64,000 bases of DNA from contig CADCCF010000003.1 in the NCBI GenBank assembly GCA_902799835.1, forward strand, positions 1 through 64,000, given 5' to 3'. The stretch comes from an uncultured Pseudomonadota bacterium (lineage in GTDB: Bacteria; Pseudomonadota; Alphaproteobacteria; RF32; CAG-239). Under the pieces are notes generated by a model. It did not search any database. It was given only the letters and a program-made list of their open reading frames with translations, and was not told where the DNA came from. Shown piece after piece: positions 1 through 64,000 of this stretch. Made by a program: the position numbers and the translations under genes. Every line of letters starts with the position of its first letter. Within the stretch, counting starts at the first letter, position 1.

Positions 1-583
1 GCAACCGAACCGTCCGAAAGATCAACCTTTCTTGATGCCGATTGAGGACGTATTCTCAATTTCCGGACGTGGTACTGTTGTAACCGGACGTGTTGAGCGT
101 GGTGTATTGAAAGTTGGTGACGAAATCGAAATCGTAGGTATCCGTGACACCCAAAAGACCACCTGTACCGGTATTGAAATGTTCCGCAAATTGTTGGATG
201 AAGGTGAAGCCGGTGATAACATTGGTGTATTGCTTCGTGGTACCAAGAGAGAAGAAGTTGAGCGTGGACAAGTTTTGGCAGCTCCTGGCTCAATTACACC
301 GCACACTGAATTCAAATGCGAATGCTACATTTTGACCAAGGAAGAAGGTGGACGTCATACTCCGTTCTTCTCAAACTATCGTCCGCAATTCTATTTCCGC
401 ACCACTGATGTAACCGGTGCAATTGAATTGCCGGAAGGCACTGAGATGGTAATGCCTGGTGATAACATCACCATGACAGCCAAATTGATTCACCCGATTG
501 CGATGAACGAAGGCTTGCGCTTCGCTATTCGTGAAGGTGGTCACACTGTTGGTGCCGGTGTGGTATCGAAAATATTAAAGTAA
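1..583 (+). CDS. tuf: Elongation factor Tu, C-terminal part (5' end outside window)
   Basis: EF-Tu delivers aminoacyl-tRNA to the ribosomal A site as a GTP complex. The reading frame is open from base 2 without a start, so the GTPase domain lies upstream of the window. The visible 193 or so residues cover the junction into domain 2 ([20 protein letters not shown]) and all of domain 3, ending in the typical [11 protein letters not shown] tail. The stop at 581-583 is followed after zero bases by a 136-bp palindrome. No rpsJ or other ribosomal protein gene follows, unlike the usual str/S10 order. Identity is very secure; whether a second tuf copy exists cannot be seen. Confidence 0.98.
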
Positions 584-719
584 GCATTGGAAACTCGCTA
601 AGCGGGTAACTAATCGTAAAAATAAGAAACAGCTGAAAATTCATGTAGGCTTTACTACATTAGAATTTTCAGCTTTTCTATTTTTACTTCTATTTGCCAC
701 ACTTTTCGAGTTTCCATGC
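584..719 (+). repeat. Palindromic 3'-end element E1 (after tuf)
   Basis: A near-perfect dyad starts directly after the tuf stop. Outer arms GGAAACTCG (589-597) and CGAGTTTCC (707-715) pair; further in GTAAAAATA (616-624) pairs with TATTTTTAC (679-687), AGCTGAAAATTC (631-642) with GAATTTTCAGCT (663-674), and ATGTAG (643-648) with CTACAT (655-660) around a 6-nt loop. It shares its core GTAGGCTTTACTAC exactly with element E2. It may act as a terminator or mRNA 3' stabiliser; it has no clean U-tract directly after the stem. Confidence 0.85.
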
Positions 720-1003
720 TTCTTTAATATTTTTGAACTGTTTTTGCTTTATGCTCTGATGATAGTTTTATCTCAGAGTTTTTGTTTTTGCTTCTACTCA
801 TCTCAAATATCAGGTTTCCTTGTAAATAAAATCGTTTGTGAAATTTTTTCTGCGCACTAACCTTGTTATCCGAGTTTTTTCTTGTGTATGCTTGATGCGA
901 TATAGCTGAAAATTCATATGGATGTTTTTTATTGACAAAAATTGCGAAATGATATTTAATCAAGGCAAATTTTATCATTATGTTTAATTAAAAAAATACC
1001 ATT
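720..1003. other. AT-rich intergenic stretch with a possible element fragment
   Basis: No convincing gene is seen. AGCTGAAAATTCAT at 904-917 repeats 14 bases of the left arm of element E1 (631-644), which may be a remnant of another copy. An open frame on the minus strand (724-978) has no ribosome binding site and a composition unlike the coding genes. Confidence 0.4.
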
Positions 1004-1276
1004 ATGAAAGAATGTGTTTCCTTGTTCAAAGAACAAGATGATTTATTTAAGGATCCCAAGGGAAGAGTCGAAGCGATTAAAGACTACATTAGCTCCAGCA
1101 AAGAGCGTCTGTGGGGCGGTGCTGAGAGGCGCATCTTTGATCTTCCGGCAAATGAAAAAATAGAACTGCTTAGGTTCTACATAAAAATGTTTGGGAACGT
1201 GTTTATGCTCAGCGATGGTCGGCATCTGTGGGACACGCTCACCGTGAAGGAAAAAGCAGAAATTTGTAAGGAATGA
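1004..1276 (+). CDS. Hypothetical protein, 90 aa
   Basis: I do not recognise this protein. It is a small, charged, soluble-looking polypeptide (MKECVSLFKEQDDLF...) with no signal peptide, membrane segment or metal-binding motif. The start ATG lacks an obvious Shine-Dalgarno sequence. What supports it as a gene is balanced amino-acid composition and a very strong intrinsic terminator 6 bases after its stop. It stands alone between tuf and the large unknown gene on the opposite strand. Confidence 0.6.
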   Translation: MKECVSLFKEQDDLFKDPKGRVEAIKDYISSSKERLWGGAERRIFDLPANEKIELLRFYIKMFGNVFMLSDGRHLWDTLTVKEKAEICKE

Positions 1277-1282
1277 AAAAAA

Positions 1283-1316
1283 ACTCCGGAATGACAATGG
1301 CATTCCGGAGTTTTTT
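1283..1316 (+). terminator. Intrinsic terminator
   Basis: An 11-bp perfect stem, ACTCCGGAATG (1283-1293) with CATTCCGGAGT (1301-1311), 7-nt loop, followed by a T run. The A run on the other side could also let it end the minus-strand direction, but the large minus gene ends further on at 1361. Confidence 0.9.
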
Positions 1317-1360
1317 GTGTTAAAGATCATAAGTTATTTTATTGCCTTACTGGCGTCTTT

Positions 1361-4300
1361 TTATCGTAAAGGGCCACTATTTCCACCAGTCCTTACTATT
1401 CCATCTTTTCCTTTTCCGTTATTTCCTTTTCCGATATTTCCTTTTTTAGCTTTCTCCTCTTCTTTATGTTTCGCTATTCTATCAATTCTAGCCTTAAGTT
1501 CATTGGTCTTTGGATTGCTATCAACGCCATGCAATTCATCAAGAGCTTGTCTGACAGCTAACTCCTTTTTCAAAACATTATCTCCAGAATTAATCTCAAC
1601 ATTTTTGATGACAACATCTCTGCCGGTAACTTCTTTACCAAAGATAACCGTATCAGTATCTACAACTTTGATAGATTTCGGATTATTTTTGAACATAATA
1701 TTCAAATCCGGATTTCTTGAGCCGTCGGCAACCAAATCATCCTTAACAATAACATGTTCCATATATCCCATAAAATGAGTAAGTGTCAGCTTAGTTCTGT
1801 ATTCTTTACTTAAATTAGATTCCATCCAAGCTGTACGAGTATTAGCAACCACAGCTGCACTGGCTCTGGATCCTTCATCGGCATGAGCCTTGTAATCAGC
1901 TTTAATCCTTACTGTTCTGTTACCATTATCATCAAGCTTATCAGCCTCGGTACCTTCACGCACATGATCCTTATCCATTTCTTGATACAATTTAGCAACC
2001 GGTGTTGTATTAGTTTCACCGCATTTGCGCTCAACCATTTCATCAAGACGTTGCATACGGGTGCGCAGATATTCATTCATATCGCCCTGGAATTCTTCAG
2101 CTTGACGCTCTTCTTCAACCATATCGTAATATTTATCGAAACGATCTTTACAATCCTTATTAATAAACTGAGGTTCGCCATTTGCATCAAGCTCAATCTT
2201 ACCAGTTCTGTCTTCTTTGCACAAAGTGCCACCATAGACAATTTTGTACTCATCCAACAACAATTGCGGATCATAAACCGGAGTTGGCTCAGGTTTAGGT
2301 TTAGGTTTAGGTTTAGGTTTAGGTTTAGGTATGAAAGTAGGAGCATATACTTTTTTGGTCTCTACAACCTTCTTTTCTTGCAAAGGAAGAACTTTATCTG
2401 CCTTAGCTCCTGGTCTTATTGCCCTCTTAAGTCTGTGGAAGGGCTCGACAATCAGCATTCCCATAGCCGCAACCGGACTCTGTTTAAGTGTTTCAAAAAC
2501 CCTACCAAAGAAATTGGTTATAGTAACATCTTTAGACGATGAACTATTCATATACGATGAACTAAAACTTGGTGATTTAGCTCCGGCATCAGCTAACGGA
2601 ATATTTTCTCCCGCCGAATTCTTACCGGTAAATATGCTCCAACCAGACTTCACCGTTCCGGAAGCTGTTACAGCTTCAGCACCCAGATTAACTTTAGGAG
2701 CACCAGCGTAGTAAGAAATACTACCATAACGAGGATCAAATGGTAACTTATCCAAATTGGCCACCTTAGATATATCGTATGTACCATTCACAAAGTCAAA
2801 CGGTCCATCATTTTGCCCCAATTTCGGGCTCAAACACATATTGCCATCCCATTGTTTAAGATATCCGCCACTAGTGGAAACAAAATCATTTGCTCCAGCA
2901 TGTTGCCCTATTTTAAGTTGTGGTATAATGTTAGCTTTATCTATACCATTATGTTGCTGATAAACTAACTGATGATTCATTTGAACGAGAGCATCTTCTC
3001 TCGTAGCTCCGTTCTTTACAGCATTATCAATCATTCTATCAACCCACTCTTTATCATAATTTCGATAAAGACGGTTTTGACAATTAGCTGCTAAATCAGC
3101 ACCCCAATGTTCTTCTCTATGAGTTCCAGTTTGAATCCAACCGTCTCCTTTCGGAGCTTGACCATCAGGAAGCTGCGTATCTTCTCTTCTTATACCGGCA
3201 GCCTTCAAATCTTTCTCGCTCTTCTTAAGTAAATCTTCAGCTCTCTTTTTATCTTTAACAACTACCTCTTGAGTTTGTTCCGTTGCACCTTGCATAGCAA
3301 GTTTATGACCTGCTAAACCGGCACCAATGGTCATAGCAGATATTCCGACCGCCTGCAAAACTGCCGATAATCTCTTAACACCTTTAGCTCGCAAATCTCT
3401 GTAAGGGCCAATATACTTTGCAAAACCACCGGCAGCAAAAGCTCCGACACCGCAAGCTACAGCGCACTTCGGACATCCGGACATAGCAAATCCCAAAGAT
3501 GCACCAGATAAAGCACCCGCAGCTATTACACCTATCGTTCTAGGATCTCTAAGATCATTTTTAACATCTTGCCAAGTATATTTCTGTTTCTTAACTATAG
3601 CAGTAATCTTTTTAACACCGACATAAGCCAATGTAGAAACAGCCGCACCAGCTACAGCTCCAACTAAAGCTTTGCCACCCCCTCTTATCAACTCCTGACC
3701 AAATCCCAGTGCTACGCCTCCGCTTGATACTTGAGTAACAAGAGCTGTATTAGTTCCTTTAGCTAAAAATGGTACCGACAAAGAAGCTTTGGTTATGCCA
3801 TAACTGGTTGCACCGGCAATTACAGCACTGAAAACTCCACCAATCCATGCTCTTCTGATACCTGCACGTTTAACTGCCTTAGCTGTTTGTCCATATTTTT
3901 TCTTATTATCATCACTCAGCCTGTTATCCAACTTGACAATTTGATCATGCAAAGCAGACCTTACATATTCTGTTGAATCATGATCCAATCTGTTTCTCAA
4001 ACGGTTGCCATAAGTTTCTACCTTAGAAGCATTGCGTTTCAAAGCCAAATCCATACCTAATGGTGACATTTCCATGGTTTGACCGCTTTCCAAAGCTTGT
4101 CTAAATTCCGCTACATGCTTAGGATCGGTAAATTTATCAAATTCTTCCTTCAAACCCAGCTTTATCGTTTTTTCTGCATTGTCAAAAGCCATCAAAGTAG
4201 AAAAAGCATTACCCTTAGCTCTATCTAGCAACTCTTCTTTGGATAATCTATCTTTAGGTCTTGCATCCAATACTCTTAATGATTCATCCAAAGCTGACGA

Positions 4301-5668
4301 CCTTAAAACGGCTTCCAGTGAGCTTCCCGGAACAACGTATAATTGACCATTATTATCTTCTTTAACGCACTCCTCATATACTGGTGTATCACCCTGATAT
4401 TCCGAGATAAATCTGTAATTCCTTAAAGTTTCTAAAAACTCTCGACCATCTTGCCCCAAGTTAGCCTCGGTAAATTCCATTTCATCAATGATTTTACCAT
4501 AATAAGTAACATTATCATTAATGTGCGGAACATAGCCCTTAGCCACAACTGCACTATCAACTTTCTTTGGAATATTATAATACTGATCATAAACAGCTAC
4601 ATAATCATCTATGTTCTGCTGAGCTTTACCATACAAAGATGCGTTGCTTCCATTGTTGTTTGCCTTATCATCTTCCCGGCATATAGCAATAACACGATTA
4701 TATCCATCATACAAATCGGCTGCATTGGTTATATCGGCAAAGAAATAGCCTCTTCCTTCAGCCATTTCTCTAACTCTCATATTGGCTACTTCCAAAGCAA
4801 CTTTTCTCTTACGTTCTACATCTTGCTTTTCTTGATCATCTTTGAATTTATCCTCTTTCAGCTGTCTATCATAGCCTTCAATAGCTAAAGCCAAAACTTC
4901 AGGTGTTGCTAACTGTTGAGCTAGCTCATTTTCATAGTTTTGCGATATAGTTTCGATAACTTTGTCAGCTAAAAGTTCCTTGAATTTATCTTCATCTTTT
5001 TGCGGAATATTATCTACACCTTTGTTGACTATTTCATATGCTTCTGCCACTTCCTCAGGAGAAACTATATCAGCTACGACCCCACCATCACCTATTCCGG
5101 CGACATCACGAACCTGCAGCATCCTATCCAAAATATCTTTTGCCTTATTATAATCATCATCAGAGATAACTTCCCTACCTTTGAATAAGCCACCATGCAA
5201 AACATCCAATTCGATTTTGCGCATTTGAGAATCATTATCAAAATTATCATCGGAACGAACTCTATATTTTATGATATCGCTCAGTGTTTCTACTTTTTTA
5301 ACCACCGGTACATAACATTTCCCTGTCTCACGCAAATAATGCGCCAAACAAGCTCTTACCTTCCATTCTATATTTTTCTGATAATCACCAAATACTTTTT
5401 TTAAATCAGGTAAATTTTCAAGCTCCTGGGACGCAAGAACTTCCTCTAATCCATTAATCAACTCATTAGCAGCCTTTGTTGCAAAAGGATAGTCTTGTTG
5501 AAACTTTTCATCTTTTAATGCGGCAATAATGTTGTTTATATTTTTAATATTCACATCATTAATAACATTTCCCTCATTTTGACCTGCCGCATCAAACAAT
5601 TCTGATAAATCTAAACCTTCAGATGAATTTTCAAAATCTTCCTCACTCAAAGTCATTTTGTCAGCCAT
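1361..5668 (-). CDS. Very large hypothetical protein, about 1435 aa, with internal hydrophobic glycine-rich block and PK repeat
   Basis: No family recognised. The start at 5668 (MADKMTLSEEDF) is preceded by GGAGG at good spacing; an ATG 30 bases upstream has none. Residues 1-600 are acidic and helix-rich. About residues 610-790 hold several hydrophobic Gly/Ala-rich segments resembling glycine-zipper membrane spans, with a CPKCAVAC motif. About residues 1110-1127 are a Pro-Lys dipeptide repeat encoded by a tandem hexanucleotide (2291-2330). The C-terminus is basic and Gly/Asn/Lys-rich. There is no signal peptide. It stands alone, divergent from dnaJ. A secreted effector or surface protein is one possibility, but nothing in the sequence proves it. 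Confidence 0.8.
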   Translation of the reverse strand: MADKMTLSEEDFENSSEGLDLSELFDAAGQNEGNVINDVNIKNINNIIAALKDEKFQQDYPFATKAANELINGLEEVLASQELENLPDLKKVFGDYQKNIEWKVRACLAHYLRETGKCYVPVVKKVETLSDIIKYRVRSDDNFDNDSQMRKIELDVLHGGLFKGREVISDDDYNKAKDILDRMLQVRDVAGIGDGGVVADIVSPEEVAEAYEIVNKGVDNIPQKDEDKFKELLADKVIETISQNYENELAQQLATPEVLALAIEGYDRQLKEDKFKDDQEKQDVERKRKVALEVANMRVREMAEGRGYFFADITNAADLYDGYNRVIAICREDDKANNNGSNASLYGKAQQNIDDYVAVYDQYYNIPKKVDSAVVAKGYVPHINDNVTYYGKIIDEMEFTEANLGQDGREFLETLRNYRFISEYQGDTPVYEECVKEDNNGQLYVVPGSSLEAVLRSSALDESLRVLDARPKDRLSKEELLDRAKGNAFSTLMAFDNAEKTIKLGLKEEFDKFTDPKHVAEFRQALESGQTMEMSPLGMDLALKRNASKVETYGNRLRNRLDHDSTEYVRSALHDQIVKLDNRLSDDNKKKYGQTAKAVKRAGIRRAWIGGVFSAVIAGATSYGITKASLSVPFLAKGTNTALVTQVSSGGVALGFGQELIRGGGKALVGAVAGAAVSTLAYVGVKKITAIVKKQKYTWQDVKNDLRDPRTIGVIAAGALSGASLGFAMSGCPKCAVACGVGAFAAGGFAKYIGPYRDLRAKGVKRLSAVLQAVGISAMTIGAGLAGHKLAMQGATEQTQEVVVKDKKRAEDLLKKSEKDLKAAGIRREDTQLPDGQAPKGDGWIQTGTHREEHWGADLAANCQNRLYRNYDKEWVDRMIDNAVKNGATREDALVQMNHQLVYQQHNGIDKANIIPQLKIGQHAGANDFVSTSGGYLKQWDGNMCLSPKLGQNDGPFDFVNGTYDISKVANLDKLPFDPRYGSISYYAGAPKVNLGAEAVTASGTVKSGWSIFTGKNSAGENIPLADAGAKSPSFSSSYMNSSSSKDVTITNFFGRVFETLKQSPVAAMGMLIVEPFHRLKRAIRPGAKADKVLPLQEKKVVETKKVYAPTFIPKPKPKPKPKPKPEPTPVYDPQLLLDEYKIVYGGTLCKEDRTGKIELDANGEPQFINKDCKDRFDKYYDMVEEERQAEEFQGDMNEYLRTRMQRLDEMVERKCGETNTTPVAKLYQEMDKDHVREGTEADKLDDNGNRTVRIKADYKAHADEGSRASAAVVANTRTAWMESNLSKEYRTKLTLTHFMGYMEHVIVKDDLVADGSRNPDLNIMFKNNPKSIKVVDTDTVIFGKEVTGRDVVIKNVEINSGDNVLKKELAVRQALDELHGVDSNPKTNELKARIDRIAKHKEEEKAKKGNIGKGNNGKGKDGIVRTGGNSGPLR
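2291..2330. repeat. Tandem hexanucleotide repeat (AGGTTT)n, about 6.5 copies
   Basis: The 6-bp unit is repeated in frame inside the large minus-strand gene and codes for alternating Pro-Lys. Such perfect short repeats can change copy number by slippage, here without shifting the frame because the unit is two codons. Confidence 0.95.
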
Positions 5669-5804
5669 TTCACCCTCCAACAATCTGATATTTTTCAATA
5701 TTTAACCTATCATAACATAATTTGACAAATTTAGCAACTATTTTGTCGATAAAAACATATTTTTTCAAATTTTAACCTGTCTTGCTTAAAATTTATTTAA
5801 TTAC

Positions 5805-5833
5805 TTGCATTTTCAATAAAAAAAACCTAAATA
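5805..5833 (+). promoter_or_regulatory. Putative dnaJ promoter
   Basis: TTGCAT (5805-5810), 17-bp spacer, TAAATA (5828-5833), about 40 bases before the dnaJ start. The same ACTTGCAT -35 context is seen before tRNA-Asp. No CIRCE element (heat-shock inverted repeat) was seen. Confidence 0.55.
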
Positions 5834-5873
5834 GTCTGATAAGAGTTTTGTTGGATTTAAGAGTAAAAAAATA

Positions 5874-7013
5874 ATGACTGAAAAAGACTATTACGAAATT
5901 TTGGAAGTCTCTAAGACTGCCAGCAGTGATGAAATTAAAAAATCATTCCGCAAATTGGCCATGCAATATCACCCTGACCGCAATCCCGGCAACAAGGAAG
6001 CTGAAACCAAATTTAAGGAAATCAATGAGGCCTACGAGGTCCTAAAAGACGAACAAAAGCGTGCCGCCTATGATCGCTACGGTCATCAGGCCTTTGCTAA
6101 TGGTGCGGGAGGCAATCCTTTTGATGGCGGATTCAATTTCGAATTTGGCGACACCGGTGGATTTGCCGATATATTTTCTTCCGTATTTTCAGATTTTATG
6201 GGTGGTGGACGTCCGCAAAATCGTTCCTATTCCTTGCGTGGAGCTGATGCTCGCTATGATTTGAGCATAACTTTGGATGAAGCCTTTACCGGATTTGAAA
6301 AAGAAATCACCATTGACACTACCGAAGCCTGCTCACATTGTCATGGTCATGGCACTGCTGATGGCAATCCGGCTCCAGCCTGCCCTCACTGCAAAGGAAC
6401 CGGTAAAGTAAGGTTGCAAAAAGGTTTCTTTGTCGTTGAACAGTCATGTCCGCACTGTCATGGTAGCGGTTATTTAGCCAAAGATCAATGTCCTGATTGC
6501 AAAGGAAGCGGTACCGTTAAAGCTAAAAAAACCATCAAAGTAAAAATTCCGGCCGGCATTTATGATGGTGCGCGTATCCGCATGGCCGGTTCCGGTCAAG
6601 CCGGCATTCGTGGTGGTGAAAACGGCGATTTATATATTTTTATCGATGTTAAAGAACACAAACTTTATGAACGTAGCGATAATAATCTTTATGCTGTTGT
6701 TCCGGTATCAATGTGTTGCGCGGCTTTGGGCGGCAAAATCGAAATTCCTTCTATTGACGGAGGCAAAATTGAGCTGAATGTTCCTGCCGGTTCACAATCC
6801 GAAGAAATTATCAAGGTCAAAGGTCAAGGGTTTAGCATACTTCACTCCACTTCCCGAGGCGATTTGTTCGTTAAACTTAAAGTGGAAACTCCGGTCAATC
6901 TTTCTGCTCGCCAAAAGGAAATTTTGGAAGAATTTCGCTCCATTTCCGGCGATACTTGTCAACCTCAGGAAAAGAGCTTTTTAGACAAAATAAAAGACCT
7001 TTTCGCGGCATAA
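5874..7013 (+). CDS. dnaJ: Chaperone DnaJ
   Basis: Hsp40 co-chaperone that delivers substrates to DnaK and stimulates its ATPase. The 379-residue length is normal. It has an N-terminal J domain with HPD at residues 33-35, a Gly/Phe-rich linker (about 75-110), four CxxCxGxG zinc motifs ([32 protein letters not shown]) and the C-terminal substrate domains. The weak RBS AAGAG precedes the ATG. dnaK is not adjacent, although dnaK-dnaJ is the common alphaproteobacterial order. Confidence 0.97.
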
Positions 7014-7031
7014 TTTAACTTAATATTTTAA

Positions 7032-7060
7032 TTGTTTTTTAGTAAAATTTATGATATAAT
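7032..7060 (+). promoter_or_regulatory. Putative promoter for the PPC-like protein gene
   Basis: TTGTTT (7032-7037), 17-bp spacer, perfect TATAAT (7055-7060), 37 bases before the ATG at 7097. Confidence 0.6.
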
Positions 7061-7096
7061 TAAACATATATTAAGTGATTGTTTAGGAGAACAATT

Positions 7097-8011
7097 ATGC
7101 CGCTGACTAGCGTAAGTAATAAAATAAACGGGGTTGCCGGATGGGATAAGTCGGTTACCGATGTTAACAATGTTGACGAGAACTTCGCCAATGCGCGTGA
7201 TCTTGGCTATTCCAGATTAAACCGCACCCGTATTTCAGTCATCGGACGGTTGGGTAAATACGACTCGTCTGATATGTACCGCGTTCAAGTTCAGTCTAAC
7301 GGTAAACTGTTTGTGAATATTCGTAACGGCGACTCGGTCGATGCCGACAATGCTCGTCAAAAAGCCTATGAGGCCAAACTTAAGGAATTAGAGCAAACAC
7401 TTTCTGATATGGGTATCAAACAGGAAGATGAAACTCCCAAACCGGTTGAACCGCAAACACCGATTGAGAAAGCTCGTGCCGAAGTTGCCAAAATGAAAGA
7501 AGAGCGCGCCAAAGCTAATGCCGGTTTGCTTGATGAGCTTGCCCCCGGCATGAGCGTTAAGATTTATAAACAACAAGGCAAAAAAACTGTTTTGGTCGGT
7601 GACAGCACTGCCGATAAAAACTCCAAAGAATATGCCGCAATGAAATCGATTTTAGAAGGTAATTATCGCGCCAAAAAAGGTAATTACTATATCGAGGTTA
7701 ATTCAACCGATAAAACCATTAAAGAAGACAAACCTTATGTTCTTCAGATTAAACAAGGCTCTAGGTACACTGATGACTATCTCGTTAAAGAAGCCAACTC
7801 TGAAGATTCTAAAAACAAGACCATTTCATTAACTTCAAGCACTTCTTCGTCTGAGCAGCTATCTTCGGCTTATGCTGCACAAATCCAAGCGCAGAAGTAT
7901 GATGCCACCGCTGTAATGTTATCCAGCTCTTATACCCACCTTGCCTCTATCAAAAACAAGGCAAGTCACTCGGATAATCTTATGGCCAGCTTGATTAATA
8001 CCACTGCTTAA
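7097..8011 (+). CDS. Hypothetical protein with N-terminal PPC-like region, 304 aa
   Basis: Function unknown. The ATG at 7097 has AGGAG at 7086-7090; a TTG 18 bases upstream is an alternative but less likely. Residues 35-80 (NARDLGYSR...GRLGKYDSSDMYRVQV) resemble the bacterial pre-peptidase C-terminal (PPC) beta-sandwich pattern, in which a GxxGxxDxSDxYxF-like strand is typical. A helical Lys/Glu-rich linker follows and the C-terminus is Ser-rich. There is no signal peptide. The resemblance to PPC is an inference from pattern only. A strong terminator follows, so it is probably monocistronic. Confidence 0.75.
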   Translation: MPLTSVSNKINGVAGWDKSVTDVNNVDENFANARDLGYSRLNRTRISVIGRLGKYDSSDMYRVQVQSNGKLFVNIRNGDSVDADNARQKAYEAKLKELEQTLSDMGIKQEDETPKPVEPQTPIEKARAEVAKMKEERAKANAGLLDELAPGMSVKIYKQQGKKTVLVGDSTADKNSKEYAAMKSILEGNYRAKKGNYYIEVNSTDKTIKEDKPYVLQIKQGSRYTDDYLVKEANSEDSKNKTISLTSSTSSSEQLSSAYAAQIQAQKYDATAVMLSSSYTHLASIKNKASHSDNLMASLINTTA

Positions 8012-8034
8012 CACCGATAAGTTTAATATCTGAA

Positions 8035-8065
8035 AAACAACGCTTGATTTGAGCGTTGTTTTTTG
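8035..8065 (+). terminator. Intrinsic terminator
   Basis: AAACAACGC (8035-8043) pairs with GCGTTGTTT (8053-8061), followed by further T residues. Confidence 0.85.
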
Positions 8066-8104
8066 TTTTGATGAAGTTATATTAAAACATGAAGGAGAAA
8101 AAAT

Positions 8105-8350
8105 ATGCCTAATCAAATTGCTAATGTTGGAATATTAATCAAAGATTTTAGCAAAATTGCTGAAATCAACGCCATTTTACACACCTATTCAGACAGCATT
8201 TTAAGCCGTAGCGGTATGCCATATAAAGAAAAAAATGTTCGTTTAATTAATGTTATTCTTGAAAGTTCGCCGGAAATCACCAAAGAACTGACCGCTAAAC
8301 TATCGGTTATTAACGGTGTAAGCTCCAAAATAATGGCCTTTGATTTATAA
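8105..8350 (+). CDS. TM1266-like ACT-fold protein, putative iron-only hydrogenase system regulator
   Basis: The 81-residue protein matches the pattern of the small TM1266 family, usually annotated as iron-only hydrogenase system regulator: an ACT-like fold with GILIKDFSKIAEINAILHTY near the start, then the family-typical SRSGMPYKEKNVRLINVILE, then a KLSVINGVSSKIM ending. Members often lie near hydE/hydF/hydG. Here it sits alone between terminators, so a [FeFe] hydrogenase elsewhere in the genome is an inference. A good GAAGGAG ribosome binding site precedes the ATG. The exact biochemical role of the family is not established. Confidence 0.82.
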   Translation: MPNQIANVGILIKDFSKIAEINAILHTYSDSILSRSGMPYKEKNVRLINVILESSPEITKELTAKLSVINGVSSKIMAFDL

Positions 8351-8354
8351 TTCC

Positions 8355-8384
8355 AATCCGTCATCGTTGGTGGCGGATTTTTTA
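8355..8384 (+). terminator. Intrinsic terminator
   Basis: AATCCG (8355-8360) pairs with CGGATT (8374-8379), followed by a T run, 5 bases after the preceding stop. Confidence 0.75.
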
Positions 8385-8404
8385 TATTATAATTATTTTT
8401 TTGC

Positions 8405-8432
8405 TTGAGTATTGAGGATAATGTTGTAAATT
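8405..8432 (+). promoter_or_regulatory. Putative metG promoter
   Basis: TTGAGT (8405-8410), 16-bp spacer, TAAATT (8427-8432), 40 bases before the metG start. A TATAGGAG ribosome binding site lies closer to the ATG. Confidence 0.45.
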
Positions 8433-8471
8433 GGTGCTTATATCAAATATGTTATAGGAGTTCTTTTTACA

Positions 8472-10160
8472 ATGTCAAAAATCTTGATTACCTCGGCCTT
8501 GCCTTATATTAACGGGGTACCCCATCTCGGACACATGGCCGGATGCCTTTTGCCATCCGATGTTTATGCTCGCTTTCAGCGTCTGATGGGAAATGAGGTT
8601 TTGTATATCGGTGGAACCGATGAGCATGGCACAACTTCCGAAGTCGGTGCTCTCAAAGCCGGCATGGATGTTCAAAGTTATTGTGATATGTTTCATGCCC
8701 GTCATGCCAAAATATATCAAGATTTTAACTTATCATTTGATTTTTTCGGCCGCACCTCAACCCCGGAAAACAAAGAAGCGACCTATCATATTTTTGAACA
8801 ATTGGATAAAAACGGTTATATTGAAGAAAAATCCATCAAACAGGTTTATTCCATTGATGACAAAATGTTTTTGGCTGACCGCTACATTACCGGAACTTGT
8901 CCCTATTGCGGTTATGACAAAGCTCGCGGTGATCAGTGTGAAAACTGCACTCGTGTTTTAGAGCCGACTGAATTGATAAATGCTCGTAGCACTATTTCCG
9001 GTTCAACTAATTTGGAAGTTCGCGAAACCAAGCATCTTTTCCTCAATTTACCTAAGTTAGAAGAAAAATTATCCGCTTGGGTAAAAACCAAAGAGCCTTT
9101 TTGGCCCGAGGTTGCTTATACTATTGCGCTTAAATGGCTCAAAGAAGGCTTACAGGAACGTTGCATTACTCGCGATTTGAAATGGGGATTTCCGGTTAAC
9201 AAACCAGGCTTTGAAGACAAAGTTTTTTATGTTTGGTTTGATGCCCCCATTGGCTATATCGGCATTACCAAACAATGGGAAGCTCTTGATAAAGAGCATC
9301 GTCATTGGCAAGATTGGTGGCTTAATCCCGAAAATGTTCGCCATGTCGAATTTATGGGCAAAGACAATGTTCCTTATCACTCAATTACTTTTCCCGCCAC
9401 TCTGATCGGTACCGGCGAAGATTGGACGCAAGTCGATTTTCTAAAAGGCTTCAGCTATCTTACTTATGACGGCGGTAAATTCTCCAAATCAGAAAATCGC
9501 GGTATTTTTGCTGAAGATGCCGTCCAAGAATTTCCTGCCGATTACTGGCGCTATTGGATTATGGCTAATTCCCCCGAATCATCGGATGCTTCTTTTACAT
9601 GGGATTTGTTTGCCGGTGCAGTCAACAAAGATTTGAACGGCGTTTTAGGTAACTTTGTCTCCCGTGTTTTGAAAATGACATCATCAAAATTGGGCGATAA
9701 TGTCCCATCCGGCGGCGAATTTAGCGATCTGGAAAAAGGCCTGATTGATACTTTGCAAACCAAAATAAATAATTACATCAAGTTTATGGAGCAGATGGAG
9801 TTTCGCAAAGCTTTGGCTGAGTTGCGCGCTATTTGGGTTGAAGGCAATAACTATATCACTGTTGCCGAACCTTGGACGGTTATTAAAGAAGATGAACAGC
9901 GCGCCAAAGTCATTTTACGCACCTGCATCAATTTAATTCGCATTTTTGCCATTGTTTCAGCACCGATTATGCCGGAAACTTCATCTAAGATGTTAAGCAA
10001 ATTTAATCTTTCTTTATCTGGTCTGTGCAATTTTGATGTGGCAAAAGAAATTAATTTCTTCCATGGTGGCGAAACATTTGAAGTCGGCGATATGCTGTTT
10101 GAGCGCATCGCTCCGGAAAAAATTGAAGAAATGAAAAACAAATATGGGAGTTCCAAATAA
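8472..10160 (+). CDS. metG: Methionyl-tRNA synthetase
   Basis: Charges tRNA-Met with methionine using ATP. Class I signatures are intact: HLGH at residues 18-21 and KFSKS near residue 335. A zinc-binding insertion with two CxxC pairs (CPYC...CENC) lies at about residues 143-160. At 562 residues it ends with the anticodon-binding helical domain and lacks the C-terminal tRNA-binding extension of the longer E. coli type. In many Alphaproteobacteria metG sits between holB and tatD; here it is elsewhere. The stop overlaps the next start by one base (TAATG). Confidence 0.97.
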   Translation: MSKILITSALPYINGVPHLGHMAGCLLPSDVYARFQRLMGNEVLYIGGTDEHGTTSEVGALKAGMDVQSYCDMFHARHAKIYQDFNLSFDFFGRTSTPENKEATYHIFEQLDKNGYIEEKSIKQVYSIDDKMFLADRYITGTCPYCGYDKARGDQCENCTRVLEPTELINARSTISGSTNLEVRETKHLFLNLPKLEEKLSAWVKTKEPFWPEVAYTIALKWLKEGLQERCITRDLKWGFPVNKPGFEDKVFYVWFDAPIGYIGITKQWEALDKEHRHWQDWWLNPENVRHVEFMGKDNVPYHSITFPATLIGTGEDWTQVDFLKGFSYLTYDGGKFSKSENRGIFAEDAVQEFPADYWRYWIMANSPESSDASFTWDLFAGAVNKDLNGVLGNFVSRVLKMTSSKLGDNVPSGGEFSDLEKGLIDTLQTKINNYIKFMEQMEFRKALAELRAIWVEGNNYITVAEPWTVIKEDEQRAKVILRTCINLIRIFAIVSAPIMPETSSKMLSKFNLSLSGLCNFDVAKEINFFHGGETFEVGDMLFERIAPEKIEEMKNKYGSSK

Positions 10161-10990
10161 TGTTTGGTAGAAAAAAAGACAGTGACGATATTGGTCCCAG
10201 CAAAGGACTTATGAAATGGATAAATCGCTTTTTCCGTTTTATTCTCTATCCTTTTATCCATCCTTGGGCTTTTTTATGCCTGGTACTGATTATTGTTGCA
10301 GCTGTTTTAGTTCCTTTGTTGGCATACAAAATTGAGTTTACCAATATACCGCAATGGTATAAAAATTTATTTGTTCAAGCATATGAAGCAACCACTCCGT
10401 TGAAAGAAAAAGCTGTTCAAAAATATAACGAGTTTACCAACAAACAGCCCCCCAAGATTGATGATGCCAAAGACAAAAATCAAAATGACATTATTGATTA
10501 TGAAACTTCTGCTCCCGCGCAGCGTCCAGTGTTCCAATCCGATCAACCGGAAATCGCAGCCCCGGATACTACCATACAACGTGAAAGTTTTAGTGATAAA
10601 TTGGAAGAAATTGCACCTCAAACTGAAGAACAACCCAAAATTGCAGAACAAACTGCCCAACCAGATGTTTATTTTAAGCGCAATGACAGTTTAGGCTTAA
10701 CCTATTTGGATAGCCCTGAAAAAATCACCGGGCGTTTCACAATTATCAACGCCAACGAGGCTTTGATTAATAGCACCAGCATATTTCTCTATGGTGTATA
10801 TACTCCTTCACAAAACAACAAAAATGCCTCATTGTATATGCTAAAAACTTATGATGGCAAACAGGTTGATTGTTATATCGGTGCCTATACCTCTGATAAA
10901 CATGCTACGGCCATTTGCTATTATGAAAACAAGAGCATTAATCATGACATGATTACCCAAGGCTTTGCGCAAAATGTAAGCTTATACTGA
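10160..10990 (+). CDS. Single-pass membrane protein with degenerate SNase-like C-terminal domain
   Basis: A 276-residue protein. Residues 30-58 form one strongly hydrophobic span near a cytoplasmic N-terminus, then a low-complexity Pro/Gln/Lys linker to about residue 165. The last 100 residues follow the staphylococcal-nuclease-fold pattern (GRFTIINANEALIN...IFLYGVYTP...GKQVDCYIGAY...ATAICYYENKSINHDMITQGFAQN). The catalytic Arg, Glu and Arg of active nucleases appear replaced, so it is probably a binding or structural domain. It starts one base before the end of metG with GGGAG upstream, so it is translationally coupled to metG. Function unknown. Confidence 0.8.
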   Translation: MFGRKKDSDDIGPSKGLMKWINRFFRFILYPFIHPWAFLCLVLIIVAAVLVPLLAYKIEFTNIPQWYKNLFVQAYEATTPLKEKAVQKYNEFTNKQPPKIDDAKDKNQNDIIDYETSAPAQRPVFQSDQPEIAAPDTTIQRESFSDKLEEIAPQTEEQPKIAEQTAQPDVYFKRNDSLGLTYLDSPEKITGRFTIINANEALINSTSIFLYGVYTPSQNNKNASLYMLKTYDGKQVDCYIGAYTSDKHATAICYYENKSINHDMITQGFAQNVSLY

Positions 10991-12430
10991 TTGAAAGTTT
11001 TTTCTATGTGGCAACCGGTTTTAATGATTTGTGGTTATTTCATCAGCGTACTGGGCATTGCTATGCTGGCTCCGGCTATGCTTGATTTATATCACCACGA
11101 TACAAATTGGTCGATTTTTGTAAGCGCATCGGTTGTAGCAATGTTCATCGGTTTTTCGCTCTTTTTGAGCAATCGTGGTAAAATTAAAGAAATATCCATC
11201 CGTCAAGCTTATCTTTTGACTGTATTAAGCTGGACCTCTGTCGGATTGTTAGCAACCATACCTTTTGTTTTTAGCGGAATGTCATTGACCGACGCTTTGT
11301 TTGAAGGATTTTCCGGCATAACCACCACCGGAGCCAGTGTATCATCAAGCATTGAAAAACTTCCACCTTCTATTTTGTTATGGCGAGCGGTGCTAAACGG
11401 ACTGGGCGGTGTAGGAATTGTCATTTTTGCTACGGCATTATTGCCTTTTTTGGGCATTGGCGGCATGCAACTTTTCCAACGCGAGAACTCTGATGTCAAT
11501 GAAAAATTTATGCCCAAAATAAGCTACATGGCCAAACGCATAATTTTGGTTTATGTGATTTTAATCGGGCTTTGCCTATTTTCACTCAAACTAGCCGGCA
11601 TGACTTGGTTTGATGCCTTATGCCATTCTCTTTCCACTATATCTACCAGCGGCTCATCAACCCACAATGCTTCTATCGGTGCCTATAATTCATCGTCCAT
11701 CGAATGGATTATTGCCTTATTTATGTTTTTAGGAGCTTGCCCTTTAGCCTTTTTCTACAATTTGATTGCCTCACATCAATTCGGTCAACTGCGTTCCGGT
11801 CAAGTCGGAGCATTTATTAAAATTCTTATTTTTTATGTTGCGATAATGTGGGGATGGCTGAGTTATAACGACATCTACACCCCGCTTGATGCTTTGCGTC
11901 AGGCTGTTTTTACGGTTATATCCTTAACTTCATCAACCGGATATGCTTCTGCCGATTATCTGCAATGGGGTGCTTTTGCTGCCACTGCCGCATTAATATT
12001 CACTCTTACCGGAGGATGCAGCGGATCAACCAGCGGCTCGGTCAAAATATTTCGCTGGCAGGTTATAATTGCTCAACTTAAAAGAGCTCTGATTACGACC
12101 ACCGAACCCAATCGCATGTTGCCGCTTAAGGTTGGCAAGATTAATGTCAGTTCAACTGCTGCCAATTCCGTAGTTATCTTTTTCATGGCTTATTTTTTCA
12201 GTATTGTAATTATAACCACTATTGTTTCGCTTTGCGGGGTTGACTTTTTGACCGCATTTAGTGCCGTTATCAACTGCATAACCAATGTTGGTTGCACCTT
12301 GAGTAATAACATGTCTTATGCTGATTTTAGCGATACCGTAAAAATAATTTTATCTTTTACCATGTTATTGGGACGTCTTGAAGTTATGACAGTATTAGTT
12401 TTACTTTGCAAAAACTTCTGGCAAAGATAA
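10991..12430 (+). CDS. trkH: TrkH-family potassium uptake protein
   Basis: Membrane subunit of a Trk/Ktr-type K+ uptake system. About ten or more hydrophobic spans and the four pore-loop repeats are visible (TTTGAS, STSGSS, TSSTGYAS, NVGCT), plus the family motif NGLGGVGIVIFATALLPFLGIGGMQ split over the first repeat. Length (479) is normal. The frame opens with TTG directly after the preceding TGA; the first ATG (11006, MWQPVL) may be the true start. The cytosolic regulator trkA is not in the window. Confidence 0.95.
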   Translation: MKVFSMWQPVLMICGYFISVLGIAMLAPAMLDLYHHDTNWSIFVSASVVAMFIGFSLFLSNRGKIKEISIRQAYLLTVLSWTSVGLLATIPFVFSGMSLTDALFEGFSGITTTGASVSSSIEKLPPSILLWRAVLNGLGGVGIVIFATALLPFLGIGGMQLFQRENSDVNEKFMPKISYMAKRIILVYVILIGLCLFSLKLAGMTWFDALCHSLSTISTSGSSTHNASIGAYNSSSIEWIIALFMFLGACPLAFFYNLIASHQFGQLRSGQVGAFIKILIFYVAIMWGWLSYNDIYTPLDALRQAVFTVISLTSSTGYASADYLQWGAFAATAALIFTLTGGCSGSTSGSVKIFRWQVIIAQLKRALITTTEPNRMLPLKVGKINVSSTAANSVVIFFMAYFFSIVIITTIVSLCGVDFLTAFSAVINCITNVGCTLSNNMSYADFSDTVKIILSFTMLLGRLEVMTVLVLLCKNFWQR

Positions 12431-12431
12431 C

Positions 12432-12460
12432 AAAAGAGGCTTTCTCGCAAGCCTCTTTTA
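12432..12460. terminator. Bidirectional terminator between trkH and a lipoprotein gene
   Basis: AAAAGAGGC (12432-12440) pairs with GCCTCTTTT (12451-12459) with a 10-nt loop; A and T tracts on the two sides suit both converging genes. Confidence 0.85.
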
Positions 12461-12463
12461 TTT

Positions 12464-12877
12464 TTACTCCAATACTACACTAGCTTTGGCTATATCTTTT
12501 TTGCCTTGAATATCGTAGCGATAATAATAAATCATCTCACGTTCATTTATGCAATTGGCATCAACCGCCGCCTCTGGCACACCCCACAAAATAGAAATCG
12601 GCCAAAGTAATAAATTTAAAGTTCCATATAAATAATGTGTGCTATCGCCGCCATTACCTGCTGCCAAATAAAAATTGCCGATACCTGGAAGCAAATTCAA
12701 TGCACCTGCCATTGCCGGATTGGCTGGTCGTTCCCAATTACCGACAGATTTATCAACTGTAATGCCATTAGCTTTAAGTTGTTGCAACTGGATACGCTCT
12801 TGTCCGCTCAATGTAGTACATCCGCAAAGGAAAACTACTGCTGTCAAACCTGTCATCAATTTATGCTTAATCATCAA
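12464..12877 (-). CDS. Conserved small lipoprotein, 137 aa
   Basis: A signal peptide with lipobox LCGC near residue 19 marks a secreted lipoprotein. The body has the pattern ANPAMAGALNLLPGIGNFYLA followed by YLYGTLNLLLWPISILWGVP and DANCINEREMIYYYRY, which I recall as a widespread uncharacterised proteobacterial lipoprotein family. Two amphipathic or membrane-dipping segments are likely. It lies downstream of, and in the same direction as, the candidate structured RNA at 12905-13120, whose terminator lies just before this gene; the RNA may be its leader or an independent transcript. Confidence 0.85.
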   Translation of the reverse strand: MMIKHKLMTGLTAVVFLCGCTTLSGQERIQLQQLKANGITVDKSVGNWERPANPAMAGALNLLPGIGNFYLAAGNGGDSTHYLYGTLNLLLWPISILWGVPEAAVDANCINEREMIYYYRYDIQGKKDIAKASVVLE

Positions 12878-12904
12878 AAAAGTCCTTTATAGTCTAAAGT
12901 TCCA

Positions 12905-13120
12905 ACAAAAAACCCGCTCTTATAAAAAAGGCGGGCGGATGTTCAGAAACCGTACTAACGCATAAAAGACGGCTCGGCTTATTTGGCCAAAGCCTTATTC
13001 GCCGACATCCGTCCATATCAAGAACGAAAATCGACGTATAATTTATTAGTCGCCACATCAAATGCGACTATGCATTAGTTTAAAGGGTTCTGACGCCCTT
13101 GAAATATCAACGATATTTCA
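12905..13120 (-). ncRNA. Candidate structured small RNA, about 215 nt, unidentified
   Basis: On the minus strand a near-consensus promoter (13127-13155) is followed by a non-coding stretch rich in hairpins and an intrinsic terminator at 12906-12935. Visible stems, given on the plus strand: GAAATAT/ATATTTC (13101-13119), AAGGG/CCCTT (13082-13100), AGTCGC/GCGACT (about 13049-13070), and a long-range CGGATGT/ACATCCG pairing (about 12936-13015). No translated frame is convincing. A 6S RNA is a reasonable candidate from size and architecture; tmRNA, SRP RNA and RNase P RNA hallmarks were not seen. An attenuating leader of the next lipoprotein gene is the alternative. Confidence 0.6.
12906..12935 (-). 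terminator. Intrinsic terminator of the candidate RNA
   Basis: CCCGC (12913-12917) and GCGGG (12931-12935) pair; in minus-strand sense the stem is followed by a six-T run. Confidence 0.75.
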
Positions 13121-13126
13121 TTTAAG

Positions 13127-13155
13127 AGATTAAAAAATATCAAACTGATTGTCAA
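13127..13155 (-). promoter_or_regulatory. Strong sigma-70-type promoter of the candidate RNA
   Basis: Minus-strand TTGACA (13150-13155), 17-bp spacer, TAATCT (13127-13132). It is among the best matches to the housekeeping consensus in the window, which fits an abundant stable RNA. Confidence 0.7.
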
Positions 13156-13240
13156 GTCATAAGAAAATAAAATTATGCAAAAAGTGTCTTGCAATATATT
13201 AATTGTACTTTATAAGTAAAATTCCTACCCCACGTACAAT

Positions 13241-13370
13241 TAAAAAACTTGGAAAATGGTGTAGATAAAGTCAAAATAAGAAGAGAGAAAATTTTAGCGT
13301 AGTAAAGCCTACGTGAATTTTCTCTCTTTCGCTATTTTGGCTCTAGATGCGCCATTATACGAGTTTTTTA
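13241..13370 (-). repeat. Palindromic 3'-end element E2 (over the fliE stop)
   Basis: TAAAAAACT (13241-13249) pairs with AGTTTTTTA (13362-13370), CAAAATA (13272-13278) with TATTTTG (about 13333-13339), AGAGAGAAAATT (13282-13293) with AATTTTCTCTCT (13316-13327), and CGTAG (13298-13302) with CTACG (13309-13313). The stop codon of fliE lies in the outer arm. In fliE sense the core TCACGTAGGCTTTACTACG matches E1 except for paired changes in the stem. Same orientation to its gene as E1. Confidence 0.85.
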
Positions 13371-13688
13371 TATGTTCATTTGCATAATTGAGTTGTAAGC
13401 CTTTATCGCCGTGTCACGAACAGCAACAACCGTCTCCAAAGCCTGTTCGGCATTAGATATGGCCAAAACCACATCTTGGATATCGGCTTGTCCCTTAATG
13501 CCGTTGATGGTGGTGATTTCTGCTTGTTTCTGAGCATAAACAGTCTCATCAACCACATTCTTCAAAACATCAGTAAAACTGTTGTCTACTGCAACTTGTG
13601 ATGTCATTTGTTGCGTTTGCGGACCGGCTGAGCCGATACGATTCAAAGCTGTCTGATAAGCGGCTAATGCATTGTTAATTGAATTCAT
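13368..13688 (-). CDS. fliE: Flagellar hook-basal body protein FliE
   Basis: FliE joins the MS ring to the proximal rod. The 106-residue protein shows the family pattern: SFTDVLKNVVDE, then AEITTINGIKGQADIQDVVLAISNAEQALETVVAVRDTAI-AYNSIMQM at the C-terminus, the latter being the conserved helical hairpin. Third gene of a minus-strand flgB-flgC-fliE operon, 22 bases after flgC. Its stop codon lies in the arm of palindrome E2, so the operon transcript ends in that hairpin. Confidence 0.95.
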   Translation of the reverse strand: MNSINNALAAYQTALNRIGSAGPQTQQMTSQVAVDNSFTDVLKNVVDETVYAQKQAEITTINGIKGQADIQDVVLAISNAEQALETVVAVRDTAIKAYNSIMQMNI

Positions 13689-13710
13689 TTTAATCTCCCC
13701 AAATTAAAAA

Positions 13711-14124
13711 TTATTTCAATATATCCAAAACCGAATTATTCATCTCACGCGCGGTTTTCAGCATATTTAAGTTAGCTTCATAAACCCGCTGTGCCTCTTT
13801 CATATCCATCATCTCAATCAAAGGATTGACATTGGGCAATTCAATATAGCCTTGTTGATCTGCGGCCGGATGATGCGGATCATACTTTTTTTCATAAGGC
13901 GACATATCTTTAACAATTTTATCAACCTTAACTTTTTCGGCTCCGGTCTTAGGATCAACATAATTGGCAAAACTAACCACCTGACGACGATAAGGCTCTT
14001 TGCCCTTTTCGGCAGAAACCGAGTCAGCATTTGCCATGTTTTGCGAAATAACTTTCAGCCGCTCGGCCTGAGCTTTCATTCCCGAGGATGCGATATCTGC
14101 ACTTATAGTCAAATCATTTGCCAT
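13711..14124 (-). CDS. flgC: Flagellar basal-body rod protein FlgC
   Basis: Proximal rod subunit. 137 residues with the N-terminal rod motif (SSGMKAQAERLKVISQNMANADS) and the conserved C-terminal NVNPLIEMMDMKEAQRVYEANLNMLKTAREM, both needed for coiled-coil packing in the rod. Middle operon gene, 6 bases after flgB and just before fliE. Confidence 0.97.
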   Translation of the reverse strand: MANDLTISADIASSGMKAQAERLKVISQNMANADSVSAEKGKEPYRRQVVSFANYVDPKTGAEKVKVDKIVKDMSPYEKKYDPHHPAADQQGYIELPNVNPLIEMMDMKEAQRVYEANLNMLKTAREMNNSVLDILK

Positions 14125-14130
14125 TGTCTA

Positions 14131-14565
14131 TTATCCGTTAATCTTGGTGTTGGCCGTTGAAATCATATTTTTGTATTTGTTATAGATGGTAATCATCTTT
14201 TTATACTCATTGCTGGCTTTGCTGGCCTCATTCATCTGATCTTCAACAATCACACCATTGCCGTCAATCGTTAAAGCATCTTTCAACGTAGCTGTATGAA
14301 CCTTGTAGCCGCCACGCGTTTTGGCATCCGAAACCGACTTCAATGTGGCATAATGCTTGGCATGAGTCGTTGTCAAACCGCTAATTATCGCCGTCCTTCC
14401 GGCATTCGCCCCATTCAAGAAAGCCGGTTCTTCAATTGTTTTAGCCAGATAACCCGGGGTTGAAGCATTAGCAATATTCTGTGCAATAACTCGCTGCTTG
14501 GCCGATAAATACTGCATATTGCGCCCAGCCATATCAAAAACCGTTAAATTGCGTAAATCGACCAT
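14131..14565 (-). CDS. flgB: Flagellar basal-body rod protein FlgB
   Basis: Proximal rod subunit, first gene of flgB-flgC-fliE. 144 residues; the N-terminal segment YLSAKQRVIAQNIANASTPGY is the classic flagellar rod/hook motif, and a C-terminal helix (KASNEYKKMITIYNKYKNM) is typical. An AAGGGG ribosome binding site precedes the ATG. It diverges from the FlhB-like gene with about 120 bases between starts. Confidence 0.96.
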   Translation of the reverse strand: MVDLRNLTVFDMAGRNMQYLSAKQRVIAQNIANASTPGYLAKTIEEPAFLNGANAGRTAIISGLTTTHAKHYATLKSVSDAKTRGGYKVHTATLKDALTIDGNGVIVEDQMNEASKASNEYKKMITIYNKYKNMISTANTKING

Positions 14566-14687
14566 CTGTTTCCCCTTAATATTTCATTATAAAACATGCA
14601 ATTTTTATGCCAAACAAAACATCTTGCAAACTCCAAAGAACATATTATCATAAGCAATATAATTTCGCCTTGGAGTGCCAAATACCC

Positions 14688-14999
14688 ATGAAAGATAATA
14701 GCACAAATAGACTTAAAAACAATGCAACATCAAATTTGTCCACAGATGAAAAATATGCTGTGGCTTTAGGCTATGACCAGGCAAAAGACAATGCGCCGAA
14801 AGTATTAGCCAAAGGTCAAGGCGAAATAGCCGAAAAAATTATCGAAATAGCCCGCGCTAACAATATTGAAATCCGCTCAGATGCTGACTTATTGCAAATC
14901 TTAAAAGCGGTTGACATCAACCAAGAAATCCCCCTCGAGGCTTTTGCCGCCGTCGCCGAAATCATCTCTTATATCTATCAGCAAAACGGCAAAATGTAA
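14688..14999 (+). CDS. FlhB-like C-terminal-domain protein (FhlB type), 103 aa
   Basis: The protein corresponds to the cytoplasmic C-terminal domain of the flagellar export-switch protein FlhB: AVALGYDQAKDNAPKVLAKG, then AEKIIEIARANNIEIRSDADLLQILKAVDINQEIP, then AVAEIISYIYQ. It lacks membrane segments and the autocleaving NPTH motif, as in stand-alone FlhB homologues. The start at 14688 has a GGAG upstream; an upstream ATG (14607) gives an N-terminus unlike the family. It is divergent from flgB, consistent with a role in flagellar export. Confidence 0.88.
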   Translation: MKDNSTNRLKNNATSNLSTDEKYAVALGYDQAKDNAPKVLAKGQGEIAEKIIEIARANNIEIRSDADLLQILKAVDINQEIPLEAFAAVAEIISYIYQQNGKM

Positions 15000-15028
15000 T
15001 AATCATACTAAAACAAACGAATCGGTAA

Positions 15029-15129
15029 TTCGGATAATAAGAAAAGTCAAGCTAAGCGGCAGGAGCGTATTAAGCGTGTGTGACTTAGCTTGGCTGAATT
15101 TTTCTGTATTAGATGACTCACTATCCGAA
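15029..15129 (-). repeat. Palindromic 3'-end element E3 (over the rsmB stop)
   Basis: TTCGGATA (15029-15036) pairs with TATCCGAA (15122-15129) and TCAAGCTAAG (about 15047-15056) with CTTAGCTTGG (about 15084-15093). In rsmB sense it starts with GAAAAGTTCGGATAG, which codes for the last residues and the stop. The apex (15056-15083) has the same length as in E4 and E5 but is the most diverged. Confidence 0.75.
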
Positions 15130-16335
15130 CTTTTCTAATACACAAATAAAAAATCCATCAGTTCCGGTCTTATAAGGTGACAACCTCAACCACCTTTCAT
15201 CATCATGCGGATAAGGCGCGGCAATTTTGCCCTCCCATAATGTTTTCATATTAACCGGCTTAAACTCGCTGTGCACAACCAAAAATTGCTCGATTTGCTT
15301 TTCATTTTCATCCGCTAAAACCGAACAGGTGATATAAATAATTCTCCCGCCGATTTTGGTTTTAGTCGCCGCAATTTCCAACAACTCCGCCTGAATTTTA
15401 GTCAAACCGAACAACTTTTCTTTAGTTAATCTAAATTTGGCATCCGGCGCCCTCCGCCAAGTTCCGGTTCCCGAACAAGGTGCATCTAATATAAATCGGT
15501 CAAAATCTTTATCAGAATCAGCAATTATCTCGGTTAGCTCTATATTATGCACACCAAGCCGTGCCATCCGCGGCTTAATAGCCTCCAAGCGTTTTGCTTC
15601 AATATCATAAGCCAAAATATGTCCGTTATCTTTCAGGATATTGCTCAAAGCCAAAGATTTACCCCCGGCTCCGCAACAATAATCAATTATCTTGTGTTCC
15701 GGCTTGGCATCAATCAAAATTGCCGCCAATTGGCTGGCCTCATCTTGCACATCCAAATAGCCGTCTTGCCAAGCCATACAGTTATTTAAAACCAATCGCT
15801 CGGCTATATGCAAACAATAGGGTGAATATTGCCCTTTGATGCTTTCAATTCCCTCAGCTTTGAGCTTTGATTGTAATTCATCTGACGAAATTCCGTGGGC
15901 TCTGACATCGGTTTGGGCTTGCCCGTTCAGAGCTTTACAAAATTCCAAATTACCGATTTTCTCATACAACCATTGTGGACACTCCGCCTCCACCCAATTG
16001 GGATAAGGTTCTTCATTCTCTTTTTCCAACCAAACACGCTCATCCTCACTTAACGGAGCTACTCCATAGGTTGAATTATCAAAAACTTCTTCTAATCTGT
16101 CTTTGGCAAAATACAGCAAAATTTTGCGTGGCTCAGAACTTTTGGCATCAAAAGTCAACTTGCAACGATTGCGGATAATCTGCCAAGTTGTATCAACAAT
16201 AAACTTACGATCTTTGGAGCCGATATATTTACGCGCCCTGATATAATCATTAATAATCTTATCGGCCGGTTGTTCATCTTTGAACACTTCCGTTATAATC
16301 TCTAATATTGCTTGATAACGTGCGCCTGACTGCAT
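15121..16335 (-). CDS. rsmB: 16S rRNA m5C methyltransferase, RsmB/NOL1-NOP2-Sun family
   Basis: SAM-dependent RNA cytosine-C5 methyltransferase. 404 residues: N-terminal helical NusB-like region, then the catalytic core with the SAM motif DYCCGAGGKSLALSN, motif IV DAPCSGTGTW containing one catalytic Cys, and motif VI YITCSVLADENE with the second Cys. Best match is RsmB, which modifies 16S C967, but other family members cannot be excluded. The last four residues and TAG stop (EKFG) come from palindrome E3, so the original C-terminus may have been replaced. Confidence 0.88.
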   Translation of the reverse strand: MQSGARYQAILEIITEVFKDEQPADKIINDYIRARKYIGSKDRKFIVDTTWQIIRNRCKLTFDAKSSEPRKILLYFAKDRLEEVFDNSTYGVAPLSEDERVWLEKENEEPYPNWVEAECPQWLYEKIGNLEFCKALNGQAQTDVRAHGISSDELQSKLKAEGIESIKGQYSPYCLHIAERLVLNNCMAWQDGYLDVQDEASQLAAILIDAKPEHKIIDYCCGAGGKSLALSNILKDNGHILAYDIEAKRLEAIKPRMARLGVHNIELTEIIADSDKDFDRFILDAPCSGTGTWRRAPDAKFRLTKEKLFGLTKIQAELLEIAATKTKIGGRIIYITCSVLADENEKQIEQFLVVHSEFKPVNMKTLWEGKIAAPYPHDDERWLRLSPYKTGTDGFFICVLEKFG

Positions 16336-16373
16336 TTGATACTATCCTCTCAATTCAACAAAAACACTGACTC

Positions 16374-16502
16374 GAAAAAGTTCGAAGAATTAGACAGATA
16401 ATTAAGAATTAAAATTGGCGAAAGCGGAGTTTACTATAAACGTAAATGAGCATTTCGCAAATTGTGAATTCTTCAATTAGCTGTCAATTATGCGAACTTT
16501 TC
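16374..16502 (-). repeat. Palindromic 3'-end element E4 (over the rlmE stop)
   Basis: GAAAAAGTTCG (16374-16384) pairs with CGAACTTTTC (16493-16502), GACAG (16393-16397) with CTGTC (about 16481-16485), AAGAATT with AATTCTT, and GGCGAAA with TTTCGC nearer the apex. The apical segment 16424-16451 is the same length (28 nt) as that of E5 and identical at 21 positions; one pair in its inner stem changes from G-C to T-A. Confidence 0.85.
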
Positions 16503-17185
16503 TTATAACCTATTGCTACAAAATAGGTTTCCGGTGATTCCTTGCGGCTTGCCGATGGTTTGCAATGTGCTACTTTTTCAAAATTGCGCTTGGCATCAGC
16601 CAACAATTCTCCCTCGGCACCGCCCTGAAAAACTTTAGCTATAAAAATGCCGCCTTTTTTTAAAACTTGCTTGGCAAAATCATAAGCCGCTTCCACCAAA
16701 GCAATCGTGCGCAAATGGTCAGTTTGTTGATGTCCGATGGTGTTGGCTGCCATATCACTCATCACCACATCAGCCTCACCATCCAACAAAGCTTTCAACT
16801 TATCAGCCGCATCATCGGAGGTAAAATCCTGACATATCAGCTGTGCTCCTTCAATCGGTGCAGTTTCCAAAATATCAATACCGATAACCTTGCCCTGCCC
16901 CTTGTTGCGCATAACTGCAATCTGCGTCCAACCACCCGGAGCACACCCCAAATCGACGATATTTTTACCCTTGCCTAAAAAATGATATTTTTCATCCAGT
17001 TGTATCAACTTAAATGCTGCTCTTGAGCGATAACCCAATCTTTGTGCCTCGCTGACATAAGGATCATTCAACTGACGCAACAACCATTGATTTGAAGATT
17101 TTTTCTTGTATTTCGCCGTCTTTACCTTTACTGCTAAGGTGTGACGACCTTCAACCAATTTCGCTGATTTAGTCGCTTTAACCAT
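16484..17185 (-). CDS. rlmE: 23S rRNA 2'-O-ribose methyltransferase RlmE (FtsJ/RrmJ)
   Basis: Methylates the 2'-O of U2552 in 23S rRNA, a late 50S assembly step. About 233 residues with a basic N-terminal extension. The K-D-K-E tetrad is visible: Lys in SRAAFKL, Asp in VVMSDMAAN, Lys in FIAKVFQGG and Glu in SPETYFVA; the SAM motif is VDLGCAPGGWTQ. The ATG at 17185 overlaps the end of the upstream ppx gene; a TTG 18 bases earlier is possible. Its last residues (KKSSHN) and stop are encoded by palindrome E4. ppx-rlmE pairing is common in Alphaproteobacteria. Confidence 0.95.
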   Translation of the reverse strand: MVKATKSAKLVEGRHTLAVKVKTAKYKKKSSNQWLLRQLNDPYVSEAQRLGYRSRAAFKLIQLDEKYHFLGKGKNIVDLGCAPGGWTQIAVMRNKGQGKVIGIDILETAPIEGAQLICQDFTSDDAADKLKALLDGEADVVMSDMAANTIGHQQTDHLRTIALVEAAYDFAKQVLKKGGIFIAKVFQGGAEGELLADAKRNFEKVAHCKPSASRKESPETYFVAIGYKKSSHN

Positions 17186-18131
17186 GTTTTTTATCTCTCT
17201 CAATCAAATTCGCAATTATTGCATCTTTGGCACTTTTCAACGAAGCTGTGATATTATCGGCATCAAGTTTTTGAGCAATTCGTTCAAAAATTTCCACCGC
17301 TGCCATGAATATCGGAGCTCTGGTTTCACCAATACAAGGATTATTTGCCATTTCCGCAACCGACTTACCGCAAAGTTCGTTTATAACACTGTTCATCGCC
17401 TTTTGCGTTATGATATGCCCATCCTCATCCTCGCGCACATATTTTGTCTTTTTTTCAATCATTGCTACCAATCGTAAAGCTGTTGATGAGGTTGCCACAA
17501 AACTTATATCATCTGCTTTCGGCATAACGAGCCCGTCAAAAAAATTATCCAAATACTCATCAACTTTGGCCTGCAAATTTTGTGCTTTTACGGCATCATA
17601 TTCTTGCAGGCCGAATTCCTCTGCCCCATTGCGAGCACCATAAGGAATTGACACCGTTTTAATTAACTCCGGTTTTGCTTTGTTATAAGCTAAAGTAACC
17701 TCTGTTGAACCACCACCGATATCCCAAATAATCAAATACGGCGTTTTACCTCTGACATGCTCAGATGCCCCTTGCAAATTAAGTTCGGCTTCTTCCTGAC
17801 TATCAATTATTTCCAGCCTGATTCCGCTCACCTTTTTAATCTCATCAATAAAATCTCGACCATTTTTCGCTATGCGGCAAGCTGCGGTGGTTATTGCGCG
17901 TAGATTTTTCTCCTCAACCCCAAAATCATCCAAAGATTTTTTAATTTTTACAAAAGCATCTTTCGCCCGAGCTATGGCTTCCGGCGTTATACACCCTTTG
18001 GCTTGGCGCATTCCTTCCGCCAAACGCGTGGAATAATTCTCAGCCCACAAAGTCTTTCCGCATTCATTGCAAATCAGCAAACGACACGAATTAGAACCCA
18101 AATCTATGGCTGCGTAGTTTCTATTTGTCAT
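17178..18131 (-). CDS. Ppx/GppA-family phosphatase, second tandem copy
   Basis: Exopolyphosphatase / guanosine pentaphosphate phosphatase family, actin-like ATPase fold. About 317 residues from MTNRNYAAIDLGSNSCRLL; further motifs are AITTAACRIAKN, IEIIDSQEEAELN and LIIWDIGGGSTEVTLA. The chosen start overlaps the stop of the upstream paralogue, which gives tight coupling. Only the Ppx/GppA catalytic module is present; the C-terminal HD-like extension of E. coli Ppx is missing. Substrate (polyphosphate or pppGpp) cannot be told from sequence. Confidence 0.9.
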   Translation of the reverse strand: MTNRNYAAIDLGSNSCRLLICNECGKTLWAENYSTRLAEGMRQAKGCITPEAIARAKDAFVKIKKSLDDFGVEEKNLRAITTAACRIAKNGRDFIDEIKKVSGIRLEIIDSQEEAELNLQGASEHVRGKTPYLIIWDIGGGSTEVTLAYNKAKPELIKTVSIPYGARNGAEEFGLQEYDAVKAQNLQAKVDEYLDNFFDGLVMPKADDISFVATSSTALRLVAMIEKKTKYVREDEDGHIITQKAMNSVINELCGKSVAEMANNPCIGETRAPIFMAAVEIFERIAQKLDADNITASLKSAKDAIIANLIERDKKHG

Positions 18132-19254
18132 TTTTTTTCTCGCGAAAATTGGCTTTTTTACCATTACCAAATCGTTTGCGATTTTGCCAATAAGGTTTTT
18201 TCGGATACCAACGACGCACTTTTTTGATACTATTGTCCGAATGCATCAAATCCAATAATATCCCCTCACGAATTCCTCTATCAGCAATGGTTAATTCTGA
18301 CATATTCCAAAATGTCATTAGCCCTTCAATAATAGCACAACCTGCCACTGTCAAATCAGCTTTTTGAGCACCGATACAAGCGTGTTTTTTTCGTCCCTCA
18401 TCCCCCATACGCTTAATTTTATTGATTGTCCGCATCAAATCATTATAACTCATAGTCAAACCATCAACTACCGAACGATTATAATGCGTAAGGTTCAAAT
18501 GCACAGCCCCCAAAACCGTAACTGTTCCCGATGTTCCCAAGACCTGAATTTCTTGGCGGGCAATTGCTTCAGCAATATGATATTTGCTTTCAAAATCACT
18601 CAAAATTTTATGAGTACGTTCCACAATCGTATCATAAGCTAATTCCGTCATTTCGTGATTTGGAAAAGCTTCCGATACCGTAACCACTCCGTAGGGTAAA
18701 GATACATATCCTTCAATAATTGCTTTGCCGGAAGACGTCATTCTGGCGAGTGATACTTCTGTCGATCCTCCCCCGATGTCAAAAACTAATGCCCTTTTTA
18801 TATGGCGATTTAACAAGGGAATACAACCAACCACCGCCAAGCGTGCTTCTTCCTGACTGGATATAATCTCAATATTCAATCCGGTTTCTTTTTTGACCAA
18901 GTCAATAAAATATTTGCAATTACTGGCTCGACGACAAGCAGCAGTGGCAACATAACGCGCAGCTTTAATCGGAGCATATTCTTCCAAAACTCCGGCGCAA
19001 ACTCTCAAGGCATTAATCGTCCGTCTGATTGCCGTATGCGACAATTCATTACTGTTTATTATCCCCTCACCCAAACGAGTTATTTTCGAAAAAGTTTCGA
19101 CAACGTGAAACGAAGACGGTGTTGGTGATGCAATCACCAACCGACAAGAATTAGTACCTAAATCTATGGCGGCATAATTTTCGCGTTTTACTGTTTTGGT
19201 AAATTTATCAACTCCGCTTTTCTCCGCCAGTCTGCTTTGTTGCCAGTCAACCAT
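18121..19254 (-). CDS. Ppx/GppA-family phosphatase, first tandem copy
   Basis: 377 residues with the family motifs AAIDLGTNSCRLVIA, YVATAACRRASN, IEIISSQEEARLAV and LVFDIGGGSTEVSLA. It is longer than the second copy, with an N-terminal tail of about 28 residues and a basic C-terminal extension rich in Lys/Arg (RRWYPKKPYWQNRKRFGNGK). It heads a ppx-ppx-rlmE operon. The two paralogues are clearly diverged, so this is an old duplication; one may act on polyphosphate and the other on (p)ppGpp, which is speculation. Confidence 0.92.
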   Translation of the reverse strand: MVDWQQSRLAEKSGVDKFTKTVKRENYAAIDLGTNSCRLVIASPTPSSFHVVETFSKITRLGEGIINSNELSHTAIRRTINALRVCAGVLEEYAPIKAARYVATAACRRASNCKYFIDLVKKETGLNIEIISSQEEARLAVVGCIPLLNRHIKRALVFDIGGGSTEVSLARMTSSGKAIIEGYVSLPYGVVTVSEAFPNHEMTELAYDTIVERTHKILSDFESKYHIAEAIARQEIQVLGTSGTVTVLGAVHLNLTHYNRSVVDGLTMSYNDLMRTINKIKRMGDEGRKKHACIGAQKADLTVAGCAIIEGLMTFWNMSELTIADRGIREGILLDLMHSDNSIKKVRRWYPKKPYWQNRKRFGNGKKANFREKKNDK

Positions 19255-19276
19255 AACTTTTTATATCTTTTGTAAA

Positions 19277-19314
19277 AAAATAAACTTGGATTTAATATAG
19301 CCCAAGTTTATTTT
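19277..19314 (-). terminator. Intrinsic terminator after ccrM
   Basis: AAAATAAACTTGG (19277-19289) pairs with CCAAGTTTATTTT (19302-19314); in minus sense the stem is followed by more T residues. Confidence 0.75.
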
Positions 19315-19337
19315 CAGCACAATAACTTTTTTGCAAT

Positions 19338-20450
<1,113 letters not shown>

Positions 20451-20486
20451 TTAAAATACCAGTAATGGCATTATGACAAACAGATG

Positions 20487-20503
20487 GTTATAAATTTATT
20501 AAC
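20487..20503. promoter_or_regulatory. CtrA-box-like site upstream of ccrM
   Basis: In minus sense the site reads TTAA, 7 bases, ATAAC, one mismatch from the CtrA consensus TTAA-N7-TTAAC, about 80 bases before ccrM. CtrA drives ccrM in Caulobacter. The site is also nearly palindromic and AT-rich, so a chance match is possible. Confidence 0.35.
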
Positions 20504-20545
20504 AGAAGAGTTTTTTTTGAAAAATAACACAAAAACAAACAGTTA

Positions 20546-21115
20546 TTATTTTAAGGTAGATTTTGCAATCACTTTTTTCATAAAAGCATAATACTGAAAA
20601 CGTTTATCAAAACACTTTTTATTCGTTGCCTTTTCGCATACATCAACTAATTTTCCGTCCTGATCGCGTCTAAATTTCATATTTACCATCTCACCATTCA
20701 AAACTTTGGGTAGCCACAACCTGTCATTATCTCGCATATTTTCAAAAGGAATTTTATCTTTATCAAACCATTGAAGCTCTACTTCGCCATCAGCAGCTTT
20801 CTCTTCACCCTTATATTTATTGCTATAAAAGACATAGACTTGACAATCATTTGTATCTGCACGCACTTTTTTAACATTTGCCGGCACAACATCAATTCTT
20901 CCGACAAATTTGGCTCCTGTTAAGGTTAAATTAGTTTCTTCTTTAACTTCTCGTACCAAAGCCGCGCGAATATCTTCACCCCAATTTAACTTTCCACCGG
21001 CAAAATTATAAAATCCTTTATTCATACCGCGCAAATTTTTCACCATCAGCAACTGATGAGTTTGCGGATTTTCAATCAAACATAATACACATGGTGTATG
21101 TTTATATTTAGGCAC
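20546..21115 (-). CDS. Nudix hydrolase
   Basis: Hydrolyses a nucleoside diphosphate linked to another group; 8-oxo-dGTP-type housecleaning is plausible but unproven. The Nudix box is at residues 41-63 (GKLNWGE...REVKEETNL), with Asn in place of the usual Gly near its end. 189 residues, single domain with a C-terminal extension. The GTG start at 21115 has AAGGAG at proper spacing; an ATG a few bases upstream is out of frame. Confidence 0.9.
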   Translation of the reverse strand: MPKYKHTPCVLCLIENPQTHQLLMVKNLRGMNKGFYNFAGGKLNWGEDIRAALVREVKEETNLTLTGAKFVGRIDVVPANVKKVRADTNDCQVYVFYSNKYKGEEKAADGEVELQWFDKDKIPFENMRDNDRLWLPKVLNGEMVNMKFRRDQDGKLVDVCEKATNKKCFDKRFQYYAFMKKVIAKSTLK

Positions 21116-21182
21116 GGCATATCTCCTTAATAACTCGCGTATTATACCACAATTTTATCGTTAAAACAACAAGTTTTTATAT

Positions 21183-21254
21183 GTACCGAAAGCTCGGATA
21201 TTGCGTCTAATACAAAGAAACTCACTTGGCGTAGTGCACAAAAGAAGTACATGA
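21183..21254 (-). repeat. Half-copy of palindromic element E5
   Basis: These 72 bases repeat 21277-21348 with two differences and a period of 94. The copy contains one arm plus the apex (GCGTAGTG...TACATGA) but not the closing arm, so it is a truncated element or duplication product. Confidence 0.95.
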
Positions 21255-21281
21255 ACCCAAATAATTTTACAGTATAGTACC

Positions 21282-21389
21282 GAAAGCTCGGATATTGCGT
21301 CTAATACGAAGAAACTCACTTGGCGTAGTGTACAAAAGAAGTACATGAGCCAAGTGAGTTTCAAGTAGTAGACCAATAGACGAGCTTTC
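21282..21389 (-). repeat. Palindromic 3'-end element E5 (after rpoC)
   Basis: GAAAGCTCG (21282-21290) pairs with CGAGCTTTC (21381-21389), GTCTA with TAGAC, and GAAACTCACTTGGC (21311-21324) perfectly with GCCAAGTGAGTTTC (21349-21362); TGTAC and GTACA close the apex. It begins two bases after the rpoC stop and likely forms the 3' end of the rpoBC mRNA. Confidence 0.9.
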
Positions 21390-21391
21390 AA

Positions 21392-25543
<4,152 letters not shown>

Positions 25544-28500
25544 TTAAATTTCTTCGTTCAACAGTTCAATATTCAAGCACAATGACTTGATTTCTTTAGT
25601 CAATACATTAAACGACTCAGGAATACCTGTCTCAAATGTATCTTCACCGCGAACAATTGCTTCATAAACTTTTGAACGACCATTCACATCATCGGACTTA
25701 ACTGTCAACATCTCTTGCAAGGTATAGGCTGCACCATAAGCTTGTAAAGCCCAAACTTCCATCTCACCGAAACGTTGACCACCGAATTGTGCCTTACCGC
25801 CCAAAGGTTGTTGTGTAACCAAACTGTAAGGACCAACTGAACGAGCGTGCATTTTTTCATCAACAATGTGGTGCAGTTTAATCATGTAAATGATACCAAC
25901 CGTAACTTTACGATCAAACTTCTCACCGGTTCTGCCATCATACAAATCAATTTGACCAGAAGTCGGCAAACCAGCCATTGTCAACATCTTATTAATATCA
26001 TCACCTGTGGCACCATCGAATACCGGAGTTGCCATCGGAATACCATTCTTCAAATTCGGAATCATCAAATCCAAATCTTCAGACGACATTTTTTCAATTT
26101 CACGCTTGTATTGTTTTTCGCCATATATATCTTTTAATTTGGCGCGCAAATCTTTTTCTGATTTTTCACCTTTTTTGACTTGCTCCCACAGCTCATTAAC
26201 TTGCTGTCCTAATTTTTGAGCAGCCCAACCAAGGTGAGTTTCCAAGATTTGCCCAACGTTCATACGTGAAGGAACACCCAACGGATTCAAAACGATATCA
26301 ACCGGTGTACCATCTTCCATATAAGGCATATCCTGCAACGGCAAAACGCGCGAAATAGTACCCTTGTTACCATGGCGTCCGGCAATTTTATCACCGGATT
26401 GAATTTTACGTTTGGTAGCAATAAATACTTTTACCATCTTCAAAACGCCTGGCAACAAATCATCACCGCGTTGAACCTTTTCAACTTTATCACTAAAGCG
26501 TTCTTGAACTTTCTCAACACGTTTGTCAAAGGCAGAAAGCAATTCTTCCATATTGGCCATAACTTTCTCGTCTTTAACAACAATCTTGCGCCATTGCGAT
26601 GAAGGTATACCGGCCAAATCTTTTTCAGCTATCTTGGTCTTTTTCGCCAAAGTGCCTTTAGGGGCATCAACAACTTCCTGACCAATCAACATCTGTTTCA
26701 ATCTGGCTTCAACGTTGCGACGAATAATTGCAATCTCATCATCACGATCTTTGGCTAATTGAGAAATTTCTTGTTGTTCAATCGACAAAGCACGTTCATC
26801 TTTTTCCAAGCCTCTACGAGAGAACACATGAACATCAACTACAACGCCCTCAATACCAGGCTGAACACGTAAAGAAGTATCACGAACATCCGAGGCTTTT
26901 TCACCAAAGATAGCACGCAATAATTTCTCTTCTGGGGTTACCGGAGATTCACCTTTAGGAGTTACTTTACCAACCAAGATATCACCGGCCTTAACTTCAG
27001 CACCGATATAAACGATACCGGCCTCATCCAAATTGCGCAAAGCATCTTCACCGACATTAGGAATATCACGAGTAATTTCCTCTTGACCCAACTTGGTATC
27101 ACGAGCCATAACCTCGAACTCTTCAATATGCAAAGATGTGAACACATCATCACGTGAAATACGTTCGGATAACAAAATCGCATCTTCGTAGTTCAATCCG
27201 TTCCAAGGCATAAAGGCAACCAAAACGTTCTTACCCAAAGCCAACTCACCCATATCAGTGCATTGACCATCGGCTAGGATGTCGCCTTCTTTAACCTCAT
27301 CACCGACATGAACCAACGGAACTTGGTTAATGCAAGTATTTTGGTTGGAACAACGGAACTTTGACAAACGATAGATTTCAACACCGGCATTGGCAGCATG
27401 CTCAGCTTTTGAGCGAACCACAATGCGGTTAGCATCAACCGAGTCAACAATACCATCAGCTTTGCACACAACCGTAGCACCGGAATCTTTAGCTACAACA
27501 GCTTCAACACCGGTACCAACCAACGGAGCCTCTGAACGCAACAAAGGCACACCTTGACGTTGCATGTTTGACCCCATCAAAGCACGGTTAGCATCGTCAT
27601 TTTCCAAAAAAGGAATCAAAGCTGTTGCAACAGAAACCAATTGTTTCGGCGAAACGTCGATATAATCAATCTCTTCCGGTTTGGCAAATTCAAATTCACC
27701 GGCACGACGACATGCCACCAACTCAGCTTCAAAATGACCATTATCTTTAACCTTAGCATTAGCTTCGGCAATCAGGCACTTACCTTCTTGATCAGCTGAC
27801 AAATATTCAACCTCGGAAGTAACCTTGCCTTTAACAACCTTACGATAAGGACATTCAATAAAGCCATATTTATTGATACGAGCATAAGTTGACAATGAGT
27901 TAATCAAACCGATGTTCGGTCCTTCAGGAGTTTCAATCGGGCAAATACGACCATAGTGTGTCGGATGCACATCGCGCACTTCAAATCCGGCACGATCTCT
28001 GGACAAACCGCCGGGACCTAAAGCTGACAAACGACGTTTGTGAGTAATTTCTGACAACGGGTTGTTTTGATCCATAAATTGTGACAATTGAGAAGATCCG
28101 AAGAACTCTCTGATAACCGAGGCGATCGGTTTGGCATTAACCAAATCTTGCGGCTTAACATTATTTAAGTTCTCTGATGACATTCTTTCACGAATAGCTC
28201 TTTCCATCCTCAGCAAGCCCATGCGGTATTGATTTTCCATCAACTCACCAACCGAACGAACTCTACGATTACCCAAGTGGTCAATATCATCAACTTCGCC
28301 CTTACCATCACGCAACTCAACCATATGCTTAACAATGCGTAAAATATCATCTTTACGCAAAGTGCCCAAGGTATCCGGAGCTTCATCAAAAGAAATGTCC
28401 ATAGCCGAATTGATTTTTACACGACCAACCGACGACAAATCATATCTGTCTTTGTCAAAGAACAAACCATATAACAAAGCATCTGCTGCTTCATATGTCG

Positions 28501-29719
28501 GAGGATCACCCGGACGCATAACACGATAAATATCGAGCAGCGCCTCCTCACGGCAAGAGTTCTTGTCAACAGCCATTGTATTGCGAATATATGGACCGAC
28601 ATTAACTCCGTCAATAAACAAAGTTGTAATCTCTTTAATCTTGTTTTCGGCAATCTTTTCCAATAATTCTTTGGTAATTTCATCGCCAACCTCGGCCAAC
28701 ATTTCACCGGTTTTGGCATTTACCAAATTAGCACCCAAAAACTTTCCGATAATTTTTTCATCAGCAATACGATAATACTTCAACCCGTTATCAGCCAATT
28801 TTTGAGCAAAACGAGCATTGAGCTTTTTACCGGCTTCCCAAACCGACTTACCGGTTTCGGCATTAACCAAATCAAAGTCAAATTTAACCCCTTTCATCTT
28901 CTCGGGCTCAAATTTAACCTTCCAACCTTTTTTATCGGCTTCATAAGTTTCGATGTCATAGAAATAATGCAGGATTTCTTCTTTATCCATACCTTTAATT
29001 TCTGAACGATCAAGATATTTGCCCTGCTTTTCTAATTTGGCCATCTTAGCGATGGTATCTTTTGAGTACAAGCAATATAACAATGAAGTTACCGGCAATT
29101 TACGACGACGGTCAATACGAACATAAACCAAATCTTTGGCATCAAACTCAAAATCCAACCACGAACCGCGATAAGGAATAATACGAGCGGCAAACAAATA
29201 TTTACCCGAAGAAATGGTCTTACCTTTATCATGATCAAAGAACACACCAGGTGATCTGTGCATTTGTGAAACAACTACACGTTCGGTACCATTGAATATA
29301 AATGTACCTTTTTCGGTCATAAGGGGAATATCACCCATATACACATCCTGCTCTTTGATGTCGTGGATTGACTTGGCACCGGTTGCCTCATCAACATCCC
29401 AAACTACCAAACGCAACGTTGCTTTAACCGGAGCAGCATAGGTCATATCACGTTTGATACATTCATCAACATCATATTTTGGAGTTTCTAACTCATACTT
29501 CACAAACTCCAACTCACCATTACCCGAAAAATCTCTGATAGGGAAAATTGATTTGAAAACTTCCTCTAATCCGAACTCACTGTTATCATGTCCGTCAGCG
29601 GAAATAAAATTATTATAAGAACCGGTCTGAACCTCAATCAAACTGGGCATATCAGCCACAGCATCGATTCTGCCGAAATTTCTTCTTACACGTCTTTTGC
29701 TCGTATAAGATTCCTTCAT
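25544..29719 (-). CDS. rpoB: DNA-directed RNA polymerase beta subunit
   Basis: About 1391 residues. Visible landmarks include the rifampicin-pocket region [31 protein letters not shown] (given in part), the [17 protein letters not shown] motif, and the C-terminal [18 protein letters not shown]. The pocket residues look like the sensitive type. Start 29719 ([11 protein letters not shown]) has AAGGAAA upstream; a GTG 33 bases earlier is less likely. rplJ-rplL, normally directly upstream, are absent; instead there is a leader region and a divergent unknown gene. Confidence 0.98.
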
Positions 29720-29997
29720 TGTATTATTTTCCTTTTTAGCTAAAAATCCCACGCCAATACCATCAAATCAAACGATTTGAACCCCGCACGCGAGAGGTTA
29801 CAACATTTTAAAATATGTATAAAAAACGATTCTATTTTGCGATTCGCTTAAGTATTGCAATCATCCAACAATTTGATTTTGCTGAATTTTGCTCATGAAT
29901 AATAATGCATTATCTTATGTTTAAACACGCGGGATTCATATCACATTTTTTCTTAAAAGCAAGTTGTTTTTTTATTTAAATATCATATTGCATTCGC
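29720..29997 (-). promoter_or_regulatory. rpoB leader and probable promoter
   Basis: A minus-strand TTGCTT (29957-29962), 16-bp spacer, TATGAA (29935-29940) is a possible rpoBC promoter, giving a leader of some 200 bases. A hairpin TCAAATC/GATTTGA lies at 29763-29780, about 45 bases before the start. No ribosomal protein L10 binding structure was identified. Confidence 0.4.
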
Positions 29998-30026
29998 TTG
30001 ACAATTTATAGCAACCATTTTAGCAT
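29998..30026 (+). promoter_or_regulatory. Putative promoter for a leaderless P-loop gene
   Basis: TTGACA (29998-30003), 17-bp spacer, TAGCAT (30021-30026). The ATG at 30034 lies about where transcription would start. Confidence 0.5.
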
Positions 30027-30033
30027 ACAACGC

Positions 30034-30669
30034 ATGAAAATATACGATTTAATGCCATCAGTAAAAGATTTAATACCATATGATTATGAACATATCCGCT
30101 GTTACGAATATGAAGATTTAATCTGTTATTTTTTATCACATTGCTCTAAAGGCAAAACATTTGAGCAAATAAGCGGAGCTCCCGGATCCGGAAAAACCAC
30201 ATTTTGCCGAAAACTTTGTGGCGATAATTTTTTAAGTTTTGACAAGATTATGGAAGATTTATCCTCTTATCAAAATGATTTACAAAAACATGGTAGTAAA
30301 ATTGCTTTTCAAAATAATGAGATCACGGCTCGTATAATAGGCTATGAGATTTTATGCCGCGCCATTGAAGATAAATATTCCCTCACAATGGAACACAGTG
30401 GCGTTAACCCCGCTCATCTGGAATTATTTAGTAGTTTAAAAAAACTCAATTACAAAACAAAAATAGATTTTATACTATGCGATTTGGAAACATTAATTGA
30501 AAGAGTAAAAATTCGCGAAACAATAACCAAACGTTATACCAGTCAAACAATGATTGAACAAAGATATGCGCTCATCAATGAATACATTGAAAAATATAAA
30601 AAAATCGCTGATGAAGTTAATATTTATAACTCAGTGAATGGTCAAATAACTCTCATGAGTAATTACTAA
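30034..30669 (+). CDS. Zeta-toxin-like P-loop kinase family protein, 211 aa
   Basis: Walker A GAPGSGKTT at residues 48-56, followed by a mid-protein pattern typical of zeta-toxin-like and related small-molecule kinases: SFDKIMEDL, then an MEHSG segment in place of the usual D-T strand, LNYKTKIDFILCD, then R-rich helices (RVKIRETITKRY) that could be the lid. Substrate unknown. No epsilon-type antitoxin gene is adjacent, so a toxin role is not supported by context. The ATG at 30034 is preferred over TTG at 29998, which looks like a -35 box. AT-rich; ends one base from the convergent next gene. Confidence 0.75.
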   Translation: MKIYDLMPSVKDLIPYDYEHIRCYEYEDLICYFLSHCSKGKTFEQISGAPGSGKTTFCRKLCGDNFLSFDKIMEDLSSYQNDLQKHGSKIAFQNNEITARIIGYEILCRAIEDKYSLTMEHSGVNPAHLELFSSLKKLNYKTKIDFILCDLETLIERVKIRETITKRYTSQTMIEQRYALINEYIEKYKKIADEVNIYNSVNGQITLMSNY

Positions 30670-31323
30670 TCAAATAGCTATATATGACGATACTTTTTGC
30701 AGTATTGCAAACACCAACTCTTCAGCATCCAGGCTCTCCGCTTCTTTTGTTATTTTCACCACAAGTTCGAAAGGTGTTTCAACCTTTGCCAATGCTAAAA
30801 TTTTATATAACGAAGCATAAACCAACGCATCATGGACATTATTAGTTGTAACAGAAGATTTATAAGAATTGTGCGGTACATAGTGTATTGAATTTTTTAC
30901 ATAATCCTCTCTGATAGAAAATCCCAAATAATCCAAACACTTAAGCTCTTTATATATTATATCCGTAGATTCTTTTATCAAACGCAATGCATATTTAACA
31001 CCTATTGAAACTGCAACATAAGGTTTATAACTGGAAAATGCTTCATCATAGTTTTTACTTTTAACTACAAGACAGTCAATAGAATATTCATCTTCTAAGC
31101 AAGAAACTATAAAAAACGCCAAAGCTAAACTATTAGTATTAAAGCGTTTATCATCAGAAAAAACTATTAAATATCTTTCAGATTTATAATACTTAAAAAC
31201 ATCCCTGGCATATTGTACATACGCGCCAAAGGATTTTTTACACAAATCAGGAACATCCAACTGAGGATATTTCTGTCCTTGAAACAATTCATCTAAATGT
31301 TTATCAAAAGCAATTTCAATCAT
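30670..31323 (-). CDS. Hypothetical protein, 217 aa
   Basis: Not recognised. Soluble-looking with alternating strands and helices (RYLIVFSDDKRFNTNSLALAFFIVSCL, PYVAVSIGVKYALRLI) suggestive of an alpha/beta fold; no signal peptide or known motif. Its stop abuts the convergent P-loop gene and it diverges from the lipoprotein gene at 31440. AT-rich, like its neighbours, and without a clear ribosome binding site. Confidence 0.65.
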   Translation of the reverse strand: MIEIAFDKHLDELFQGQKYPQLDVPDLCKKSFGAYVQYARDVFKYYKSERYLIVFSDDKRFNTNSLALAFFIVSCLEDEYSIDCLVVKSKNYDEAFSSYKPYVAVSIGVKYALRLIKESTDIIYKELKCLDYLGFSIREDYVKNSIHYVPHNSYKSSVTTNNVHDALVYASLYKILALAKVETPFELVVKITKEAESLDAEELVFAILQKVSSYIAI

Positions 31324-31382
31324 GAGATGACACTACATTTTATTGTCCCAAAAGTCAAGTAGCACATTATAAAAAATGGCTA

Positions 31383-31411
31383 TTGACTAATAGACAAAAT
31401 CATGATATATT
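31383..31411 (+). promoter_or_regulatory. Putative promoter of the 31440 lipoprotein gene
   Basis: TTGACT (31383-31388), 17-bp spacer, TATATT (31406-31411). Confidence 0.6.
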
Positions 31412-31417
31412 TTGTCT
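31392..31417. promoter_or_regulatory. Inverted repeat overlapping the promoter, operator-like
   Basis: AGACAAAAT (31392-31400), 8 bases, ATTTTGTCT (31409-31417): perfect 9-bp arms covering the spacer and -10 box. This is the geometry of a dimeric repressor site. The repressor is unknown. Confidence 0.6.
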
Positions 31418-31439
31418 CAAAACCTAAAAATATTACATT

Positions 31440-31838
31440 ATGAAGTCCATTTTTATTATTATCTTGACCTGCATAGTTTTCGCAGGTTGCAGCGTCAAAG
31501 AAGCGCCTATTAAACAGGGAAAATCTTGTTTAATTGCAGTAAACTTCTGGGGGGCGGCAAAATTGTCCGACGGAACAGAAGTTAGAGTTTGCAGCGATGC
31601 GTCTGTTGGTGACACCGCTTACTACTCGATTGACAAGGAGGGCAAAGTTATCTGCAAAAAAATTTCCAGAACAGACCCTGAGGAATTAGCAGACTTCGCC
31701 CCAAGAAAATTGCTTGGGGTTATCCTTTTGGCATTAATCGCCTTGACAATCATTGTGGGTATAATTGCGTGTGTAATCGCATCAAAGCCCGAAAAAGAAA
31801 AACCACGTTCTCTTCCAGAAGGTGACTTGTATTTCTAA
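31440..31838 (+). CDS. Small lipoprotein with C-terminal membrane span, 132 aa
   Basis: Signal peptide with lipobox FAGC at about residue 17, a short domain with three further Cys (SCLIAVNFWGAAKLSDGT, EVRVCSD, GKVICKK), then a strong hydrophobic span at about residues 90-113 and a basic, Pro-containing tail. Lipoprotein anchor plus C-terminal span would make it a doubly anchored envelope protein. No family recognised. No clear Shine-Dalgarno sequence. Followed by an intrinsic terminator. Confidence 0.75.
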   Translation: MKSIFIIILTCIVFAGCSVKEAPIKQGKSCLIAVNFWGAAKLSDGTEVRVCSDASVGDTAYYSIDKEGKVICKKISRTDPEELADFAPRKLLGVILLALIALTIIVGIIACVIASKPEKEKPRSLPEGDLYF

Positions 31839-31861
31839 TACATAAGTTACCAACATGTTAA

Positions 31862-31889
31862 GGCCTCTGAAAAGAGGCCATTTTTTTTT
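31862..31889 (+). terminator. Intrinsic terminator
   Basis: GGCCTCT (31862-31868) pairs with AGAGGCC (31873-31879), then a run of nine T. Confidence 0.9.
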
Positions 31890-31908
31890 GCATAAATAGC
31901 TATTTATA

Positions 31909-32766
31909 TCACAACAAAATAATCGGCAAAGCCAATAAAAATGCACAAACACCAAATGTAAGCTGATTTTTCAAACTTTGTTCACGATACTTAACCGCCG
32001 AATAAATCATCACAATCGGCACCGCCAATCGTAAAAATACACCCACAATCGACACGGGTAAAATATTAATTGAAGCATAAATTACCAAAAATTCTGAAGC
32101 AGCATAAAACATACCGGCACAAGCAATGCTCCTGTTTAAAAACATTTTTTTAAAATCTCGTTTTGATATACCATGCATAAAACTAACCGCAAACATAACA
32201 ATTGAAGAAATCAATAAATATGAATACCATCCTATTTGCGGAATTGCTAAATGATCTGATACCTGATATGATGCCATGATTATTGTCACCATCCCAAAAG
32301 CTTTCTTTCCGCTTGGCGAAAGTCTTCTGGCATCTCCCTTAACCAAAAAAAATAAGCCTAAAACACCAAAACCCACGATACTTATTACTTTTATTACGCT
32401 TAATCCCTCACCCAAAAAAAGATTATTAAACAAAGATCCTAAAGCAAGTGCTATAAAACTCAAAAATACCGATGATGAAGTGCTTTTTTTATTTACTACT
32501 TGTTGCAATTTTATCAAATAAAATAATGAAATCCCTTTGTATACAGCAATTATCACAAAAGGTGATAATAAAATATTGTACCAATCACTTAGAAATAAAT
32601 TTCCCAAAAGCGGAAAAGTCAATAAAAGGGCAACGACCAACCAGGTACTAGTAAACGCTGGCGACATCTTGAAAGGAAAACTTGCAGCAACCGGTTTGTA
32701 TAAAAAAGGTCTTATCGACCAAGCAACTACCAAACATAAACCAACAAAAAGTTGAAACAACGTCAT
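31909..32766 (-). CDS. EamA-like DMT-superfamily transporter
   Basis: 285 residues with about ten hydrophobic spans arranged as two five-span repeats, as in drug/metabolite transporters of the EamA type. Charged loops (KGDARRLSPSGKK; KRDFKKMF) lie between halves. Substrate cannot be inferred. It is 26 bases after the M23 peptidase gene, in the same direction, and may be co-transcribed with it. Confidence 0.8.
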   Translation of the reverse strand: MTLFQLFVGLCLVVAWSIRPFLYKPVAASFPFKMSPAFTSTWLVVALLLTFPLLGNLFLSDWYNILLSPFVIIAVYKGISLFYLIKLQQVVNKKSTSSSVFLSFIALALGSLFNNLFLGEGLSVIKVISIVGFGVLGLFFLVKGDARRLSPSGKKAFGMVTIIMASYQVSDHLAIPQIGWYSYLLISSIVMFAVSFMHGISKRDFKKMFLNRSIACAGMFYAASEFLVIYASINILPVSIVGVFLRLAVPIVMIYSAVKYREQSLKNQLTFGVCAFLLALPIILL

Positions 32767-32792
32767 AATATCAAACCTAACTAACCAACGCC

Positions 32793-34223
32793 CTATTTTT
32801 GTGCAACTTTCTTAGCCTCTTTTCCCGAGAAAGCATCGACGTATTCTTTATTTACTTTTTCAACCTTTTGCTTAAATTTAACCAAAGACTGACCACTCAA
32901 ATTTTCTCCGGTTGAAGCTTTGATTGTACGCGGGTTAACCCGTTTACCATTTTGAATAACTTCATAGTGTAAATGCGGACCAGTTGAACGTCCGGTAGAA
33001 CCGACATAGCCAATAATTTGTCCTTGAGTAACTCTAACACCCGGACGCATTCCTTTGGCAAATCTACTCATATGACCATAGGCTGTTGAATATTCTGAAT
33101 TATGCCTAATTTTTATATAATTACCATATCCGCCATTATATTTGGCAACTTGTACAACACCATCACCGCCAGCATATATTGCTGTACCCTGCGGAGCGGC
33201 ATAATCAACTCCCCAATGAATAATGTGTTTTTTCAAAATAGGATGTAATCTGCGTCCAAACGGTGATGATATTCGCGCATTGCGAAAAGCCAATGGTTTA
33301 CGATCAAGCGTGCGCTTCAACGCTTGACCATTTGATGTATAATAGTCAACATTGCCGTTTGAATCTTCATAACGATAAAGAGTTATTCTTTGATTCCGTA
33401 AAACTAATCCGGCATAAATAATCTTACCGCATTTAATCAACTCATCATTATTATTGACTCGACTTTCATAGACAATTTCGAATTTATCACCTTTCTTAAC
33501 ATCACGTTTAAAATCCACTGCATAAGCAAACAAATTAATAAAATTGTTAACTGCACGCATTGGAACTCCGGCATTTTGCATTGAACTGGAAAGATTGCCG
33601 CTAATAACTCCATTTACCGCATTGGTTTTATCAATTAGCTCATCCTGTTCGACAAATGTCTCAAACTTATCATGATTACGAGCTGTAATAACTCTTTCGC
33701 CGGCATTAATTTCAATAACCATATAATTAAGCTCAGTCGGAGCAGTTTCATCTTGAGTATCTACCGAAAATATAGCTCTAATCTTTTGTCCTGCACGCAA
33801 TGAACTCGGATTAAAATCTGATTTTAGCGAGTAATAAACTTTATTGGCTTCATCGCGTGTCAGACCAGAACGCTTTAACAGCGAAATCAGCGTATCACCT
33901 TTTTCAACCACCAATTCTTTTTCAACATTTTTATATCTGACCATACTATCAACAACATCAAACATTTCTTTTATATTGTTTGACGATTCGCTACTCACAA
34001 TATCTCCGGTTTCTTCAACATCCTCAGTTATAATGGTCGCTGTATCGACTTCTTCATCCGATTCCATCAAATAGGCAAAATAATCTTTGGGATCGGTTGA
34101 CGCTTCAACCTTATTATTATGCACCAAAGACAACACAAATGCCGCTAAAATAGCTCCAAAATAACAAGTATTAACAACCTTATGCCTATTCATAAAATCG
34201 CTCCATTTTGGCATTTTAAACAT
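32793..34223 (-). CDS. M23-family peptidoglycan endopeptidase (MepM-like)
   Basis: Zinc metallopeptidase that cuts peptide cross-links in peptidoglycan. 476 residues: N-terminal membrane anchor (residues 14-36), a LysM/OapA-like region (KGDTLISLLKRSGLTRDEANKV), then a C-terminal LytM domain with the zinc ligands in HWGVDYAAPQGT and the HLHYEV motif, separated by GGYGNYIKIRH. Likely periplasmic, acting with the lytic transglycosylase and carboxypeptidase genes elsewhere in the window. Confidence 0.92.
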   Translation of the reverse strand: MFKMPKWSDFMNRHKVVNTCYFGAILAAFVLSLVHNNKVEASTDPKDYFAYLMESDEEVDTATIITEDVEETGDIVSSESSNNIKEMFDVVDSMVRYKNVEKELVVEKGDTLISLLKRSGLTRDEANKVYYSLKSDFNPSSLRAGQKIRAIFSVDTQDETAPTELNYMVIEINAGERVITARNHDKFETFVEQDELIDKTNAVNGVISGNLSSSMQNAGVPMRAVNNFINLFAYAVDFKRDVKKGDKFEIVYESRVNNNDELIKCGKIIYAGLVLRNQRITLYRYEDSNGNVDYYTSNGQALKRTLDRKPLAFRNARISSPFGRRLHPILKKHIIHWGVDYAAPQGTAIYAGGDGVVQVAKYNGGYGNYIKIRHNSEYSTAYGHMSRFAKGMRPGVRVTQGQIIGYVGSTGRSTGPHLHYEVIQNGKRVNPRTIKASTGENLSGQSLVKFKQKVEKVNKEYVDAFSGKEAKKVAQK

Positions 34224-34364
34224 CAGTTCAATCCTTTAACTCAATACCGCGACACTTTATCAACAAACATTTGATAAATAAAGTACTAAACGGTTTTATG
34301 TGTACAACTGAATGTAGTGTAACATTTAAAAGTGAATAAAATATGAAAACTATAAAAAAAATAC

Positions 34365-34393
34365 TTGCATTTATTTTTTTATATGTTTATAAG
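34365..34393 (+). promoter_or_regulatory. tRNA-Asp promoter
   Basis: TTGCAT (34365-34370), 17-bp spacer, TATAAG (34388-34393), ending 12 bases before the tRNA. Confidence 0.65.
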
Positions 34394-34405
34394 GGTAGTC
34401 GTTTT

Positions 34406-34482
34406 GGGGGTGTAGCTCAGCTGGTTAGAGCGTCTGCCTGTCACGCAGAAGGTCGCGGGTTCGAGCCCCGTCACTCCCGCCA
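34406..34482 (+). tRNA. tRNA-Asp (GTC)
   Basis: Complete cloverleaf of 77 bases. Acceptor stem GGGGGTG/CACTCCC, D arm AGCTCAGCTGGTTAGAGC, anticodon GTC at 34440-34442 within CTGCCTGTCACGCAG, T arm CGGGTTCGAGCCCCG, and an encoded CCA end. Identity follows from the anticodon. Confidence 0.98.
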
Positions 34483-34490
34483 ATTAAACT

Positions 34491-34517
34491 AAGCCGTCCT
34501 TGTGACGGCTTTTTTTG
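34491..34517 (+). terminator. Terminator after tRNA-Asp
   Basis: AGCCGTC (34492-34498) pairs with GACGGCT (34504-34510), then seven T. Confidence 0.9.
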
Positions 34518-34582
34518 TATTTTGCCAAGAATGTCGGCTCGAACGAGCGACCCTACCAATTTTGTATTTTCAAACATTCTTA

Positions 34583-34611
34583 TAGACAAAAATATAAAAA
34601 TATATTATAAT
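34583..34611 (+). promoter_or_regulatory. Putative promoter of the 611-aa protein gene
   Basis: TAGACA (34583-34588), 17-bp spacer, TATAAT (34606-34611). TAGACAAAAAT here resembles one half of the operator-like repeat at 31392-31417. Confidence 0.55.
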
Positions 34612-34652
34612 AAAGATAACATTGGCTATGTTATTCAAAAACAGAGGGAAAT

Positions 34653-36488
34653 ATGAGCAAATTTGAGGAAGAAGCAGCTAAAAAAATGCTGGAGGAAGTC
34701 GGTATAACTGATGCCGTCTTAAATAAAGATTATTTGGTTATAACCGATGGACAGGTATTTCACCGAAAGAATGGCAAAAAATTTTACGATAAAGTTGTTA
34801 TCGATTTATCAGATAGAATGGCTCATGGTAAACCATCTTACGACTGTCATTACAGATATCATACAATTCATGATGGCAAATCCCCTTTTATAATTGTCAC
34901 CTTTAATCGCGAGTTGGGTGAAAAAATGTCCAAAGGTAAAGAACACTTTTTCGGATATAATTATTTTGGTGAAGGTGAAGAATTTTACAACGAATTCAAA
35001 ATCAATGATGATGGAACTGTAACTGTAGCTCCTGATTATAACTATATGTGTGCATACAGAGATTTTGATCATGCTATAATCCTTGAACAACACCGAGAAA
35101 GCTTGAAAAATTTTGTTATCAACCCTGATATTCTCAAAAAAATTATAAGTTATGCTGAGCCTTATAAAAGCCTTGATAGTGAGGTTGAAAAATATGGTAT
35201 CAACTACGAATATTACTACTCCATACTGGCAAAAGAAAGAGCTTTAAAAATTGCTAAAGAATCTTTTGAAAAAGCAAAGGCTGATTTTGCTAAAAAATTA
35301 AAACAAAAAACAATAAACAAAAAGGAATTGATAGAGAAACAAAAAAATATTGAAAAATTAAAAAATTTCCAAACCGATTTGCGCATAACCCAAAAATTGT
35401 GGGAAGACTTGCGCATATTTACCGCACAAAAAGGATTCCATTTTCTTAAACAATCTGAAATTGAAAAACGTATAAATGATTTTATAATCGATGATGGTAA
35501 ACCTTTAGACGTTTCAATGTTTACAACAATTTTAACCCCTAAAGCAAAGAAATTTGCTTTATCGTCAATCTTAAATCAACTTAATATTCAACTCCGCAAA
35601 CATCGCAATAATGATTTCACTAAAACATATGATGGAAAATTGTTAGAACCAGAAACAACAGAAGACATAGAAAATCGCATAGAAAAAGCGGAAAAAGACT
35701 CCGATACCTTAAGAACAAAAATTCAAAAAGATGACATAGAATTCCAAGACAGGTATCATACACCATTAACTGAAGAAGCAACAACGTACGTCTTGGAAAA
35801 AGCTGAAAGCATATTAAAAGAAGAAACAGAGAGACTGGAAAATGCTCCATTTAGAGATCTATTACAAAAAAGCGGCTGTTTAAGTGCATCGCAAGGTGGA
35901 GATTACGTCGTATCAGATGCAGTCGATATGTTTATGGAAAAAGCCTCTTATATAAGCACCGACGAGGATAAAGCAATAAGATTATACCCTTTTGGAATCA
36001 TCCATGAAAATGAACCTGCAAACACCTTCTGTATGGGATTAAAAAAAGGCGAACCAGCTTGTGGTCGCAATGATTGCTTTGGCATGATTTATGATGGCAA
36101 ACACCTTTTAGCCACAACAAATATGTCATTATATGAAAGATTGTCAGCTAATTTACCCCCTGAAACCAATCGTAATATGCGTATTCCTGAAGTGTGCAAA
36201 TGCGGAGTTCAATTGTTAGCCTTAAACAGTTCATATATTAAGTCTGGAGAACACATAGGTTTTATATCAGATATGTTGAAACGAAATGGTATAACAGAAC
36301 GACACTGGATAAATAACGAATATGAATGTATCCCTTGGGAAGATTTAGCTAAATTTCCACCCGACCTTGGTGGTAAAGGTAATGATCGCGGCATAAAAGC
36401 ATTACTTCAAAAGAATTTAAGCGATCGTAAAAAAGTGAATCCATTAGCAGGATTATCCTCTTGTGTGCGTTACTATGATCATCGATAA
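34653..36488 (+). CDS. Hypothetical protein, 611 aa, with coiled coil and C-terminal Cys cluster
   Basis: No family recognised. AGAGGG precedes the ATG. Residues 1-150 look globular and rich in aromatic residues and His; residues about 185-260 form a Lys-rich coiled coil (LAKERALKIAKESFEKAKADF...); residues 300-400 are helical. Residues about 457-475 contain FCMGLKKGEPACGRNDCFG and about residue 515 EVCKCG, possible zinc ligands. No signal peptide. AT-rich and isolated after the tRNA-Asp terminator, which fits an acquired gene, though no integrase or att repeat is seen. Confidence 0.75.
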   Translation: MSKFEEEAAKKMLEEVGITDAVLNKDYLVITDGQVFHRKNGKKFYDKVVIDLSDRMAHGKPSYDCHYRYHTIHDGKSPFIIVTFNRELGEKMSKGKEHFFGYNYFGEGEEFYNEFKINDDGTVTVAPDYNYMCAYRDFDHAIILEQHRESLKNFVINPDILKKIISYAEPYKSLDSEVEKYGINYEYYYSILAKERALKIAKESFEKAKADFAKKLKQKTINKKELIEKQKNIEKLKNFQTDLRITQKLWEDLRIFTAQKGFHFLKQSEIEKRINDFIIDDGKPLDVSMFTTILTPKAKKFALSSILNQLNIQLRKHRNNDFTKTYDGKLLEPETTEDIENRIEKAEKDSDTLRTKIQKDDIEFQDRYHTPLTEEATTYVLEKAESILKEETERLENAPFRDLLQKSGCLSASQGGDYVVSDAVDMFMEKASYISTDEDKAIRLYPFGIIHENEPANTFCMGLKKGEPACGRNDCFGMIYDGKHLLATTNMSLYERLSANLPPETNRNMRIPEVCKCGVQLLALNSSYIKSGEHIGFISDMLKRNGITERHWINNEYECIPWEDLAKFPPDLGGKGNDRGIKALLQKNLSDRKKVNPLAGLSSCVRYYDHR

Positions 36489-36533
36489 AAAAGATAGGAA
36501 CATCAAAATACAGAAAATATAACTACAAAAAAT

Positions 36534-36556
36534 GCACCTGTAACGGTGCTTTTTTT
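36534..36556 (+). terminator. Intrinsic terminator
   Basis: GCACC (36534-36538) pairs with GGTGC (36545-36549), followed by seven T. Confidence 0.75.
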
Positions 36557-36616
36557 GTTTTAAATTGTCGGAAGTGAAAGGCTCAAAGACACAAGCATAT
36601 GTCGCGAGAAAAAAAT

Positions 36617-37711
36617 TTATTCCAAATATTTACGCTCAAATCTTCTATTTTTGCCTAAACGTGACATAATTTCATAAGATATGGTTCCGGCATCACGCGC
36701 CATATCATCTAATGTGTAAAAATCTCCGGCTAAGATTGCCCAATCCCCGATAGCAATTTGGCTTACATTAGTAACATCGCAAATAATATTATCCATCGAC
36801 ACACGCCCTATAATACGCGCTTCTTCGACGCCCTTTGCGGTCTTAAAAAACACTTTGCCGACATTAGATAAACTACGAGGAACCCCATCACCATAACCAA
36901 TCGACACAATTGCTATTTTACGTTTTCCTGCCGCCCGATAGGTTGCCGAATAACCAACAAACTCACCTTTTGCTAAATCCGATATTTGCAAAACCGGCGC
37001 TTTAACCGTTACCACATTTTTCATCTGATTAGGACGATACGGAGCGGTATTAATGCCATACATTGCTGCACCCAAACGCACCATGTTTTGCTGAAAACTC
37101 TGTCCCAAAAATACCCCATCCGAAGCCGCTAACGAAGCCGTAAGCTTGGGAAAATACTTCCTCTTGATATTTTCAAAATTCTTTAGTTGATGTTCATTCA
37201 TAAAATGGTCTTTTTCATCACCGCAGGCCAAATGAGACATAACCAATTCAAATTCATCTTTGTCATCACTGCTCAATTTATCAAGTTCATTCATCCTAAA
37301 TCCCAAACGATTTAAGCCTGTCTCCACTTGAATGGCCGCCTTACGCCCTACCTTGCGAATCCCTTTCCAATATTGCAACATATCCCAAGAACCAATTACC
37401 GGAACAAGCTGAGGATTATTTTGAAAGATCTCTGCCGAATCTTCTCCTATCCCCTGCAATACAAAAATTTTAGCATCTTTGTATTTTTGTGCAATCGGCA
37501 AAGCTTCTATAGCATGTGCCACAAAAAAATATCTGGCCTCAGCACGATTATACAACAAATCAACTACTGCTTCTGCTCCCAAGCCATAAGCATCATCTTT
37601 TACAACTGCCGCCGGAACAGCATCCTTGGCAATATCTTTTAACACATTATAGTTGTCTAACAGATTGTTTAAATTAATTTCTAAAATTGCTCTTGTAAAA
37701 ATACTCATCAT
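36617..37711 (-). CDS. alr: Alanine racemase
   Basis: PLP enzyme converting L- to D-alanine for peptidoglycan. 364 residues. The PLP lysine is K38 in AAVVKDDAYGLGA; C-terminal landmarks are VGYSATYRA with the second catalytic Tyr, IGYGDGVPR and IGRVSMDNIICDV. Asp-Asp replaces the common Ala-Asn after the lysine. It stands alone, diverging from the TatD-like gene with a 38-base gap. Confidence 0.96.
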   Translation of the reverse strand: MMSIFTRAILEINLNNLLDNYNVLKDIAKDAVPAAVVKDDAYGLGAEAVVDLLYNRAEARYFFVAHAIEALPIAQKYKDAKIFVLQGIGEDSAEIFQNNPQLVPVIGSWDMLQYWKGIRKVGRKAAIQVETGLNRLGFRMNELDKLSSDDKDEFELVMSHLACGDEKDHFMNEHQLKNFENIKRKYFPKLTASLAASDGVFLGQSFQQNMVRLGAAMYGINTAPYRPNQMKNVVTVKAPVLQISDLAKGEFVGYSATYRAAGKRKIAIVSIGYGDGVPRSLSNVGKVFFKTAKGVEEARIIGRVSMDNIICDVTNVSQIAIGDWAILAGDFYTLDDMARDAGTISYEIMSRLGKNRRFERKYLE

Positions 37712-37749
37712 TGCCTACTATATAAAAAAATTAACTTTATACCGATACC

Positions 37750-38478
37750 ATGCAATTTACAGATTCTCATATCCATTTGCAAGACTATAAAACAAAAAAT
37801 GCGCAGCAAATTATTGCTGAGCTGCGGGAATATAATTTTACTAAAGTTATATGTGTCTCAGCTCAAAGTGATGATTTTTCTTATCTGGCAACTTTGGCCG
37901 AACTGGCTCCCGAACTGATTATTCCCGCATTTGGTATCCATCCGTGGTATATCGATAAAGTCCCTACTGATTGGCCCGAACTTATTCGCCATTTTTTGCA
38001 ACAATATCCGCAAGGAATCTTGGGTGAATGCGGCTTTGATCGTCTTAAAGGAGTTGATTTAGTTCAACAAAAAGCTGTTTTTCAAACTCATATTGAACTA
38101 GCCAAAGAATTTAACCGACCGCTCAACATTCACCTTGTGCATGCCGAAGATATTTTAGCCTCAATATTTAAGCAATTACCGCCCAAATTTTTATTACATT
38201 CTTTTTCCGGTTCAATTTCATTTCTCAGACAAATTTTGCATCATGGCGGATACATTTCTATAAATCCATTGATTTTACGCAACCCCAAATCTCATGATTT
38301 GATAAAAGCCATACCCTCTGATCGTCTGTTGGTTGAAAGTGATGGTCCTTTTCAAAGTGATTACTCATATCTTCCCGATTTCATAAAACAAATTTCGCAA
38401 ATCAAAAAAATTGATAGTTTAAGCCTTTCTCGCCAAATTCAGCAAAATCTTCAAAATTTTATATCTTCATCTGATTAA
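37750..38478 (+). CDS. TatD-family metal-dependent hydrolase (first copy)
   Basis: Amidohydrolase-fold TatD family, typically 3'-5' DNase. 242 residues. Metal-site residues: DSHIHL at the N-terminus, GECGFD (Glu), NIHLVHA (His), LLHSFSGS (His) and VESDGPF (Asp). The fit is to the TatD-related branch; a closer TatD homologue lies at 46453. Single gene before the HAD gene, same strand. Confidence 0.9.
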   Translation: MQFTDSHIHLQDYKTKNAQQIIAELREYNFTKVICVSAQSDDFSYLATLAELAPELIIPAFGIHPWYIDKVPTDWPELIRHFLQQYPQGILGECGFDRLKGVDLVQQKAVFQTHIELAKEFNRPLNIHLVHAEDILASIFKQLPPKFLLHSFSGSISFLRQILHHGGYISINPLILRNPKSHDLIKAIPSDRLLVESDGPFQSDYSYLPDFIKQISQIKKIDSLSLSRQIQQNLQNFISSSD

Positions 38479-38561
38479 AAAAATGTTTTTTTTTAATTTA
38501 TTCTTAAAACTCATTGTGTTAGTATGTCGGAAAAAGTTTGTTATCAGTTTGGATTTTTGCT

Positions 38562-39422
38562 ATGAAAATGATAAAACCCATAGTTAATTTTGCGAAGATT
38601 GCCGACAGTTTTGACACATTTGTTTTCGGCTATAATGGTGTAATTTCTTATGGTAATGGTATAATTCCATCAGCAGCTGAATGTCTAAAAAATTTGGCCG
38701 CCATGCGAAAAAAAATCGTCATAATAAGTAATTCGAATCTACGCACTTTAGAAATTATTGAGCAGCTGGCCACTGCCGGAATTTCCCCGACCATATTTAG
38801 TAACATAGTTTCTGCCGGTGAAATTTTGCATTACCGCCTTAAATTCCCGTCAGGCAACTACCACGCTTTAGGAAAATTGTATTACCAAATCGGAGCCGTT
38901 CCTTACAGCGGAATTATGAGCGGACTACCATTGCAAAGAGTTTCATCTTTAGAAAAAGCTCATTTTCTGTTTATGGCTCAAACCCAAAATCCCACCGATA
39001 CAATTGACAATTATCGCGCTGATTTGGAACAAGCTGTCAGTTACGGATTGCCCTTTGTCTGTGCCGGTAATGACACCTCTTGTTTTGAGAACGGTAAGCC
39101 AGTCTTAGCTCCCGGTGCTATTGCTGAAGCTTATGCTGTTTTAGGCGGCCGTGTTATCACAACGGGAAAACCTGACCTCGGCATCTTCAATTATGCTTTG
39201 GAGGGAATCGCTGATTTGGGCAAAATCGTAGTTATCGGAGACAATATTTCAACCGACATTAAAATGGCCACTTTAGCTAAAATACCTTCTATCTTAATAT
39301 CCAAAGGTCGTCATGTTAATTATCTGGGTGAAGGATATATTCCCGATGTAGCTAAGACGCGTGAACTTGCCAACAGTTTTGATGTTGAACCCGAAGGCGT
39401 AATTTCAGAGGTGCGATGGTAA
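38562..39422 (+). CDS. HAD-superfamily class IIA protein lacking the nucleophile Asp
   Basis: Resembles the NagD-like HAD-IIA hydrolases (TIGR01459-type): SFDTFVFGYNGVISYGN as motif I, VIISNSN as motif II, TTGKPDLGIF with the Lys of motif III, and VVIGDNISTDIKMA as motif IV. The first Asp of motif I, which is the phosphoryl acceptor, is Gly23, so phosphatase activity is doubtful. Start 38562 is an ATG; a TTG at 38538 is less likely. It is followed directly (0 bases) by a membrane protein gene and then the PilT-like ATPase gene, so it probably belongs to their operon. Confidence 0.88.
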   Translation: MKMIKPIVNFAKIADSFDTFVFGYNGVISYGNGIIPSAAECLKNLAAMRKKIVIISNSNLRTLEIIEQLATAGISPTIFSNIVSAGEILHYRLKFPSGNYHALGKLYYQIGAVPYSGIMSGLPLQRVSSLEKAHFLFMAQTQNPTDTIDNYRADLEQAVSYGLPFVCAGNDTSCFENGKPVLAPGAIAEAYAVLGGRVITTGKPDLGIFNYALEGIADLGKIVVIGDNISTDIKMATLAKIPSILISKGRHVNYLGEGYIPDVAKTRELANSFDVEPEGVISEVRW

Positions 39423-39953
39423 ATGAAAAGGATAATTAAAAGTTTAATCTTATTAATTCTGTTTTTATTGTTTTTCGGATTTTTATTTACCACCCCGATT
39501 AACCATATCGGCATCAATGAACGTTACCTCACTCCTGTTCCCAAAAATCACCAATTTGATGCGCAGGAACTCAACGACTTTGTGTTGCTTTGGGCTAAGG
39601 TTGAAAAAAGTCCTATCCGTAAATTTATGGATCAAACCCAGCTTGATCCCGAAGGTAAAACCTCTTGGTTTTTCAAACGTTGGCTTAAGGTTAACCATTG
39701 GAACGATGAACGATTTTTCTACTGCCAATATCGCTTAGTTATGCTTTTACGTTGTGTTGCGTTAGAAAAAAATCATCAGGACAATCTTAAAATGGCGCAA
39801 TCTTCCAATATAAATTTGCAGGAAGTTATCAACGAACAAGAGAAACTATTAGCAAAATGCACCTATAATGGTTCAGAATATGATTTGATAAGCAAGAATT
39901 TTCAAAATATCATCAAGATAATCCCTCCCGTCATACAAAAAGGAGTACTATAA
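39423..39953 (+). CDS. Hypothetical membrane-anchored protein, 176 aa
   Basis: Residues 6-24 are a hydrophobic anchor or uncleaved signal; the rest is a predicted periplasmic helical domain with several Trp and Cys (FFKRWLKVNHWNDERFFYCQYRL, LLAKCTYNG). No family recognised. It starts immediately after the HAD stop and its own stop overlaps the start of the ATPase gene by one base, so it is translationally coupled to the ATPase and could be its membrane partner. Confidence 0.75.
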   Translation: MKRIIKSLILLILFLLFFGFLFTTPINHIGINERYLTPVPKNHQFDAQELNDFVLLWAKVEKSPIRKFMDQTQLDPEGKTSWFFKRWLKVNHWNDERFFYCQYRLVMLLRCVALEKNHQDNLKMAQSSNINLQEVINEQEKLLAKCTYNGSEYDLISKNFQNIIKIIPPVIQKGVL

Positions 39954-40921
39954 TGACTACAATTAAAGATACCAAATTTTCTGATATATATATCACCGAA
40001 GAAGATATGAAAGCATACATTCCTGATGCCAGAACTCACAATGCTTTAATTGAATTCAATCCTGATGATTTTGATGCATTTTATTCAGCCATTAAAAAAG
40101 AGTATGATGGTAAAGATCCCAGTTATCCTGTAGTATATGAAGGTGTAAACTTTCGTGCTGAACGCTCTATAACCTCACAAGGAGTTTTATATTGTTTGCG
40201 TCGAATGCCGGAAGTTGTTCCCCCTATCAAGGCGTTGGGTTACCCGCAAGAACTGGTCAGCTACTTGCTTTCTTTGCGCCGTTCTTCCGGACTTATCTTG
40301 TGTGCCGGCTCTACCGGTTCAGGTAAAACAACATTTATATCCTCGTTGTTAAAAGAATACCTAATGGAAGAAGGTGGTTTTGCTTATACCATTGAAAACC
40401 CGGCAGAACAACCATTAAGTGGAATCTACCATGCCCGTAACGGCGGTCTTGGAATCTGCCGTCAAACCATGCCACAAAACAACGATTGGGGTGCTTCTCT
40501 AAAATCAGCTTTGCGTTCAGCTCCGCGTTATATCATGGTGGGCGAAATTCGCACTCCTGACGCCGCTGATGAACTTTTGCGTGCTTCGGTTTCAGGGCAT
40601 TTGGTCTTTTCGACCATTCACGCCAATAACGTTACTGATGCGCTAAACTCTTTAGTAAAATATGCCTCTGCTAGCGACATGAGTGAAGAACTTGCTTATG
40701 ATATGTTATCGCGAGGATTGCTGGGTGTCATTCACCAAACATTAATTGGTAAGGGCGTTAAAAAACCATCTGTACAATTCTTAATGGCCAACCCCAACAC
40801 TACTAAAGGCGATCAAGTTCGTGGTATTATCAAAACTGGAAACTTGAACTTGGCCACCACCATTGAGCAACAAATGATTCGTATGGCACGCAATCAAGAT
40901 TTATTCCCTGAAATTGATTAA
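39953..40921 (+). CDS. PilT/GspE/DotB-family secretion ATPase
   Basis: Hexameric traffic ATPase. 322 residues. Walker A GSTGSGKTT at about residues 119-127, Asp box YTIENPAEQPL, Walker B with MVGEIRTPDAADELL, and His box SGHLVFSTIHANN. The short N-terminal domain and overall length fit PilT and DotB (type IVB secretion) rather than GspE. No pilin, platform or Dot/Icm genes are adjacent, so the machine it powers is unknown. AGGAG precedes the start. Its stop shares four bases with the convergent ABC-F gene. Confidence 0.9.
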   Translation: MTTIKDTKFSDIYITEEDMKAYIPDARTHNALIEFNPDDFDAFYSAIKKEYDGKDPSYPVVYEGVNFRAERSITSQGVLYCLRRMPEVVPPIKALGYPQELVSYLLSLRRSSGLILCAGSTGSGKTTFISSLLKEYLMEEGGFAYTIENPAEQPLSGIYHARNGGLGICRQTMPQNNDWGASLKSALRSAPRYIMVGEIRTPDAADELLRASVSGHLVFSTIHANNVTDALNSLVKYASASDMSEELAYDMLSRGLLGVIHQTLIGKGVKKPSVQFLMANPNTTKGDQVRGIIKTGNLNLATTIEQQMIRMARNQDLFPEID

Positions 40922-42720
40922 GATAAGAACTGCTCTCTTAGCATTTCAATTTCCAGCCATTGCTCTTCTTTAGCACTTTTTTCTTGCTGCTTGAATGCCA
41001 AGTCTGACGATGCTGCATCAAATCTTTGCGGATTGTTTTGATACAAATCGGGATCGGACAATTCTTCAACCAAGTTGGCGATTTCTTTTTCCAACTCTTT
41101 AATTTCTTCGGGTAAGACCTTTAATAATCTTTCCTGATTGTAACTAAGCTTTTGTGTCTTTTTAAGCTTATTTTCAATCACCATGTCTTTAGATATGTTT
41201 TTAGTTTGAGCTTTTGGTGTTGAATCTTGTTCAATTTTAGCCAGCAAATCGCTATAACTTCCGGCATTTTCAAAAATTGAGCCATCGCCTTTCATATAAA
41301 TAACCGAGCTTACTACCCGATCCAAGAAATCGCGATCGTGACTGACAATCAAGATTGTTCCACCATAGTCATCCAACACTTCTTGCAACAAATCAAGCGT
41401 GTCCATATCCAAATCATTGGTTGGCTCGTCCAGTACCAAAAAGTTTGAAGGCATCGCCAGAGTCTTAGCCAGCATCAAACGATTCTTTTCACCACCCGAT
41501 AAGGCTGCTACCGGACAATTTGCTTGTGAAGGTTTAAACAAAAAGTCCTTTAGATAAGCTACCACATGCCGCCAATGTCCTTGCACCATAATATGATCGC
41601 CCTTATCGCACAAGGTCTGCCACAATGTTTTTTTGGGATCAAGCATAATGCGATTTTGATCAAAATAAGCCTCTTCCAAATTTTTACCGATACGTACAAA
41701 ACCGGAATCCGGCTCCAAGCGCTTGGTCAAAAGTTTTATCAAAGTTGTCTTACCGGCACCATTGGGACCGACGACGCCGATTTTATTGCCACGAATAATA
41801 CGTGTAGAAAAATCTTTAACAATTTCACGATTACCGAAACTCTTGCAGATATGCTTGGCTTCAATCACCAACTTGGAGCGAAAATCACCCTCGTCAATAT
41901 TCAAATTGATATTGCCGATTTGTTTAATTTGTTCTCTTCGTTCTTTTCTAAGCTCAATCAGCTTCCGTAAACGTCCCATATTACGTCTGCGACGAGCGGT
42001 AACCCCTTTGTGCAACCATTCGGTTTCTTCAGATATTTTTTTAGCTAACCGATTCTGTTCATTAATTTCTTGAGTAATAATTTCTTCCTGCCAAGCTTCA
42101 AATTCTCTAAAACCTCTTTTGGTTGTGTGAATATTACCTCGATCCAACCAAAACATTTGTTTTGAAACATGGCTTAAAAACATTCGATCATGCGATATAA
42201 CGATCAAAGCTCCTTTAAAATCATTTATGATTTCTTCCAAGGTTTCGATAGTTTTAATATCCAAATGATTGGTCGGCTCATCCAGTAATAAAATATCGGG
42301 CTCTATCACCAAAGCCTGAGCTAGAGCTGTCTTGCGACACTCTCCTCCAGAAGCTTGCTTGGGATTTATTGCTCCGTCAATTTTGAGCTTATCCAGCCAA
42401 ATATCTGCCATATAACCATTATCCTGATCAGATTTCGGCAATACCGAAACAATAGCCTCTTTCAAAGTGTTAAATCTACTTAAATCAGGCTCTTGCGGCA
42501 TATAAGCCACTTTTATTCCGGGCTGTATAAAAATTTCCCCCTCATCAGGCTCAATCACACCGGCAATGATTTTAAGCAAAGTTGATTTTCCCGAACCATT
42601 ACGTCCGATAAGGGATATCCTGTCTCCTTTATTGACATTGGCTTCAATACCGGAAAACAATCGCTTTTCACCAAAAGCAATAGAAATATTCTTAAATGCA
42701 AAAATCGGTGCTTCCGCCAT
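40918..42720 (-). CDS. ABC-F ATPase, Uup-like
   Basis: Soluble twin-ATPase of the ABC-F family that acts on the ribosome or in DNA stability. 600 residues: two nucleotide-binding domains with Walker A (GRNGSGKST; GPNGAGKTT), signatures ASGGECRK and LSGGEKNRL, and Walker B LLLDEPTNHLD and LVLDEPTNDLD. The linker contains ARRRRNMGRL and a Uup-type C-terminal coiled coil (KLKKTQKLSYNQERLL...) is present. Single gene. Confidence 0.93.
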   Translation of the reverse strand: MAEAPIFAFKNISIAFGEKRLFSGIEANVNKGDRISLIGRNGSGKSTLLKIIAGVIEPDEGEIFIQPGIKVAYMPQEPDLSRFNTLKEAIVSVLPKSDQDNGYMADIWLDKLKIDGAINPKQASGGECRKTALAQALVIEPDILLLDEPTNHLDIKTIETLEEIINDFKGALIVISHDRMFLSHVSKQMFWLDRGNIHTTKRGFREFEAWQEEIITQEINEQNRLAKKISEETEWLHKGVTARRRRNMGRLRKLIELRKERREQIKQIGNINLNIDEGDFRSKLVIEAKHICKSFGNREIVKDFSTRIIRGNKIGVVGPNGAGKTTLIKLLTKRLEPDSGFVRIGKNLEEAYFDQNRIMLDPKKTLWQTLCDKGDHIMVQGHWRHVVAYLKDFLFKPSQANCPVAALSGGEKNRLMLAKTLAMPSNFLVLDEPTNDLDMDTLDLLQEVLDDYGGTILIVSHDRDFLDRVVSSVIYMKGDGSIFENAGSYSDLLAKIEQDSTPKAQTKNISKDMVIENKLKKTQKLSYNQERLLKVLPEEIKELEKEIANLVEELSDPDLYQNNPQRFDAASSDLAFKQQEKSAKEEQWLEIEMLREQFLS

Positions 42721-42867
42721 TGTTATACTCTTAATTCCCGTATTTTAATTTACTTGGTGCTTATAATATGTTTATGCACAATATGCAAATAATATTTGCT
42801 AAAATCTTATAAAAAAGTTAGATTTAATTAACAATTTACTAATTTTTTTGATAACAGGAGTTTATTC

Positions 42868-43269
42868 ATGCCCTTAAAAATTGAACTTAAACCACATGAA
42901 AGCATTATTGTCGGTAATGCTTTGATTACCAATGAAAATGCCCGCACACGTTTTTACATTGATGGAGAAGTTCCGATTTTGCGCGAAAAATTTATTCTGC
43001 GCGAAAAAGAAGCTACTACTCCGGCTAAACGTGTTTATTTCATTGTTCAACAAATGTATTTGACCGGTGGTAATAAAGATTTACAACAACTGTTTTTGGA
43101 ATATATGCGCGATCTGCAAACTGCGTCTCCCAGCCTGCGTCCTTTTGTCACACCGGTTGGTGAAGCTGTTATCGTTGGCGATTTTTATGGAGCCATCAAA
43201 CATGCTGCCAAACTGGTAGAACAGGAAGAGATTTATTTCGGTGACGCTTTAGCCGGTAGTGATAAGTAA
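42868..43269 (+). CDS. flbT: Flagellin synthesis regulator FlbT
   Basis: Alphaproteobacterial post-transcriptional regulator; in Caulobacter it acts on the 5' untranslated region of flagellin mRNA. 133 residues with family pattern LKPHESIIVGNALITN and PAKRVYFIVQQMYLTGG. It sits 94 bases upstream of flagellin. Its usual partner flaF is not adjacent. AGGAG precedes the start. Confidence 0.93.
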   Translation: MPLKIELKPHESIIVGNALITNENARTRFYIDGEVPILREKFILREKEATTPAKRVYFIVQQMYLTGGNKDLQQLFLEYMRDLQTASPSLRPFVTPVGEAVIVGDFYGAIKHAAKLVEQEEIYFGDALAGSDK

Positions 43270-43307
43270 TTATTTTGATAATCATAAATATTATAATATT
43301 AACCATA

Positions 43308-43327
43308 GTTTCCAGAGTAACGGAAAC
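43308..43327 (+). promoter_or_regulatory. Hairpin in the flagellin 5' leader
   Basis: GTTTCC (43308-43313) pairs with GGAAAC (43322-43327) about 25 bases before the AAGGAG of flagellin. Given flbT next door, this is a candidate target for FlbT-dependent control; that link is inference. Confidence 0.5.
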
Positions 43328-43363
43328 AACTTTATAAAGTAAAAAAACTAAGGAGAAATACAA

Positions 43364-44518
43364 ATGCCTCAATCTGTTACATTGACTGCGAGTATGCGTT
43401 CAAATCTTGCTTCATTAAAAAGCATTCAGAGTCAGATGGATACCACCCAAAATCGCTTGTCAACAGGTAAAAAAGTTAACTCAGCCATTGACAATGCTTC
43501 TTCATATTATCAATCACGAGCTTTGACCAACCGTGCTGCTGACTTGGATTCATTACTGGACAGCATGGGACAAGGCATTCAAACTATTCAAGCTGCTAAC
43601 GAAGGTATCGAAGCAGTTACTTCGTTTATTGAACAAGCCAAATCAGTTGCTAACTCTGCTTATGCTTTGGATGCAACAGCTACTGATTATGCAACACAGT
43701 TGGCTAGCTACCAGACTCAATATAATGATATTTTGTCTGAGATTTACACTTTGGCCAAAGATTCTAGCTATCAAGGTATTAACTTACTAAAAGGTAGTGA
43801 TTTAACCGTTATGTTCAACGAAACTCGTACACACTCATTAACCATTAACGGTGATGATGTAACCAGTGAATTGAATTCAACCGGTTCTGCTGGTTTCTCT
43901 TGGGACACCAATAACAAAGGCAATATTTCATGGACCGGTGCAACAAATACTTGGACAACAGCAACTGTAGCTGAAGGCGCTACTCACGTTGATGTATCAG
44001 CTGGTAAATTAGCTGATAACGCAGCTGCTACCGGCTATGCTTCAACTGCAACAGCTTTGAGTGGTGATAAATACAGATGGGATACTGACCACTGGGTAGT
44101 TGATAATACTGCTGCTGGTACCCACCAACTAGTCAGCGCCCAAAAGATTGATGCTGCAACCGGTGCTATGACAACGGCTGATGTTTATGTTGCTTTAGCT
44201 ACAGATATGACCCACAATGTAAAAGCCGATACAGCATCTGCTCGCGTTAATGACTCATTGAATGCTATATCAAAAGGTATTGACTACCTGCGTGATTATT
44301 CATCTGAGTTAGGTAACAACTTCGCAATCATTGAAACTCGTCAAAACTTTACTGACTCTTTGATTGACGTATTAGAGACCGGTTCGGATAACTTGGTATT
44401 GGCCGATATGAACGAAGAATCAGCCAACTACCTCGCTTTGCAGACCAGACAGCAATTGGCTATTAATTCGCTGTCTTTGGCTTCACAATCCGCTCAGTCG
44501 GTTTTGAAGTTGTTCTAA
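43364..44518 (+). CDS. Flagellin
   Basis: Filament subunit. 384 residues with conserved ends: N-terminal MRSNLASLKSIQSQMDTTQNRLSTGKKVNSAIDNASSYYQ (in part) and C-terminal NFTDSLIDVLETGSDNLVLADMNEESANYLALQTRQQLAI...SVLKLF, which pack as D0/D1. The middle is Thr/Ala-rich and variable (residues about 160-310), as expected for the exposed region. AAGGAG precedes the ATG; strong terminator after. Confidence 0.97.
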   Translation: MPQSVTLTASMRSNLASLKSIQSQMDTTQNRLSTGKKVNSAIDNASSYYQSRALTNRAADLDSLLDSMGQGIQTIQAANEGIEAVTSFIEQAKSVANSAYALDATATDYATQLASYQTQYNDILSEIYTLAKDSSYQGINLLKGSDLTVMFNETRTHSLTINGDDVTSELNSTGSAGFSWDTNNKGNISWTGATNTWTTATVAEGATHVDVSAGKLADNAAATGYASTATALSGDKYRWDTDHWVVDNTAAGTHQLVSAQKIDAATGAMTTADVYVALATDMTHNVKADTASARVNDSLNAISKGIDYLRDYSSELGNNFAIIETRQNFTDSLIDVLETGSDNLVLADMNEESANYLALQTRQQLAINSLSLASQSAQSVLKLF

Positions 44519-44532
44519 TCTTAAATGAGTAT

Positions 44533-44567
44533 AAAAGATGCCTTATGCAAATAAGGCATCTTTTTTT
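44533..44567 (+). terminator. Flagellin terminator
   Basis: A 14-bp perfect stem (44533-44546 with 44551-44564) with GCAA loop, then a T run. Confidence 0.93.
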
Positions 44568-44589
44568 GTTTAGTTATTAATTTTTAACT

Positions 44590-44675
44590 GTCATCCTTGG
44601 GGACGCGTCAGCGTAACCCGAGGATCCAAGCAAATTAGATTCAGAATAGATTCTCGGGTCAAGCCCGAGAATGAC
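44590..44675. repeat. Dispersed palindromic repeat (GTCAT...ATGAC type)
   Basis: The 86-bp unit is bounded by GTCAT and ATGAC and contains ATTCTCGGG-tcaag-CCCGAGAAT (44650-44672) plus a weaker CTTGGG/ACCCGAGG half. This form of intergenic repeat is common in alphaproteobacterial genomes. It is unrelated to elements E1-E5. Confidence 0.65.
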
Positions 44676-44686
44676 TTTTTATATAA

Positions 44687-44773
44687 GGTTTAGGATTGCG
44701 AGCCTAATCCTCTCTTTTCGGACATTATGAGGGCGAGGAAAAAGATTAATACTTTAGGGTTTGGGATTGCGAG
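44687..44773. repeat. Short imperfect direct repeat
   Basis: GGTTTAGGATTGCGAG (44687-44702) recurs with one change at 44758-44773. TAGGATT also pairs with the nearby AATCCT, forming a small hairpin. With the element before it, these fill the gap between flagellin and the next gene; no coding sequence is seen there. Confidence 0.6.
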
Positions 44774-44802
44774 ACAAACAAAAAAGATTTGTAAGTCAAA
44801 AT

Positions 44803-45654
44803 TTATTTTTTCAGTAAAAATGCCGGAAGTTCTTTCAATCCTGAAGCACCGGATGCTTTTTTGTGTCCACCACCACCAAATTCTGCTGCAATTTTTGACA
44901 CATCAACATCATCACGCGCTGTATAAAACGATAAATTCCATGTGTTTTTTCCACTCATAAAAAAGTTGCACATAAAGGCATAACTTTTGATATTGCGAAT
45001 ACTGTCATAAAATTCGGAATATCCCTGCGGCATATTAGCACAAATACATTTTTTTCCTTTATAACTACTCTCAAATGACATTGCTTTACACAAACGATGA
45101 TTGCGGTTACGCACCCATGACAAAATAGCATTTCCTTTTAACACCATCTCATCAATATCAATCTTACCATCAAACAAATTTTTCCAATTGTCATCTTGCG
45201 GCTTATTTACACCCAAAGATTGAAAAGCATATTCAAACGGACGAACTTTTCTATCATGCAGATCATACAAATCATTCAAAGCTAACAGTTTTACCCCTTC
45301 CGGAATTGGTTCATCAGGAAAGAAATATTGCCAAGTCAACTCTATTGCCGCCGTTCCGTTTTTGCGCAGTCCTTTAATCTCCGGTTTTCCTGCTCGAACA
45401 GCTGCTTCATATTCTTCAATCACCGAGGCATGATGATCAATCCAAGTAAAATCTTTTTGCGCACTCAATTCAAACATAATATCCAACGGCAACGCAATAT
45501 CACAGACCACAATTTTATCATGCTGATTCAACTGCTCCCAAGGAACATCCATATCATGATTGAATCCTAAAAATTCAACATCACCGAACTTGCGGCCGAC
45601 TATTGCTGCCGAACCTTTGCCATCATGATCAGCTATATGATATATACAAAGCAT
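44803..45654 (-). CDS. DHH-family phosphoesterase
   Basis: 283 residues with DHH-family motifs: ADHDGKGSAAI near the N-terminus, VVCDIALP, WIDHHAS (the DHH signature), LALNDLYD, and a C-terminal DHHA1-type GGGGHKKASG. Members cleave oligonucleotides or cyclic dinucleotides; the substrate here is not determined. Last gene of the long minus-strand operon, two bases after the MBL gene. Confidence 0.88.
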   Translation of the reverse strand: MLCIYHIADHDGKGSAAIVGRKFGDVEFLGFNHDMDVPWEQLNQHDKIVVCDIALPLDIMFELSAQKDFTWIDHHASVIEEYEAAVRAGKPEIKGLRKNGTAAIELTWQYFFPDEPIPEGVKLLALNDLYDLHDRKVRPFEYAFQSLGVNKPQDDNWKNLFDGKIDIDEMVLKGNAILSWVRNRNHRLCKAMSFESSYKGKKCICANMPQGYSEFYDSIRNIKSYAFMCNFFMSGKNTWNLSFYTARDDVDVSKIAAEFGGGGHKKASGASGLKELPAFLLKK

Positions 45655-45655
45655 T

Positions 45656-46456
45656 TTACCATTCCACCTTCAAATTATCATAAGCCGGCTGTGTGTTCTG
45701 CGGTGTATGTTCATTTACATAGTCATAATCACACTCACTGGCCATATGATTAAGTACCACCCTTTCCGATTTGAACTTATCAATATAATAAAGCACATCT
45801 TCCAGCCCCAAATGATAACGATGTTTATCAATAATTGTCAACGGAAAAACCATCAGCTTTGGTTTTATATCAGCAATTCTTTTCTCCGCTGAAGATGCCA
45901 ACATCTTAAAATCGCCTAAATGAACAATTTCATCATTGATAATATAGCCACAGGACGGAACATTATGCCCCAACAACTTTAACGGCATAATTTTAATATC
46001 ATCAATATAAAATTCATGATTAGGCTTGATTATATTGATAATTATACCACCTTTAGCTTCATAGCCATCTTTCATATATTCCTTTTTGTTGCGTTTATCC
46101 ATAACCATATATGCATAACGTTTTTTCAATGTTTTCATCACATAACTGGGCGCATAAACATTCAAGGGCTTTCTGTTAATGCGATTTATCTCTCGTAATT
46201 CATCAATTCCGCCAATGTGATCAAAATGGGCATGCGTAATCAAAATAGCATCCAAGTATTTAATATCGTTTTGCAAAAATTGCGCCCGCAAATCCGGTGA
46301 AGCATCAACCAAAATTCTCTTTCCGCAAATTTCATAAATCGTCGATGTGCGAGTGCGAACATTTTTCAGATTATTAGGATTACAACATCCAAAACCGCAA
46401 CTCAATGATGGAACTCCGGGAGATGCCCCTGCTCCCAAAAATAAAGCCTTCGTCAT
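45656..46456 (-). CDS. Metallo-beta-lactamase-fold hydrolase (PhnP-like)
   Basis: 266 residues with the metal motif ITHAHFDHIGGIDELR, upstream Asp in ILVDASPDLR, and downstream LLGHNVPSCGY and LGDFKM ligands. The N-terminal LGAGASPGVPSLSCGFGCC resembles the PhnP/RNase Z-like branch. It overlaps tatD by 4 bases (ATGA), as in the conserved alphaproteobacterial holB-metG-tatD-MBL string. Substrate unknown. Confidence 0.88.
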   Translation of the reverse strand: MTKALFLGAGASPGVPSLSCGFGCCNPNNLKNVRTRTSTIYEICGKRILVDASPDLRAQFLQNDIKYLDAILITHAHFDHIGGIDELREINRINRKPLNVYAPSYVMKTLKKRYAYMVMDKRNKKEYMKDGYEAKGGIIINIIKPNHEFYIDDIKIMPLKLLGHNVPSCGYIINDEIVHLGDFKMLASSAEKRIADIKPKLMVFPLTIIDKHRYHLGLEDVLYYIDKFKSERVVLNHMASECDYDYVNEHTPQNTQPAYDNLKVEW

Positions 46457-47211
46457 AACCTAAACAACCTCTTAAAATTATCTGTCGTTGCTTTAGCAAT
46501 CTCTTCAAAACTTAACTGCTTTATCTCTGCTAACTTTCGCGCCGTATAAACCACATTAGCTGATTCATTAATTTTGCCACGATTTGGCTCCGGCGATAGA
46601 TATGGCGCATCAGTCTCCACCAACAATCTGTCCATTGGCACAGCAACAAAATTGGCTCTAACCTCATCCGATTTCTTAAAAGTAATAATTCCCGATGCCG
46701 AAATATAAAATCCCATTGCCAAAGCTACATCACGCAATTTTGCCGATGAAGAATAGCAGTGAATTATTCCCTTAAATTCTTTTTTATCAAAAGCTCTTGT
46801 CAACATCTCAATCATATCATCATCGGAATCACGATTATGAACTACCAAAGGCAAACCGGAGTTTTGTGCAGCTGCAATATGTTCAGCAAACAAAGCTTTT
46901 TGAGCATCTTTGGTTTGGATATCATAGTAATAATCCAATCCCGCCTCACCAATAGCAATAACCTTATCATTTTCAGCGGCATGTAAAATATCAATTGCTC
47001 GCAAATCAGCAAACTCTTTTACCTCTTCCGGATGCGCACCAACCGATGTATAAATATGTTCATAGCGACGAGTTATATCCAGATGATCCGGCAAATGACT
47101 GATATTTGCTCCCACATCTAATATATATTCTACTCCGGCTTCTTTTGCTCTGGCAATCAATCCGTCTAGCTCATCATTATTTTCAAGGTGACAATGACTA
47201 TCCGCTAACAT
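46453..47211 (-). CDS. tatD: TatD-family DNase (second copy)
   Basis: 252 residues, canonical TatD: DSHCHLEN, VGAHPEEV, IGEAGLDYYYD, VVHNRDSDDD, IIHCYSSS, and LLVETDAPYLSPEPNRG. A metal-dependent 3'-5' nuclease implicated in DNA repair. It starts two bases after the holB stop; metG, which usually separates them, is missing. Confidence 0.94.
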   Translation of the reverse strand: MLADSHCHLENNDELDGLIARAKEAGVEYILDVGANISHLPDHLDITRRYEHIYTSVGAHPEEVKEFADLRAIDILHAAENDKVIAIGEAGLDYYYDIQTKDAQKALFAEHIAAAQNSGLPLVVHNRDSDDDMIEMLTRAFDKKEFKGIIHCYSSSAKLRDVALAMGFYISASGIITFKKSDEVRANFVAVPMDRLLVETDAPYLSPEPNRGKINESANVVYTARKLAEIKQLSFEEIAKATTDNFKRLFRL

Positions 47212-47213
47212 CC

Positions 47214-48260
47214 TTACTTCTGCTCCATTCTTGCCAATGATACCATGATATTGGTCACAACCTGTTTCTTATCTAAATTAAGGCTCTCGGTTTCTCTAAA
47301 TGCTTGAACAGCTTTACCGAATAAATCGGTATATTGCTCAACATTTTTGCTTTTTTTAACCTGCTCAGTTAAAAATTTAACCACCATTTCCTTAAACAAA
47401 TCATAGTTATCATCTTTGGCGGCCATATCACAAAATTTCAACATATCACCGGTACGAAAATTATTCCCCTGACCGATCAAAGCACCCATCTTTTCATAAA
47501 AATCAACCGCGCCACCATCAGCATAAATCATAGCTTTGCCAATACTACCCTCAGACATTGCGCTTATTTTCTTTATCTCGGCTTCGGATAATTCTGCACG
47601 ATATCGCCTCAACAAACTTGCTACTTGATTATCTTTCAGCGGTTTTAACTCCAATTTGGCACAACGCGAACGAATAGTCGGCAACAAGCGCGCCGGATTG
47701 TGTGAAATCAACAACATCAATGTTTTGTGCGGAGGTTCCTCCAAAATTTTCAACAAAGCATTAGCCGATGCTCTATTCATCTCATCAGCGCTATCAACCA
47801 AAACTATACGCCAGTTACCATCAGCCGAACTTTTTGCTAGAAAGTCATTCACTTCGCGTACATCATCAATCACAATTTCCGTTGACTTTTTCAAGTTGTC
47901 CAACTCATCTTCCGTCATATAGTTGCCGCTTTGGACTGCTTTATATATTTTTTGGCGATCGGTTTTAATATATCCTCTTTCCACCACCTTAAAATCAGGA
48001 TGCGAACCGGAACTTATTTGGCGAAACGTCTTATCATCCGACGCCACTTCCAATGATTTATAATTACTTGATTTGCTTTCATCCGCTTGCAACAAAAAAC
48101 GCGCAACTCTATAAGCAAAAGTTGCTTTACCAATTCCCTTTGGACCTGATATCAACAAAGACTGATGCAATTTATGCTCACGCCAAGCATTCAAGATAAA
48201 CTTTTCCTGCTCTTCATGACCAAGCAAATAAGTATTATCCTTGGGCGCGATATTCTCCAT
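47214..48260 (-). CDS. holB: DNA polymerase III subunit delta' (HolB)
   Basis: Clamp-loader subunit. 348 residues; N-terminal AAA-type Walker A SGPKGIGKATFAYRVAR, an NALLKILEEPP sensor-like motif and a RSRC-type SRC motif (TIRSRCAKLELKPL). The zinc-binding Cys cluster of the E. coli protein is not seen. It is 3 bases after tmk. Confidence 0.9.
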   Translation of the reverse strand: MENIAPKDNTYLLGHEEQEKFILNAWREHKLHQSLLISGPKGIGKATFAYRVARFLLQADESKSSNYKSLEVASDDKTFRQISSGSHPDFKVVERGYIKTDRQKIYKAVQSGNYMTEDELDNLKKSTEIVIDDVREVNDFLAKSSADGNWRIVLVDSADEMNRASANALLKILEEPPHKTLMLLISHNPARLLPTIRSRCAKLELKPLKDNQVASLLRRYRAELSEAEIKKISAMSEGSIGKAMIYADGGAVDFYEKMGALIGQGNNFRTGDMLKFCDMAAKDDNYDLFKEMVVKFLTEQVKKSKNVEQYTDLFGKAVQAFRETESLNLDKKQVVTNIMVSLARMEQK

Positions 48261-48263
48261 TTT

Positions 48264-48908
48264 TTACAGTCCTAATCTCTGCGCAACTGTTGCCACAATA
48301 TCCTTATGCAAACCTTCAATCGTTTTGTTGGCATCTAAAACTACGCAACGCTCTGGTTCTTGTTTGGCAATTTCCAAGAAACCTCTTCGCAAATTATTAT
48401 GAAACTCCAGCTCTCTTACCTCAAACCGCAGTTCCTTTTCTACCATACCGTCAGCTTTGGCAAACGACCTTTGCAAACCAACTTTGGGATCAATGTCCAA
48501 CACTATTGTCAAATCAGGCTTAAAATTCCCCACCGCAATCTTATACAATTCATCAATAACTTCTCGCTTAACACGCTGACCATAGCCATAGCACTGATAA
48601 GCTACTGTTGAATCAGCAAAGCGATCACTTATAACTACTTTACCGTCTCGCATTGCCGGCCAAATCTTTTGTTCCAAATGAATATGTCTGTCCGCAAAAT
48701 AAAGCAACGCTTCTGCCGTAGCATCCATTTTATCTTTGTCACCGCACACCAACAAACGTCTGATTTCCAATCCGACTTCTGTCCCTCCCGGCTCTTTGGT
48801 AGTTATAACATCACAACCTTTATTTTGCAGATATTCTGCTAACAATTTTACTTGCGTTGACTTACCGGTTCCTTCACCACCTTCAATTGTGATAAATTTT
48901 CCCAACAT
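48264..48908 (-). CDS. tmk: Thymidylate kinase
   Basis: Phosphorylates dTMP to dTDP. 214 residues. P-loop FITIEGGEGTGKSTQ near the N-terminus, TKEPGGTEVG, the DRFADSTVAYQ motif and a lid region RSFAKADGMVEKE. One base after dacA, before holB, as in many Alphaproteobacteria. Confidence 0.96.
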   Translation of the reverse strand: MLGKFITIEGGEGTGKSTQVKLLAEYLQNKGCDVITTKEPGGTEVGLEIRRLLVCGDKDKMDATAEALLYFADRHIHLEQKIWPAMRDGKVVISDRFADSTVAYQCYGYGQRVKREVIDELYKIAVGNFKPDLTIVLDIDPKVGLQRSFAKADGMVEKELRFEVRELEFHNNLRRGFLEIAKQEPERCVVLDANKTIEGLHKDIVATVAQRLGL

Positions 48909-48909
48909 T

Positions 48910-50058
48910 CTACCATCCCCCGGACAGCAGATACTTCACATTTAAGGCGATTTTTGAGAAGAATCCTACTTTGTTAATGGTCTGTCCTGCTACCAACGGA
49001 ATCTCTTCAGTGGCTTTACCCGGAATATCAATTCTCAAAACTCCCAATTGCTGTCCCATTTGAACCGGAGCTACCACCGGCTTGTTATAAACAGCTTTTA
49101 CTGAAGCCTGGTTATAATCACTCTTTTTCAAAGTCTTTACTACATCATCTTGCGCCACCATCGGCACCGTCTTGTCTGTACCATACAAAACCGGAATATC
49201 AGCTAACTTATCGCCTTTTTTCACGAATTTATAATTATCATATTCACGAAATGCCCAAGACATCATTTTATCAGCCTCTTCCGAACGCTCCTTGTTAGAT
49301 GTTAGTCCGGTCATTACTCCGATAATGCGGCGGTCACCTTTCTTAGCTGAAGCAGTCAAGCAATAGCCGGCCTCATCAGTGTGCCCTGTTTTCAAACCAT
49401 CGGCATAAGGCATTGAATACAACAATGGATTACGATTTCCCTGTCTGATTTTGTTGTAAACAAATTCCCTTTGTGAAAAAATATGATAAAACTGCGGAAA
49501 CTCATCAATGATATGTTTGGCCAAAATAGCTAAATCCTCAACTGACATCTTATGATCAGGATGCGGCAAACCTGTTGCATTGGCAAAAGTTGAATTCTTC
49601 AAACCCAACTCTTTAGCTTTATCATTCATCATTTTCACAAAACTTTCTTCATCACCGGCAATATTCTCTGCTGCCACAATACAAGCATCATTACCTGATT
49701 GAATGATTATACCTTTAAGTAATTCATCAACTTTAACCTCATCACCTATCGACAAAAACATGGTCGAACCACCGCTGGCTGCTCCACCTTTACGCCATGC
49801 ATTTTCACTGACTTTAAAAGTGTCATCCAACGATAAACTTCCATCACGCAATTTATCAAAAATCATATAAACTGTCATCAGTTTGCTCATTGACGCTGGC
49901 GGTATCGGATCAGCTATATCTTTTTCATAAAGATAAGCACCGGTTGTATAATCCATCAAAATCATATTACGAGCTTTAGTGTCAATAGCATGAGCACAAA
50001 AGCTCCAAACAGTTAACCCTGCCGTCAAAACACTTGCCATCAAATATTTATTTTTCAT
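48910..50058 (-). CDS. dacA: D-alanyl-D-alanine carboxypeptidase (PBP5/6 type)
   Basis: Trims the terminal D-Ala of pentapeptides. 382 residues with a signal peptide, SMSK (the SxxK serine), SGNDA (SxN) and KTGHTDEAG (KTG). The C-terminal beta domain ends in an amphipathic helix (KVGFFSKIALNVKYLLSGGW) that would dock on the inner membrane. In the rlpA-dacA-tmk-holB run. Confidence 0.95.
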   Translation of the reverse strand: MKNKYLMASVLTAGLTVWSFCAHAIDTKARNMILMDYTTGAYLYEKDIADPIPPASMSKLMTVYMIFDKLRDGSLSLDDTFKVSENAWRKGGAASGGSTMFLSIGDEVKVDELLKGIIIQSGNDACIVAAENIAGDEESFVKMMNDKAKELGLKNSTFANATGLPHPDHKMSVEDLAILAKHIIDEFPQFYHIFSQREFVYNKIRQGNRNPLLYSMPYADGLKTGHTDEAGYCLTASAKKGDRRIIGVMTGLTSNKERSEEADKMMSWAFREYDNYKFVKKGDKLADIPVLYGTDKTVPMVAQDDVVKTLKKSDYNQASVKAVYNKPVVAPVQMGQQLGVLRIDIPGKATEEIPLVAGQTINKVGFFSKIALNVKYLLSGGW

Positions 50059-50081
50059 TTCAATCCTCTATTATCTTTATT

Positions 50082-50912
50082 TTAATCAACAACAACCTTG
50101 GCATCAGACGCTCCCTTATATTTCACCCTTGCCGCATTTTCTTCAGCTTCCAGGCGATTGCTATAAGGTCCCATTCTGACACGATAATATTTTTCACCAT
50201 CTACATCGGCGTAATAAATCTTAGCATTTTTACCATATTTACTGGCCGCAACTTGAGCTCCTCGATTTTCTTTATATGAACCTATTTGTACAAAGTAACT
50301 TCCTTTAGGATAACTTTCAATTACATCATTTTGCGGTTTCACTGTTCTTTTTTCAGCCTCCATGATTGCTTGACGAGCGCTATCCATACTTCCACCATGC
50401 AATAAAGCAGCTTTCAGCGCTTTACTCTCTTTTTCCAAAATCTCAACTCTCACTTTGGTAGTTCCCTGAGTCTGAAAACCTAAAAGCGATGCAGCTCTTT
50501 TGGAAACATCAATAATTCGGTTACTGGCATAAGGCCCGCGATCATTAACTCGCAAAACCAGTGAACGGCCATTCTGCAAATTAGTAACTTTTACAATCGA
50601 AGGTAAAGGTAATGTTCTGTGTGCAGCCGACAATGAATTCATATCATATTTTTCACCGTTAGCTGTCTTCCTGGCGTGAAAATCCTTACCATACCATGAG
50701 GCTATTCCTACCTCTGAATACTTGTAATCTTCTTTGGGATAATACCATTTTCCTCTAACCTTATAAGGATTACCTATTTTATATATGCCACCTTGTCCGC
50801 TTATAGCTGAAGCTTGGGTATATTTGCCATCACCCAAATCGGCATAACCATAAGTACAAGCCGACAACATCAAAACAGCTGCCCAAATGATAAAATTCTT
50901 CAATTCAGTCAT
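50082..50912 (-). CDS. rlpA: RlpA-family septal lipoprotein, lytic transglycosylase, with SPOR domain
   Basis: Lipobox LSAC near residue 19. A double-psi beta-barrel domain follows (GIASWYGKDFHARKTANGE, VTNLQNGRSLVLRVNDRGPY), then a C-terminal SPOR domain (GSYFVQIGSYK...RVRMGPYSNR) that binds denuded glycan at the septum. 276 residues. Between mltB and dacA. Confidence 0.94.
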   Translation of the reverse strand: MTELKNFIIWAAVLMLSACTYGYADLGDGKYTQASAISGQGGIYKIGNPYKVRGKWYYPKEDYKYSEVGIASWYGKDFHARKTANGEKYDMNSLSAAHRTLPLPSIVKVTNLQNGRSLVLRVNDRGPYASNRIIDVSKRAASLLGFQTQGTTKVRVEILEKESKALKAALLHGGSMDSARQAIMEAEKRTVKPQNDVIESYPKGSYFVQIGSYKENRGAQVAASKYGKNAKIYYADVDGEKYYRVRMGPYSNRLEAEENAARVKYKGASDAKVVVD

Positions 50913-50985
50913 ACACCGAAACTACCATAAACATTTATCCGATTTATGGCTTAGTCTATATATTTTTTTAGCTTAGGTAAAGCAC

Positions 50986-52266
50986 TTATTTTTGCTTGTG
51001 TAATTTTCTCTTTGGTACGGGAATAGCAAAATCCGTAGCCGAATCATAGTGATCAATTTTTTGCAAAAGTTTTTGATCAGGATAACCATCAGGAACCAAC
51101 AAAGCTTTCTTTTGCAATAACTTGATAGCCTCTTTAGTTCTGCTACCCAATTGTCCATCCTCATCCAACTTAGCCAATCCTATTTTATTGATAAAAGTCT
51201 GAATTTTTTTTACATCTTCAGTTTTTACTTTGGGCATTGCCAAACTGCGTTGATGCCATTTAGCTCCGCTTAATGCATAATCTGATAATAGCCCGATAGC
51301 CAATGCATAATTTTCCGAACGATTCCATTGCATGATTTTAGCAAAATTTTCGGTTACCAAAAAAGCCTCACCTTTTGCCCCTTCTGGAGTGATTACTGCG
51401 GCCATTTCTTCATCTTTTGCATCAATGTTTTTACCATCAGTACCGATTATTCCCATTTTTTTCCATTCGGCAATCGACTTCATCTTGTTCCGTCCGCTTA
51501 AATGATAATCAAAATTCCATGGCAGTTTTACTTTCCACCCCCAAGGAATATTTTTGTTCCAACCTATCGATGACAAATAATTTGATGCAGAGGCCGCTGC
51601 ATCTTCAAAATTATCCCATATATCAATTACCCCGTCACCATCAAAATCAACGGCATATTTATTGTAGGTTGACGGCATGAATTGAAAGTGCCCCATGGCT
51701 CCGGCCCAAGAACCGCGCATTTTTTTATAATCAATATGCTGATCTTCAACTATCTTTAATGCATTAAATAATTCTTTTTTAAAAAACGCCGAACGCCGTT
51801 TGTCATAACTCATTTCCGTTAGAGCATCTATAACATTATATCCGCCGAAATTACTTCCGAAATTGGTTTCTGCTCCCCAAAATGCCACCACATATTCCGC
51901 CGGTAAATTATATTTTTTTTCAATTCGTTCCAATACCGGCTTCAATTCCAAATATTTTAATCTTACTTGCTCAGCTCTGGTTTTGCTGACCACACGATTA
52001 AGATATTCCGTTGAAGTCAAAACAAATTCTAATTGTTTGCGATCTTTGACAACAGCTTGCGGTCTTTCGTGGTAAAAATCATTCTCCCCATAAACGATAT
52101 CAATCGTTTCCTGAGATATGCCACGTTGCACCATGTCTTTTTTCAAATCTTCCAACCAAACCAAATAATTTTGATAGGCTTTTTCATCTTTAACTTCTTT
52201 GTTGGTTGCAGCGCAAGCTGTCAAACTCCACATAATCAAAAGCAAACTCAGTAATATATTTTTCAT
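50986..52266 (-). CDS. Lytic murein transglycosylase, MltB type, with peptidoglycan-binding domain
   Basis: Cleaves the glycan chain with 1,6-anhydro product. About 426 residues: signal peptide (MKNILLSLLLIMWSLTACA, possible lipobox), catalytic Glu in VAFWGAETNFGSNFG, GAMGHFQFMPSTYNKYAVDFDGDG, and a C-terminal PG_binding_1 domain (IGLAKLDEDGQLGSRTKEAIKLLQ). Start 52266 has AAGG upstream; an earlier frame start lacks one. First gene of the long minus operon. Confidence 0.94.
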   Translation of the reverse strand: MKNILLSLLLIMWSLTACAATNKEVKDEKAYQNYLVWLEDLKKDMVQRGISQETIDIVYGENDFYHERPQAVVKDRKQLEFVLTSTEYLNRVVSKTRAEQVRLKYLELKPVLERIEKKYNLPAEYVVAFWGAETNFGSNFGGYNVIDALTEMSYDKRRSAFFKKELFNALKIVEDQHIDYKKMRGSWAGAMGHFQFMPSTYNKYAVDFDGDGVIDIWDNFEDAAASASNYLSSIGWNKNIPWGWKVKLPWNFDYHLSGRNKMKSIAEWKKMGIIGTDGKNIDAKDEEMAAVITPEGAKGEAFLVTENFAKIMQWNRSENYALAIGLLSDYALSGAKWHQRSLAMPKVKTEDVKKIQTFINKIGLAKLDEDGQLGSRTKEAIKLLQKKALLVPDGYPDQKLLQKIDHYDSATDFAIPVPKRKLHKQK

Positions 52267-52486
52267 TAATTTAACCTTAAAACACATCTGTTAAGTTATC
52301 ATAAGTTATAAAGACTTAAAAAAAGCTTACATTTATATTTTTCTTACATAGTGCCATAAAATATTTTTATGGCTGTTTTTTCTTATACCAATTCTTAACC
52401 AAATTTTGTTTGAATCAGACTCGAACCGCGATGCTTTTCCGAGTCGCTGTTTTTTAAGGAAATATTTTTATCAAGGGTTACTTTTC

Positions 52487-52804
52487 ATGGATATTGAATT
52501 CAGCGTTACTAAAAAGAACAAACATTTCTGGATCTATGGCATTTGTTTATTCATTATTGCTTATTTCAGTTTTCACACTTTGTGTGGTAACCGCAACATC
52601 TATCGTCTGTACTCCTTACGCCATGAAATTGCTCAAGCACAAGAAATATCCAAAAAATTGCAAAAAGAAAAACATCGTCTGCAAAAACTGGTTAATCACT
52701 TATCTGACAAAAGCCTTGATACCGATTTGCTGGATGAACGCGCCCGTGTTGTCCTCAATATGGTTGCAGATGATGAGTTTGTAATTTTCACCGACTCACT
52801 CTAA
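52487..52804 (+). CDS. ftsB: Septum formation initiator FtsB/DivIC
   Basis: Divisome protein. 105 residues: short N-terminus, one membrane span (FWIYGICLFIIAYFSFHTL), then a coiled coil (RLYSLRHEIAQAQEISKKLQKEKHRLQKLV) and the DLLDERARVVLNMV motif. AAGGG precedes this ATG; the longer open frame upstream is unlike the family. Overlaps the 3' end of the opposite GNAT gene by 4 bases. The usual eno-ftsB-pdhA neighbourhood is absent. Confidence 0.85.
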   Translation: MDIEFSVTKKNKHFWIYGICLFIIAYFSFHTLCGNRNIYRLYSLRHEIAQAQEISKKLQKEKHRLQKLVNHLSDKSLDTDLLDERARVVLNMVADDEFVIFTDSL

Positions 52805-53358
52805 TCCAAGGTATTTATCCAGTATCTTAATATTGTCGTCTCACCGACTTTTTCCGATACATCTTGATAACCGCCGAACTTATTCATTGCATGCTCAATC
52901 ACATGTTTTGAAATGTGATTAGACGCATCACAGGTCAACAAAACTTTTTCTATACCTTTTTCCTTTGCCTTTTTCAAACAAAGTTCCAAAGCTTTTGTAA
53001 CTATTCCCTGCTTGCGATATGCCGGTGTTACAACATATCCTATATGTCCGCCATGTCGCAACAAACCCTCAGTCAACTCATGGCGCAGATTAATTCTGCC
53101 AACAAAAACTCCATCTTTTATAATCCAAAAATCTGTACCGGCGACATACCCTTTTGGTAAATTAATTCCGTTCATACTATCAAGCAATGGCTTAACTATA
53201 TAATCTTCAAAGTCATTTTCCAATCTTACCACATCATAATCTATAAACTTTTGCACTGCCGGTGAAACAAATCCTTCTCTACCGTGTTGTTTCATATCTT
53301 CGGCAGCCGCAATAAAACTTTCTTTATATTTTGTGGATGGCAATACTAATTCTATCAT
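52801..53358 (-). CDS. GNAT-family N-acetyltransferase
   Basis: 185 residues with the acetyl-CoA motif GYVVTPAYRKQGIVTKALELCLKKAKEKGIEKVLLTCDASN. Substrate unknown. 3 bases after murE, likely co-transcribed with it. Confidence 0.88.
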   Translation of the reverse strand: MIELVLPSTKYKESFIAAAEDMKQHGREGFVSPAVQKFIDYDVVRLENDFEDYIVKPLLDSMNGINLPKGYVAGTDFWIIKDGVFVGRINLRHELTEGLLRHGGHIGYVVTPAYRKQGIVTKALELCLKKAKEKGIEKVLLTCDASNHISKHVIEHAMNKFGGYQDVSEKVGETTILRYWINTLD

Positions 53359-53361
53359 CGT

Positions 53362-54771
53362 CTATTTTTCCAAGTTTTTTGCCACTTCTTCGTGATCGGA
53401 AAACGGCAAAACTTCACCTTTCACATATTGACCGCTCTCATGTCCCTTACCGGCCAAAACCAAAACATCACCGGAGTGCAAACTATCTATGGCAATCTTA
53501 ATAGCTTTTGCTCGATCTTTGATATTCACGCCCTTAGGACAAGCTTCCATTATTTCTTCACGAATAGTATCAGCATCTTCAAATCGCGGATTATCATCAG
53601 TTACAAAAACTTCATCAGCCAACTCATCGGCAATCTGTCCCATAATCGGACGTTTTCCTTTATCACGATTGCCACCGCACCCGAACAAAACTTTCAATTT
53701 TCCTGATGTATGCTTTCTCAAAGCCTTCAAAACTTGCTCTAGCGCATCTGGCGTATGAGCATAATCCACATAGATCGCGGCTCCGTTTTTCTCTCCTACC
53801 AAATCCAATCGCCCCTTAGCCCCCTTGATTTTTGGTAGGTATTGTAAAGGTTCGTCTTTATTGCCGCACAAAACTCCGACAATTCCAAGTGCACACATCA
53901 CATTCGCTGCCTGAAAATCACCGGCCAAAGGAATATCGACCGTTATATCTTTGCCAAAATAATTTAAGTACAAAACTTGCCCGTTAGCCCTTGGCTCTGC
54001 TTTTAGCAATTTTATTTCCTCACCATTATAACCATAACTTATAATCTTTTGGTCACGTAGTCGACAAATTCGCTCTATATCGGCAAAACAATCAATATCC
54101 GCGTTAAGAACCGCCACCCCTCCGACTTTTAAGCGTTGTTCAAACAAAATCATCTTGGCGGCAAAATAATTTTCAAAAGTCTTATGATAGTCCAAATGAT
54201 CACGTGTAAGATTGGTAAATCCGGCCACTTCAAATTCAATTCCGTCAAGTCGTCCTTGATGTAACCCGTGACTGGAAGCCTCCAGAATAACCTCATCAAA
54301 GCCTTCATCAGCCAATTCGCGTAAAATTTTATGCAATGTGACATTATTCGGAGTGGTATTGGGCAAGGAAACTGCTTCTCCATTTCCTTTTATAACTCCC
54401 AGTGTTCCAATACTGGCAGCCTTTTTTCCCATCATGGTCAATATCTGACGTGTAAAATCAGCAATGGAAGTTTTGCCGTTGGTTCCGGTAATAGCCGCCA
54501 TATGGCTAGGCTGAGCTCCATAATATTTTGCAACGGCTTTAGCATAGGTATTGATCGGATTTTCAACCTTTATCATCGTAACATTGGCAAAATCCTTCTC
54601 ATAATCTTGACGAGTTATTATGGCAACCGCACCTTTTTTCACTGCATCTTCAATATACGAATCGTCATTAAGCGATCCGAAAACAAACCCTTGAGTTACT
54701 TCACGCGAATCGGCAGTAATTCCTTTGATTTCCACTTCTTTTTCGCCATCAATAATATCACTCAGCTTCAT
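53362..54771 (-). CDS. murE: UDP-MurNAc-tripeptide synthetase, meso-DAP adding
   Basis: Adds the third stem amino acid in peptidoglycan synthesis. 469 residues with ATP motif AAITGTNGKTSIADF, EASSHGL, NLTRDHLDYHKT with the carbamylated-Lys segment, and DDNPRFEDADTI. The DNPR motif indicates meso-diaminopimelate. It is not in a dcw cluster: ftsI and murF are not adjacent. Confidence 0.96.
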   Translation of the reverse strand: MKLSDIIDGEKEVEIKGITADSREVTQGFVFGSLNDDSYIEDAVKKGAVAIITRQDYEKDFANVTMIKVENPINTYAKAVAKYYGAQPSHMAAITGTNGKTSIADFTRQILTMMGKKAASIGTLGVIKGNGEAVSLPNTTPNNVTLHKILRELADEGFDEVILEASSHGLHQGRLDGIEFEVAGFTNLTRDHLDYHKTFENYFAAKMILFEQRLKVGGVAVLNADIDCFADIERICRLRDQKIISYGYNGEEIKLLKAEPRANGQVLYLNYFGKDITVDIPLAGDFQAANVMCALGIVGVLCGNKDEPLQYLPKIKGAKGRLDLVGEKNGAAIYVDYAHTPDALEQVLKALRKHTSGKLKVLFGCGGNRDKGKRPIMGQIADELADEVFVTDDNPRFEDADTIREEIMEACPKGVNIKDRAKAIKIAIDSLHSGDVLVLAGKGHESGQYVKGEVLPFSDHEEVAKNLEK

Positions 54772-54877
54772 TTTTTATCTATCCAGTCTCATGTTTTTTC
54801 AAAAATTTTAAAAAAGTATCTAATTGTTAACTATTTATATGATATATAAGTTTTGTGCAATAAGAAAGGTTTGATTA

Positions 54878-55345
54878 ATGAACAAAGTAATTTTGTGTTT
54901 AACTGCACTGTTTTTAGGCTTAGCTCCGGCAAGGGCTGAGGATATTTATCTTTTTTACAATGCTGCCAGCGACAATCTTGACGAATTGGACATCAGTAAA
55001 AAAGAAACAGCCAAAATTTTTGACGGAGAATTTGGGCCGGCTTCCGATGAATTGCCTCACGAAGTTAATTTTGACGATTTTTATGTCGCCAAATATCCTG
55101 ATGGACAATATGTTTTTATCTTGAATGCACCGTACAACTGTGGGCGTTTAGGCTGTAAAACTATTGTTTTTGAGCGCGATGAAGACGGCGATTTAATGCC
55201 CAAAGAGAGCCTTACTCCGGTCAAATGCAAAATTTACGACACTGACAAACTGATCTGCACGCAAGGCGGTTACCAACCAGAGGTTAGTATAAAGCCTAAA
55301 AAGAAAATTTTGCATTTTTATCCGCCGCAGAACGCAGCAAAATAA
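54878..55345 (+). CDS. Secreted hypothetical protein, 155 aa
   Basis: Sec signal peptide with likely cleavage after ARA at residue 20. The mature part is acidic with two Cys pairs (YNCGRLGCKT, KCKIYDTDKLICTQG), which would suit periplasmic disulfides, and a basic tail. No family recognised. Confidence 0.7.
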   Translation: MNKVILCLTALFLGLAPARAEDIYLFYNAASDNLDELDISKKETAKIFDGEFGPASDELPHEVNFDDFYVAKYPDGQYVFILNAPYNCGRLGCKTIVFERDEDGDLMPKESLTPVKCKIYDTDKLICTQGGYQPEVSIKPKKKILHFYPPQNAAK

Positions 55346-55374
55346 AGCTTTGGCAACAAAATGCATCAAAGCTT
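55345..55374. terminator. Hairpin downstream of the secreted protein gene
   Basis: AAGCTTTG (55345-55352) pairs with CAAAGCTT (55367-55374). There is no T run, so termination is uncertain. Confidence 0.45.
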
Positions 55375-55485
55375 GACAAAAAAAGAAGTAAATAATGCTT
55401 GATTTTTTATTAAAAGCGGCTTATATTAGCCAAAAATTATGATAATTTAAACAAAATTGTGCAACTTATAAACAGGAAAACAGAT

Positions 55486-56022
55486 ATGAAAAAATTTATA
55501 GTTATTGCTTTGAGTGCTTTGGTATCAGCCTGTGCATGTTTTGACTGCGCTGATGAAAACGAGCGCCCCGTAACCTATCAAACAGTCAGCAAAGACAAAA
55601 CTTTAGACTGTGACTATTTCGACGGCAAAACCTGCTATCGTTACATCTACAAAAATATTGAACGCAAGGTTGCCAAACCGGCTGTTCAGCAACGTCCTTG
55701 CGGAGCTTTGGCCATTCAACCGGCTCCGGTTCAACCTGCTCCTTGCGGTTGCCAGCAACGTCGTGTAGAAACTGTTGCTCCGGCTCCGGTTGTTGTTCAA
55801 CCTAAGGACAATTGCTGCCAAGACAAAATTTCTGAGACTCGTGAACCGGTCGAGTTGGTTTATAAAAAAGTAACCACCAAAACTACTTACGAGCCTAAAA
55901 CATCTTCTCAGGTCAGTTACGAAAAAGTCCCCTATAATTCAGTAACTGCTCCCAAACCTGAGCCGGTAGAAGTTGTTACTCCTTCAACCACCACAACTAC
56001 AATCATTGAAGAAGTAAAATAA
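55486..56022 (+). CDS. Cys/Pro-rich lipoprotein, 178 aa
   Basis: Lipobox LVSAC (residues about 11-15). The mature protein is rich in Cys, Pro and Val, with a repeated IQPAPVQPAPCGCQQ-like stretch and a PVELVYKKVTTKTTYEPKT region. Unknown family; probably an envelope protein. The ATG at 55486 follows AGGAAAAC; an upstream ATG (55459) lacks the lipoprotein pattern. A strong terminator follows. Confidence 0.75.
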   Translation: MKKFIVIALSALVSACACFDCADENERPVTYQTVSKDKTLDCDYFDGKTCYRYIYKNIERKVAKPAVQQRPCGALAIQPAPVQPAPCGCQQRRVETVAPAPVVVQPKDNCCQDKISETREPVELVYKKVTTKTTYEPKTSSQVSYEKVPYNSVTAPKPEPVEVVTPSTTTTTIIEEVK

Positions 56023-56040
56023 CTTTTACTCCCCAACTAA

Positions 56041-56070
56041 AAAGCCCGCTGTTTCAGCGGGCTTTTTTTA
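56041..56070. terminator. Intrinsic terminator
   Basis: AAAGCCCGCT (56041-56050) pairs with AGCGGGCTTT (56056-56065), GTTTC loop, then more T. Serves the lipoprotein gene and perhaps the convergent barrel gene. Confidence 0.9.
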
Positions 56071-56081
56071 CTTGCCAAAAT

Positions 56082-57272
56082 CTAGAACAAGAAGTTGATA
56101 CCAACTCTATATGCATAGTAATCATCACCATCAAAGCTGTAATTGCCGACAAAAGCCATGCCGGAGAAGAACGATCCTTCCCGAAACTTTCTGGTCAAAG
56201 ACAAAGTTACATCGTGATAATCTTCAATGAACAAATCCGATCCGCTATAAAAAGTATAGCTGTAAGCTGAGCCTAAAGACCATTTGTCATTTAGGGCATA
56301 ATCAACCGATACGCCGTTTTTATAAACCATATTCTTTAAGTCATAGTCAACCTCATATCCGGCAGCTTCTATCGAAAAATCTCTGATATAGCCGACCATA
56401 TTGGTCAACCCATAAGTAAATGCACCAACCGGCAAGCTCATATGGCTGGTTAAGCTACCTGAATAGAGCAAGCCGCCTGAGAGCATATCCTCAGAATAAA
56501 CCGCACCTCCTCTCACTCCTGGAGTTAAATTCCATTTAAAACCTTCTTTTTTAATCAGCGGAACCATATAAGCCAAACCTAACTGTGCCGAATAAGATGC
56601 CGAACCATCCATGTCGGTATAATAAACCGGCATATCGAACATCAGTTTTGAGCCATTATCAAATTTGAAAGTTTTGCCAATCGGCAAGCTGTAAACAGAT
56701 GCTTTCTTCTCATCACCATTAAGTTTGAAATAATGCGTTGAAGCATTAGGTGAAACATAAGACAAGAAATTGCCCAACACTCCGCCACCGCCACGCTGGA
56801 AAGTATTGTCAGCCATGTTGGCCATCAAAGAATTGGGGTTACCGGCAACCATATCATAAGGAGTATCGGCAACAGTTGCTTTCAAGATTTTTTGCAACAA
56901 TCCGTTGTGGTTATTTTTCAACCAATCCTTGAACATTTTAAAGCTGTTCTCCTGTCCGCCACCGTTAAAAGCCTCATCAATTCCGATTGAAGGAACCTTA
57001 AAGGTTAAATTTCCGGATCCATCAAAGTTGAAGTTCATCATAACACCGCGGAAGTTTAACCAACCATCGGCAGCTGCAGTTTTATCGTAGCTGTTAAAAA
57101 TGCTGTTCAAACTACCATCTTCGTAATGATCAAAAACATCTAAAACCGAATCAAAACCGCGAGTTTCATTGATTGAGGTGGAAGCTTGATTAATATGCAA
57201 TTCAAACATCTTCGCTTGAGCCGTAGCTGTCAGCATGGCCAAAGCTGTCGTAACAAGAAGTATCTTTTTCAT
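56082..57272 (-). CDS. Outer-membrane beta-barrel-like protein, 396 aa
   Basis: Sec signal peptide (cleavage after AQA, residue about 20). The C-terminal half has alternating aromatic strands (YSAQLGLAYMVPL, SLGSAYSYTFYSG, DVTLSLTRKF, YRVGINFLF) and ends in Phe, as in outer-membrane proteins. The N-terminal half is Asn/Gly/Phe-rich and may be a plug or passenger. No named family. Preceded by a 10-bp hairpin in its leader. Confidence 0.78.
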   Translation of the reverse strand: MKKILLVTTALAMLTATAQAKMFELHINQASTSINETRGFDSVLDVFDHYEDGSLNSIFNSYDKTAAADGWLNFRGVMMNFNFDGSGNLTFKVPSIGIDEAFNGGGQENSFKMFKDWLKNNHNGLLQKILKATVADTPYDMVAGNPNSLMANMADNTFQRGGGGVLGNFLSYVSPNASTHYFKLNGDEKKASVYSLPIGKTFKFDNGSKLMFDMPVYYTDMDGSASYSAQLGLAYMVPLIKKEGFKWNLTPGVRGGAVYSEDMLSGGLLYSGSLTSHMSLPVGAFTYGLTNMVGYIRDFSIEAAGYEVDYDLKNMVYKNGVSVDYALNDKWSLGSAYSYTFYSGSDLFIEDYHDVTLSLTRKFREGSFFSGMAFVGNYSFDGDDYYAYRVGINFLF

Positions 57273-57288
57273 TAGTCCAAGTCCTAAA

Positions 57289-57319
57289 AGGTTAGCATTT
57301 ACATTTTATATGCTAACCT
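57289..57319 (-). promoter_or_regulatory. Hairpin in the leader of the barrel gene
   Basis: AGGTTAGCAT (57289-57298) pairs with ATGCTAACCT (57310-57319), 11-nt loop, about 17 bases before the ATG and just before the AGGACT ribosome binding site; it may stabilise the mRNA or control translation. Confidence 0.55.
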
Positions 57320-57367
57320 AAGGAATTGTTTCTTATCAATATTTTGTTTATAATATCAACAACAAAA

Positions 57368-57949
57368 TTATTCAATGCAGCAATCAACAGCTTTGCGGAC
57401 AAAAGCTTTCATTTTGGCAAAAGCACCGCCTTTGGTCTCAACAACCGGTGCAGATTTTACAGCCGGTTTGTTGGCCTCTAATGCAGTTGAAATCTTTTTG
57501 ATATCTTCCAAATTATCTTCAACCCATTTTACATCTGAAACATCAAGCATCTTCATATTCAATCCCCAAAACAGGCAATACAAATCATAAGCTTGATTAA
57601 ATAAACTGTATGCCAATTCGGTATTTTTCAAACTTTGTTGCTTGGTGCCAACTTCCATCAAACGCATTGATGAAGCTAATAAATGTTTTGAAATACACCA
57701 AACCTCACCCTCATATTCCGGTATTACGCGTTGCATTAAATTCTTACGCAACTCACGCACATTTTCAATCAAATCATAAAAAGATGTTTTGCCGGTTTTG
57801 GCACCTGAAAACATCAGATGTTCTTCTATTGAAATCAAATTCATAATAGCAATTGTCAAATCCTGATCTGAAGACAAATCCTTAGGATTCATTTTTTTAG
57901 ATGCATCAATTTTTTCAACAAATTCTTTAACATCTTTAGCTTTTTTCAT
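57368..57949 (-). CDS. Hypothetical protein, 193 aa
   Basis: Helical soluble protein (MKKAKDVKEFVEKIDASKK...), unknown family, with a basic C-terminus containing KAFVRKAVDCCIE. Its ATG lies 1 base after the stop of the membrane protein gene upstream, with a GGGGGAA ribosome binding site; a longer frame (to 58003) overlaps that gene and is less likely. Confidence 0.72.
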   Translation of the reverse strand: MKKAKDVKEFVEKIDASKKMNPKDLSSDQDLTIAIMNLISIEEHLMFSGAKTGKTSFYDLIENVRELRKNLMQRVIPEYEGEVWCISKHLLASSMRLMEVGTKQQSLKNTELAYSLFNQAYDLYCLFWGLNMKMLDVSDVKWVEDNLEDIKKISTALEANKPAVKSAPVVETKGGAFAKMKAFVRKAVDCCIE

Positions 57950-57950
57950 C

Positions 57951-58523
57951 TTATCGTTCCCCCGAAAATTGATATAAATCCGAAACATCACCCAAATCGG
58001 CAATTGCTTTATCCACGCCGCTTAATGGATAATAATTAAAATAAACACTCAACAAGGCCAAAGCCAACACCGGCAAAACAACTTTCTCAAACGGAAAATG
58101 CGCATGTCCGCCGTTTCTGGCCTTCATCCATTGATAGAATTTTGATACATAAATAAATGTAGCCGCCCCCAACAAGGTCGCAAACAACAAAGGATCCATA
58201 TAGAATATACCTATAACCTTTGGAGCATAAGGCATTTCAAAATACATAAATCCGATTGATCCGATTGAAACAGCCATCAAAATCAAATTGCGCAACGGAA
58301 AATTCCAATTCTTTTTTTCAAACCACAAAATCAACCAATATCCCAAAAGCGCTAACATTGCTCCGGCCCAAACCCCGACCACCGCGTCATCAACTCCGTA
58401 ACGACGCGCAATTTCTAATGAAGCACCAACAGCTACTGTACAAACCGCACAAGCCGGATTTGCCCAAGCCTTAGCTGTCCCAATCAGCAATATTGTCAAA
58501 ATTAATAAAACCGTCACTTTCAA
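57951..58523 (-). CDS. Conserved membrane protein with CxxC after a signal segment, 190 aa
   Basis: Signal-like N-terminus, then NPACAVCTVAVGASLEIARRYGVDD with Cys25 and Cys28, and four or five hydrophobic spans. I recall a small family with the same CxxC(T)VAVGA start in diverse bacteria, without known function. Downstream of the DUF502 gene and coupled to the next unknown gene. Confidence 0.75.
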   Translation of the reverse strand: MKVTVLLILTILLIGTAKAWANPACAVCTVAVGASLEIARRYGVDDAVVGVWAGAMLALLGYWLILWFEKKNWNFPLRNLILMAVSIGSIGFMYFEMPYAPKVIGIFYMDPLLFATLLGAATFIYVSKFYQWMKARNGGHAHFPFEKVVLPVLALALLSVYFNYYPLSGVDKAIADLGDVSDLYQFSGER

Positions 58524-58535
58524 CCTCCTCTAATG

Positions 58536-59249
58536 TTACTTCTTAGCCATTTTGTCCGGCTCAACCAATCCTCCGGAAACAATAAACTTAATGGCTTCTT
58601 CCACTGACATATTTAATTCAATCGTATCTTTTTTGGGAACAAAAATCAAAAAACCTGAAGTAGGGTTAGGTGTTGTCGGAATAAACACATTGAGCATATC
58701 ATTCGGTAAATTATCCTTAACTTCCCCCTTCAAATCAGCACTTACCAACCCCAAAATCCACAAACCTTTACGTGGATATTCTAACATAACGACTTTCTTA
58801 AAGGCTTGTGTTTTATTAGAAAATACTGTCTCAAAAATCTGTTTCAACAGCGAATATACCGACGACAACAACGGTACTTTTGCCATGAACCATTCGCCTA
58901 AACGAATGAAAAATCGTCCCAAAAAACCGGCCGCAAACATTCCCACAAATATCAGGAACAATATCAGTACAACCAAACCTAATCCCGGAACGGAAAACGG
59001 AAAATAATCGCCCAACATCGCTTTATAATGCGGAGGAATAAGTTTACTGACAAAAACATCAACCCAAAATATCAGTTTATAGGCCAAATAAAAAGTCATA
59101 CCGACCGGAGCCGTAACCAAAATACCGGTAAACAAATAAGCTTTAAGTTTTGCCCCCAATTTCATAAACACCGCTTGCTCTTTTTGCATGCGCTCTTGTT
59201 TTATCACTTTGATTTTTTTTGCTCTTTTTCTGATGTCTCTTTTTTTCAT
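58536..59249 (-). CDS. DUF502-family inner-membrane protein
   Basis: 237 residues: basic N-terminus, two strong spans (FTGILVTAPVGMTFYLAYKL; GLVVLILFLIFVGMFAAGFLG) and the family motif around VPLLSSVYSLLKQ and VFIPTTPNPTSGFLIFVP. Function unknown. Between recJ and a membrane protein gene. Confidence 0.9.
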   Translation of the reverse strand: MKKRDIRKRAKKIKVIKQERMQKEQAVFMKLGAKLKAYLFTGILVTAPVGMTFYLAYKLIFWVDVFVSKLIPPHYKAMLGDYFPFSVPGLGLVVLILFLIFVGMFAAGFLGRFFIRLGEWFMAKVPLLSSVYSLLKQIFETVFSNKTQAFKKVVMLEYPRKGLWILGLVSADLKGEVKDNLPNDMLNVFIPTTPNPTSGFLIFVPKKDTIELNMSVEEAIKFIVSGGLVEPDKMAKK

Positions 59250-59269
59250 ATCAACCTCTGCTCATCTAT

Positions 59270-61036
59270 TTAAGCACATTCTCTTATATCGTCAATAATA
59301 AATTGTACATTTTGCTTTCCACCCCAATTATCATGTCGCAAAACTCCGCAAACATCATATTTAATCGAACCTCCCGACAACATAGCCTGCCCTATTTGAT
59401 TATCTCCTACCCTAAAAGCAACTGCCTTTAGACTATCTCCGTTGTCAGAAGTAAGGATGCAACGCACATGACCTATCCCCATTGGGGTAGCTTTTATTAT
59501 TCGCACATTTTTTATCATCAAAATCGGCTCGGGATTTCCTTGACCAAAAGGCTCCAATTGTTCCAGACAATCAGCCAAGTCAACACTGGCACCTCCAACA
59601 TCTAAAATCGCATCAACTTGTTTGGTCGGAATCAATGCATCACCACCGATTTTATCTTTAACATATTCACCGACAAATTTATGAAACTCGGCTATTTTAT
59701 CTTCATTTAATGAAAATCCGGCTGCCATTGTATGCCCACCGCCCTTTGTAATCAAACCTTTTTCTTTAGCGGCAATAATCAATGCCCCTAAATCAATTTC
59801 CGGAATTGAACGTGCCGATCCTTTCACTTCATCTGCTTCTATCGACATTGCAAATGCCGGTACATTGTAGCGCTCTCTTAGTTTTCCCGCAACAATTCCG
59901 ATAACACCCTGATGCCAATCCTTGCCATATACAAACGCAATCGGGTATTCTTGAGGTTTTCCCTCAACTTGCTCTATCGCATCTAGCAAAACAGCATTCT
60001 CAATATCTTTGCGCAAAACATTAAACTCATTAAGCTTTTCCACCAAACTTTCCGCTTGAGCCTGATTGTCGCAACACAACAACTTGTTGCCTATATCTGC
60101 ATCACCGACTCTACCGCAAGCATTAATCCTCGGCCCCAAAACAAACCCTAAATGAAAAGCTGTCGGCGCTCTTTCCAAACCGGATTTATCCATCAATGCC
60201 GTAAGTCCCAAATTGCGCCGTTGTGCCATAATCTTCAGCCCCTGCGCCACATAAGCCCGGTTCAATCCTTTTAGCGGAACCACATCACAAACCGTTCCCA
60301 AAGCCACCAAATCAAGCCATTGACGCAAATCAGGCTCTGCTGGGTTATCATTATAATACCCTTGACTGCGCAATTGTCGATTCACTGCTACAACCGTCAT
60401 AAAAACCACGCCACATGCCGCCATGTATTGTAAATAAGGATAATCGTTTTCCTCATCAAGTCGTTTAGGGTTAACCACAGCATAAACTTTGGGAAGTTTC
60501 ACTTCTGCTTCATGATGATCCAAAACAATAACATCTATTCCCAAAGACGATGCATATTCTAAAGGTTCAAATGCCATTGTCCCGCAATCCAGCGTCAATA
60601 ACAGGCTGACACCTTGACGCTTAAACTCATCAACCGCTTGCATACTCGGACCATATCCTTCTTCGCGATCGGGAATATGCACCAAACAGTCTCTTTTCAC
60701 TGCCCGTAAAAATAACCGCATAATTGAAGTCGAAGTTGCACCATCAACATCATAGTCACCTATGATTCCTATACGTTCATCATTAACAATAGCTTGAGCC
60801 AAACGCTTTGCCGCCTTATCCATATCCTTTAATACACTTGGATTCGGCATTAATGAAGCAATTTTAGGATTCAGATAATTGTCTGCATCATCAATTCCGC
60901 GCAAAGCCATAATTTGCGCAACAATAACTGGGACATTATATTTTTGCACCAAACCATCAACCAAACGAACATCAGCTTGATTGACACACCACAAACTTCC
61001 GCCTAAAGAAACCTTATTATCAGTATTGTCTGACAT
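59270..61036 (-). CDS. recJ: Single-stranded-DNA exonuclease RecJ
   Basis: 5'-3' exonuclease of recombination and mismatch repair. 588 residues with DHH-family motifs GDYDVDGATS, TLDCGT, VLDHHEAEV, LVALGTVCDVVPL, the DHHA1 GGGHTMAAGFSL and a C-terminal OB-fold region. 4 bases after the OmpA-like gene and 20 before the DUF502 gene. Confidence 0.96.
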   Translation of the reverse strand: MSDNTDNKVSLGGSLWCVNQADVRLVDGLVQKYNVPVIVAQIMALRGIDDADNYLNPKIASLMPNPSVLKDMDKAAKRLAQAIVNDERIGIIGDYDVDGATSTSIMRLFLRAVKRDCLVHIPDREEGYGPSMQAVDEFKRQGVSLLLTLDCGTMAFEPLEYASSLGIDVIVLDHHEAEVKLPKVYAVVNPKRLDEENDYPYLQYMAACGVVFMTVVAVNRQLRSQGYYNDNPAEPDLRQWLDLVALGTVCDVVPLKGLNRAYVAQGLKIMAQRRNLGLTALMDKSGLERAPTAFHLGFVLGPRINACGRVGDADIGNKLLCCDNQAQAESLVEKLNEFNVLRKDIENAVLLDAIEQVEGKPQEYPIAFVYGKDWHQGVIGIVAGKLRERYNVPAFAMSIEADEVKGSARSIPEIDLGALIIAAKEKGLITKGGGHTMAAGFSLNEDKIAEFHKFVGEYVKDKIGGDALIPTKQVDAILDVGGASVDLADCLEQLEPFGQGNPEPILMIKNVRIIKATPMGIGHVRCILTSDNGDSLKAVAFRVGDNQIGQAMLSGGSIKYDVCGVLRHDNWGGKQNVQFIIDDIRECA

Positions 61037-61040
61037 AACA

Positions 61041-61766
61041 TTAATAAGTCAGATAAATCTCGGCTCTGCGATTCAAACGCTCTCCTTCAGGCATAACTTC
61101 CTGATACATTGGCATTGAATCGGACAATGCTTGAACTTCAATACGATCAGCTTTAACTCCTAAACTACGCAAAGCGGCTGCTGTATTTTCAGCTCTTTTT
61201 GCTGAAATATTGAAATTAGCCAACTTATGTGTAACCGGATCTGTATTGCGTGTACGCGAAGAGGCAAAACCCCAAACTTCAACCATCGCATTATTTTGTT
61301 TGGCTGTTTTTGCTATTTTTCTCAATTTAACTTGCTCTTCACCTTCAACACCGGCCGCACCGTTATTAAAATAAATTACACCGGCCAAATATCTCACAGA
61401 AGGTTTGTTAACACTCTCAGGGGATTTTCCATCGACAACTCGAACATTATCATCTGTGCCATTTTTAACCTCGTTATCAACTAAAGGAGTAACATCTACC
61501 GGTACAACTTTTGCTGCAATCGGTTTATCTTTATCCGATTCCTTTTCTTCCTTTATCTCACTTTCTTCATCACCCTCATACAAGGCATTCTCTTTATCTG
61601 CAACCAAGATACCTTTATTTTGAATTTCACGAACTTCAACATTTCCCCCGGCATCAATTGCAACTTCTTGATCTTCTTCAAAATCAGGAAAAAACCAAGA
61701 AGCACAACCACCCAAAAGCAATATACAAGCCACTGATGAAAGTTTCAAAAAGTTTTGCCTAACCAT
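61041..61766 (-). CDS. OmpA-family lipoprotein
   Basis: About 241 residues. Lipobox LLGGC near residue 20; an acidic, Glu/Asp/Lys-rich linker; a C-terminal OmpA/Pal domain (VIYFNNGAAG...VEVWGFASSRT...ISAKRAENTAAALRSLGVKADRIEVQ, RLNRRAEIYLTY) that binds peptidoglycan. It is not a clear Pal. Start 61766 has GGAGT at good spacing. Confidence 0.87.
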   Translation of the reverse strand: MVRQNFLKLSSVACILLLGGCASWFFPDFEEDQEVAIDAGGNVEVREIQNKGILVADKENALYEGDEESEIKEEKESDKDKPIAAKVVPVDVTPLVDNEVKNGTDDNVRVVDGKSPESVNKPSVRYLAGVIYFNNGAAGVEGEEQVKLRKIAKTAKQNNAMVEVWGFASSRTRNTDPVTHKLANFNISAKRAENTAAALRSLGVKADRIEVQALSDSMPMYQEVMPEGERLNRRAEIYLTY

Positions 61767-61938
61767 ATTATACTCCACAAAAAAAGACTGTACCTCAAAC
61801 ATGATATAAATTAATTATGTTTTTTACACAAGAACAAAAAAAACTTATTTGCAAGTTATTATCTATAATAAATAGATTGTAATTGCAAATATATCAAGCT
61901 ATATTATTTAATTATGAATCAGCAACGGAATTAAATCG

Positions 61939-62487
61939 ATGGCCAAAAAGTTCGTAAAATCTACCTTAGATATTGTCGGATGGCTTTGCAATAAAGCTTT
62001 AACCGATAAACAAATCTTGTCTTCTCAGCAGTTGCAAAATTTATTGTTCTTGATACAAATGCATCATATCAGTAAAGAGGGACAAGTATTAATTCCTTCA
62101 ATGTTTGTTTGCTATCAAGATGGTTTTTATGAGCCAACAGTTGAAGCAATACTGTCGCAAAAATTGCCCTTATTAAAACTACCGATATTAGAACAAAGAG
62201 TCTCTTTGCTTTTGGAATCCGTTTGGCAAAAATATGCTCATTTGTCCGAAAAGGAATTGCTTAATTTTGTTACCTCATTGAGTTGCTGGAAAGAAACATA
62301 TAGTGCCAAGGAAGATGTTATCATAAATCCTTTAGATATTGCTTCTTCTTTTTCTCTCTCTATATCCAAAGATAAAAATTTTTCTCCATCCAAAATCCGC
62401 CTTTCCCAGAATGGTCCTGTACAAGTTTCACCATGGCGTCCTCGCAAGCTTGGAAACACAAACAATCTTAATAAAAAGGAAAGTTAA
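61939..62487 (+). CDS. Panacea/SocA-like domain protein, 182 aa
   Basis: The segment LDIVGWLCNKALTDKQILSSQQLQNLLFLIQMHHIS resembles the Panacea (DUF4065, SocA-type antitoxin) N-terminus, where a KLQKLLY motif is typical. The rest of the fit is weaker and the C-terminus is low-complexity. No toxin gene is adjacent. It runs into the DUF192 gene with a 2-base gap and is likely co-transcribed. Confidence 0.6.
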   Translation: MAKKFVKSTLDIVGWLCNKALTDKQILSSQQLQNLLFLIQMHHISKEGQVLIPSMFVCYQDGFYEPTVEAILSQKLPLLKLPILEQRVSLLLESVWQKYAHLSEKELLNFVTSLSCWKETYSAKEDVIINPLDIASSFSLSISKDKNFSPSKIRLSQNGPVQVSPWRPRKLGNTNNLNKKES

Positions 62488-62489
62488 TA

Positions 62490-63338
62490 ATGTTGAAAAA
62501 ATTGGTTGTTTTTTTTAGTTTTATATTGCTTCTGTCTGCTTGTTCACAAGAAGAGGCTGAAAATCATCCTACAACTCCTTTGAGCATAACGACAGTAAAT
62601 GGTGATATTCGCTTCAATGTTGAAGTTGCTCAAACTCCTGATGAATTACAAAAAGGTCTGATGTACCGCACCGAAATGCCTTTAACCAATGGCATGATTT
62701 TCAGCATTTATCCTGTACGTCCGGTAGCTATGTGGATGAAAAACACCCAATTATCACTGGATATGATTTTTGTTGCTCCTGATGCCACTGTTAGCATGAT
62801 TAAGGAGCATACAACTCCGCTGTCCGAAGATAGAATCATCTCCCGAGATCCTGTACGCGCTGTTATTGAAGTTCCTGCTGGTAATGTTATGCGTTATAAC
62901 ATTAAAGTCGGTGATAAGGTACAACATGCCATTCTCAACAACATGACCTCCCTTTCTGAAGAACCTGAGCCAATGAATATCAATGGTCCGGTTATCCCTA
63001 AAGGTCCTAATGCTCCAGGTGATGGTCCGGTTATTCCTAAAGGCCCTAATGCTATCGGTGGCGATGGTCCGGTTATTCCTAAAGGTCCTAATGCTATCGG
63101 TGGTGATGGTCCGGTTATCCCTAAAGGTCCTAATGCTCCAGGTGATGGTCCGGTTATTCCTAAAGGTCCTAATGCTCCAGGTGATGGTCCGGTTATCCCC
63201 AAAGGTCCTAATGCTCCAGGTGATGGTCCGGTTATCCCCAAAGGTCCTAATGCTCCCGGTGATGGTCCGGTTATCCCTAAAGGTCCTAATGCACCGGTTC
63301 CGGTACCAATGCCGATTCCCGCCCCTAACGCGGAATAA
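62490..63338 (+). CDS. DUF192 lipoprotein with eight C-terminal [10 protein letters not shown] repeats
   Basis: 282 residues: lipobox LLSAC near residue 18, then a DUF192 domain (about 35-150: [50 protein letters not shown]), then a long Pro/Gly tail of eight near-identical 13-14-residue repeats and a short [12 protein letters not shown] end. The DUF192 function is unknown. AAGGAAAG precedes the ATG. Confidence 0.88.
62982..63296 (+). repeat. Coding tandem repeat, eight units of 39 or 42 bp
   Basis: Units read [13 protein letters not shown], two as [17 protein letters not shown] differences are mostly silent third-base changes (ATT/ATC, CCT/CCC), so the peptide is selected while unit number can vary. 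It is a coding minisatellite, not a CRISPR array. Confidence 0.95.
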
Positions 63339-63349
63339 TTCTCAAAAAA

Positions 63350-63380
63350 AATCCCTTGAGTTCCACTCAAGGGATTTTTT
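63350..63380. terminator. Bidirectional terminator
   Basis: CCCTTGAG (63353-63360) pairs with CTCAAGGG (63366-63373); A and T tracts on both sides serve the DUF192 gene and the convergent ackA. Confidence 0.9.
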
Positions 63381-63395
63381 TATACACCAGACTGC

Positions 63396-64000
63396 TTAGA
63401 TTAATCGCAAAGTATCTTGCGCAATCATCAATTCTTCATCTGTCGGCCAGCAGAAACATCTGACTTTGGAATCTGCCGTTGAAATCTCAGCAAACTTGCC
63501 TTTGCGAGCCTTATTAGCTTCCATATCAACTTTAATACCGAGAAAAGCTAGTCTTTCCATTATCAACTGACGGATTAAAGGAGAATTTTCACCGATTCCT
63601 GCTGTGAAAATTAAGGCATCCAAACCACCGAGAGCAAATGTATAACTACCAATATATTTAACAATGTTATATACATAAACATCCATTCCGACAACCGAAG
63701 TTCCTTTTCCTTCAACATAAGTATCTTCAACTTCACGCATATCCGGATAGCCTGTCAAGCCGTACATGCCGCTCTTTTTATTAAGCAAATTATTTACTTC
63801 ATCAACACTCAACCCTTGCGTTTTCAACAAATGCAAAGGAATATATGCATCAATATCGCCCGAACGTGTACCCATCACAATACCCGACAACGGAGTAAAT
63901 CCCATCGATGTGTCTATACATTTCCCATCTTTAATTGCTGATAGTGATGCCCCATTGCCTAAATGGCAAACAACAATTTTTTTGCCCTTTCCCAAGAGCT
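63396..64000 (-). CDS. ackA: Acetate kinase, C-terminal part (5' end outside window)
   Basis: Makes ATP and acetate from acetyl phosphate, a main energy step in fermentation. The visible 200 or so residues contain VVCHLGNGASLSAIKDGK, GFTPLSGIVMGTRSGDID and FTAGIGENS, all active-site segments. The frame stays open to the window edge, so the start lies beyond 64000. pta is not visible. Confidence 0.97.
   Translation of the reverse strand, partial: LLGKGKKIVVCHLGNGASLSAIKDGKCIDTSMGFTPLSGIVMGTRSGDIDAYIPLHLLKTQGLSVDEVNNLLNKKSGMYGLTGYPDMREVEDTYVEGKGTSVVGMDVYVYNIVKYIGSYTFALGGLDALIFTAGIGENSPLIRQLIMERLAFLGIKVDMEANKARKGKFAEISTADSKVRCFCWPTDEELMIAQDTLRLI

Follow-up and report, generated by a model that had tools for sequence, protein, structure and literature searches.

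The window analysed here, a stretch of 64,000 nucleotides from the genome of one of the uncultured gut/rumen Alphaproteobacteria (G000, 1.5 Mb), encodes two neighbouring rRNA methyltransferase-like proteins, rlmE and rsmB, and the 3' end of each gene runs into an imperfect palindrome (Table 1). In gene sense both palindromes start with GAAAAGTTCG, and the open reading frames bear out the first-pass annotation, which had read this start as EKFG-stop in rsmB and, in another frame, as KSSHN-stop in rlmE. The last codons of rsmB are GAA AAG TTC GGA TAG, giving a C-terminus ...VLEKFG that is closed by the element's own TAG (15121-15123, offset -15 from the left end of the element), and those of rlmE are AAG AAA AGT TCG CAT AAT TGA, giving ...GYKKSSHN closed by the element's TGA (16484-16486, offset -19).

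Table 1. Coordinates in the window of the rlmE and rsmB genes, their palindromes and further copies of the family
Feature	Positions	Strand	Basis or remark
Family copy 4 nt past a stop codon	588..716	+	Model, 61 bits
Second-subfamily copy directly at the fliE stop	13242..13369	-	Model, 65 bits; left end -2 nt from stop
Degraded family copy at the rsmB 3' end	15010..15135 (left end 15135; tail partly deleted)	-	Covariance model, fold
rsmB, 404 aa, 16S rRNA methyltransferase-like	15121..16335	-	ORF; relatives align up to residue 402
Stretch of 39 nt between rlmE element and rsmB ATG, with Shine-Dalgarno-like GAGAGGAT	16336..16374	-	Not in G007/G040, where the genes abut
Palindromic element at the rlmE 3' end	16375..16502 (left end 16502, right end 16375)	-	Covariance model, fold, absence in G007 and G040
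rlmE, 23S rRNA methyltransferase-like	16484..17203	-	ORF; relatives align up to residues 228-232 of 233
Third-subfamily copy 1 nt past a stop codon, then partial tandem repeat (21183-21257)	21281..21390	-	Model, 74 bits

Both elements fold more strongly than dinucleotide shuffles (z -3.9 for the rsmB element, z -5.4 for the rlmE element). The rlmE element scores 107 bits with a covariance model whose training alignment included this copy, and the rsmB element, which was outside the training set, scores 30.8 bits (E 3.8e-6, the E-values of this model being rough). The decamer GAAAAGTTCG is not itself diagnostic of the family, since it had 6 genome matches against 5 for the reversed control. A search of Rfam returned no known family at the rsmB/rlmE site at E<=1, and a simple terminator scan of 14900-16700 found none at either gene end; instead of the GC-rich stem, short loop and U tract of a classic intrinsic terminator there are long hairpins, which in 150 of 195 copies of the family end in a run of at least four T. 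Near the right edge of the window (62983-63339) a coding repeat of 39 nt also recurs seven times in phase.

C-termini in relatives

The closest complete comparisons for rlmE are G007 (96% identical) and G040. Both lack the element, their proteins end in GYKKEA and GYKKES, and the rsmB ATG follows directly after the stop; rlmE and rsmB nearly abut in most other relatives too. In G000 the order is rlmE ending GYKKSSHN, the palindrome, 39 nt with a new Shine-Dalgarno-like sequence, and then rsmB, and by this comparison four residues (S-S-H-N) and the stop of G000 rlmE derive from the element. Given its absence from G007 and G040 and the close spacing of the two genes elsewhere, the simplest reading is that the element was gained in the G000 lineage, the alternative being a precise loss in both G007 and G040. 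Heads of the family also occur at the same place of rlmE in G005 (...KKVRLTGI), G017 (...KKVRLADS) and G039 (...KRERITDD).

At rsmB the proteins end in LEKFG (G000), LEKLV (G007) and LKKLG (G040). Because element-free relatives already end in VLE(K/R) followed by one to three variable residues (LERLY, LEKKF, LERKA, etc.), the E-K of G000 is ancestral and just F-G-stop is element-derived. The same site holds an orthologous but different palindrome in G007 and a remnant with its middle deleted in G040, so this insertion predates the split of the three species. The proposal that the palindromes replace native C-termini thus stands for rlmE, where SSHN-stop takes the place of the relatives' ending, but at rsmB it extends to the last two residues and the stop alone. 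Equally divided was the idea that the element brings stops in several frames. In the rlmE copy 26 nt suffice to close all three, whereas over 60 nt the rsmB copy closes a single frame, that of rsmB itself.

Other conserved genes are also touched. In five species the smpB 3' end (L218, L223, L260, L261, L278) has a C-terminal tail K-x-R-I/L-M/K... that is read from the head AAAnnnCGTATAATGG. The SmpB tail is functionally important in general, which leaves a choice between a head that mimics it and an element that originated there. In two genera rplO, the gene for ribosomal protein L15, ends in GGSVKLV or GGKVNLI (L184, L331, L348), near the GGKVTLA of element-free G038.

Anatomy, spread and mobility of the family

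The family consists of imperfect palindromes of ~127 nt. By covariance model, 31 of the 35 genus genomes carry copies (at most 37 matches in one genome, including some scored on both strands), as do 90 of 100 genomes sampled across the order; the order sample overlaps that of the genus, and copies occur in all 15 genera sampled. Reversed-pattern controls in the first scan gave zero matches, and a search of the open literature found no published description of the family. The left side has a variable outer arm, typically (T)AAAAnnCG, then a conserved head, TCTAGCTGGTGACTAATACAGAAA or TATAATGGGTNACTAATACAGAAT, and then a variable inner stem; this leads to a conserved apex, TCAYGTAC-n6-GTACRCT, and a complementary right half ending CGnnTTTT. 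The mismatches and bulges of the palindrome are conserved as well. At least two further subfamilies have the apex TCAYGTA...TACRCT in common, and a loose search pattern recovers it in 170 of 195 copies. The heads are rich in stops: at least two frames are closed within the first 30 nt in 169 of 194 copies, so that for the family at large the expectation of stops in more than one frame held, and all three frames are closed in 46, against 13% in shuffles.

Pairing is closely kept while the stems vary. Among 18 aligned copies from the genus both sides have changed in 34 of 45 base pairs, the changes in the arms being almost all of the Watson-Crick kind, 95% of cells are paired (97.9% in the outer helix), and no shuffle or slide control reaches the observed covariation. 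A fold of the sense RNA would nevertheless be a poor candidate for the main constraint, since sense-strand G-U pairs are not in excess: among 5384 aligned arm positions in 195 copies, 90 arm mismatches are of the sense G-U type and 116 of the antisense type. The scarcity of single-sided G-U intermediates points to pairing at the DNA level, or to joint renewal of both arms, rather than to selection on the sense RNA, and from these alignments we infer that pairing may be maintained on DNA, at or before transposition.

Two variants of the structure were seen. Copies at the ftsK 3' end in G000 and G040 (L182, L275) have identical outer arms and apex and differ in the middle block, on both arms at once, much as a swap of a paired segment would leave them. 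At L074 and L088 the heads pass not into their own inner stem but into a different repeat, TGTCATGCCCG...AACGAACGAAGTGAGTG...TTAGGCATCTTC.

Genes that are unrelated to one another carry copies that are 94-98% identical, outer arms included, and the similarity sets in at the left end; this indicates that the family has been mobile. With its non-coding, multi-copy units of ~127 nt, terminal inverted repeats, and near-identical copies at unrelated sites together with presence/absence differences, it has several features of a MITE. A TA lies at the left junction; counting against this reading, no clear or consistent target-site duplication was seen on the right, and no transposase was found. Of 47 tandem pairs of neighbouring copies, 40 have the more intact, higher-scoring copy nearer the stop (p=1e-6), the covariance score being a mere proxy for copy age. 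In two nested cases, a G000 copy at the L185 gene and lolE in G007, an older copy at the stop has been entered or overlaid by a younger one. This polarity fits repeated insertion at the stop, and selection preserving the stop-proximal copy predicts the same picture. In G013, G012, G040, G007 and G050 several copies are no more than a few hundred bases from a contig end, and the hairpins therefore probably interrupt the assembly of short reads from these uncultured bacteria.

Position relative to stop codons

The left end of the element has a same-strand gene stop within -30 to +8 nt in 130 of 164 non-tandem copies, as judged on loci taken from the best-scoring matches with mechanical, simple ORF calls (87 of 104 loci from the genus search and 43 of 60, in other genera, from the order search). 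These 130 copies span 78 gene families and are non-independent, but the effect is not carried by a few genes. Right ends lie near a same-strand stop in 2 of 95 genus loci and 0 of 53 order-search loci, and the orientation relative to the gene 3' end is fixed. Of 127 copies in testable spacers, 111 are stop-anchored, where uniform insertion in random orientation would give 8.6. The 34 copies that are not stop-anchored in this ORF-based test include some that come after other repeats.

Most anchored copies (109 of 130) lie within -5 to +8 nt of the stop, and several of these stops are clearly native, as in Ssb (...DDDIPF), PolA and RecA. The stops at 109 junctions are TAA (94) or TAG (15) and never TGA, which closes 44 of 291 neighbouring genes (15%; p=4e-7). 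A stop inside the element occurs in about 20 copies, typically at offsets of -15, -25/-26 and -19 (rlmE), which correspond to TAG/TAA in the head and to TAA within CTAATAC. Both rsmB and rlmE belong to this minority; replacement of the C-terminus, which the first-pass annotation saw as the outcome of insertion, is real at rlmE but is not the rule in the family.

Interpretation and comparison with known systems

We consider it likely that the palindromes at rlmE and rsmB belong to a mobile, MITE-like element of ~127 nt that lands at gene 3' ends. At rlmE the insertion lies a few codons upstream of the native stop, with the head giving the new one. More generally, the preferred target may be a TA-type stop codon or, immediately past it, AT-rich 3' sequence. 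The least secure step is a putative role for the resident copy in place of the native transcription terminator, and counter to it the rlmE copy sits inside what relatives have as a two-gene operon. A further proposal, to which we give somewhat less than even chances, is that the insertion machinery recognises gene 3' ends at TA-type stops in sense orientation, new units by the stop pushing older ones downstream and so building layered arrays throughout the order. An element that lands on a stop codon does the host gene almost no harm, and this would account for the spread of the family through compact 1.5-Mb genomes. In this family mobile DNA has repeatedly rewritten the last residues and terminator region of conserved genes, namely rlmE, rsmB, rplO, yebC and smpB. 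If the targeting is real, it raises the question of what marks a gene 3' end for the insertion enzyme.

Elements that are now immobile, inherited vertically as terminator or mRNA-stabilising hairpins under fast concerted evolution, would also follow stops and keep their pairing. The same genes bear copies in many species (seven loci in one family, five lolE-like, five infB-like), the elements stand where native terminators would be, and the best-preserved member of a tandem pair is usually the stop-proximal one, all of which fits such a history. We nevertheless think it unlikely, because copies at unrelated genes reach 98% identity even with their outer arms counted, the nearest relatives have empty sites at rlmE, tsf, recA and one further gene, and the rlmE-rsmB operon junction has been invaded. 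Those empty sites bear as well on a very improbable variant in which a small mobile core inserts into the loops of intrinsic terminators, the outer arms being the split halves of the native hairpin. It would account for the position after stops and for the A and T tracts of the terminator-like outer arms, and the fliE terminator AAAAACTCG...CGAGTTTTT of the element-free outgroup G038 does match the G000 arm. All four sites contradict it, however: where orthologues of tsf, recA and the third gene lack the element, an ordinary terminator stands at the stop or a short way past it, and its arms do not resemble those of the elements, while relatives have no terminator at the rlmE site. In addition, the same outer arms travel with near-identical copies to unrelated genes.

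The positional bias could instead be a matter of survival, with insertion at random, copies within genes lost, and those at gene ends persisting through the stops in their heads. The richness of the heads in stops agrees with this, as do the insertions shortly before a stop that replaced the C-terminus. On such a view the intergenic DNA on the right, with a median of 174 nt up to the next gene, ought to accept insertions just as well, but 111 of the 127 copies are at the left stop, and survival predicts neither the lack of TGA at 109 junctions nor the fixed orientation; we regard this account as improbable.

Several established systems were compared with the MITE-like element that we favour. 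A REP/RAYT system was rejected, the Y1 transposase (PF01797) being found in 8 of 35 genomes and absent from G000 and from 27 of 35 overall. Integron attC sites are also imperfect palindromes at gene 3' ends in fixed orientation, with the structure kept while the stem varies, but matched RYYYAAC / GTTRRRY boxes occur in 0 of 195 copies, and the present elements, with variable arms around a conserved apex, show the opposite pattern to attC. The integron integrase model TIGR02249 was above its cut-off in 0 of 35 genomes, and sub-cut-off matches also appeared in all 14 control genomes. Rickettsia palindromic elements are alphaproteobacterial palindromes of 105-146 bp that touch conserved housekeeping genes (PMC2229807); they hold the frame open and are translated within proteins, whereas the present heads close frames and the protein ends at the element, with no in-frame fusion.

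The replacement of C-termini by small palindromes is already known; anchoring this strict across a whole order we did not find described. The enterobacterial ERIC (IRU, RU-1) resembles the present family in its length of 127 bp, imperfect palindrome and TA at the termini, and in one case, an amidase gene, insertion removed the normal stop codon (PMC2759123). These elements are reported as ORF-carrying intergenic repeats, and stop-codon anchoring was not found described for them. In Coxiella burnetii, QMITE insertions at gene 3' ends supply C-terminal residues (PMC5896051). They lengthen reading frames (e.g., by 33 residues of EnhC), whereas the heads described here close frames fast, mostly at the native stop.

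Like YPAL / RU-2 of Yersinia, the family is a miniature, multi-copy palindromic insertion with a strong hairpin that lies near stops. De Gregorio is said to have described, in 2006, YPAL insertions close downstream of stop codons that overlap terminator-like sequences, and insertion near stop codons is the trait seen here in 130 of 164 copies. YPAL is ~168 bp long (cited in PMC2229807). By description it belongs to another branch of the phylum and differs in length and termini, whereas the present elements combine stop-codon-exact anchoring, never on TGA, with polar tandem arrays. On the best reading of these comparisons, anchoring on stop codons appears much stricter in this family than in YPAL or in the QMITE of Coxiella.
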